A stretch of 40,400 bases of DNA from Planctomycetota bacterium (GTDB lineage Bacteria; Planctomycetota; Planctomycetia; Gemmatales; Gemmataceae): the NCBI GenBank assembly GCA_021809185.1, contig JAKBAI010000017.1:1-40400 (forward strand), written 5' to 3'. The first letter of the stretch is position 1, and the number at the start of each line of letters is the position of its first letter. Of this stretch, positions 1-40,400 are shown piece after piece. The translations under genes were made by a program, and so were the position numbers. Below the pieces are notes generated by a model. That model ran no database searches, was not told where the DNA came from, and saw nothing but the letters and a program-made list of their open reading frames with translations.

Positions 1-1
1 A

Positions 2-3000
2 GATCCAAACCCTGGGCGATCAAGTACATTTTACGCTGGGGTTGTCCAAACAGGAGTTCCTGGATCCCAGGCCGGGGTCTTCCGAACTGATAATAACGGC
101 CTAACTTGGACCGAGATCGACAATATCAATTCACCGATCAACCACCCGATTGTTGGTATTGGTGACACACAAGTTGGTCTAGCGGCTTCTTTAATTCCTA
201 CCCTAAATGGTCAATATTTAACGGTGTTATACGAAGCAAACGTAACCAAAGGAGCACTTTCTAGTGTTTGGCGTTATGCAGAAACAACTGTTGGAGCGCC
301 CGCTTCGGCAACCACATGGTCACAATTTGGCACTGCTCCTAATACGAATGGTGGGGGACAAGGGAATCTTCATTTTTCGATCGTAGCCGATCCAAGCAAT
401 CCAAATATTTTGTATATTGGTGGCGATGCTAACCAACTAACTACGTATGGTAACATTTATCAAGGAACGTTTAATCCTTCGAACCCTGCCTCTAGTTTTT
501 GGGCACCTTTATCTCCTGGTGGAACGAACCCACACGCCGATTCCAGGAATATGTACATTGTTAATTTGAGCAGTACTTCGACAGCGGAGACTTTGATTGA
601 AGTCGATGATGGCGGGATTTTCCGAGTAGTGAACCCTACAGCTGCTTCCGGCTCCGGCGACCAACAATGGAATTCCTTAGCTGGTAATCTTGCTAATTTA
701 CAAGTTTATTCTGCTGGTTATGACACCCAGAATAATCAAATTTTTGTTGGTACCCAAGATAATGGTTCCTCTGGGATGGTCAATAGTGTTGTCTCCAATA
801 AAGTTCCGGGTGTTGGTCAGGTAGTTGCACCAATCCCGATCGTGGGTGGTCAATCAACCGTAGTTAATTCGGGAGATGGAACAACACAGGCTTACAGTGC
901 TCCAGAAAATACGCGATACTCTTTAGACAATAATTACGGAGCTTTTGTTCGCGAAACTGGGTCTACTCCTGGTACACAACTATTAATGGAAGCACCCGGA
1001 TCAACTGTTCAATTCAGTGGATTGGATAATTCTGCCGGATTCAACACAAATGATTTTCAATATTCACAACTGGGATTCGAAATTGGCTTACCAATTGCCC
1101 CGAATCGCTTTTCAACAACGACCCCTCCACCCCCAAGTGCCGCTGCTTTTGGGGATCTTCTTTTTGGACGTTATGCGTTGTATTTTAGTATGAATAAAGG
1201 GGATACGATTTATGAAGCGATTACTCCATGGACAAACGCTTTCGGATTCTTTACCGGAGAGAAATATACTTCTATTGTTTTTGGTGGCATGAGCGGCGGC
1301 TTTATTGACCAAAAAACCTTCTATGCAGGTACCGATGCTGGTCGATTGATCCAAGGGACTATTTTATATGATACTATTACTGCGAAAGTAGATGTAAATT
1401 TTACCGATTTGACAGCTAACTTAGCTGGCACAGGTATTACAAATATTAAACAGATTATAGAAGATCCTGCCGATGAAAATCATATCTGGGTACTTGGGAG
1501 CAATGGTCAAATTGCAGTAAGTTCGGATGGTGGTAATACTTTTTCTTTAGTAACGAGTAATCTATTAACCCTAGCTTACCAAGTTGATGCAATCACTTTG
1601 ATTGATACTACCCCAACCGTACCAGGAGCTGGTACTTTGGTTGCAGGCGGGGCTGGTGGTGTTTATTACTTGGATACAGCAACGGGGAATTGGAGCAAAT
1701 ATGGGACTTTCCCAAATGTTATCGTTGATAGTTTATCGTATGAATTAGTCAATACGAATGGTAACCCATTAGATACTACTGGAATTCTAGTTGCTGGAAC
1801 ACTAGGTCGAAGTGCTTGGATAGCTTCTGATACGGGATACGCGGTAACGGTTACCGGAGGGTTGAATGATACAGGGATGTCGATGGAGGCTCCAAGTACA
1901 GAACAGACCCAGTATGTCTTCAACGATGGTCAAGGAAATACGCAGTCGTTTAGCCGATACTCTGTCTCTAAAGTGATTTTCAACACAACGGGGCCGAATA
2001 CTACTGTTACCATCGGCAGCAATGGTCTGCAGAATGGGAATACTAGCTTCATGGATGTGCCCATCGTTGTCAATATGGCGGGACTGTCGAACGATACCTT
2101 AGTAGTTGACAATGCGGCAGTGAATACAAATTTGACAACGACAGTAACTCAAAATACGATCAATAATGGACCAACTGATAATATTCTAGGGAATTTCGGA
2201 GAAATTGATTATACGGGTATAACTCATCTTGTTACTAATTTTGGTAATGGGAATGACCACCTCATCGTATCTGGGGGAACAACCTTCGATCTCTCTGCCA
2301 ATTTCGGTTCTGGAAATAATATCGTTGATCTTTCGCAAGCAACGGGATTGACCGGTTTTCAGTTAGTAGCAGGTACGGGGACGAACCAATTACTTGCCCC
2401 TGCCAATCCAGTAAATCAGTGGACGATTACTAATTTGAACAGCGGTTATATCAATACACCGAATTATAATTTCAACGGGTTCTCCATATTACAGGGGGGT
2501 GGAGGTAATAACCTCGCAACGTTTATTACTCCAGCCAATTCCACGATCACTTACAATATGACGATTGGTAATTACGGTGGTTTTATCAATGATTCGTTAT
2601 TAGGGGTATCTTCGAATTTTGGTAATTTCCAAGATGTCACCTTAATGGGTGGGGCAGGTGGAATCAATTCTCTAATATTCAACGACCAAACGAATGGTAC
2701 TTTAGGAAGTATGGCCGCGCCTCAAACAGGAATCGTTTATGCTCCTGTCGATGCAACATCTGGGAACATAACTACGGATCTCAATGCGTTCAGTCCTGCA
2801 GTACATTTCCATAATATCAATGGGGATTTTATCTTTAACGGAGATCCAAATAATCTCGGTAAACAGGATGTCTTTAGCTTCCTTGGTTTGAGTACCTCTG
2901 GAATGGCTAGTGGTGGTCCATTCAATGAAACACTCTCTAGCAATGGTGCGGATACGATTTTTGTAACCGATTCCTCTGTGAATGATGTCAACACAGCGAT

Positions 3001-4300
3001 CGGAGGGGTTCGTGGCGTCTCTTTTGCATCTAATAGTTCTGGTGGTGTTTCGATAGGAAACTTATACGTTCGAGGAGGGAATGAAGCGAATCCCAATGGC
3101 GATACATTTGTCGTAACACCGTCCAGTCGAGTGAATATCTTAATTGATGGAAATGCGCCAAGTACACCTCCTGGTGACAAACTTACGGTAAATACAGCAC
3201 AATCAGTTTCTGTTTCGCAAATTACTAATCCTGTGTTTGGACCTGTTCAAACTCGTATAACTCAAACCGATGGGGCTTATCTTGACTATGTTAATATCGA
3301 ATCGGTTTCGGGAATCGCCGGTGTTTCTGCTGGTTCATTAGCTAGTGAATATGCTGTAGCATCCGATATCGGTGTTCCTTCGCAAGTTACTGTCTTTAAT
3401 GCAGCAACAGGAACAGCTCGTCTATCGATTAATCCTTATCTCCCAAGTTTCACGGGAGGGGTACATGTAACTTTAGGAGATTTGAGTGGTAACGGGATTC
3501 CTGATATTATTGTAGCTCCAGGTGCCGGTGGTGGACCAAATGTAAAAGTTTACAATGGAATCACGGGCCAGTTAATGATGAGTTTCTTTGCCTTTGAACC
3601 GTCATTTACCGGCGGAGTCAGTATAGCAGTTGGGGATATTTTCGGAAATGGTTATCCAGATATCATTTGTGGAGCTGGAACTTCGGGAGGACCGCGAGTA
3701 ACGGTGTTTGATGGTAGAACGGGTCAGCTCGTTTCTAGCTTCTTTGCTTTCTTACCCGTGTTTACTGGTGGAATTAGTGTAGCGGTTGGAGATGTCTATC
3801 ATCAAGGATATGATGACATTGTTGTCGGTGCTGGTCCTGGAGGCGGTCCGGAAGTAGCTATTTTTGATGGCAAAACAGATCAGTTCGTTTCCGCTTTCTT
3901 TGCTTACTCCCCACTTTACAGCGGCGGTGTCACTGTTTCTGTCGGTGATATAAACGGAGATGGTTTTGCTGATATTATAACTTCTCCAATCTCAGGGGCA
4001 TTACCGATCGTCAATGTTTTCAGTGGTGGATCCTTTAATATTATTTCAAGCTTCAATGTCAATCAATTCTTTGCTCCTGGTGCTCAATCGAACGTTCCTG
4101 TTCAAAGTGGACCTCGAGTTGCCGCTGCTGACATTTATGGAAATGGACAAGATGTGCTTGTTGTTGGTAAGGGGGCGACCGGAGATCTCCCAAGAGTATT
4201 CATCGTCAATCCTGCTACAAATCCTGTTCAGCAGTTATTTTCCTTCTCCTTCTATGACAGCACCTTTGGGGGCGGGGTTAATGTTGGTGGTTTAGGATAA
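2..4300 (+). CDS. large surface/secreted protein, BNR-like and FG-GAP-like repeats (5' partial)
   Basis: The frame is open to the left window edge, so the N-terminus and any signal peptide are missing; 1432 residues are visible. The first GTG inside the window (224) is not a convincing start because clear homologous sequence (TDNNGLTW, a BNR/sialidase-type Asp-box) lies before it. A second Asp-box-like motif (SSDGGNTF) lies near 1515, suggesting an N-terminal beta-propeller. The middle (about 1830-3330) is Gly/Asn/Thr-rich with no charged core, as in beta-rich extracellular passenger regions. From 3377 come four regular FG-GAP-type repeats of exactly 52 codons each (starts 3377, 3533, 3689, 3845), with FTGGV and GD-x-x-x-x-G signatures, then two degenerate ones. 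Such tails are common on very large planctomycete surface proteins. Ligand and role are unknown. The stop is TAA, followed by a strong hairpin terminator. Confidence 0.85.
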   Translation, partial: DPNPGRSSTFYAGVVQTGVPGSQAGVFRTDNNGLTWTEIDNINSPINHPIVGIGDTQVGLAASLIPTLNGQYLTVLYEANVTKGALSSVWRYAETTVGAPASATTWSQFGTAPNTNGGGQGNLHFSIVADPSNPNILYIGGDANQLTTYGNIYQGTFNPSNPASSFWAPLSPGGTNPHADSRNMYIVNLSSTSTAETLIEVDDGGIFRVVNPTAASGSGDQQWNSLAGNLANLQVYSAGYDTQNNQIFVGTQDNGSSGMVNSVVSNKVPGVGQVVAPIPIVGGQSTVVNSGDGTTQAYSAPENTRYSLDNNYGAFVRETGSTPGTQLLMEAPGSTVQFSGLDNSAGFNTNDFQYSQLGFEIGLPIAPNRFSTTTPPPPSAAAFGDLLFGRYALYFSMNKGDTIYEAITPWTNAFGFFTGEKYTSIVFGGMSGGFIDQKTFYAGTDAGRLIQGTILYDTITAKVDVNFTDLTANLAGTGITNIKQIIEDPADENHIWVLGSNGQIAVSSDGGNTFSLVTSNLLTLAYQVDAITLIDTTPTVPGAGTLVAGGAGGVYYLDTATGNWSKYGTFPNVIVDSLSYELVNTNGNPLDTTGILVAGTLGRSAWIASDTGYAVTVTGGLNDTGMSMEAPSTEQTQYVFNDGQGNTQSFSRYSVSKVIFNTTGPNTTVTIGSNGLQNGNTSFMDVPIVVNMAGLSNDTLVVDNAAVNTNLTTTVTQNTINNGPTDNILGNFGEIDYTGITHLVTNFGNGNDHLIVSGGTTFDLSANFGSGNNIVDLSQATGLTGFQLVAGTGTNQLLAPANPVNQWTITNLNSGYINTPNYNFNGFSILQGGGGNNLATFITPANSTITYNMTIGNYGGFINDSLLGVSSNFGNFQDVTLMGGAGGINSLIFNDQTNGTLGSMAAPQTGIVYAPVDATSGNITTDLNAFSPAVHFHNINGDFIFNGDPNNLGKQDVFSFLGLSTSGMASGGPFNETLSSNGADTIFVTDSSVNDVNTAIGGVRGVSFASNSSGGVSIGNLYVRGGNEANPNGDTFVVTPSSRVNILIDGNAPSTPPGDKLTVNTAQSVSVSQITNPVFGPVQTRITQTDGAYLDYVNIESVSGIAGVSAGSLASEYAVASDIGVPSQVTVFNAATGTARLSINPYLPSFTGGVHVTLGDLSGNGIPDIIVAPGAGGGPNVKVYNGITGQLMMSFFAFEPSFTGGVSIAVGDIFGNGYPDIICGAGTSGGPRVTVFDGRTGQLVSSFFAFLPVFTGGISVAVGDVYHQGYDDIVVGAGPGGGPEVAIFDGKTDQFVSAFFAYSPLYSGGVTVSVGDINGDGFADIITSPISGALPIVNVFSGGSFNIISSFNVNQFFAPGAQSNVPVQSGPRVAAADIYGNGQDVLVVGKGATGDLPRVFIVNPATNPVQQLFSFSFYDSTFGGGVNVGGLG
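3377..4297 (+). repeat. FG-GAP-type 156-bp coding repeats
   Basis: Four in-phase units start at 3377, 3533, 3689 and 3845, a strict 156-nt period, followed by degenerate copies from 4001 to the stop. Each unit encodes a strand ending V-x-V-[FY]-[ND]-G-x-T, then FF-A-[FY]-x-P, [FY]-[TS]-GGV, and a calcium-loop-like GD-x-x-x-x-G-x-x-D-I. DNA identity is moderate, so the repeat is old and kept at the protein level. Confidence 0.85.
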
Positions 4301-4347
4301 TGATTTCTTTATGTTGAACTGATCTTTATTAAGTTTCCTAGTCTTTT

Positions 4348-4386
4348 AAACGATTGATTATCAGATAGATAATCAATCGTTTTTTC
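4348..4386 (+). terminator. intrinsic terminator of the surface-protein gene
   Basis: A perfect 15-bp inverted repeat (arms 4348-4362 and 4368-4382, loop AGATA) overlaps a run of six T at 4380-4385. It begins 48 nt after the stop codon. Confidence 0.88.
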
Positions 4387-5072
4387 GTTCTTATTTTATT
4401 TGTGAGCTTCTCTGAATTCAACTTTGATGCAAATGAAATTGCTCACCCCCACAATCCAAAGTAAACGGATCCTTTACTCAATGGCAATCTCCAAGCTTAA
4501 GTTAAGATCGATTGAGCGGATAATGCTTATGAATCTTGATTATAAATGGCTATCACAGACTCTAGATACGAGAGTCAACCGTTTATACGACTGAATTAGT
4601 ACTCTTATCTTAGACAAAGACTTTTCGTGATACTCAAAATATTCTTTCCTCTACTTCTGATTTTTATTTTTAATCACGAATCACATAAATGAGCAGGCTT
4701 AAAATACAACGTACTAAGTTTCTTCTCACCGGATAAATAGAACTTATGGGTAACCATCACTTCGAGTTCCAAAGCAATTCCCAAGCCGCATAACGAGGCG
4801 AGCGAAGAGTAAACTTACTTATTCTCACTTTAATTCTTACGCTTCTTTGAAACAGTTCACAATTCAGAAGTTATTTCTTAGAGTGCAGCATAGAAAAAAG
4901 GGGCGTCGAGAATTAACTCGTTTGATACAACTTTATGAGGGATATAGCGGATCCAAGTAAGTTGTTTCTTCAATTACCACTCTTATATTTAATCTGGCAG
5001 CTTGGAATGGAGTCATTTTGATCTGAGATTGAATTCGATCAAAACCAATACTCCTACTTTTGCCATCTCTGC
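4387..5072. other. spacer, no recognised gene
   Basis: No long open frame, tRNA-like cloverleaf or mobile-element end was found. A 37-codon frame at 4481-4594 (+) has no visible ribosome-binding site and is not called. The region may hold decayed sequence. Confidence 0.5.
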
Positions 5073-5579
5073 TTATTCGATTATTTTCTCTTTAGACATA
5101 GAATCAAAAAATAACAATCTTTTTCGATAATCGATCCATAAGCCGACTCGTGATAAAATGGGGATAACAATAATTATGTTCAGAAACAATGAAATCACAA
5201 ATGAGATGGCCCATGTTAAAATTTGTATACCTGTTAGATGGGGGGTGATCAAGTGACTCAAAAAGTAGGTCTGGATCGAGATCGATAATAGGAGTACAAG
5301 AAATAATAACCAATTGGTCTTGAAGATCGCTTTTTTTCTTAAGTCCGAAATGGAATCTTGCGTGTTCCCCCATCGCAATCCCTTCAACGGAACCGTCCGT
5401 TCACAGTATGCGCAATAACTGCCTAATTGAAAGATAAATGGGTTCGCTAATTTTTTTGATATGTGATTTTGGACTTTGGTAACTTTTCCGCACGAGTCGT
5501 GACAATAACATCGGAAGTCAATCTGGATCTTTTTTCGATTTGATCCTGATGCCAGAGGTTTTTGATTTGAATCACCCAT
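5073..5579 (-). CDS. hypothetical zinc-ribbon-like membrane protein
   Basis: A 168-residue protein of unknown family. Residues 22-60 carry two cysteine clusters (C24, C26, C30 and C56, C59), which look like a small metal-binding ribbon. Residues 89-112 and 117-145 form two strongly hydrophobic helices, and the tail is basic (DYRKR), so a cytoplasmic zinc ribbon anchored by a two-helix hairpin is the likely layout. A GGGAG element lies about 12 nt before the ATG. The gene stands alone, and a 17-bp palindrome sits about 130 bp upstream. Coding status is inferred from the domain-like layout; I do not recognise the family. Confidence 0.6.
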   Translation of the reverse strand: MGDSNQKPLASGSNRKKIQIDFRCYCHDSCGKVTKVQNHISKKLANPFIFQLGSYCAYCERTVPLKGLRWGNTQDSISDLRKKAIFKTNWLLFLVLLLSISIQTYFLSHLITPHLTGIQILTWAISFVISLFLNIIIVIPILSRVGLWIDYRKRLLFFDSMSKEKIIE

Positions 5580-6026
5580 TGACTGATTCTCCCATTGCGT
5601 ATATCCGTTATCTGCGCTATTTTATTCGACTGTATTCTCATGAGGGCAAAGCGTTTGTATGAATGGGCATCAGGAGAGTGAAGCGATATCATCATTTTCT
5701 ATGTCAGTTTACTGTTTTAATAAAACAGACCTATTCAAACAAATGCTTCATTGATTCGAATAGGATTACAATCTTCTTTAAGTTTAAAAATACAAATAAA
5801 ATTAATTAAATCCAAGATTATTCAAATAAAAAAATGATAATTGAATCAAAACTTCTTGATTAATTATTCGACTAGCTGAATAGTATTTGGTCAATTTAGA
5901 GAGAAAATCTGGAGATGATAATGTAAGTAGAATTATGTTTTAAAATAATATGAATATAAACCGATTGAAAAAAATGGGCGATTGATCAGAGGGTTGAGAG
6001 AAAAATATCAACGATTAAAATATAAA
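5580..6026. other. AT-rich spacer with one palindrome
   Basis: Separates the zinc-ribbon protein from metK (both minus strand). Apart from the palindrome at 5712-5728 it is simple AT-rich DNA, and no clear terminator is seen downstream of metK. Confidence 0.5.
5712..5728. promoter_or_regulatory. 17-bp palindrome, possible operator
   Basis: CTGTTTTA and TAAAACAG arms flank one central base. The site lies upstream of the zinc-ribbon membrane protein gene. It resembles a LexA box of the E. coli type but is one base too long (CTGT-N9-ACAG), so the binding factor is unknown. Confidence 0.3.
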
Positions 6027-7283
6027 TTAGCTAACGATAGGATCATTTTTTAATTCCGTAGCAATCGTTCGATCTTCCCACGTAAAATTCGATAACTCTC
6101 TTCCAAAATGCCCATGACGAGCTGTCTCACGATAGATCGGTCTTCTGAGTTTCAGAGAGTCGATAATACCCTGAGGCGTGAGCTTAAAGTGTTTGCGAAT
6201 GAGTTTAATAAGTTTTTCTTCTGTTAGCCCAGCTTTTAATGTGTTATTGGTATTTACCCAAATACTTAACGGATCTGGATGACCAATGGCATACGATAAT
6301 TGAACTTCACATTGTTTAGCGAGACCAGCAGCAACCAGGTTCTTGGCAATATAGCGGGCCAGATAAGCTGCGGAACGATCTACTTTTGTGGGGTCTTTCC
6401 CGCTAAACGCTCCTCCACCATGCCGACCGCGTCCACCATAAGTATCAACAATGATTTTACGACCGGTGAGTCCGCAATCTCCATGAGGTCCACCTTCTAA
6501 GAAACATCCCGTTGGATTGATGTAACAACGAATGCCATTGACTGGGATAGTAATGTTCGGTTGATCTGGAGGAATCATCACAAGCGGACCCTTAACGAGA
6601 TCAGGTCGTTCAGCGAGAAGCGTTGGTTTGATTAATTTATCAATAATGAGAGCTCGAGCATCGTTTGTAAAGAATTTCCCTTTATTGGTTTCCAAAATCA
6701 CTGAAGCATCGTGCTGGGTAGACAGAACAATGGTATCAAATCGGGATGGAATACCATCCGCGGAGTATTCGACCGTAACCTGACTTTTCGCATCGGGACG
6801 CAAAAAACCGAGCTGACCCGTTTTTCTTAGATTAGCGTGATTTTCAACTAATCGGTGTGCAACGTGAATAGGTAAAGGCATCAATGAAGGGGTTTCATCG
6901 CATGCAAAGCCAAACATCATGCCCTGGTCACCCGCACCACCAACGTCAACACCAATACTAATATCAGGCGATTGGCTATGAATATGACAATCTACTTGAC
7001 AAGTATCTGCCGCGAATCCGATGCTAGGATCAACATAGCCGATTTCACGAATAGCATCTCGTACCAAACGATCTACGACACTTCGTGAAAGATCTGCTTT
7101 TGTGGTAATTTCACCAGCGACTACAACTAGGTTGGTGGTTACCAGGGTCTCACATGCAACTCGACTACTCGGGTCGGTCTGTAAACAATAATCCAAAACC
7201 GCATCACTGATTTGATCAGCAACTTTGTCCGGATGGCCCATCGAAACTGATTCGCTAGTAAACAAATACGTATCTTGACTCAC
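6027..7283 (-). CDS. metK: S-adenosylmethionine synthase
   Basis: Makes S-adenosylmethionine from ATP and methionine in the cytosol. It has the family signatures in order: [12 protein letters not shown] near residues 16-27 (ATP-binding His, Asp, Lys), [13 protein letters not shown], and the glycine-rich [16 protein letters not shown] phosphate-binding loop; the C-terminal domain runs to the end. At 418 residues it is slightly longer than the usual 385-400. GTG at 7281-7283 is preferred over the adjacent in-frame TTG (7284-7286), because GGAG sits 7 nt before GTG but only 4 nt before TTG. It lies downstream of rpsR on the same strand, behind a 414-nt leader with two stem-loops. No known SAM riboswitch core was recognised there. 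Confidence 0.97.
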
Positions 7284-7342
7284 CAAGTTTCTCCAGCAGA
7301 TAAGATTAGAATAATCGATCGAAAATAATAAAAGCTAATGAC

Positions 7343-7391
7343 AATCCTAAGAAAAATATCAACGATCGATAAATTTTATTTTTCTAGGATT
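7343..7391 (-). promoter_or_regulatory. metK leader stem-loop 2
   Basis: A 14-bp inverted repeat with one bulged base: arms 7343-7357 and 7378-7391, with a 20-nt loop containing a CGATCG palindrome. It ends 59 nt before the metK start and does not cover the GGAG ribosome-binding site. There is no T-run after it in the metK direction, so it is not a simple terminator. Confidence 0.5.
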
Positions 7392-7440
7392 CATCAAACC
7401 TCTTGGGACAGAAATTCTTTATTCATTTACACTTAGCGGT

Positions 7441-7476
7441 TCACAGGGGAAATATCTTGATCATAATTCCCTGTGA
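7441..7476 (-). promoter_or_regulatory. metK leader stem-loop 1
   Basis: An 8-bp perfect stem (TCACAGGG with CCCTGTGA) plus two more pairs past a bulge, loop about 20 nt. It lies in the rpsR-metK spacer, 49 nt upstream of stem-loop 2 in the transcript. Its role is not known. Confidence 0.4.
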
Positions 7477-7617
7477 TCCAACTAAAAAAACCGTATTTTT
7501 GATGATATGTAATCAGTCAAGGTTTTGAATGATTGTTAAAATTTGCGACCGGCGAGAAGATTAACTTTTTTCAAGTTCTGTTTTTTTACAACTTCTGTTC
7601 GTAAAATCTCCTCTAGA

Positions 7618-7707
7618 ATCGGTTAATCTTTCGTGAGTTAATCTCTCGTGAGTTAATCTCCTAGGGCTTAATCTCCTAGGGCTTAATCTCCTATGAATTA
7701 ATCTCCG
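7618..7707 (-). repeat. 15-bp tandem repeat over the rpsR stop codon
   Basis: Six contiguous 15-bp units (four close copies, diverging at both ends), each holding TTAATCTC on the plus strand. Read in the rpsR direction, a typical unit contains AGGAGATTAA, an SD-like AGGAG followed by a TAA. The rpsR stop codon (7698-7700) lies inside the first unit, so the gene's 3' end appears to have been copied downstream in tandem. Confidence 0.85.
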
Positions 7708-7940
7708 ACGTAGGGTAAAAGTGCCATGAATCTAGCTCGTTTTACTGCATTGCCCAAAGCACGTTGAAACGTTGCGCAGGTTCCAGTACGCTTTCTACTC
7801 AACAATTTCCCTTGACCATTAACCATTTTTTTTAGATTTACTACGTCTTTGTAATCGACAAAAGCAGGACGAGGACATCCTTCTTTGGTACAAAAACGAC
7901 AACGGGTTCGGCGATGTCTCTTTAACTTTTTTCGAATCAT
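7698..7940 (-). CDS. rpsR: 30S ribosomal protein bS18
   Basis: An 80-residue small-subunit protein that binds 16S rRNA next to bS6. The family core is intact: [13 protein letters not shown], a [11 protein letters not shown] segment corresponding to the usual TGT-x-x-x-QR, then [12 protein letters not shown]. The N-terminal half carries CRFC, GCP and a further Cys in TGTC, the pattern of zinc-type (C+) S18 proteins. A GAAGG element lies 9 nt before the ATG. It stands apart from the usual partners rpsF, ssb and rplI, and has metK downstream. Confidence 0.96.
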
Positions 7941-8427
7941 CTAATCAACCTTCATAAATTACATTCTGATTGCGAATTTTATTTAACTATGATTCTTTTT
8001 ATAAATCATGTAGTTAATCAACGTAAAATTACTGAATAATTAATATACTTCGCAATTTCAGACCAATTTTTGTTATTCTATTCCAATTTCAATTCAATCT
8101 ATATGAATGTTTGAATTTGGCAATGGGTTGATACAAATTCATTGTGAAATCAGATTTTATCTAATGCTCACAATCGATTTTATCGTTACATCAAGAATAC
8201 CAATCATTTTCTGATACGATTACGATGGGTGCAGTTAAACAGGAAGCGGTGAATGATACGTCAGAGATCATTAATGGTAAGATGACCAAAGATTGAATAG
8301 GAAATCGGATAATTGTGTGGTATTCTCGCAAAGAAATAGAAGCATTTGATCTTTAAATACCTAAAATACATTGCGATTCTCGATCCAGATAATTTAAGTT
8401 CAAGGTTATTTAACTAGAATTAAAAAT
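7941..8427. other. divergent spacer rpsR / tatC
   Basis: Must hold the promoters of both genes, but no convincing -35/-10 pair, hairpin or RNA motif was identified. A 23-codon frame at 8225-8296 is too short to support. Confidence 0.45.
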
Positions 8428-9519
8428 ATGAGTATTACTAAAAAGAAAAAACGTGCCGAATACGATGAAGATTTTTTTTCCAGTTCTCGCATGTCGTTTG
8501 GTGAGCATTTAAACGAACTTCGCATAAGAATGTGGAATGCGATAAAAGGGTTACTCTTCTTTTTACTGATAGGATTTTTACTTGATGGAGTTGGGGAGAG
8601 CCTTGGGTGGAAAAATTTTGGTATTGGTCGGCCCATGCTTCGATTTATCATCTCCCCCGTAAAAGCACAACTAAAGGCATTTTATGAAGAACGAGCAAAT
8701 GAACTTCCACAAAAGCTAGAAGAACTCAAAAACGATCCTAAGAAATATGAAGAATCTTTTATTGAAATGCCTGCTCGACTTTCAGCGAAATCACTCGAGA
8801 GTCATTTCCCTCAATTAAAAAATCAGGATCCCGAAAAAGATGAGATCGAAATTGTGTTGAAATTATCGACTCAATATATTGCTTATACACAGAAAAAAGG
8901 GGATTTGGAGTTGGATTCCTCTGAATTTCTAAAATCACTGGGAGTAACGGAACCTTTCATGGTTTACTTTAAGGTCTCGTTACTCTGTGGAATCGTTCTT
9001 TCCTGCCCATGGATTTTTTATCAATTTTGGGCTTTTGTGGGTGCTGGTTTGTATCCCCATGAGAAACGTTATGTTCATGTTTATCTGCCTGTAAGCATCG
9101 GATTATTTTTACTTGGGGTGACCATGTGCCAATTCGTAGTCATCCCTGCCGCGGTGCATGCTCTCCTTGGTTTCAATAACTGGATAGGCGTTGATCCCGA
9201 TCTTCGTCTAAATGAATGGTTAGGATTTGCCATCATTTTACCCCTTGTTTTTGGAGTCTCCTTTCAGACACCGCTTGTCATGTTTTTTTTGACACGCATT
9301 CATTTATTTACCTGGCAAACTTATTGGGACCGTTGGCGTTATGCAGTGATGATTCTCGCTATTTTTTCTGCTGTAATTACTCCAACGCCTGATGCTTTGA
9401 CCATGATGTATCTTTTTCTGCCGATGTTTGGTTTGTACTGTCTTGGGGTATTCGTATGCTGGTGGTATCCAGTAACTCCATTTTTTGAAGAAACCAATGT
9501 CGATGAAATTGCGATATAG
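8428..9519 (+). CDS. tatC: Sec-independent translocase subunit TatC
   Basis: Membrane core of the twin-arginine export system, which receives signal peptides of folded substrates. The diagnostic N-terminal HLNELRIRM (H27, E30) and the YPHEKRY segment (E212, matching the conserved Glu of the cytoplasmic loop) are present, followed by the remaining helices to about residue 350. At 363 residues it is about 100 longer than typical TatC. The excess is a charged, helix-prone insert between helices 1 and 2 (about residues 82-172), on the outer face. No tatA/tatB lies nearby. The ATG has only a weak upstream AAGG. It converges on comEC. Confidence 0.95.
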   Translation: MSITKKKKRAEYDEDFFSSSRMSFGEHLNELRIRMWNAIKGLLFFLLIGFLLDGVGESLGWKNFGIGRPMLRFIISPVKAQLKAFYEERANELPQKLEELKNDPKKYEESFIEMPARLSAKSLESHFPQLKNQDPEKDEIEIVLKLSTQYIAYTQKKGDLELDSSEFLKSLGVTEPFMVYFKVSLLCGIVLSCPWIFYQFWAFVGAGLYPHEKRYVHVYLPVSIGLFLLGVTMCQFVVIPAAVHALLGFNNWIGVDPDLRLNEWLGFAIILPLVFGVSFQTPLVMFFLTRIHLFTWQTYWDRWRYAVMILAIFSAVITPTPDALTMMYLFLPMFGLYCLGVFVCWWYPVTPFFEETNVDEIAI

Positions 9520-9575
9520 GTTTGGCTAGGGGGATTTGGATTTTTTGAATCGATACAAATCTGTTCCGAAAACCG

Positions 9576-12218
9576 TTAGTTCTGAAGCGGTCCTCGATGA
9601 ATAACTTGGATTTCTTTCGTTGCGAAACTGTGAAGAGTCAATCCCGATTGATGGCTTCTTATTTCTATCGCCCCATGTTTCCAAGTACTCCAGAACGGAA
9701 TCCCTTGCCAATTCTGATCGATAGCAGGATGCTCGAGCTGTCTAGGTGCCCCCTGGCTAGAAAGGATCCATTTCGGGGTCGACCAGGATAACCACTTAGG
9801 ATTCAAAGCACCTAAACTGCCATGGTGGGGCGCCATGAGAATATCGACTGGTTGAGCCGGTAAGGAAAATAATCTCCGTTGCCCATTTTTTTCCAAATCT
9901 CCCGTGAGTAAAATTCGATGCCCTCGATGTTCTAGTAACATGGTAAGACTGCGTTCATTTTCTGTTTCCAGGTTCTTGGCCTCGACATTATTTCTATCTA
10001 ATGGTGATGAGAAAGGGGGGTGAAGTATTTCGATACTCAAATTTCCTGCTTGCAGATAATCCCCAGCACTGACAATACGAATAGGAACTCCATATCTTTG
10101 AACCGCTTCCAGAGTTTCCGAAACCGCACTCAACGATTTGCTCATAAAACTTGAACTAAAGGAGATCTGTTGAACCTGAAATTTATCGAGCAACCCAGGA
10201 ATTGCATTGTAGTGATCGTTATCAGCATGGGAAATTAATATCTCGTTTATTACTCTTATCCCGCGCGACCATAAAAAAGGAGCTAGAATTGTTTCAGCGA
10301 TTTCTGGTCGATTCAATGAGCCGGAATCATAGAGGATAACTTGACCATTTTCTGTTTCGATGACGGTACACCCCCCTTGCCCAACTGCTAGAAATGTAAC
10401 TCGAAGCTCATCGGGACTATTTGGGAGTGAGATTTGAATACCGGCGAAAATGAGCCAAGAGACGATCAATCCGAGTTGCCATTTTCTTATCGAATTATTT
10501 CTTAAATAATTAGAAGAACGGTCTTCTTGCCGATCTAAACTATTATTCGACTTGCTTGATCGGTTTTTGGACTTGTTGCTCCCTTTCCACCTTATATAGA
10601 AATCGTAAACCCATGGATACGCCAAGAATAGAACGATGAGAAGATAAAATATCATTACCCAGGTCAACGAGATATTTGGAAAATACCAACAGCCGGTGTT
10701 GAATCGATCCATGGTATGGACCAGCAGATCGCAGCATTCTAGACAGCTTTGCGTTATCCAGCCAGGAAAAAATGCAAGAAAAGGGACTAGGGCATGACAG
10801 AGCACGAGCATTAATCCAGAGATTAAGGCGATCGTAGTTAATAACACAATGGGAGGGCCGATAATCAGTCCTGACCATGAAAAAATATTTTGCCAATAAA
10901 CAACCAGTGGGGACAAAATAATAGTAATCATAAAGCCCAGCCGATAACTTTCCCAGATCGAAAAAATCAACCAACGAATCATGCGTTCGGAGAGTGAGCG
11001 ACTTTCATCCACCACTTTTTCCAAAGCGGACTTTTCCACCTTGGGAAACCAGATTGGCATCCCCCAGATAAGGATGGCTACAGCAAGGAACGATAGCTGA
11101 AAACCGTTTTGAAACAGATCAGCTGGTTTCCATAATAAGATAATAAACCAGGCAAGGGACAAACTTTGAAATGGAGTTACTAATTTACGGAAGAAAATTC
11201 CTGAAGAACTGATTAGAACGACAATTGCAGCTCGCATTGCTGAGGGTTTACCACCAGTTAGAATGGCATACAAAAATAAGATCACCGTTATAATAAGAAT
11301 TCGAGTTTTAGGTCGAATTTGAAAAAATCGGAGACCCCATTCTAAAAAGAAACCTAGGATCACTAAATGTTGCCCAGAAATAGCCAAAACGTGAACAACA
11401 CCTGTACGAATATAAAGATTCCAATCTCGGTTCGTCAATGTAGATCCCTCGCCAAATAACAACGCCATTCCAATCCCACTTGTTTTTTCGTCGAGATGAT
11501 TCTGAATTGTCTGATTCCCCATGCTGCGTAGTTGATTGAGCCAAGCAGTAATCGAAAAGTCTCCTCCAGATTCCAAACGGGCGATAGTTTCCAGTTTTTT
11601 TCTGATCCGAATTTCACAATGAATCCCCTGATCTGCGAACCATCTCTGGCGATTAAATTCTCCCGGATTTTTAGGCGCATTGAGTTTTGTCAACCAGCCT
11701 GTCAGTTCAACTTTATCTCCCTGATGTAAACCATGATTCGATGCGGTATAGATTAAGATCGATTTTCCAGATATGGTAAGCCAGAGATTATTACTAAATA
11801 TACTTTTTACTTCCAAAGGGATATAAGTTGGGCTTTCCATTTCGATTCGCTGGTAATATGGGTTCTTGGCTCGCCAGTGAATTTGTGGTTCTTCAGCAAT
11901 TATTGCCCTGACTTGAATTAGTTTAGGGTTCTCATCTGCTAACTTAGATATATCGTTGGGGCCTATGTTTCGATGTTCTAGAAAATGATAGATTCCCCCC
12001 AAACCGATCCAAGCACTGAAAAGGAAAATCCAGTTTGGGTAGTTCTTTTTCCAAACAAAGTAAGCCCATAAACCAAGTGAAAGTAAGAGAAGGAAGACAA
12101 AATATAGTTCTGAAATTAGTTCCAATCGATCAAGACAAATGCCAAGGGTATATCCCGAAATCATTGGAAACGCGGGGAATCGTCGTAATAAATAAGAAGC
12201 GAATTCGGTAGTTTGCAT
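9576..12218 (-). CDS. comEC: ComEC/Rec2-type DNA uptake channel with metallo-hydrolase domain
   Basis: Inner-membrane channel for single-stranded DNA in natural transformation. The order is classical: N-terminal DUF4131-like soluble region between membrane helices (about 30-190), the 'competence' membrane domain with VLAISGQHL and SAMRAAIVVL (about 220-520), a hydrophilic linker, then a beta-lactamase-fold domain starting LRVTFLAVGQGG and holding the metal motif SHADNDH and the later APHHGS. About 880 residues, full length for the fused form. The ATG at 12216-12218 is preferred to an upstream in-frame TTG (12231), though neither has a good SD. No other competence gene is in the window. Convergent with tatC, divergent from aroB. 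Confidence 0.94.
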   Translation of the reverse strand: MQTTEFASYLLRRFPAFPMISGYTLGICLDRLELISELYFVFLLLLSLGLWAYFVWKKNYPNWIFLFSAWIGLGGIYHFLEHRNIGPNDISKLADENPKLIQVRAIIAEEPQIHWRAKNPYYQRIEMESPTYIPLEVKSIFSNNLWLTISGKSILIYTASNHGLHQGDKVELTGWLTKLNAPKNPGEFNRQRWFADQGIHCEIRIRKKLETIARLESGGDFSITAWLNQLRSMGNQTIQNHLDEKTSGIGMALLFGEGSTLTNRDWNLYIRTGVVHVLAISGQHLVILGFFLEWGLRFFQIRPKTRILIITVILFLYAILTGGKPSAMRAAIVVLISSSGIFFRKLVTPFQSLSLAWFIILLWKPADLFQNGFQLSFLAVAILIWGMPIWFPKVEKSALEKVVDESRSLSERMIRWLIFSIWESYRLGFMITIILSPLVVYWQNIFSWSGLIIGPPIVLLTTIALISGLMLVLCHALVPFLAFFPGWITQSCLECCDLLVHTMDRFNTGCWYFPNISLTWVMIFYLLIVLFLAYPWVYDFYIRWKGSNKSKNRSSKSNNSLDRQEDRSSNYLRNNSIRKWQLGLIVSWLIFAGIQISLPNSPDELRVTFLAVGQGGCTVIETENGQVILYDSGSLNRPEIAETILAPFLWSRGIRVINEILISHADNDHYNAIPGLLDKFQVQQISFSSSFMSKSLSAVSETLEAVQRYGVPIRIVSAGDYLQAGNLSIEILHPPFSSPLDRNNVEAKNLETENERSLTMLLEHRGHRILLTGDLEKNGQRRLFSLPAQPVDILMAPHHGSLGALNPKWLSWSTPKWILSSQGAPRQLEHPAIDQNWQGIPFWSTWKHGAIEIRSHQSGLTLHSFATKEIQVIHRGPLQN

Positions 12219-12940
12219 AAGTTTTTTACGCAATCAGTTATTTAATTGCCGGTCGAGCGATAATATTTTTCTAGTCACTCAAACGATTTCTAGATTATTC
12301 TTAGAGACTATCTCATCATGATAAAATTTATAAGCAAAGATCACGAAATAACTTAATCATTTATGGGGCAGCCCACGAGACGAATCTCAGATAGCGCCTT
12401 GGCTGAAAAATCAACAATATTTAGCTAGCAGAGAACACCATGGGAAAACCTTCAGAAATCTACTAATCGGGTAAAACTGAAATCTCTCGTGATTAAAATT
12501 AAAAATTATTAAGTATCGAGAACAGAGAGATCAGCGAGTGAAATCCTTCAAAGAATCTACTTGTATTTTAAAGCTGGATTCTCTGATGAATAATTCTATA
12601 ACTCGTTCTATACTCCGAGACCTCACCTTGCTGAGATCAATTTCTGTGATCTCCTTAGCTGATGAATATAACGACCTTAAAATAGGAGATTTTCCTCATC
12701 AAAGACATTTCATCTAAGACAGTTATATAGGACAGTTACTCACGATCAACGACTTCCCAAGATTCTTGGCAACTGTTATTTTGAATTCTCTCTTTGATTC
12801 CTATCTTCTGATCTATAAACTAAACAAGTATATTTTTATTTCGGTATTTTGGTAGTGATTTCAAGCGAGGAAGAAGATAGGTATATCCGATCTATTGTTT
12901 TCTCGATTCTGGTATAACTAAAAACTTAAGAAAATCATTC
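12219..12940. other. divergent spacer comEC / aroB
   Basis: About 720 bp without a supportable gene. It contains a hairpin at 12630-12659 (7-bp stem GAGATCA/TGATCTC closed by an outer GCT/AGC) and an aroB-side promoter candidate. No known structured RNA was recognised. Confidence 0.45.
12910..12918 (+). promoter_or_regulatory. extended -10 promoter candidate for aroB
   Basis: TGG-TATAAC fits an extended -10 element 22 nt before the aroB ATG. No good -35 is present at 17 nt. A similar TGG-TATAAA precedes the nuclease-helicase gene. Confidence 0.35.
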
Positions 12941-14041
12941 ATGCGATCCGTCAAAGTTCATTTAGCCGATCATCGAGATTATCCGATTGTGATTGGCCAA
13001 AATAGGCTGCAAGAATTACCTCTATTCTTGGACCAATGTTTGCAACAAAAAGAAAAAAAGAGGCGAGCAGTTCTAGTATTTGTTGATGAAAAAGTTAAAT
13101 CTCAAGGCTTTGAGTTAATTAATATCCTATCCGGCAGGGGATTCGAGATTCACTCAATGATTATCCCATCTGGAGAGTCATCAAAATCGCTCGCCCAATT
13201 GAGTACGATTTACGATTTCTGTGCGGAGAAATCGTTGACTCGGCAAACTGTTGTGATCACTCTAGGTGGAGGAGTTGTAGGAGATCTTGGGGGATTCGTA
13301 GCCGCAACCTATAATCGTGGGATGGATTTTATTCAAATTCCAACAACATTATTGGCAATGGTTGATAGTTCAGTTGGCGGGAAAGTTGGGATCAATCACT
13401 CTGGCGGGAAGAATTTAATTGGCGCTTTTCACCAACCACGAGGAGTTTGGATCGATTTGAACTATCTTGAGACACTCCCCCAGAGAGAATTTCTTAGTGG
13501 ACTGGCGGAAGTTGTCAAATATGGAGTGATTTTAGATGAATCGTTTTTTGTCTATCTAGAAAAAAATTCGCAATCGATCATCGCCAAAGAAAACAACATC
13601 TTGCAGGATATTATTCAGCGCAGTTGTGAATTAAAAGCAGAGGTAGTAAAAAACGATGAGCATGAATTAACTGGGTTGCGAATGATCTTGAATTATGGTC
13701 ATACTTTTGCTCATGCATTTGAAACGATAAGTAATTATGGGGAACTACTTCATGGGGAAGCGGTCTCCATTGGGATGATAGTTGCCAGTCGGTTTGCTCA
13801 AATGCGCGGGTACATTTCCGAAGAAGTTACTCAGAGACAGATTCGATTGTTACAAACTTTTAACTTACCAGTGAAACCCAAAAAAGAATGGGAAACAGAT
13901 CAATTAATTCGCATTATGAAACGTGACAAAAAATCAACCGTTGGCCAGCTTAGGCTCATTTTACCTACTCGAATTGGGGAAGTGAAATTGTTCTCCGATA
14001 TTGAAGAGCGAGAGGTTAAAGAGGTTCTACAAGTCCGATGA
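12941..14041 (+). CDS. aroB: 3-dehydroquinate synthase
   Basis: Converts DAHP to 3-dehydroquinate, step 2 of the shikimate pathway, using NAD and a divalent metal. 366 residues, the usual length. It has the NAD loop GGGVVGDLGGFVAATY, the PTTLLAMVDSSVGGK and GKNLIGAFHQP active-site segments, the metal ligands in GLAEVVKYG, and the two His regions NYGHTFAHAFE and LHGEAVS. The stop overlaps the start of the next gene by 4 nt (ATGA), so the two are translationally coupled. No other aro gene is present. Confidence 0.97.
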   Translation: MRSVKVHLADHRDYPIVIGQNRLQELPLFLDQCLQQKEKKRRAVLVFVDEKVKSQGFELINILSGRGFEIHSMIIPSGESSKSLAQLSTIYDFCAEKSLTRQTVVITLGGGVVGDLGGFVAATYNRGMDFIQIPTTLLAMVDSSVGGKVGINHSGGKNLIGAFHQPRGVWIDLNYLETLPQREFLSGLAEVVKYGVILDESFFVYLEKNSQSIIAKENNILQDIIQRSCELKAEVVKNDEHELTGLRMILNYGHTFAHAFETISNYGELLHGEAVSIGMIVASRFAQMRGYISEEVTQRQIRLLQTFNLPVKPKKEWETDQLIRIMKRDKKSTVGQLRLILPTRIGEVKLFSDIEEREVKEVLQVR

Positions 14042-15267
14042 ACGGAAAAAACTGGATCCTTTTTATTCAAAATCGGCTTATTTATGTGCGTTGGACAGCT
14101 TGTTTTTTGTGGTTAAGCTGGTGGATTTGGCTACTCTTGGCGAGTACGGGTATTATCCATGAGAAAAATCGGTTATTTACCGATCATATGGCTTTTTACG
14201 CGGCAGGGCGAATGATTCTCGATGGTGAAGGGGAGCACCTTTACGACTATGATTGGACATTCCATTATCAGCCTAAGTTGATTGGCATCGAGGATGAAGA
14301 ACAACTTACCGCATTTAGAAATCCCCCTTTTTACGCATTGCTTTATGTTCCTACTTCTGGCCTTCCTTATCGAGTATCATTCTGGATCTGGAGTCTTATA
14401 GCCATTGGGTTATTCTGGTTTAGCTTATCTTGGTTGGGAGTCAAAAATCGCCTGTCGACTTTGTTATGGTGTACTAGTTTTTACCCACTCTTCACCGTCA
14501 TTTCTTTTGGGCAAAATTCTTTATTGAGTTTTGCTTGCTTCTCTCTCGGTTATCGATTTTTACAACGGGATCAAAAGTTGTTAGCAGGTTTGGTTCTTGG
14601 GTTATTGGCATTTAAACCTACTCTTTTAATTGGTGTTGTGCTTTGGTGGTTGGTAGAATTTCGAAAGTATCGGCGATGTTGGATAGGGATGATTATTACA
14701 GGGATATTTCTATGGGCGATCAGTTTGATTTTCATCCCACGAGAATCGTATTTATTCTTTCAAAATCTGCCTGAGATCGCTGGGTATGCTAAAGAGGAAT
14801 TTTACAATCATCATACCACCCGATCGTTCTGGTTCTATCTTTTAGGATCTTCTCAAAATTGGGGAGTCGTATTAGGCGGGATTACTTCTTTATTCTTGGG
14901 ATCATTTTTAATCTATGCGTTCATTAAATACCGACCTCCTCTTACTTATCAATATAGTCTAGTAGTTTTTTATACTCTTTTACTATCTCCTCATGCACTG
15001 ATTTATGAATGGTCTTTATCGCTAATCCCTGCGCTCTTATTGAGGAAATATCTGGAGGCATCGACCAATCAATGGCTCTATTATTGTGCTATCAGCTGGG
15101 TAGTTTTACTGATCTCTACGCAGTTGACAAAATGGCAAGCACAACTTTTCAATCAATGGGCTATCGATATTAGTTGTCCAGTGATGGTTTGGATCGGTGT
15201 AAAATTGGTTTTGGAAATGAAGCGAGTTCATTTTAACGAGAACCAAAATGAGATTATGACTACTTGA
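14038..15267 (+). CDS. GT87/DUF2029-family polyprenyl-dependent membrane glycosyltransferase
   Basis: A 409-residue protein with about ten hydrophobic segments. The segment DHMAFYAAGRMILDGEGEHLYD, after the first helix, matches the acidic catalytic loop of the GT87 (PimE-like) family, and FRNPPFYALLYVP follows it, as in many DUF2029 proteins. Members are thought to move a sugar from a polyprenyl-phosphate donor on the outer face of the membrane; the acceptor here is unknown. It overlaps aroB by 4 nt and probably depends on it for translation, but no metabolic link is evident. Confidence 0.82.
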   Translation: MNGKNWILFIQNRLIYVRWTACFLWLSWWIWLLLASTGIIHEKNRLFTDHMAFYAAGRMILDGEGEHLYDYDWTFHYQPKLIGIEDEEQLTAFRNPPFYALLYVPTSGLPYRVSFWIWSLIAIGLFWFSLSWLGVKNRLSTLLWCTSFYPLFTVISFGQNSLLSFACFSLGYRFLQRDQKLLAGLVLGLLAFKPTLLIGVVLWWLVEFRKYRRCWIGMIITGIFLWAISLIFIPRESYLFFQNLPEIAGYAKEEFYNHHTTRSFWFYLLGSSQNWGVVLGGITSLFLGSFLIYAFIKYRPPLTYQYSLVVFYTLLLSPHALIYEWSLSLIPALLLRKYLEASTNQWLYYCAISWVVLLISTQLTKWQAQLFNQWAIDISCPVMVWIGVKLVLEMKRVHFNENQNEIMTT

Positions 15268-15341
15268 TAAGTCCAATCTCTTGAAGGAGACTCGAAATGA
15301 ACTCGTCTTAAAGATTATCAATTTGAAAGAAAATTAAAGCT

Positions 15342-15385
15342 AAAACGGAAGGGATGCTCAAAAACTCTCGAAGTTCATCCATCCC
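15342..15385 (-). terminator. probable rpsT terminator
   Basis: In the minus direction GGGATG pairs with CATCCC, with an inner AACT/AGTT stem, followed by TTCCGTTTT. It begins 30 nt after the rpsT stop. The internal loop and interrupted T-run make it imperfect. Confidence 0.45.
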
Positions 15386-15414
15386 ATTATTTGTCAAACC
15401 TAGATTAATAAGAT

Positions 15415-15681
15415 CTAGCTTTTCACGGGATTTAGCTTTTTCGCGAGCTGCGATTTCTTTCGTGCAGCTTGATTTTTGTGAATAATCCCTTTCGCTGCTG
15501 CTTTGTCCAATTTTTTAAAGCACAGCTTAAGATCTGAAAGTTTTTGTTCAGGAGTTCCCGATTGAAGTACTGTTTGGAACGACTTCAATTGAAAGCGAAG
15601 AGCTTTCTTTACTTCGCGATTATGTTCGCGGCGGGATCTATTTTGTCGTAGCGCTTTTTTGGCACTTTTTGTGTGTGGCAT
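15415..15681 (-). CDS. rpsT: 30S ribosomal protein bS20
   Basis: Binds 16S rRNA in the body of the small subunit. The chosen ATG (15679-15681) gives the standard N-terminus MPHTKSAKKALRQ and 88 residues, the family length. An in-frame ATG 24 nt upstream would add eight residues not seen in S20 proteins. The sequence is very basic, with the typical KAAAKGIIHKNQAARKKS C-terminal segment. A strong terminator separates it from tsf upstream, so it probably has its own promoter within 15682-15748, although none is obvious. Confidence 0.96.
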   Translation of the reverse strand: MPHTKSAKKALRQNRSRREHNREVKKALRFQLKSFQTVLQSGTPEQKLSDLKLCFKKLDKAAAKGIIHKNQAARKKSQLAKKLNPVKS

Positions 15682-15748
15682 ACCGTTTATCCAATCATCT
15701 TTCAAAAAACTAGTTTTATGTAAATTACAATATCAAATATTTGAGCGT

Positions 15749-15780
15749 TTAAAAGAATCGAGAGAAGACTTTCTCTCGAT
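15749..15780 (-). terminator. tsf intrinsic terminator
   Basis: A 10-bp perfect stem (15757-15766 with 15771-15780) with tetraloop GACT, followed in the minus direction by TCTTTT. It starts 50 nt after the tsf stop codon and ends the rpsB-tsf transcript before rpsT. Confidence 0.8.
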
Positions 15781-15829
15781 CGTGAACTTATTTAAGAAAT
15801 TCTGTTTTCATAATTATAGAGGTATAAAA

Positions 15830-16699
15830 TTACCCTAATGAAACTTCACCGATCTTGATTCGAATAAAAGATACTAGGGTCAGTTTTTGTTCCAATAAAA
15901 GATCTGAAATCTTTTTCCCAGGGTATTTGCTTTGGTTACTAATTTCTTGTTCCAACAATACTCGTTCGGAGAGCCAGTCTCTCAGCTGACCTTCAAGAAT
16001 TTTTTCCAGGATATTAGCCGGTTTTCCTTTTGTTTTTGGATCTTCCGCAATCGAACTACGTAATATTTCGGACTGCTTTTGAACTTCATCAGCGGGAACC
16101 TGATCACGAGTCATATACTGTGGATTCATGGCACCGATATGAGCTGAAATATCACGAAGAACTTCTTGTTTGGAAATGGTTCCATTCACTTCCAGTAAGA
16201 CGGCAAAACTTCCATCATGATGCACATATTCTCCATACTGAGAACCGCTTAATCTTTGGAAAGCATGAACCTTCATATTTTCGCGAATTAGACCAATCAC
16301 TTCATTGAATCGATCCTGAACCGTTTTATTCCCCTGATTCAACAAGGGTTGGCTCATTAACTCTTCGATTGTCTTAGGATTTTGAACAGCAATATGATGG
16401 ACAACATCTTTAGCTAGAGCAATGAAATGTTCACTTTTTGTAACGGGTGCACTTTCACAACGGATATCCAATATAGCCGCGATCTTTTTTTCGTTATCAA
16501 AAAAAGTGATAGCTCGCCCCTCAGCGGTTTCGAGCGCAGCACGTTTGAAAGCGACTTTTGCAAATCTTTCTCTTAATATTTCTATAGCTTTTTGGGTATC
16601 CCCATTTGCTTCTTGCAGAGCGGTTTTACATTCCATCATGGGTAAATCGGTCCGCTTTCGTAAATCGTTGACCATAGCTGCAGTAATCGTCACACTCAT
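15830..16699 (-). CDS. tsf: elongation factor Ts
   Basis: Nucleotide-exchange factor that regenerates EF-Tu-GTP. The N-terminal UBA-like helix bundle (VNDLRKRTDLPMMECKTAL, residues 10-28) and the core domains are clear, and the length (289) is normal. An AGAGAG element precedes the ATG. At residues 81-86 the sequence is CESAPV, where most bacteria have CxTDFV: the Asp and Phe that insert into EF-Tu are replaced by Ala84 and Pro85. From memory, related planctomycete EF-Ts proteins share this, so it is probably a lineage trait and not decay. It lies 454 nt downstream of rpsB, across a structured spacer. Confidence 0.96.
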   Translation of the reverse strand: MSVTITAAMVNDLRKRTDLPMMECKTALQEANGDTQKAIEILRERFAKVAFKRAALETAEGRAITFFDNEKKIAAILDIRCESAPVTKSEHFIALAKDVVHHIAVQNPKTIEELMSQPLLNQGNKTVQDRFNEVIGLIRENMKVHAFQRLSGSQYGEYVHHDGSFAVLLEVNGTISKQEVLRDISAHIGAMNPQYMTRDQVPADEVQKQSEILRSSIAEDPKTKGKPANILEKILEGQLRDWLSERVLLEQEISNQSKYPGKKISDLLLEQKLTLVSFIRIKIGEVSLG

Positions 16700-16808
16700 T
16701 TTTTTCTCTCTTTAGCTTGAAATTTTCCATTGTTTCAAGTGTTATGTTTTCGCTTTTGCGTTACTAACTGTAGTTTTAAGTATACGAATTACAAGATCGG
16801 ATTGGGAG

Positions 16809-16845
16809 TATTTACATCTTCCAAAGTAAATATTTCCTGGAAGAT
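16809..16845 (-). promoter_or_regulatory. interleaved inverted repeats in the tsf leader
   Basis: In the transcript direction the order is ATCTTCC, TATTTAC, GGAAGAT, GTAAATA: two perfect 7-bp stems whose arms alternate. The last two arms have no gap, so a full pseudoknot is strained and two mutually exclusive hairpins are more likely. The element lies 110 nt before the tsf start. Confidence 0.5.
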
Positions 16846-16919
16846 TTTTCCGGCTTGCGTTTAAGTTTCATATTTACTTAAATTCAAAATATTTAATTAA
16901 TTCAATATATATCTTGAAT

Positions 16920-16955
16920 TTCAGAAATGATTGAATCATCCTCAATATTTCTGAA
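16920..16955 (-). promoter_or_regulatory. long hairpin in the rpsB-tsf spacer
   Basis: Arms 16920-16934 and 16942-16955 pair over 14 bp (TTCAGAAAT then ATTGA on the plus-strand left arm) with one bulged G and a 7-nt loop. No T-run follows in the transcript direction. Confidence 0.55.
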
Positions 16956-17014
16956 GGGGCAAACAAAGGTTGATAACAAAAATTGGTTCTGAAGAGACCA
17001 ATAAAAATTACAGA

Positions 17015-17043
17015 CTTTTCCCAGAAAACTATTTAGGGAAAAG
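17015..17043 (-). terminator. hairpin after rpsB, possible attenuator
   Basis: An 8-bp perfect stem CTTTTCCC/GGGAAAAG, loop 13 nt, about 110 nt after the rpsB stop. A TAATTTTTATT tract follows some 6 nt later, weaker than a standard terminator, so partial read-through into tsf is plausible. Confidence 0.4.
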
Positions 17044-17153
17044 CCTATGATTAAATAATCCAGTTGAATTCGATCAAACTATTAAATTCGATTATTCACA
17101 AAAATAAAACATCCCTGAAAAATCATAAAATTCATAGTACGAAAAAATACATA

Positions 17154-18062
17154 TTATTCAGTGATGGTAGCAGTTGATTTTTGGTTCGCTAAATCCGATT
17201 TCGCTCCATTGGAACTTGGGAGTGAAGCGGGGGATGGAGCAATCTTTGGCCGCTGGCGAATGGGGGTTTGTTGATCAGGTGGAAGTGCGGATCGTCCCAT
17301 CATAATCGCATCTACCATTTTAGAAATCACAACTTCGATCGATCGAATGGAATCATCATTACCTGGAATAGGTAAGTCAACGGGATCTGGATCACTATCT
17401 GTATCAATTAGTGCAATAGTGGGGATACCCATTCGCTGGGCTTCTTTCACTGCGATGTGTTCTCGTTTTGGATCGATTACCAACAATACGCTCGGAGAGC
17501 GTTTCATTTCACGAATCCCTTGAAGATTACGACGAATTTTCGTTAATTCTCTCGAGAGATTAGCGATCATTTTTTTAGAATAGGTTCGAATCAACGAACT
17601 TTCTGGGGCTTTGTGGGGATCTAGCTTACCGGTTTCATTCATCATCGAAGTGATATAATTCGCCATATCCATTCGGTTTGGGTTGTCATTAGCACTCACC
17701 CACATCGCTTCTAATTCTTGTAATCGAGATAATCGACTTCGAATGGTACGAAAATTAGTTAGTGTACCACCTAACCATCGTTCGTTCACATAAGGCATGC
17801 CGCAATTAATCGCTTCTCGCTCTACAATTTCTTTGGCTTGTCTCTTGGTTCCAACAAATAAAACAATTCCTCCAGAACTCACAATTTGATATAGATAGCG
17901 GTGAGCTCGCATTAACCCTCGCATGGTTTCTCGCAAGTCGATCAAATGAATCATATTTCGCTTCGCGAAAATATATGGGTGCATTTTTGGATTCCATCGA
18001 CTGACACGATGACCAAAATGGACCCCCGCATCAAGTAGCTCTTTTACTTGCACAATCGCCAC
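17154..18062 (-). CDS. rpsB: 30S ribosomal protein uS2
   Basis: Late-assembling small-subunit protein. The family N-terminus [27 protein letters not shown] is complete, as are [26 protein letters not shown] and [19 protein letters not shown]. The start is GTG at 18060-18062, with a strong GGAGGG 6 nt upstream. It is 302 residues; the last 55 or so, rich in Pro, Ser, Ala and Lys, extend past the normal core and look disordered. First gene of the rpsB-tsf pair. Confidence 0.97.
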
Positions 18063-18673
18063 GCAGTACCCTCCACCTTAATATTAAATTGTTGTTTGTT
18101 CGTTTATTATTCTTATTAATTAACCATATTCGTTACTATATAATTACTAAATTCAAATTATTCTCTTAAATTTATTTTCTAGATTCTTTCTTTTTTTAGA
18201 TCAATCATTTTCAATTTTAATAAAAGTTATCTGAAATTAAAATCTATCCGTTTTAGATCAACTACCCTTTATCAACTACCCTTTAACAGATAAAAAACAT
18301 TATTTTCGTTTAGTATATCAATAAACAAAAAGATTAATCTAAGTAAATATTTCATTTTTTAGCAAGAGTACTATCTTACCAATTTCAGTAATCATCGTCA
18401 AATTGCTTTTCTCTTTTTTCTCGAATTTCTAGATTCTTTATTATTTCCATTCCGGAACGCTGTCATTTTTCGATTGATATATGTGTCTTTCTCAATTTCT
18501 AGATTCATCAATTTAGGGAACTTTCTCCGTGGTCAGGTAAAGACATTGGTTCCTAAGAAGAAGGGACGCTATTTAAATCGAATTCCATTTATTATCGAAT
18601 TTTATTCCGGAGTTAAGGAAATCAACAATCGGTTTATTATACCGATTTAAAGAATCGCTATATGATTTGAGAA
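18063..18673. other. AT-rich spacer upstream of rpsB
   Basis: Holds the rpsB promoter and leader, a 14-bp direct repeat at 18257-18284 and the hairpins after the FmdB-type gene. No known S2 leader motif was recognised. Confidence 0.45.
18257..18284. repeat. perfect 14-bp tandem duplication
   Basis: ATCAACTACCCTTT occurs twice head to tail, about 200 bp upstream of rpsB. It could be a doubled protein-binding site or replication slippage. Confidence 0.6.
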
Positions 18674-18682
18674 TTAGCGATT
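18627..18682 (-). terminator. tandem hairpins after the FmdB-type gene
   Basis: Two 7-bp stems lie in series: AATCGCT/AGCGATT (18653-18682, overlapping the last codons and stop) and AATCGGT/ACCGATT (18627-18647). T-runs after them are weak, so termination is likely but not certain. Confidence 0.4.
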
Positions 18683-18892
18683 TCTCCCGCACATTGATGA
18701 ACCACAAGGAGGACCATCCCCTCTACAATTGGTTTGAGGCTCAGCATTGTACGCAGAGGGAAGACTAAAAGCTTTGACAAGATCTTTTCCGTCGCATTTA
18801 GGGCATGCTACCTGTTCTGCTTCTTTCTGATTGAGTACAAGAGTCTCAAATGAGGAATCACAGGAAATACATTGATAGGTAAATAGTGGCAT
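18674..18892 (-). CDS. FmdB-family zinc-ribbon protein
   Basis: A 72-residue protein starting MPLFTYQCISCDSSFE, the signature of the FmdB/CxxC_CXXC_SSSS family. Cys8/Cys11 and Cys30/Cys33 form the zinc ribbon; the Gly/Cys-rich tail (C56, C63, C68) is common in the family. Members are small presumed regulators; the name comes from a formamidase cluster and does not imply that role here. A strong GAGGGG lies just before the ATG. It lies between the rhomboid-like gene and rpsB on the same strand. Confidence 0.88.
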   Translation of the reverse strand: MPLFTYQCISCDSSFETLVLNQKEAEQVACPKCDGKDLVKAFSLPSAYNAEPQTNCRGDGPPCGSSMCGRNR

Positions 18893-19074
18893 TATCCCCT
18901 CGAAATAACTTTATAAAAATAATATTAGGTTAAAATGAAATAAATTTTTTAAAATTATATCTCCGTACTTTGAAAAGAACAAGCCATGAGAAAAATTATT
19001 TCTATTTCATCGTTTAAAGTTATTTACATTTCCTATATTTATTGCCCATAAATCGACCAAATCTCATCGAAGGA

Positions 19075-20175
19075 TCACATTTTTTTCTTGCGGAAAATCT
19101 CACTCGCTTTTTGCAGAATCGAAAGTTCTTCTTCTGTCAAACTTTCTTTTCCTGAACTGGAAAGCTTGGCCAGTACATTATCTACTTGTATCTCCAAAGA
19201 GTCTTCTTGGTTCCGCAAAGATTCGTCGTTTATCGGGTTCTGGAATTGATTTTCATCAGAATCTAATGAGGTCACTTGAATTTCTGTAGGATTATTTAGA
19301 TTTTCTGAGTCGTTATTAATTTGGGAAGAGATCGGTGAATAGGCAGTTGGATTATATGCCTGGTTACCTAACAACCTTTGATTTTCCAAATCTTTATCTA
19401 CCGAATTATTATTATGAGTTCTGAATTGATCCAGTTTTTTGATCTTTGAATTTTCTCGATAACGATTTTTGGAAAAAAGAGTTCTTAAAAAATTAAACGG
19501 AAATTCATTAAAAGTTCGATTTTTTAACTTAAATTGAAGATAACCAAAAACACCTCCAACAAAAATAACTGAAATTGCAGCAGGTCTCCGAATCATTCCA
19601 ATTATTCCGAAGACGTCGTTCATTATATATAAAGTAACTAGAACCCATATCTGCATCGGGATGAACCAAACGAAGACGATTTCCTTAGGGTTACTACACG
19701 CATAATACAAAAGAATCGAAGCAATAGCACCTGAACTTCCTATACAAAGCGCCGATTGATTTGTCAAAGACTGATATATTAAGAACCCAATCCCCGATAA
19801 CAGCAAAGAAAACAGATAAAATCTCAAGAAAATTTGAGAACCCATTTCTTGTTCAAGATGCCTTCCAAAGAACCACAGAAGAATCATATTGATAAGTAGA
19901 TGTCCCCACGCAAAGCTCGAAGTATCGTGCAAGAAGCCATAAGAGAAAAGACGCCATACCTCCCCATCACGTATTTTTGTCACATCTAAAATCAAGCTTT
20001 TCGAAAAACCATCCGGATTCGAATTCAACTGTTCTTGGAGGGTGATTTGCACAAGATAAATGGTTAAATTGGCAATTATCAGCAAAATCGTTACGGTGAA
20101 CGGTTTTACCGCAACCACATACTGCATGAGGTTCGGCGATTCTTTGCGATAATAATCCCGATCTTGAATTCCCAT
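19075..20175 (-). CDS. rhomboid-family membrane protein, catalytic His apparently lost
   Basis: The six-helix rhomboid core spans residues 24-215: L1-loop tryptophan region, GHLLINMILLWFFG (H92 and N96 of the oxyanion site) and the serine loop IGSSGA with Ser148. In the last helix the usual A-H-L-G-G is IFVGG, with Phe205 at the His position, so the Ser-His dyad is incomplete. A Lys/Asn-rich linker follows (220-330), then a short acidic helical C-terminus (VDNVLAKLSSSG, then LTEEE) like the domain often found after planctomycete rhomboids. Intact rhomboids cleave membrane proteins; this one may bind without cutting. The divergent 1.16-kb spacer to tex contains its promoter. Confidence 0.88.
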   Translation of the reverse strand: MGIQDRDYYRKESPNLMQYVVAVKPFTVTILLIIANLTIYLVQITLQEQLNSNPDGFSKSLILDVTKIRDGEVWRLFSYGFLHDTSSFAWGHLLINMILLWFFGRHLEQEMGSQIFLRFYLFSLLLSGIGFLIYQSLTNQSALCIGSSGAIASILLYYACSNPKEIVFVWFIPMQIWVLVTLYIMNDVFGIIGMIRRPAAISVIFVGGVFGYLQFKLKNRTFNEFPFNFLRTLFSKNRYRENSKIKKLDQFRTHNNNSVDKDLENQRLLGNQAYNPTAYSPISSQINNDSENLNNPTEIQVTSLDSDENQFQNPINDESLRNQEDSLEIQVDNVLAKLSSSGKESLTEEELSILQKASEIFRKKKM

Positions 20176-21332
20176 GTAACTGCCTTAAAATAAAGAATAT
20201 TTTGGAGGTGAATTATTCCCAAAATTTGTCAAATCTGTTGTGAAGTTTTTGTTCCATTCTTGAATTTAAATTATCAATATCGTTTTTTTTGCAAAATTCG
20301 GGAGGTTTAGAAACGCCTGAATTTTTGATCCACTCCATAATTTTCAATATGGCTAACATTTATTCTATTTATAGGCTCTAGATAGAGAAGAATCTTCGAG
20401 TGTAAATATTAGTTAGATTATTGAAAGTCTGATTATTGAACAATTTTTCGATGGCGGTTTTCCTAACTTATTTTTTATTTATGATAGAAAGCTATGAATT
20501 TTGTATGTCTATAAACTAAATCGAAAAAACAATCTAATTCAATTAATTCACACGATTAAAGATTTATTTTAATGCTCTGGTTTCTTTTTTAATTGTTTTG
20601 GATAGACTGTTTTTTATAAGGTTTTGATTGGAAAGTAACTATGAGTAGTTAATTAGCACGGTTTTGAAATGTTAATACGTTAATGATTATCTCCAAGGTC
20701 GCTTAAGAAGCCATCAGGTGCTAAATTAGAAATGCTAAAAGTAGAAGTGCTAAAGTGGAAATCTTAATGAAAGGTTTGATTTAAATCGCCCAGTTGAATT
20801 CAAAATAGGTTTCTAAATAATTAGGGAAGTTGTTATGAATTAAGAACGAACTATTTCCTCAATAGAGACCTCAATAGAGACCTCAATAGAGACTGATTGG
20901 GATTCTCAAACAAAAGATTGACCTTTCTACCAATCTATTCAAAACCGATTGATGTTGATGTAAAGATAGGTAAACTGAGCTTTATAGGTAAGTTTGAAAG
21001 TGCTTGTTAATATTTTCTGGTCTAAAAAAGAAGATAATAGGTAAGTCTGAACTTAAGAGATAGGATTAGGGATTTTTTGTGGATTGAAAATGGCTTTTTT
21101 CAGTGAGCAGGTGTTTTTGCTCTTTTAATGGTAAAAATGAATGACGAGGACATTAATTAAGATAGATAAAAATCATTTTCCCAGAGTGATAGTTCCCTTT
21201 TACCCCTTCCTCTCCTATGATAAAAAAATAATTTGTGATAAAAAATAAATTTTGAATGTAAATATTGGATTTTAAACAACCTGGAGATTCTAAAAAGCTT
21301 CATACAACAGTGAAGTTCGAATCATATCCCAC
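20176..21332. other. 1.16-kb divergent spacer, rhomboid-like gene / tex
   Basis: The longest gene-free stretch. No open frame with a good start, tRNA or known RNA was found. It holds a 12-bp triple repeat (20857-20892), three scattered ATAGGTAA-type words between 20965 and 21050, and a 9-bp hairpin near 20297-20329 (AAATTCGGG with CCTGAATTT) followed by T residues on the plus strand, which has no gene before it. An unrecognised small RNA is possible but unsupported. Confidence 0.45.
20857..20892. repeat. three perfect 12-bp tandem copies
   Basis: CCTCAATAGAGA is repeated exactly three times head to tail in the spacer upstream of tex. It looks like recent slippage. Confidence 0.75.
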
Positions 21333-24300
21333 ATGCAAACCACACCGCAAACCACACAAAATATGTCATTACCGTTATCAGATTATTCAAGAATAGCGCA
21401 GGATTTGCAGATTCGCAAATCCCAAGTTGAACAAGTTGTTCAACTATTGGATGAAGGCAATACTGTCCCTTTTATCACTCGGTATCGAAAAGATTTAACG
21501 GGTGGATTGGAAGAGGATAAGATTCGCCGAGTAAAATCTCGCTTACACGAGCTGCGCACTCTGAATGAGCGACGGAAGACCATATTAAAGGTTATAGAAA
21601 CTCAAGGGAAATTGACCGGGGAGTTGAAAAACCAAATTGAATCAACTGATTCAGCGAAGCGATTAGAGGACTTGTACCAACCCTTTAAACCAAAGAAAAC
21701 ATCCTTAGCAGGAAATGCAAAAGAAAAGGGTTTAGAACCTTTAGCTATTGCTATTTGGGAGAAGGATCAATCGTTAGGAGACCTTTCTGTTTTCATTCAA
21801 GGAATGGTTAATCCTGAAAAAGGCTTAAATACCCCAGAGGAGATTCTCTTAGGTGTACAGCACATTCATGCAGAAATGATTGCCGATAATGCCGATATTC
21901 GAGCTGCAATTCGCGAAATTGTCTGGGAATCGGGTCAATTGTTTTCAACGAAGACCGATAAAGTGAACTCTGAGAGGGGCGTGGAGTATAAAGATTACTA
22001 TGATTTCCATGAGTCAGCGAAGCTCATTCCCCCCCATCGCATTTTGGCTATTAATCGAGGCGAAAAAGAGGGATTCCTTACGGTTTCCGTCAAGTGGGAT
22101 ACGGAATTGTCGATTAACTCCGCCAAGAAATTACTTCCTTTGGAAAATCATCCCCACGCAGATTTGATCGTCAATGCCTTGAATGATTCTTTGGAACGTT
22201 TGATCTATCCGAGTATGGAACGGGAAGTCCGAAGCGAGCATCGTGATGCCGCACAGGACCATGCTATTGCCATTTTTGCTAAAAATCTTCGAGGTTTATT
22301 ACTTCAACCCCCCTTATCCAAAAAAAGGGTTTTAGCCATTGATCCTGGTTTTCGTCATGGCTGTAAATTAGCTGCACTTGATGAGTATGGAAACTTACTT
22401 GACCACACGGTTATTTATCCGCACGAAGTTCCTAATAAAAAAGAAGATCAAAAAACGCGAAAGTTGTTGGCAAAATTTGCGCTCGAGCGATTTATCCGTA
22501 AACATCAAATTCAGGTTATCGCACTTGGAAATGGGACTGCTTCACGGGAAACAGAGCATGTTGTTGCGGAATTGCTATCGGAATTAGCGGAGCGTAAGTT
22601 TGGTGAATTACCCCCAACCGAAGCCGAACCACCGGTTCCCTTAAAAGTATCAAAAACTGTTGCCACTACTGTTGCTACTATAGATGCTAAATCTGCTGCT
22701 GTTTCGCAACCCAGCGGAGAAAGCAACGGTACTTCCCATGCTACCTCAAATGCTACTTTACATGCAACTCCAGATGGCTTGCTTGTCTCGACCCCAATCG
22801 ATTCGGGAGTAGCGGCAGCTACATCTGCTGAAATCCAAATAAATCCTTTAGAAAATCAATTGGCTTCGAATTCATCTGATGATACTCCGAAATCAATTAC
22901 AGTTTCAAATGGGGAAACATCCTCCACTACGAGTGAAGTTTCAGTGCCCGCAATTGATTCGCCATCGTCCTCTGCCATTTCACCTCAAGAAAAGTCAGAT
23001 TCTATTGTTACTACTCCACTAATTACCACACCAGCCAATCTGACTTCTGATAGTTCTATTCCACCAGCAAATAGTTCATCGCTTGAACCTAGTTTAAAGG
23101 AATCTGGTTCTGGTCAGAATCCAATAAGCGGTCTAGAGAACTCCTCTTCGGAGCCTATTGGGAATGCAAATTCGGATTCTAGGGATTCGCATAACTCACC
23201 ATCTAACTCACCTGCTGTAGAAGTTCGTGAACCTTTGGAAAGTCTTCCACTAGCTTATAAGGAACTTGCTTACATAATCGTCAATGAAGCAGGGGCTAGT
23301 GATTATTCTGCTAGCCAGGTAGGTAGAGAAGAATTTCCAAATCATGATGCATTGGTTCGTGGAACGATCTCGATTGGTCGCCGTGTGCAAGATCCACTCG
23401 CTGAATTAGTGAAAATCGATCCTCAGCACCTGGGTATTGGCTTATACCAACATGATCTCAAAACAAAACAACTGAAACAATCATTGGATGAAGTGGTTGA
23501 AAGTGCCGTGAATTATGTCGGTGTCGATTTGAATACAGCTAGTTTTCCGTTGCTTTGCCATGTTTCTGGATTGAATCAGATGGTGGTACGGGATATTCTT
23601 GAATATCGTAAATCGAACGGGCCGTTTGCAAATCGGGATCAGCTCAAAGCGGTCCCAGGAGTGGGAGTTTCCCGATTTACACAGGCATGCGGATTTTTGA
23701 AAATTTCTCATGGAGACGAACCGCTCGACAATACCTGGATTCATCCAGAAAGTTATGCGGTCGCTAGACAAATTCTAGCAGAGCTTGGCTTTATCCCCGC
23801 TGATCTGCTCGATCAGGATCGATTAGCGAAATTGCAAGAGAAATTGCCTAGTGTGGATATCAACGATATTGCTACACGTCTCAATATTGGTACAGCAACT
23901 GTCCAAGATATTTGCGACAATCTACTAAAGCCGGGGCGAGACCCACGTGAGGATTTACCGAAACCGATTTTCAAGAAAGGCTTACTTAAACTCGAAGATC
24001 TAGTTCCCGGAATGGAGTTAAAAGGGACTGTCTTAAATGTTGTCGATTTTGGAGCATTTGTCGATGTCGGTTTGAAAGATAGTGGCCTGGTTCATATTAG
24101 TCAAATGGCGAGTCGATTTATCAAAAATCCATATGAATTGGTATCGGTAGGGGATATCATTACGGTGTGGGTGATGAAAGTCGAACTAGAGCGCAAAAGA
24201 GTGTCATTAACCATGATCTCTCCGACAAGCTCGAAACCTTCACCAAGTTCTCGGCATCGCGATAGCCATCGCCAAGAAAACCGTTCTGAAGGCAATCCAG

Positions 24301-25523
24301 AAAGCCGTTCAGAAAGCCGAAGTGGTAATCGTGGTAATGCCCGTAGAGGGGATGGTTCTCAACACCGGCCGCGCGAGCGATCTCGAGATGAGTTCAAAAA
24401 CCCAAATGAGCCAGGATCCCACTCCGCAGGATCGATGGAGTCTGGAACGGCGTCATCCAATGCTCCAACTCCGGGTAATCCAGGACAGATGGGGGACCGA
24501 TCTTCTGGCAAACGCTCTTACCCTCCGCGCCGATCTTTCTCCCAAGGAAATCGTTCTGAATCAGGCTCTTCTCATCCACCGAGACCAAGAGAAGGGGGAG
24601 ATAGTACTGGTAGTTCAACGAGTAGTTCCATGGGTGGTTCAACAACTGGTAGCGGAGATTCGAGTTCATCGGGTCGATCTTTCTCTGCGGACAATCGCGA
24701 ATCCTCAAACCGTCCTGGCTCTTTTAGAGATCGTCCTCCTCGCCATGATCAGCGCGGTCAGTCGCCTCGAGATAGAAATCGTTACTCGGAGCAATCGTCA
24801 ACTTCGCAACGAAACACCTCTTCGGGAGGAAAGGGCGAAATGGTTTATGATTCCAACCAACCAGACTCTGTTCATCCACAAGATCACAGAGATCGTGGTC
24901 GTCATCCATCTTCTCCGCGTGGCCCTCGCTACGAAGGACAGGATCGTACCCAGCGTCCGAATCTTAACCAACCACAGCCGAAAAAGCCACATAAACCGAA
25001 ATCACTCCCTAAATTGTCTCAGGAAGCATTGTCTGGTAAATCCCCTCTTCATACCTTTGGTGAATTAGAAGCATTCTTTAAAGCAAAAGATCCTGTTCCT
25101 GAATCTACTTCAGTTTCGATTCCACACCAAGCGGATGCGAGTAACCAAGCGAATGCGAGTAACCAAGCGAATGCGAGTAACCAAGTAGAATCGATTATTG
25201 CTGATTCACCAAAAATCTCTGGGTCATCTGAGAATATCTCGCATATATCAAGTGTACTTCCAACAGGATCGACATCGACTGACCATCTGGATTCAGTTTC
25301 GAAGACTCCTTCCATACCTATCTTTGTTTCAGAAACCACTCCTCCTGAAGGAAATCGATCGGATGATGGTGAATCATCGAATCATCGGTCTGAGTCTAGA
25401 ATTGTTTCTGAAACATCGATGGATCAGATAGGTTCTAAGGAACCAATTTCTTCCAGTTCCTCTACTTCTAGTTCCTCTACTTCTAGTTCTATTTCTGAAA
25501 ACGAAGAACCAAAATTAATTTGA
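21333..25523 (+). CDS. tex: Tex-family RNA-binding protein with large low-complexity insert and tail
   Basis: Tex proteins (about 770 residues) bind nucleic acid during transcription. The usual parts are here in order: N-terminal helical region, YqgF/RNase H-like domain beginning KKRVLAIDPGFRHG (about residue 330) with IALGNGTASRETE and, further on, YIIVNEAGASDYSAS; helix-hairpin-helix (ILEYRKSNGPFANRDQLKAVPGVG, about 750-790); and S1 domain (GMELKGTVLNVVDFGAFVDVG, about 889-963). Two additions make it 1396 residues: a Ser/Thr/Pro/Asn-rich segment at about 428-636 that splits the YqgF domain, and a tail from about 965 rich in Arg, Ser, Gly and Asn, then Ser-rich and acidic. No frameshift is seen. 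The start is uncertain: ATG 21333 or ATG 21363, both with poor SDs. Confidence 0.93.
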   Translation: MQTTPQTTQNMSLPLSDYSRIAQDLQIRKSQVEQVVQLLDEGNTVPFITRYRKDLTGGLEEDKIRRVKSRLHELRTLNERRKTILKVIETQGKLTGELKNQIESTDSAKRLEDLYQPFKPKKTSLAGNAKEKGLEPLAIAIWEKDQSLGDLSVFIQGMVNPEKGLNTPEEILLGVQHIHAEMIADNADIRAAIREIVWESGQLFSTKTDKVNSERGVEYKDYYDFHESAKLIPPHRILAINRGEKEGFLTVSVKWDTELSINSAKKLLPLENHPHADLIVNALNDSLERLIYPSMEREVRSEHRDAAQDHAIAIFAKNLRGLLLQPPLSKKRVLAIDPGFRHGCKLAALDEYGNLLDHTVIYPHEVPNKKEDQKTRKLLAKFALERFIRKHQIQVIALGNGTASRETEHVVAELLSELAERKFGELPPTEAEPPVPLKVSKTVATTVATIDAKSAAVSQPSGESNGTSHATSNATLHATPDGLLVSTPIDSGVAAATSAEIQINPLENQLASNSSDDTPKSITVSNGETSSTTSEVSVPAIDSPSSSAISPQEKSDSIVTTPLITTPANLTSDSSIPPANSSSLEPSLKESGSGQNPISGLENSSSEPIGNANSDSRDSHNSPSNSPAVEVREPLESLPLAYKELAYIIVNEAGASDYSASQVGREEFPNHDALVRGTISIGRRVQDPLAELVKIDPQHLGIGLYQHDLKTKQLKQSLDEVVESAVNYVGVDLNTASFPLLCHVSGLNQMVVRDILEYRKSNGPFANRDQLKAVPGVGVSRFTQACGFLKISHGDEPLDNTWIHPESYAVARQILAELGFIPADLLDQDRLAKLQEKLPSVDINDIATRLNIGTATVQDICDNLLKPGRDPREDLPKPIFKKGLLKLEDLVPGMELKGTVLNVVDFGAFVDVGLKDSGLVHISQMASRFIKNPYELVSVGDIITVWVMKVELERKRVSLTMISPTSSKPSPSSRHRDSHRQENRSEGNPESRSESRSGNRGNARRGDGSQHRPRERSRDEFKNPNEPGSHSAGSMESGTASSNAPTPGNPGQMGDRSSGKRSYPPRRSFSQGNRSESGSSHPPRPREGGDSTGSSTSSSMGGSTTGSGDSSSSGRSFSADNRESSNRPGSFRDRPPRHDQRGQSPRDRNRYSEQSSTSQRNTSSGGKGEMVYDSNQPDSVHPQDHRDRGRHPSSPRGPRYEGQDRTQRPNLNQPQPKKPHKPKSLPKLSQEALSGKSPLHTFGELEAFFKAKDPVPESTSVSIPHQADASNQANASNQANASNQVESIIADSPKISGSSENISHISSVLPTGSTSTDHLDSVSKTPSIPIFVSETTPPEGNRSDDGESSNHRSESRIVSETSMDQIGSKEPISSSSSTSSSSTSSSISENEEPKLI
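25132..25187 (+). repeat. 18-bp tandem coding repeat in the tex tail
   Basis: About three copies of an 18-bp unit encode repeated Ala-Asn-Ala-Ser-Asn-Gln. A 15-bp Ser/Thr-coding duplication lies further on near 25458-25490. Confidence 0.8.
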
Positions 25524-25692
25524 AAGCATACCCTTACAAAATGTTTTTAACGAGGAATAAAGTTCTCAAGCAATTAGTAATTTCCTCATGATTTTTAACA
25601 TTCTCGTTTCTTGTTTTATGATCGATCTGTTTTCGGTCAAAAAATAAGTTACGAGTTTTAACGATATATTTGAATCTATTTAGGAAAGTTCA

Positions 25693-27789
25693 ATGCCTCA
25701 AACCGGCACTAACCAGAATTCTGAATCCGATGACATTCCTTCGAATTTTCTCTATGTTGTGCTGCTTTTCGGAATAATTACAGGACTTCTAATCATTATT
25801 TCTTGGATTGCAGTTCCTCCTACGCATAAACCTGTAAGTTTCACCATTTTCAATCGAATGGTCGATGAAGGAAAAATTGCCAAGCTAACCATTATTGGCG
25901 AGGAAAAAGCAACGGGTGAATTGAGAGATCCGAAGGATGAATCATTCAAGTCTTTGGATTTGCCACATGGTCGATTCTCTATCAATTTATTTGTAGATCA
26001 TAATAGGGATAAGTGGATTCAAAGTATTCAGGAGAAAGATTATAAAGCAAATGAGGACGCGATAAAAAAGAAAGAGATTAAACCAATTGAAATCGAGCAC
26101 CAAGAGGATCAATCGACTTTATTGAAAAATCTTTTCTGGTATGGTGCACCATTTTTGCTGATCATCATTTTTTTGATTTTTTTGTCTCGAGGTCGTGATT
26201 GGATGGGTGATCCCATGGGGAGTGGGATGATTAAATCTTATATAAAAAGTCCTGCCCGACTTTACGATCAGAGTAAACAGAAAACCGATTTTAATGATGC
26301 CGCAGGGATGGACAATACGAAAAAAGAGCTGCAAGAAATTGTAGACTTTTTGAAAAATCCAGAAAAGTTTCATCGCCTCGGGGCAGAAGTCCCTAAAGGG
26401 GTGTTGTTGGTAGGACCACCTGGAACCGGAAAAACGCTGTTGGCGCGAGCAGTGGCTGGTGAGGCAGGTGTTCCCTTTTTTAGCATTAATGGGTCTGAAT
26501 TCATTCAAATGTTTGTGGGGGTGGGAGCAAGTCGAGTACGAGATTTATTTAAGACGGCTAAAGAAAATTCCCCCTGTTTGATTTTCATTGATGAAATCGA
26601 TGCGGTGGGCCGGATGCGTGGTGCCGGAGTTGGTGGCGGATCGGATGAACGAGAACAGACTCTCAATCAGATTTTGGGAGAGATGGATGGCTTTCAAACA
26701 ACGGAGACCGTAATCGTTCTAGCAGCTACGAATCGACCCGATGTCCTCGATTCTGCTTTATTACGTCCGGGTCGATTTGATCGGCATATTACTGTAGATA
26801 AACCGAGTTGGAAAGGTCGACTATCTATTTTGCAGGTGCATACTCGGAATAAACCACTAGGCGATGATGTCGACTTGGAAATGATTGCTAAGAATACCAT
26901 AGGCATGGCAGGAGCCGATTTACGCAATCTTGCGAATGAAGCAGCTCTCAAGGCCGCCCGCGAAGGGAGAGAACGGATTAATCATCTTGATTTTGTTCAT
27001 GCCAATGATCGAATTATGATGGGGACTTCGCGCGATGATGTCCTAACGGAAGATGAAAAGAAAAGAACCGCGTATCACGAAGCTGGGCATGCTCTATGTA
27101 GTTTGCGCGAACCTGAAGCAGATAAGTTAACGAGAGTTTCTATCTTACCCAGAGGGAATGCCGGTGGGGTGACTCTTTTTCAGCCCGATGAGGATCGCAT
27201 TGATCATAGTTCCATTGAAATATTTAGCAAATTGGTAGTTGCTCTTGGAGGCCGCGCTGCGGATCGCTTGATCTTTGGTGCACCGCGCAGTGGGGCTTCC
27301 AATGATCTAAAGCAAGCTACTCGAATTGCTCGGATGATGGTTACTCAATTTGGAATGAGTGATCGCTTAGGGCCTGTTTGGTATCATGCGGGGGAAGAAC
27401 ATGTTTTTCTTGGTAAGGAAATTGCCGAAACGAAGGATTGTAGTGAGGGTACTCTAGAACTGATCGATCAAGAAGTTCAACGTCTGCTTCGTGATGCGGA
27501 AAAGAAAGCTCTGGAAATCGTTTCTGAATTCCGGGATGATTTGGAACTGATTACTCAATCTTTGTTGCTTCATGAAGAATTGACAGCAGATCAGGTTGAA
27601 CACATTTTAGCAAGCAAAGATCCCTCTCTAAAAGACTTTAAGAAGATCGATCAGACAGAATCTACACATTCTTCCGGACCTACTATTGTAAATGAACCTA
27701 AATCCCAAGTAGCTCCTGAATCGAATCCTGAAAATCCTTCTCAACAACTTATTTCACAACCGAGTTCATTGCCTGATAAAATAAGCTAG
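25693..27789 (+). CDS. ftsH: ATP-dependent zinc metalloprotease FtsH
   Basis: Membrane-anchored AAA+ protease that extracts and degrades membrane and some soluble proteins. One N-terminal helix (about 18-38) and a second (about 150-168) enclose the periplasmic domain. The AAA module follows, with Walker A GPPGTGKT (241-248), Walker B LIFIDEID, pore motif [10 protein letters not shown] and the second region of homology ATNRPDVLD...RPGRFDR. The zinc site HEAGH is at 462-466, with the third ligand Asp538 in [11 protein letters not shown]. 698 residues; the last 60 or so form a Ser/Pro/Asn tail. AGGAAAG precedes the ATG. It lies 169 bp after tex with no clear terminator between, so read-through is possible. 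Confidence 0.97.
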
Positions 27790-27893
27790 GTTGTGCACTT
27801 GGGTAGTGTACTAAAGGGTAACCGTAGTTTCGATAAATATTAATAAAGGTTCGTTTGATATCGTCTAGAAAATAGTTGCAGATCGACGAGGTT

Positions 27894-27926
27894 AAAAGTC
27901 AAAACTCCTTTGAATTTTGACTTTTT
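27894..27926 (+). terminator. ftsH intrinsic terminator
   Basis: A perfect 11-bp inverted repeat (AAAAGTCAAAA with TTTTGACTTTT), loop 10 nt, ends in a T-run. It starts 105 nt after the ftsH stop. Confidence 0.82.
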
Positions 27927-28010
27927 ATGCTTCTGTTTTTAATCTCTTTTGAATGATTTTTATCTACGGTCTTTAGCTGAGATTTTTTCCGATTCCCTTT
28001 TTTAGTCGGC

Positions 28011-28060
28011 AATCCGTTAGAAAGATTTGCAATCATTAATCCGTTAAAAGTTTTGCAATC
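28011..28060. repeat. imperfect direct repeat, about 24 bp twice
   Basis: AATCCGTTA...TTTGCAATC occurs twice (28011-28034 and 28038-28060), differing by a few bases and a one-base gap, just downstream of the minus-strand amidase gene. Confidence 0.6.
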
Positions 28061-28083
28061 CTTTAGATTGAATCGATTCGAGT

Positions 28084-29010
28084 TTATTGTTTATCTTCAA
28101 AACTAGAAAGAATTCCTTGATAAGCATCGGTCCGGCGGTCGCGAAAGAATGGCCAGTTTCTCCGGGTCGAAATGATTTTATTACGTGAACAGCTGGATAA
28201 CAGATCGGTCTCATCTTCATGGTTTGCTTTTTGCAAAATAACTCCCGAAGGGTCGCAAATAAACGATCCTCCCCAGAATTGAAGTTCCCCTTCGCGAGAT
28301 GTTTCTAGTCCGACGCGATTGATACTGGAAACATAAAGCCCATTCGCAATTGCATGAGAGCGCTGAATGGTTTCCCAAGCGCTATACTGTGCAGACCCAA
28401 ATTCTAATTTTTCTTTGGGGTGCCAGCCGATAGCAGTCGGGTATATTAAAATTTCTGCTCCCTGAAGTGCCGTTAATCGTGCCGCTTCAGGAAACCATTG
28501 ATCCCAGCATACAAGGATGCCCAATTTCGCATAGCGAGTGGTGATCACTCGAAAGCCAAGATCGCCAGGTCTAAAGTAATATTTTTCATAAAATAATGGA
28601 TCGTGAGGAATGTGCATTTTTCGATAAATACCTGCAAGAGTACCATCTGCATCTATAACCGCTGCGGTGTTATAATAAATCGCATGGTCGCAATGCTCAA
28701 ACAGAGATGCGACTATTACGACTTTTTCTGTTTTTGCAATTTTACTAAGAATATCTGTTGTCGGGCCAGGGATCGATTCGGCTAAATCAAAATTTTTGAT
28801 GTCATGAGTTTGACAAAAATAAGGGGTTAAAAAAAGTTCTGGTAAACAGATGATCTGCGCACCCTGTTTTGCCAAATGTAAAATTTTTTCGATCGCATTT
28901 TGCCGATTCGTAATAATATCCTTGTTGCAGTTCATCTGCACCAAGCCGATGGTAAATTCGTTATCCCTGAACAAAGCTTCGCTCCTTTTCGGATAAATAT
29001 TTTTATCCAT
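28084..29010 (-). CDS. aguB: N-carbamoylputrescine amidase-like carbon-nitrogen hydrolase
   Basis: Nitrilase-superfamily enzyme that would release CO2 and ammonia from N-carbamoylputrescine to give putrescine. The catalytic triad is visible: Glu58 (LPELF), Lys131 (YRKMHIP) and Cys168 (VCWDQWFPE). The segments YEKYYFRPGD and QGAEILIYPTAIGW are typical of the AguB branch rather than generic nitrilases. 308 residues, normal. The first 18 residues before FTIGLVQMN are extra, and no clear SD precedes the ATG. The usual partner agmatine deiminase (aguA) is not in the window, so the substrate is inferred from sequence resemblance only. Confidence 0.85.
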   Translation of the reverse strand: MDKNIYPKRSEALFRDNEFTIGLVQMNCNKDIITNRQNAIEKILHLAKQGAQIICLPELFLTPYFCQTHDIKNFDLAESIPGPTTDILSKIAKTEKVVIVASLFEHCDHAIYYNTAAVIDADGTLAGIYRKMHIPHDPLFYEKYYFRPGDLGFRVITTRYAKLGILVCWDQWFPEAARLTALQGAEILIYPTAIGWHPKEKLEFGSAQYSAWETIQRSHAIANGLYVSSINRVGLETSREGELQFWGGSFICDPSGVILQKANHEDETDLLSSCSRNKIISTRRNWPFFRDRRTDAYQGILSSFEDKQ

Positions 29011-29276
29011 TATGCTATCAAATGGCCCGGTAAAAGTAAGTTCGGTGAATTATTTCTCAATCAAATATTCCTTGAAATAATCTTTTTTTGTGATTTATCT
29101 TCATAAGAAGGGTCACCTAAAACCGGTATTACTCATTTTACAAATAATTGCTATTCATTTGAAAGAAAGTTGCTTGAAAGGATCTTTACTTATTCGTAAT
29201 TGGGTCAAACTTCAAAAATTGAATTATAATTATTTTATACTCAAAATCTTCGAAATGGTTTCTGCAGGAAGTAAAA

Positions 29277-30146
29277 ATGAATTCAGAGAATAATTTGAAT
29301 CAACAATTGTTTCAACAACTTCTCGGTTGGCAATTAGCTGGGGTAGATTATTTGTCGAAGCAGCCATCATCACTCACCGAAGAGTTTAAAGATTTTTTCA
29401 TTGGGAATCAAGCATTACAAGATTCTGCTCAAAATGACAATCTCACACAAAATAGAGAAGTTTCTAGATCTCTGGAAATGTTAGAAAGTTCGATCACTTT
29501 ATTTGCTGACAAGGAACCGGGGGCACCAAAAGATATATTATCGGTTGCACAGAGAGAGAAAGCATTAAAAATATTGCGAGAGGAAGTCTCTAAATGTACC
29601 AAATGTGCAGAATTGTCTTCAACTCGAACTCAAACTGTTTTTGGAGAAGGTCCGTTATCACCAAAACTCTGTTTCGTAGGTGAAGCGCCTGGGGGAGATG
29701 AAGATAGGCTAGGACTTCCTTTTGTCGGCGAAGCAGGAAAATTATTGGATAAAATCATCCTTGCCTGTGGTCTGAACCGCAAGGATGTCTATGTTTGTAA
29801 TATTCTTCGCTGCCGACCACCAGGGAATCGGCAGCCCAAAAGTAGTGAAGCTTCTAATTGTCGGATGTTTTTGGAACGCCAGATCGAGTTGGTCTCACCA
29901 GAATTCATCTGTTGTCTCGGGGCAGTTGCCAGCCAAAATCTTTTACAGACGACGAGAAGGATTGGTGAGCTGCGCGGAAATTTTTATGATTTCCGAGGTA
30001 TCCCTGTGATGTGTACTTTTCATCCCGCTTCGTTGTTACCAGGGAGATCACCGGAAAATAAAAAAATAGTTTGGGAAGATATGAAAAAATTGTTGACTCG
30101 AATGGGACTTCCAATTCCAAAGAGAGAAAGCCAGAAAGGGGGCTAA
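29277..30146 (+). CDS. family 4 uracil-DNA glycosylase (Fe-S type)
   Basis: Removes uracil from DNA at the start of base-excision repair. The family 4 motif GEAPGGDED (135-143) and the later HPASLL (His249) are present. Four cysteines fit the 4Fe-4S cluster: C107 and C110 (CTKC), C179 (LRCRPPGNR) and C195. The first 90 or so residues are a poorly conserved, acidic extension typical of many planctomycete members. AGGAAG lies about 8 nt before the ATG. Divergent from the amidase gene across a 266-bp spacer, and convergent with the kinase gene. Confidence 0.93.
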   Translation: MNSENNLNQQLFQQLLGWQLAGVDYLSKQPSSLTEEFKDFFIGNQALQDSAQNDNLTQNREVSRSLEMLESSITLFADKEPGAPKDILSVAQREKALKILREEVSKCTKCAELSSTRTQTVFGEGPLSPKLCFVGEAPGGDEDRLGLPFVGEAGKLLDKIILACGLNRKDVYVCNILRCRPPGNRQPKSSEASNCRMFLERQIELVSPEFICCLGAVASQNLLQTTRRIGELRGNFYDFRGIPVMCTFHPASLLPGRSPENKKIVWEDMKKLLTRMGLPIPKRESQKGG

Positions 30147-30160
30147 TAGCAAACTCTTAG

Positions 30161-30186
30161 ATTGTTTTATTGCAGGGGAAAACAAT
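30161..30186. terminator. hairpin between convergent UDG and kinase genes
   Basis: A perfect 8-bp stem ATTGTTTT/AAAACAAT with a 10-nt loop lies between the two stop codons. Neither side has a T-run, so its role as a two-way terminator is tentative. Confidence 0.35.
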
Positions 30187-30225
30187 TCAGAGGAAAAACG
30201 TGGGTAAAATTTGATAAGCAGTAAG

Positions 30226-31695
30226 TTAACGATTTTTTTCTTTGGCAGAAATAGGTTTGAGAGGATTAAGAATGTCATTAATTTTTTTCATCGAAAGCGG
30301 TCGAACGAGGATGTGAATATTTTTTGTAGTGGGGAATCTACTCTTCCACTTGGCTTGATCTTCGGAGAGAATAGCAATCCCCGTGCATTTTCGTTTCGAG
30401 AATTCTGATTCGACCATAACCCGTTTAAATGCCTCGATCCCTTCTTCTCCAGTCGTACCTATATCGATCAGAATCACATCAAAAGGTTGTTGTTTGTAAC
30501 GCTGGACAGCGCGTTCGGCATCAATAGAAATCAAAACACGAAAACCATATTCTTTGAGTTTAGTTCTAAAGACATTTTGGAGCTTTTCATTAAGTTCAAT
30601 AACAAAGATAGTCCGAGGTTCAGAGGAATTAGTTTCTTCAGAAGTTCTAGAAGATTTAGGTGAGTTCTCTTCTTTGAGAACGTCAATTCCATCTAGAACC
30701 TCCTGAGGGTTTTGAAAGCGTAGGTTAGGATCAATCGCAACCATCTTCATCAAAAAGTTGTAAAGAGAGGGAGTAAAAATCGGGTCATCTTTCTCGATCT
30801 GTTTGGAAACATCGAAGCGAGCTTTCTGTTTTCGAGCACGAACATCGCGTGTGATTGAAAGTAGTGGTTTTCCGCTCAGCATTTGATAAAATACACACCC
30901 CAGAAAATAGATATCACTGCGAATATCTCCTGGTTTGCAGCTCGTTGCTTGTTCTAGTCCTGAATAGTCTACCGATTGATCGACCTGGAGTTCTCCGTCG
31001 ATAGTTCCTGCGGAAGTAGTGATTTCCGCTAAGCCAAAGTCAACAAGTTTGGAAATACCTTGAGAAGAGATTAAAATATTGGAAGGTTTGATGTCGCGGT
31101 GGGTCATTCCCCGAGAATACGCATAATTCAAGCCACTAGCAGCTTCATCAAGAATTCTTAGGGATTCTTCCGCGTTCATTTTTTTTCGAATGGCTAAGAT
31201 GTCTCGAAGATTGCCCCCTTCTACAAACTCCATAACGATGTAGTATTGCCCGGTTACTTGATCTCGATTGACGGCAAGGATGCTAACAATATTTGGGTGA
31301 CGAAGTAAAAGCCCTAGTTTACCTTCTCGTTCAAATAAATCGATCTTTTGAGAATTTTCTGACCAACGTCTTCGAAGGACTTTAATCGCGACGATTTCCC
31401 CTGTTTGAGGGTTATCACCACGAAAAACCCGACCAAATGTTCCTGCAGAAATTTTGTAGAGAAGACGAAAACCGCCCAGAAAATAGCCATCTCGATCCCC
31501 TTTTACGAGTTTACTAACTTGCCAGGGGGTAAGAACTGCTTTTCTTTCTAGGATTTTCACTAAGGCTTCGCCTGGAGCATTTTTACTTTCTAATTCAAAT
31601 TCAGCTTCGTGAATTTGTTGGGGGGTAGCTAAATTCAGTCGACTTATCATCGTGCCAAGTGTGACCGCATCTGGTAGAGACATAAGGCGCACCAT
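30226..31695 (-). CDS. Hanks-type Ser/Thr protein kinase with C-terminal pseudo-receiver
   Basis: The N-terminal 70 residues (LTPWQVSKL) are a prefix frequent in planctomycete kinases. The kinase domain (about 74-340) looks active: Gly-loop SAGTFGRV (83-90), Lys105, HRDIKPSN (199-206) and DFG (219-221). The usual APE is GLE (SGLEQA). After a Ser/Glu linker, residues 361-480 have the receiver fold: Asp411 is at the phospho-acceptor position and Ser444 at the switch position, but the acidic pair is Glu-Leu (367-368) and the conserved Lys is Arg465, so ordinary phosphorylation is doubtful. No membrane segment is seen. ATG at 31693-31695 follows GTGAG closely; an internal ATG (31683) is an alternative. 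Divergent from the FHA-STAS gene. Confidence 0.92.
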   Translation of the reverse strand: MVRLMSLPDAVTLGTMISRLNLATPQQIHEAEFELESKNAPGEALVKILERKAVLTPWQVSKLVKGDRDGYFLGGFRLLYKISAGTFGRVFRGDNPQTGEIVAIKVLRRRWSENSQKIDLFEREGKLGLLLRHPNIVSILAVNRDQVTGQYYIVMEFVEGGNLRDILAIRKKMNAEESLRILDEAASGLNYAYSRGMTHRDIKPSNILISSQGISKLVDFGLAEITTSAGTIDGELQVDQSVDYSGLEQATSCKPGDIRSDIYFLGCVFYQMLSGKPLLSITRDVRARKQKARFDVSKQIEKDDPIFTPSLYNFLMKMVAIDPNLRFQNPQEVLDGIDVLKEENSPKSSRTSEETNSSEPRTIFVIELNEKLQNVFRTKLKEYGFRVLISIDAERAVQRYKQQPFDVILIDIGTTGEEGIEAFKRVMVESEFSKRKCTGIAILSEDQAKWKSRFPTTKNIHILVRPLSMKKINDILNPLKPISAKEKNR

Positions 31696-31913
31696 CTCAC
31701 TTTAAAATTAATAATATCTACTTATTTTACCAAAAGGATCGAGAAGGATCAACCGGTGAAATAATTGAGAATAGGTAAAGGTTGGAAAAAAGTGTGAAAA
31801 AAATGACTATTCCTTAGAATTATTATAAATAGAGCTTGTAATTTAGTATGATTTGGAGATAAGATAAATTTAGATTCGAGCTAATTCATCCCCTTTAAGT
31901 GCGAGAAATCGTC

Positions 31914-32741
31914 ATGAAATTTTATTTAATAGTCGCCAAGGGAAAAAAACAAGGATTTCCAATCCCCATCGAGGTCGATTTGTTTCTAATTGGATCCTCT
32001 AAAGAATGCCAATTACGGTCTGTTCACGAAAAAATAGGAGATCAACATTGTGCTCTAGTAAAAAGAGAGCGGAAAGTATTCATTCGAGATTTAAATAGTG
32101 GAGAGGCGACACTTGTTAATGGGGACGTGATGCCACCAAGTGAAGAATGGCCCCTTCATGTTGGGGATTTGATTGAAATTGGGCCTTTGAAGTTCATGAT
32201 TCAATTTCGGGAGAAGGCATTATCGAGAAGAGATCTTGAAGAATGGGCTTTGAAATGCCTCGATTCCGATAGTTCTCGTAAAGTGGCAGGAGCGGAGCAG
32301 CTCGACCAATTGACTTCCTTTACCAAGGAAGCAGCGAATGCTTCAGAAATTGCGGAAGCTTTAATAAACAAATTAAATGCTCGAAAAGGGATCGTTAAAG
32401 GGAGATTACGAATTGCAAGAGAAGGAAATATCACCATTGTTCGAATTAATGATGTGTACATGGTCGAAGAAGCGGAGTTGAATCTATTAAAAAAGGAATT
32501 ACACGATAATTTAAATCGGCCAAATCTCCGTGTCTTACTCGATATGAAAAATGTCAAACGGATGTCTACTACGGCGGTTGAAATGCTTGGAGAATTTCAC
32601 GAATGGTTGAAATCCCAGGCTAGTCGATTGGCAATGTGTAGAATAAAAACAGATATTCAAGAGATGATTCTCAGTTTTGATCATCTTGAGGGGGTTAAAA
32701 TATTCCCTGATAAGCCAGCGGGGGTTCAATCGAGCTGGTAA
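31914..32741 (+). CDS. FHA-STAS domain protein
   Basis: Residues 1-98 have the FHA fold pattern but an altered phosphothreonine pocket: the usual G-R is Gly-Ser (27-28) and the S-R-x-H is Gly-Asp-Gln-His (42-45), while the NG of the last loop is kept (69-70). A helical linker (100-165) leads to a STAS domain (about 170-268) of the anti-sigma-factor-antagonist type, with MKNVKRMSTTAVEML placing Ser218 at the site phosphorylated in SpoIIAA-like proteins. It is probably a partner-switch or scaffold protein acting with a kinase. ATG 31914 is preferred over GTG 31899, because a GAGA lies 7 nt before it. Divergent from the kinase gene, about 200 bp away. Confidence 0.85.
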   Translation: MKFYLIVAKGKKQGFPIPIEVDLFLIGSSKECQLRSVHEKIGDQHCALVKRERKVFIRDLNSGEATLVNGDVMPPSEEWPLHVGDLIEIGPLKFMIQFREKALSRRDLEEWALKCLDSDSSRKVAGAEQLDQLTSFTKEAANASEIAEALINKLNARKGIVKGRLRIAREGNITIVRINDVYMVEEAELNLLKKELHDNLNRPNLRVLLDMKNVKRMSTTAVEMLGEFHEWLKSQASRLAMCRIKTDIQEMILSFDHLEGVKIFPDKPAGVQSSW

Positions 32742-33270
32742 TATTGAAACAGGGATTTCCCAAATTTCATTTATCTTTCTATTTTAGCTTGAAGGGACTG
32801 GACCTAAAACAGGAGATTTATCAAATGAAAGTTTTAGTATTTCGAAGAGGAATACTTCATAAATCGTTAAAATCAACTTTTTAGAGATTCGTTTTATAGA
32901 TGTCTCTAAGTGAACAACATTCTGAACTGAATCGTTTAGTGAAAATCTTTTGGAAAGAAGGTTGAGGAGAAAAGCGATTCAAAACAAATCATAAAAAACA
33001 CTTGAAATTTAAAGCATTTCACAGAAATTTTTATTGCTTCCCAGGAAAATTGTTTCTAAATCTAAAAATTGGTTTCATTTTCTTTTAAAGTTTAAATCGA
33101 TTTAGCTTGAATCTTTAGATTAAACGTTCTAAATTGAAATAAGCGTGTATGTTAGTCTTCTCCCTTATTTTACAGTCTAAATTTTTCTGTAAACTGGGTA
33201 TTAACAACATTGGGTAGATAAAGTTCATTCAAGATTTATTTATCCAGCAAATAGTTTGGGGAAACTCGTC
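32742..33270. other. spacer FHA-STAS / sensor
   Basis: About 530 bp without a gene or clear terminator. A 7-bp inverted repeat TTTACAG/CTGTAAA (33169-33193) lies 78 bp before the sensor start and could be an operator. Confidence 0.4.
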
Positions 33271-35535
33271 ATGTGGTTTTGGAGTCAACCACAATCTTTT
33301 CGAGCAAACCTTTGGCTATCACTTTCCTTTCTAACATTTGGAGGGATGCTAGCTCTGGGAATCTTTATTTGGTTCTTTTACGAAATGACGATTGAAGAAT
33401 CGAGTAAAAAGCTTCAAGTTATCACTTTAGAAAGAGTAGAATCTCGAATTCAGGAAATGCTCCATCAATGCACTCGTCAAAATCGCTTTCAGGTTGCGTT
33501 GATTCCTAACGAAGAGTTAAAAGAAGAATCGTTCTTGAAATACTTTATCATTCTAGCAAAACAGTTTGCCAATCAGATGGAGTGGTCCGATGTTGGTTTA
33601 ACACTCTCGAAAACGGGAGCTTATGCTACTCTACAACGAAAAGAGAATCGGAATCAGTTTTTTTTGCGGCTATATTTGCACGATGATAAGGATCTACCCA
33701 TCATCGAAGACCACGATTTTAAAGAGGGCAAGTTCGTCTTTCGCGAAAAGAGATCGGGCGCTAATTATGATCCGCGGCAACGTCCCTTTTATCAGGAAGT
33801 AAAAAACCAGGGACGATCGATCTGGACTAAAACCTATCTATTCTTGCGTGCGAATCAGTCGCCGGTGCCCGGAATTTCATATGCTTCCCCTATATATAAC
33901 AATCAGGGGGATCTTGTTGGAGTTTGGGATGTCGATCTTGATATACTCGGATTGACCTATTTTTTGCAAGAGGTGTCTAAGGAAGTTCCAGGAAATATTA
34001 TGATTCTGGAACGGCCACCAGGTGAAGAGGCAAGGATCATTGCTCATCCGAATGATCAATGGAATGATATGATCTATGGTGAGCAAAATGGTGATTCCAA
34101 ATCGAGTGATCCGCTTTTGGAAAAGATCCTTAGTTCCATTCCTGAGGAGGTGGCATCGACTCCTGAACCAGGGCAAGCGGGGTATCAACTGGAGCACAAT
34201 TCCAATCGGTATTTGATCACTCTTCGTCAACTAACTGGTCCAGATGTTCCTCATTGGATCATTGTGAATTATGTTTCGCGACAAGAAATCGAAAAACCGT
34301 TTCAGAAGAGAAAACGCTGGGGGATATTACTTTATTGCTTCGTCTGCCTGGGTGGTATAGTTGCATTATTGGGGGCAGGCTATCTTTTGAATAGAAATCT
34401 TAATCATTTCCAGCAATTGGTGCAAATGATCGGATCCGATCAACATCCTAAATTAGCTCCGAATCAAGGACCAGCTGAATTTCGACTAGCTGCGGCTAAG
34501 TTATTCCATTTTGTCGAGAGTTTTAAACGCCAAACAGAAGAATTATGGACTCTCAACGATCAATTGCGTTTGGAAGCTCGAAAACGGGAACAGACCGAAA
34601 CGCTTTTACGGTTTAATGAAAAAAAATTAAAGCAATTGATGGAGCACTCTGGAGCAGGCATTTTATTTGTACGTCTGGGTACTGGCTCTCAAATAACGGT
34701 TGAAGAATGCAATCCGCAAATGATGACTTGGTTAAATTTGAAATTATTTGAAATGAATGTTTCTTTCTCTCAAGTTGTTCCTGCGAAATTAATTGTTTCT
34801 TGGATTAAAGCGATTCACCAAGCTTATGACGAAGATCGAATTGTACAATTAGAATGGATCATTGCACCGGACCAAACGGAGTCAACTGTCAATTCTTTTG
34901 ATAGTCGGGATTCTGATCGTATTCAAATAGGGGTTCCATCGAATCAACCTATGGATACAAAAATATCTGATCTGTCAGAATCTCCAACCAGAATCACAAA
35001 TTCATCTGGAGTCGTTAAAGATTCCCGTGGAGATTCTAAGTTAAATAATAATTCTATAGCTAATCTGACTCAAAATCCTACGAAAAGTGTTCAAAAGCGT
35101 TTATTGTTATTCATCCCGCTTCGCTTGAATGAGGCCAAAGTAAATCGTGTTCTCATTGTCGCTCATGAGTCATCTAGTAAAATGGCAACTCCTCATCGAG
35201 ACATGTTTACTGCTTTCCCTGGTTATTTGACGATTTTAACGATGGATGGAAAATTTTTCGATGTGAATGACAAATGGCTTCATTTAATCAGTATGAATCG
35301 ATCCGCTGTTATTGGTAAAACTCCAAAAGAAATTGGAATTGATTATGATCCTAGTCAGATCGATCACATCCGATCGAAATTGCGCTCCCATGAAGTGGTT
35401 AGAGATGAACCGCTGCAAATAAGTTTGCCTGATGGGCAAATCTATAAAGGATTACTCTCCGCTTATATGATTCAGATGGATGGCAAGCTAATGATTCTCT
35501 GGTTTGTCCCTAGTTTTGAATTCGTTTCGGTTTAG
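33271..35535 (+). CDS. Cache/PAS membrane sensor without a visible output domain
   Basis: A 754-residue protein. A transmembrane helix (about 13-36) and another (about 350-372) flank an extracytoplasmic Cache-like domain with the typical YDPRQRPFYQEV and later SPIYNNQGDLVGVWDVDLD segments. A short HAMP-like stretch and coiled coil follow, then a PAS domain (about 447-531), a Ser/Asn-rich linker and a second PAS domain (about 644-750). The protein ends there: no histidine kinase, GGDEF, methyl-accepting or phosphatase module is visible, and the 100 bp after the stop contain none. ATG 33271 has GGGGA about 8 nt upstream and is preferred over an in-frame TTG at 33256. It is downstream of the FHA-STAS gene on the same strand. 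Confidence 0.85.
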   Translation: MWFWSQPQSFRANLWLSLSFLTFGGMLALGIFIWFFYEMTIEESSKKLQVITLERVESRIQEMLHQCTRQNRFQVALIPNEELKEESFLKYFIILAKQFANQMEWSDVGLTLSKTGAYATLQRKENRNQFFLRLYLHDDKDLPIIEDHDFKEGKFVFREKRSGANYDPRQRPFYQEVKNQGRSIWTKTYLFLRANQSPVPGISYASPIYNNQGDLVGVWDVDLDILGLTYFLQEVSKEVPGNIMILERPPGEEARIIAHPNDQWNDMIYGEQNGDSKSSDPLLEKILSSIPEEVASTPEPGQAGYQLEHNSNRYLITLRQLTGPDVPHWIIVNYVSRQEIEKPFQKRKRWGILLYCFVCLGGIVALLGAGYLLNRNLNHFQQLVQMIGSDQHPKLAPNQGPAEFRLAAAKLFHFVESFKRQTEELWTLNDQLRLEARKREQTETLLRFNEKKLKQLMEHSGAGILFVRLGTGSQITVEECNPQMMTWLNLKLFEMNVSFSQVVPAKLIVSWIKAIHQAYDEDRIVQLEWIIAPDQTESTVNSFDSRDSDRIQIGVPSNQPMDTKISDLSESPTRITNSSGVVKDSRGDSKLNNNSIANLTQNPTKSVQKRLLLFIPLRLNEAKVNRVLIVAHESSSKMATPHRDMFTAFPGYLTILTMDGKFFDVNDKWLHLISMNRSAVIGKTPKEIGIDYDPSQIDHIRSKLRSHEVVRDEPLQISLPDGQIYKGLLSAYMIQMDGKLMILWFVPSFEFVSV

Positions 35536-35637
35536 ATTCGGTTGATTTTCACATTCGATGTAACTAATCATATCTGATGATATCGGGGAAATCCTGATTT
35601 ATTTCTAAACTTCATTAGGAATACGAAAAAAAAACTT

Positions 35638-38600
35638 TTATTGAGAATCAGTGCTGAAAAGATCGATTTTGTGATTATGAGCAGTACAAGATATTATATT
35701 TTTTTGGCAGAGGAGTCTCAACCCCTTCCATAATATTGAATTCTGATACTGACTATAATCTCCGGAGATATGTTCGATAAGTCGTTTAGAGGCAATCACA
35801 ATCAATCTCTGTTTCGCTCTGGAAAAAGCGACATTGGCCCGATTCAAATCGAGAATAAATTCCGCATTTTGTGTAATAGCGACTGGATCGCTGACCGTTG
35901 CTGAAACGATGATAGTTGGGCGTTCCCCCCCCTGCAGTCGTTCCACCGTATCGATAAGATCGATTGGTCGATTCTCGCCAAACCATTGGGCAAGTTCGGT
36001 TCGCAAAAGTGTTCGCTGGGCGCGGTGCGGGGTGATAATGGCTACTGAACCTGCTGGTTGTGGTAAGCCATGAATGAAAAGTTCTTTAATGAGCGATACT
36101 TCCAGTCGATTGGTCTGTTTCGATTCCTGTTCATCGTGGGCGAACCAATACAATCCAATGGGATCTAGCCAAGGGATTCGCCAGATTGTTTCTTGATTGG
36201 AATGATTGGAAGCGAATTCGCTAAGTCGATTTTTGGAGGATTGACTAGGTTGAGCAAAAGCGTTTGTATCAGGGCCTGTTAAAGTGATATTATCTTCGTA
36301 ATATACCGATTTAATCAACTCACGTATTATTGGTGGCAAGCGAAAAGATTCTTGCAAAACGGACATGGTTATTACCTGAGGGCCGAATCGGGATGAATGA
36401 TTTTCCTTAGAAGACAAAGAAGACAAAGAAGCTTTAGAATCTTTAAGAGCTGTGTTACCGGGATCGGAAGTCGATATCGATTCAGAATCTGTGCGTTGTT
36501 CTACTCGATTATTTTTCTGCAATCGGCGAATCGCTTCAAAGGCAGATACGTAAGGTTCATAGAGCCGATTGGATGGGCGGTCTTCGTTTTTCCAATCATG
36601 TGCCGTGATCGGTCTAAGCTGGCGATGATCCCCGGCTAACATAAGCAAACCGTTACTGCATAATAAACTCGAAAGAGCAAGAAAATGTGGGAATACCATC
36701 ATCGAGGCCTCATCCACTATCAACAACTTCGCGTTGATCCCTGCGGTATCCGATTTTTCATTTTGTTCGATCGTTGTTAAATTGATTGTATCTTTATGTA
36801 AATCCCCTAATTTCAGTAATGCAGAGGTCGTTCCGCCGATTACCAAAATTCGATCTTGGAGATAAGATCCTAATTTTTTTTTAGTTCCTAACTGCTGAAT
36901 CGATACTTTTTTAATGCAATTACCTAATGGTTCTTGATCAGGGATGCTGGTATAGACTTTTAACAATTTGATCGAATCTGGATCTACATTCTCTGTTTTA
37001 TTGATCCAGCTTTTAGTTTGCTCATCACGAGTATTGTGAATTTTTTCACCTAATTGGTGGTACTTAACATGCGTTAGAAAATGAGGTAAATACTGTTCAA
37101 TACGGAGTAAAAGTGTATCAATCGCTGTATGAGTGTGCGCAGCGACTAAAATGATCTGTCCAATCTCTAATTGTTCCATAGCTCGGACAAGGATTGCTAA
37201 TGCCGTTGTGGTTGTTTTCCCTGTTCCTGGTGGACCTTGTAATAACTGGATCCTTGTTTGTAAACCTGCTAATATAGCGGTTATCTGTTCTTGCCCAGCG
37301 GAAGATCTATTATGGGGAGGTAATAAAAAAGTTTGCAGAGTTTTATGCCATTGCTCCATTATGAATTCACTGGGACTATCCTTAATTGGTGGAATAATTG
37401 GCTCGATCGGATCAAACCAACGATAAATGGGAGTATCTTTCTGTAACGCTTTGTCTACCGAACCTGCCACAAAATCGGATATATTTTCATCCAAGGTAGC
37501 TTCTTGAAATTGAATTTTAGAAGTGCTTGACAACAAATAGTTGTTTTCATTGGCGGGTAGTAAGAATAATTCGACCGCTCCTGTTTTCCAATCGAGCGCT
37601 TGAACGATACAGGTACAACCTAGTGGACTTTTTAATTGTTCGAGGGACTGTGCCGACTTTTCGTTGCCGTGCCATGGAGTGAGCCGGGCAAAACTATCTT
37701 TACTGAAAATAGATCGATTCGATAAATCGGCTAAACTGATATTCCGAATGGAAGATAGTTTAATTTTAGCCTTTAAGATACTATTTTTATTAAACTCGAG
37801 CTGATGCAAAGGTAATGATTGCCCTTGAATAAACCGTTGTTCTGGAGGTAATAGATGATCATTAATCCACTTAGTGTATTTGACATGATGATCATATCGC
37901 AAAAATTCTAGGGCAGATAGACTGATCGATAACTTCTCTTGAAAGATTTTTTGCAAATCTTCAAGAGATACGGGGGGCTTTTTTATTTCTGGATTTTTTT
38001 CGAGTATTCGTTCTTCAAGCCATCTTAAAGCATGTACTTGTGCTCGAAAATATTCATGGAGCAATCCCGGTTTTTTAGCATTCAGATAATCTTTTTGCGA
38101 TTTAGCATCAAAAAAAGTGTTCTTTTCCTCCTTTACTTCTGTACTAGATCGAGCAGGTTGGGCACATTGGACAGGATTATCAAATAGATCCCAATAAGCG
38201 TACCAGTAGCCTGTGGGTAAAGTATCTCGATAACGAAAATAGATTTCATTCTGAGAATTATTTTCATGTTTAACTTGATTTGTCTTTGTATAGGCATCTT
38301 CGGAAATAAAGTCGAATATTCCGGTGCGTAATTCAAGCGCAAGATCTACTATTTCACCATGGCACCAACGAACCCAGTGATATTTTTCTTTGTCCCAATC
38401 GAGGGAGATAATGGCAGCAAGGGATCGACTGCAGATCGCTAGGCTATAATTGTCTTGAATCTCTTTTTGCAGCGACGTATAAATCAATTGATCTAAGTTT
38501 TCTCGGCAACCCAATAAAGCCATGACTCCTGTAAATAATTCATGATCTTGGCGAGACAATGCGTCAATCAATCCAGATAATTCTGACTCTTTCCAAACAT

Positions 38601-40206
38601 AAAAATGGATTTGAGCTTCCTTTTTGTTTGGTACCTCTTTGTGAATTCGTTGGATAAGTTGCTGAAAAAACTGATATAACATTTTCCCTTCTGAATTTAT
38701 ATCTTCTTCGTTGCCTATCCCGGGGTGGTCGATCAGAAAGATGATATCGTCATCGGCCAGGATATATTTTTGCTCGAGTTCATCGTGCTTAAGTTTAGAT
38801 TCATGAATAGATTCATGGAGAGATTCGGTTTGCTTTGGGAATCGTTTTGCCGTTATGGTTTCTTCATAAACTCCGGGTACCGCTACTCTCTGGTCTTCTT
38901 CTAATCGATAGGGGGTTACCACTCGATTGGTAGAAGAAGTAACGTGGGCAGCAAGAGCGATAATTCGATCTCCCAAAGTGTCGATCTCGATATGGAGATA
39001 AACTCGAATCAAATTCGTCCCTTGATGAGTATGGAGAGGCAACATCGATTTGCTTCTATTGCGCAATTTTTTGACTGATTTTATTGCATCTGCTTGGGGT
39101 AATCGATGGGAACTGTTAGGCTGTTTCGCCGATTGATGATTGGCTGATTCTAACTTGGTCAATTGTTGCGAGAAGACTTTTGCGCGGTCAAATAATTCTT
39201 CCCATTTTACAGTAAAACTTGGATTGCTCTTTAGCTTTTCGATCTCTTTGGTTGTAAAAATAGGGGCCTTGGCAAGCTCATCGATGGTGCGAATTTTTGC
39301 TTCATTTAATAATCGTGAATTTACTGGGTCAAGCCCCAGCAGTTCTAACCTTTTCTCTTGGGCACTTTCTAATGCACAAAAAGCACTGTAAGTACAGCTA
39401 TGGCATTTGTTACTGATTTGAAATGGGATTTTCTCAAAGGGACTAGCTAAAATCTGGTGCAACAAACCATCTTTATTAAGCAATAAGTCCAAATCGGCAA
39501 TTTCATGCTCATTTTTTAATCTCGGACTGTTTAATATCAATTGGTGGATTTTAGTATTTGTATCTAATTTTACGATGGCGGTATCGATCCTATCTATCTT
39601 ATGCCCGTGTAAAAAAAGAGGGTTGTTTTGAAAGAAGTGCTTAATGAGATGCTCGTAAACTCCCAGTTGAATTCGATGGTCTGTGCGCTCCGATCGACCA
39701 AGATGGCATTCGATAATTTCCAGAAACGGTTTGCCTTGCTCATCGAATTGTAGCAAGAGAAAATCAAATCTCCCTTTAATATGAAATTGGTTCCAATCTG
39801 CTTCGATCGCTATCTGCGAGTAGAACCCGGGGGATAAATCATCGATTTTTTGTAAATCTGTGACAATTGTTTCCCAAGTAAGTTGTTGGTGCGTTCCCCG
39901 TGTTAATGATTTTCCAAGGTTTTTTAGACCATTTTCTTCAAGTTCTTTTTCCCATTCTCCCTCTTTTTTTCTTAATAAGATATTGATGGTTGGGTCATTC
40001 CGTTGAAATAGATCGGTGTACGAAATATGTTTTGTCTCGCCATTACCAAGGTCTAGAATTCCCGAATCGAGATTTAATCGTTGCGAAAGATAAAATCGGC
40101 GTTGGCAGGCCTGAAAGCGAATGAAATTCCCCAGATCCGAAACATTCAGTTTGGTGAGTTCCTTCGATCTTTCTTGTTCAACATTTTCTGAGCTATTTTC
40201 GAGCAT
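35638..40206 (-). CDS. RecB-like Fe-S nuclease / SF1 helicase fusion (TM0106/Dna2-like)
   Basis: A 1522-residue fusion. Residues 20-280 form a PD-(D/E)xK-type nuclease with iron-sulphur cysteines C34, C268, C271 and C277; Asp148 (KGRFD), Glu166 and the Q-x-x-x-Y motif (Q180, Y184) are present, but the catalytic Lys position is His168. A helical region (280-350) and an RNase H-like domain (about 395-640) follow; its first acidic motif reads LHIEID, His405 replacing Asp. The C-terminal SF1 helicase is complete: GPPGTGKT (991-998), VDEAS (Asp1165), GDHRQLRP, ESFRLPP, LQGGERP and NVAFSRAK. It probably unwinds DNA or RNA-DNA in repair; a defence role cannot be excluded. Transcribed alone. Confidence 0.9.
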   Translation of the reverse strand: MLENSSENVEQERSKELTKLNVSDLGNFIRFQACQRRFYLSQRLNLDSGILDLGNGETKHISYTDLFQRNDPTINILLRKKEGEWEKELEENGLKNLGKSLTRGTHQQLTWETIVTDLQKIDDLSPGFYSQIAIEADWNQFHIKGRFDFLLLQFDEQGKPFLEIIECHLGRSERTDHRIQLGVYEHLIKHFFQNNPLFLHGHKIDRIDTAIVKLDTNTKIHQLILNSPRLKNEHEIADLDLLLNKDGLLHQILASPFEKIPFQISNKCHSCTYSAFCALESAQEKRLELLGLDPVNSRLLNEAKIRTIDELAKAPIFTTKEIEKLKSNPSFTVKWEELFDRAKVFSQQLTKLESANHQSAKQPNSSHRLPQADAIKSVKKLRNRSKSMLPLHTHQGTNLIRVYLHIEIDTLGDRIIALAAHVTSSTNRVVTPYRLEEDQRVAVPGVYEETITAKRFPKQTESLHESIHESKLKHDELEQKYILADDDIIFLIDHPGIGNEEDINSEGKMLYQFFQQLIQRIHKEVPNKKEAQIHFYVWKESELSGLIDALSRQDHELFTGVMALLGCRENLDQLIYTSLQKEIQDNYSLAICSRSLAAIISLDWDKEKYHWVRWCHGEIVDLALELRTGIFDFISEDAYTKTNQVKHENNSQNEIYFRYRDTLPTGYWYAYWDLFDNPVQCAQPARSSTEVKEEKNTFFDAKSQKDYLNAKKPGLLHEYFRAQVHALRWLEERILEKNPEIKKPPVSLEDLQKIFQEKLSISLSALEFLRYDHHVKYTKWINDHLLPPEQRFIQGQSLPLHQLEFNKNSILKAKIKLSSIRNISLADLSNRSIFSKDSFARLTPWHGNEKSAQSLEQLKSPLGCTCIVQALDWKTGAVELFLLPANENNYLLSSTSKIQFQEATLDENISDFVAGSVDKALQKDTPIYRWFDPIEPIIPPIKDSPSEFIMEQWHKTLQTFLLPPHNRSSAGQEQITAILAGLQTRIQLLQGPPGTGKTTTTALAILVRAMEQLEIGQIILVAAHTHTAIDTLLLRIEQYLPHFLTHVKYHQLGEKIHNTRDEQTKSWINKTENVDPDSIKLLKVYTSIPDQEPLGNCIKKVSIQQLGTKKKLGSYLQDRILVIGGTTSALLKLGDLHKDTINLTTIEQNEKSDTAGINAKLLIVDEASMMVFPHFLALSSLLCSNGLLMLAGDHRQLRPITAHDWKNEDRPSNRLYEPYVSAFEAIRRLQKNNRVEQRTDSESISTSDPGNTALKDSKASLSSLSSKENHSSRFGPQVITMSVLQESFRLPPIIRELIKSVYYEDNITLTGPDTNAFAQPSQSSKNRLSEFASNHSNQETIWRIPWLDPIGLYWFAHDEQESKQTNRLEVSLIKELFIHGLPQPAGSVAIITPHRAQRTLLRTELAQWFGENRPIDLIDTVERLQGGERPTIIVSATVSDPVAITQNAEFILDLNRANVAFSRAKQRLIVIASKRLIEHISGDYSQYQNSILWKGLRLLCQKNIISCTAHNHKIDLFSTDSQ

Positions 40207-40237
40207 TATTATTTATTCGAAATCACTTTAATATAAT

Positions 40238-40246
40238 TTTATACCA
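40238..40246 (-). promoter_or_regulatory. extended -10 promoter candidate for the nuclease-helicase gene
   Basis: TGG-TATAAA in the minus direction, 31 nt before the ATG, with no clear -35. It resembles the aroB candidate. Confidence 0.35.
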
Positions 40247-40400
40247 GTCTCAAGTTTTTGAGAAGTTCTTATTTCAATTATCGACTTTTCAAAATACTCC
40301 CCTATTAGATATGGTAAACAATATCGGATAAAATTAGTAGATCAGCTTTGGCTTTTTGAAAAGAAAGCAGTGAACTTTAGCCTTTTCTATTCCCTTGATA

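What the first reader, a model, noticed from the sequence alone, without database searches (positions are those of the whole stretch)
35638..40206. Nuclease-helicase fusion with both nuclease sites altered but Fe-S ligands and helicase intact
The motif usually read D-x-K is E166-C-H168, and the RNase H-like first motif is H405-I-E. All four Fe-S cysteines and every helicase motif remain. The N-terminal half may have become a DNA-end or R-loop binding module, or use a different metal geometry.
Basis: partly seen in the sequence, partly recalled or inferred. Interest (0 to 1): 0.6.

Follow-up and report, generated by a model that had tools for sequence, protein, structure and literature searches.

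The report
Helicase-nuclease missing its catalytic lysine
A planctomycete DNA-unwinding enzyme of the Dna2/Bad type still has an intact motor, but its attached DNA-cutting domain has lost the one lysine that every other relative found keeps, so it may be a natural helicase that no longer cuts.

Summary

(1) PD-(D/E)XK site: E166 is normal (E in 38/38 close relatives). The only real change is K168H. All 38 relatives covering the site have Lys, as do 12 further Gemmataceae hits (partly the same loci) and the distant subfamilies. The codon is CAT, two base changes from Lys. The other metal and support residues (E82, D148, E166, Q180, Y184) and the four Fe-S cysteines remain.

(2) RNase H-like "H405-I-E": not a specific change. 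The column is S/A/N/T/V/G in relatives, so the Asp is missing across the whole family. The TM0106 comparison is also wrong: 26 bits against a 97.45-bit cut-off.

New result: the window protein deviates at 35/128 near-invariant columns in its N-terminal half but only 2/93 in the helicase (p = 9e-8). No other member shows this.

Best reading: a naturally nuclease-deficient Dna2/Bad-like SF1B helicase whose nuclease fold is kept as a metal/ssDNA-binding collar. Elsewhere the family sits beside m5C DNA methyltransferases (about 10 of 40 loci), suggesting a restriction-like ancestral role; here it is among housekeeping genes. No biochemistry, and one genome only.

The parts
35638..40206 (-). 1522-aa fusion protein: RecB/Cas4-like Fe-S nuclease domain, HhH-like linker, RNase H-like domain, beta-barrel/linker region, SF1B UPF1/Dna2-type helicase
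   Evidence: ORF; Pfam AAA_11/AAA_12/PDDEXK_1; orthologs over the full length
39307..40149 (-). N-terminal RecB/Cas4/Exo5-like nuclease domain (residues 20-300)
   Evidence: PDDEXK_1 E=3.6e-9; AlphaFold N-half pLDDT 80, pTM 0.83; Foldseek Exo5, SSO0001 (Cas4 fold), Cas4, AdnA
39703..39711 (-). Motif III E166-C167-H168: catalytic Lys replaced by His (CAT codon, 39703-39705)
   Evidence: Lys in 38/38 relatives and in 12 further Gemmataceae hits; codon
39763..39765 (-). Motif II D148 (metal ligand), conserved in 38/38
39655..39669 (-). Motif IV Q180-x3-Y184, conserved in 38/38
39376..39405 (-). C268-x2-C271-x5-C277: three of the four Fe-S cysteines
   Evidence: conserved in 39/39
40105..40107 (-). 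C34: first Fe-S cysteine
   Evidence: conserved in 36/36 that cover it
38287..39015 (-). RNase H-like (DEDD-fold) domain, residues 398-640, without DxE in the whole family
   Evidence: domain model pLDDT 69; Foldseek best hits RNase T, RNase H1, PolC exonuclease, weak E 0.026 and up
38986..38994 (-).
37327..38286 (-). Middle region (residues 641-960): helical part and predicted beta-barrel like the UPF1/Dna2 1B region
   Evidence: secondary structure; Foldseek matches to UPF1/Aquarius
35641..37326 (-). SF1B helicase core (residues 961-1522), all motifs intact, 2 of 93 conserved columns changed
37213..37236 (-). Walker A GPPGTGKT (991-998)
   Evidence: invariant in relatives
36703..36717 (-). 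Walker B / motif II VDEAS (1164-1168)

Best explanation
It is a planctomycete (Gemmataceae-like) member of a widely scattered family of Dna2/Bad-type helicase-nuclease fusions in which nuclease catalysis has probably been lost or strongly reduced. Shown: K168H, kept Fe-S and metal residues, intact helicase, and N-half-specific divergence. Inferred: in mouse Dna2 the equivalent Lys (K301) holds the attacking water and is buttressed by the motif IV Gln. With His there, metal and single-stranded DNA could still bind in the Fe-S-stapled nuclease ring, but hydrolysis should fail or be very slow. ssDNA would thread through the dead ring as through a collar (as in RecC) into the 5'-3' SF1B motor. Because active Dna2/Bad enzymes cut the strand they are tracking, which hides their unwinding, losing the cut would leave a processive helicase/translocase. 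The RNase H-like middle domain was already non-catalytic in the family's ancestor and probably serves as a scaffold or nucleic-acid-binding module.
For: Lys in 38/38 close relatives plus 12 further Gemmataceae hits. E82, D148, E166, Q180, Y184 and four Cys kept. No other Lys in the motif III strand; nearest are K144, K159 and K189. N-half vs helicase constraint: 35/128 vs 2/93 columns, Fisher p 9e-8, no other member significant; identity residual -3.1 SD; terminal branch 1.97 (nuclease) and 1.69 (N-half) vs 0.88 (helicase). AlphaFold N-half pLDDT 80, pTM 0.83: the nuclease fold is still predicted. Foldseek: Exo5, Cas4, AdnA. Literature: mouse Dna2 K301/Q314 role (PMC4716839); nuclease-dead Bad D150A unmasks unwinding (PMC7430649); RecC's dead nuclease domain as an ssDNA hoop (PMC1185551).
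Against: One genome only (a binned assembly with no second strain). No biochemistry. Some PD-(D/E)XK enzymes work with a replaced or migrated Lys (PMC1189080 lists Asn, Gln or acidic replacements and migration; His is not listed there). R171 is invariant nearby and K144 lies on the neighbouring strand. AlphaFold cannot judge catalysis, and the model was built from relatives that keep the Lys. Retention of the functional columns among the changed nuclease columns is only weakly better than chance (p about 0.09).
Confidence: 0.6

Rival explanations
1. The nuclease is still active: His168, or a migrated basic residue (K144, R171 or R174), takes the role of the Lys, perhaps with altered rate, metal or pH preference.
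For: All acidic ligands and Q180/Y184 are kept. Substituted or migrated Lys is known in the superfamily (PMC1189080). K144 lies on the strand next to D148.
Against: His is not among the replacements listed in that paper. K144 also occurs in L069 beside an intact K168, so it is no special compensation. Other near-invariant neighbours of the motif are changed too (S170G, D173E, Y176D), which looks like relaxation rather than tuning.
Confidence: 0.2
2. The gene is decaying: the N-half is drifting on the way to loss, and the helicase is only a lag behind.
For: Orthologs are broken in several Gemmataceae: G032 has two stops and no helicase, a second copy in G452 is split, Gemmata sp. IIL30 is frameshifted. 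The N-half has accelerated.
Against: The window ORF is intact over 1522 codons, the helicase has only 2/93 changed columns, Fe-S Cys and metal residues are all kept, and the fold is predicted with fair confidence.
Confidence: 0.15
3. The change is a sequencing or assembly error in a binned genome.
For: [quoted passage not shown]
Against: Lys to His (CAT) needs two base changes in one codon; neighbouring conserved residues differ as well and the frame is intact.
Confidence: 0.03

Closest known systems
Bad (bacterial DNA2-like helicase-nuclease, Geobacillus stearothermophilus; PMC7430649)
   Same: Fe-S RecB-type nuclease at the N-terminus, central region of unknown function, SF1B helicase at the C-terminus; scattered distribution; a DNA methyltransferase as neighbour in Geobacilli, as in part of this family
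   Different: Bad has an active motif III (D150); this family uses E-x-K and the window member E-x-H. The neighbouring methyltransferase is type III-like for Bad and m5C (PF00145) here. Direct sequence comparison not done (Bad sequence not in hand).
Eukaryotic Dna2
   Same: Nuclease with iron staple, beta-barrel and SF1B helicase; Lys301/Gln314 geometry; unwinding is masked by the nuclease
   Different: No RNase H-like domain; Lys kept; phmmer matches only the helicase (E about 5e-10)
TM0106-family RecB-like nuclease / helicase fusions (TIGR03491 + PF13482)
   Same: Same domain order RecB nuclease, RNase H-like, SF1 helicase (control protein L040/L091)
   Different: Window protein 26 bits and relatives 19-31 bits vs cut-off 97.45; no PF13482 match; no DxE anywhere in the family
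RecC nuclease-like domain
   Same: RecB-type nuclease fold without catalysis kept in a helicase machine
   Different: RecC lacks all features needed for catalysis; here only the Lys is gone and an Fe-S cluster is expected

Membership tests
TM0106 family (TIGR03491) | Score above curated cut-off 97.45 | tested here: not met
   26.2 bits; control fusion 289 bits
TM0106 family (TIGR03491) | RNase H-like domain with DxE (PF13482) | tested here: not met
   no PF13482 match, while the control has 107.7 bits and D-M-E
Dna2/Bad-type helicase-nuclease fusion (architecture) | N-terminal Fe-S RecB nuclease with four Cys in iron-staple spacing | tested here: met
   C34, C268, C271, C277 invariant; Foldseek Exo5/Cas4/AdnA
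Dna2/Bad-type helicase-nuclease fusion (architecture) | C-terminal SF1B (UPF1/Dna2-like) helicase with all motifs | tested here: met
   AAA_11/AAA_12; phmmer to SMUBP-2, Dna2, SEN1, UPF1; motifs
Dna2/Bad-type helicase-nuclease fusion (architecture) | PD-(D/E)XK nuclease motif complete | tested here: not met
   K168H; Lys in 38/38 relatives
Dna2/Bad-type helicase-nuclease fusion (architecture) | ssDNA endonuclease and 5'-3' helicase activity | not testable with these tools
   needs purified protein
Bad (Geobacillus) orthology | Sequence orthology to G. stearothermophilus Bad | not tested
   Bad sequence not in hand; only the published description was read
The 38-member family found here (A1 search) | Full-length homology and phylogenetic placement | tested here: met
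   tblastn over residues about 20-1518 at 30-43% identity; sister to the Planctomycetota clade in the helicase tree, support 96

The most novel reading that the evidence does not exclude
A lineage has converted a restriction-like helicase-nuclease into a pure processive DNA helicase: the nuclease ring kept metal, Fe-S and DNA binding but lost cutting, giving a natural version of the laboratory nuclease-dead Bad/Dna2 whose unwinding is unmasked, now serving chromosome maintenance rather than defence.
Probability: 0.25. Interest if true: 0.65.

Novelty: new variant of a known kind. Interest (0 to 1): 0.42.

Why it matters
In Dna2 and Bad the motor is hidden because the attached nuclease cuts the strand being tracked, and why the two are fused is not understood. 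A natural member that kept the motor and the iron-sulfur ring but lost the catalytic Lys would let one test whether the ring has a job besides cutting. The family-level result (a helicase-nuclease beside m5C methyltransferases in unrelated bacteria and archaea) also makes the published guess that Bad-like enzymes belong to restriction-like systems testable in culturable hosts.

Tried and rejected
The idea that both substitutions arose together: rejected, since the RNase H-like site is missing in the whole family. The idea that E166 is a change: rejected (E in 38/38). A clade sharing K168H: none found in 59 relatives, 398 genomes of the class, the GTDB-based genome-contig scan or plasmids. Viral contigs: no relative. 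The single-sequence scan of genome contigs found nothing, but the alignment scan did. PADLOC best match MkoA (Mokosh helicase, 144 bits) covers only the helicase core and was not taken as membership. Defence-island context for the window copy: rejected, since neighbours are SAM synthetase, TatC, DHQ synthase, EF-Ts, ribosomal protein S2, Tex, FtsH and uracil-DNA glycosylase. Search for a paper on 'PLuB' returned nothing.
Full report
What is there. One open frame on the minus strand at 35638-40206 encodes 1522 residues. Pfam finds PDDEXK_1 (residues 30-277, 3.6e-9) and AAA_11/AAA_12 helicase domains; phmmer against the PDB gives SMUBP-2, Dna2, SEN1 and UPF1 for the helicase. The gene starts 194 bases from the end of its 40,400-base contig (the window is the whole contig C381 of G000).

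Relatives. A single-sequence scan found nothing, but tblastn on plasmids found full-length orthologs in two haloarchaea (33-34% identity over about 90%), and an alignment-based scan of genome contigs then gave 38 loci from Gemmataceae, Cyanobacteria, Actinomycetota, Bacillota, Pseudomonadota, Myxococcota, Bacteroidota, Armatimonadota and several archaea. In the helicase tree the window protein is sister to the Planctomycetota members with support 96. A profile search of 398 genomes of the class found 12 more genomes with a hit, all in the same family.

The nuclease site. In 38 of 38 relatives that cover it, the motif reads E-x-K; D148, E166, Q180 and Y184 are invariant, and E82 is E in all 37 that cover it. 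Thus the E is normal and only the Lys is missing in the window protein. The 12 further Gemmataceae hits with a readable motif (partly the same loci) also have ECKAS, and the distant subfamilies that cover the site read D-M-K, D-L-K or D-V-K. The codon is CAT. The spacing E166-Q180 is 14 as in relatives; D148-E166 is 18 against 17 in most, with no other Lys in the strand. In mouse Dna2 the corresponding residues are D278, E299, K301 and Q314; K301 holds the attacking water and Q314 buttresses it (PMC4716839). The alignment to Dna2 residues is by motif, not by a direct structural superposition.

The RNase H-like site. The domain is probably RNase H-like: the isolated domain model (pLDDT 69) finds RNase T, RNase H1 and PolC exonuclease as best, though weak, matches. 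But its DxE is absent throughout the family: column 405 is S, A, N, T, V or G and column 407 D, E, S, T, G or H, while D409 is invariant. A genuine TM0106-type fusion in G034 has D-M-E and scores 289 bits against TIGR03491 and 107.7 bits against PF13482; the window protein has 26 bits and no PF13482 match. So the second 'substitution' is an ancestral feature, and TM0106 is the wrong yardstick.

Unequal constraint. Among columns at least 95% conserved in the other members, the window protein differs at 35 of 128 in the N-terminal half but 2 of 93 in the helicase (Fisher p 9e-8); the next member has 16/122 and 7/97 (p 0.12). N-half identity is 3.1 SD below that expected from helicase identity, all other members lying between -1.0 and +0.9. 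Terminal branches are 1.97 (nuclease) and 1.69 (N-half) against 0.88 (helicase). Fully invariant residues changed only here include G78L, R130S, G139N, K168H, S170G, D173E, R345F, E412G, W496G, G590A, T592C and W645V. Yet the fold is still predicted with fair confidence (N-half pLDDT 80, pTM 0.83; Foldseek Exo5, Cas4, AdnA).

Surroundings. In the window the neighbours are housekeeping genes. In the family, a C5-cytosine DNA methyltransferase (PF00145) recurs in about 10 of 40 loci of unrelated taxa: immediately adjacent and on the same strand in Microbispora L056, Cupriavidus L068, Alteromonas L071, Bathyarchaeota L082 (and L066 by the cluster) and Hymenobacter L083; a type II methyltransferase match 203 bases upstream in Methanoculleus L080; nearby, together with a SacI-type endonuclease, in Oceanobacillus L064 and Haladaptatus L047; and about 8 kb away in Halorubrum L048. 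It is not found next to the planctomycete or cyanobacterial members. No formal background rate was computed for this linkage. This parallels the methyltransferase neighbour reported for Bad (PMC7430649) and Dcm/type III linkages of Cas4-UvrD fusions (PMC5704561). An ancestral restriction-like or defence role is therefore likely (inference), with the window copy possibly reassigned.

Mechanism proposed. Steps shown by sequence: loss of the Lys; retention of metal ligands, Fe-S cysteines and motor. Steps inferred: metal and ssDNA binding without cutting; threading of ssDNA through the dead ring into a 5'-3' motor; unwinding no longer masked by cleavage, as shown for Bad D150A. Rivals are a working His or migrated basic residue, gene decay (relatives are broken in G032, G452 copy 2 and Gemmata sp. 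IIL30), and sequence error.

Limits. One binned genome; no second strain, so no dN/dS; no coordinates of the models were available, so active-site geometry was not measured; no biochemistry. The assignment to Gemmataceae rests on named relatives in the tree and on G-handle kinship; the genome itself is unnamed.

Noticed in passing
L056, L064, L066, L068, L071, L080, L082, L083, L047, L048: The helicase-nuclease family recurs next to C5-cytosine DNA methyltransferases in unrelated bacteria and archaea, twice with a SacI-type endonuclease as well: a possible methylation-linked restriction-like system.
   Followed up: partly
L032 (G032:C14), L129 (G452:C1), L088: Broken copies are frequent in Gemmataceae: two in-frame stops with the helicase missing, a frameshifted second copy beside an intact one, and a frameshift in Gemmata sp. 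IIL30.
   Followed up: partly
L062:7228-13185: In Planktothrix the family gene lies in one open frame of 1986 codons with an upstream stretch carrying a UvrD-like ATPase sequence; possible triple fusion or read-through of two genes.
   Followed up: no
L058:6831-8687: An ORF matching PADLOC pAgo (60 bits) lies 51 bases downstream of the family gene on the same strand in Aphanothece.
   Followed up: no
window 21333-25523: Tex-like protein of 1396 aa with about 430 residues after the S1 domain that match no Pfam family; usual Tex proteins are about half this length (own knowledge).
   Followed up: no
L050, L051: On two haloarchaeal plasmids a distant relative sits beside a pair annotated as RNase H-like protein plus DEAD/DEAH helicase.
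   Followed up: no
window 30226-31695: Protein kinase domain followed by a partial response-regulator receiver match in one 489-aa protein, next to an FHA-STAS protein (31899-32741).
   Followed up: no
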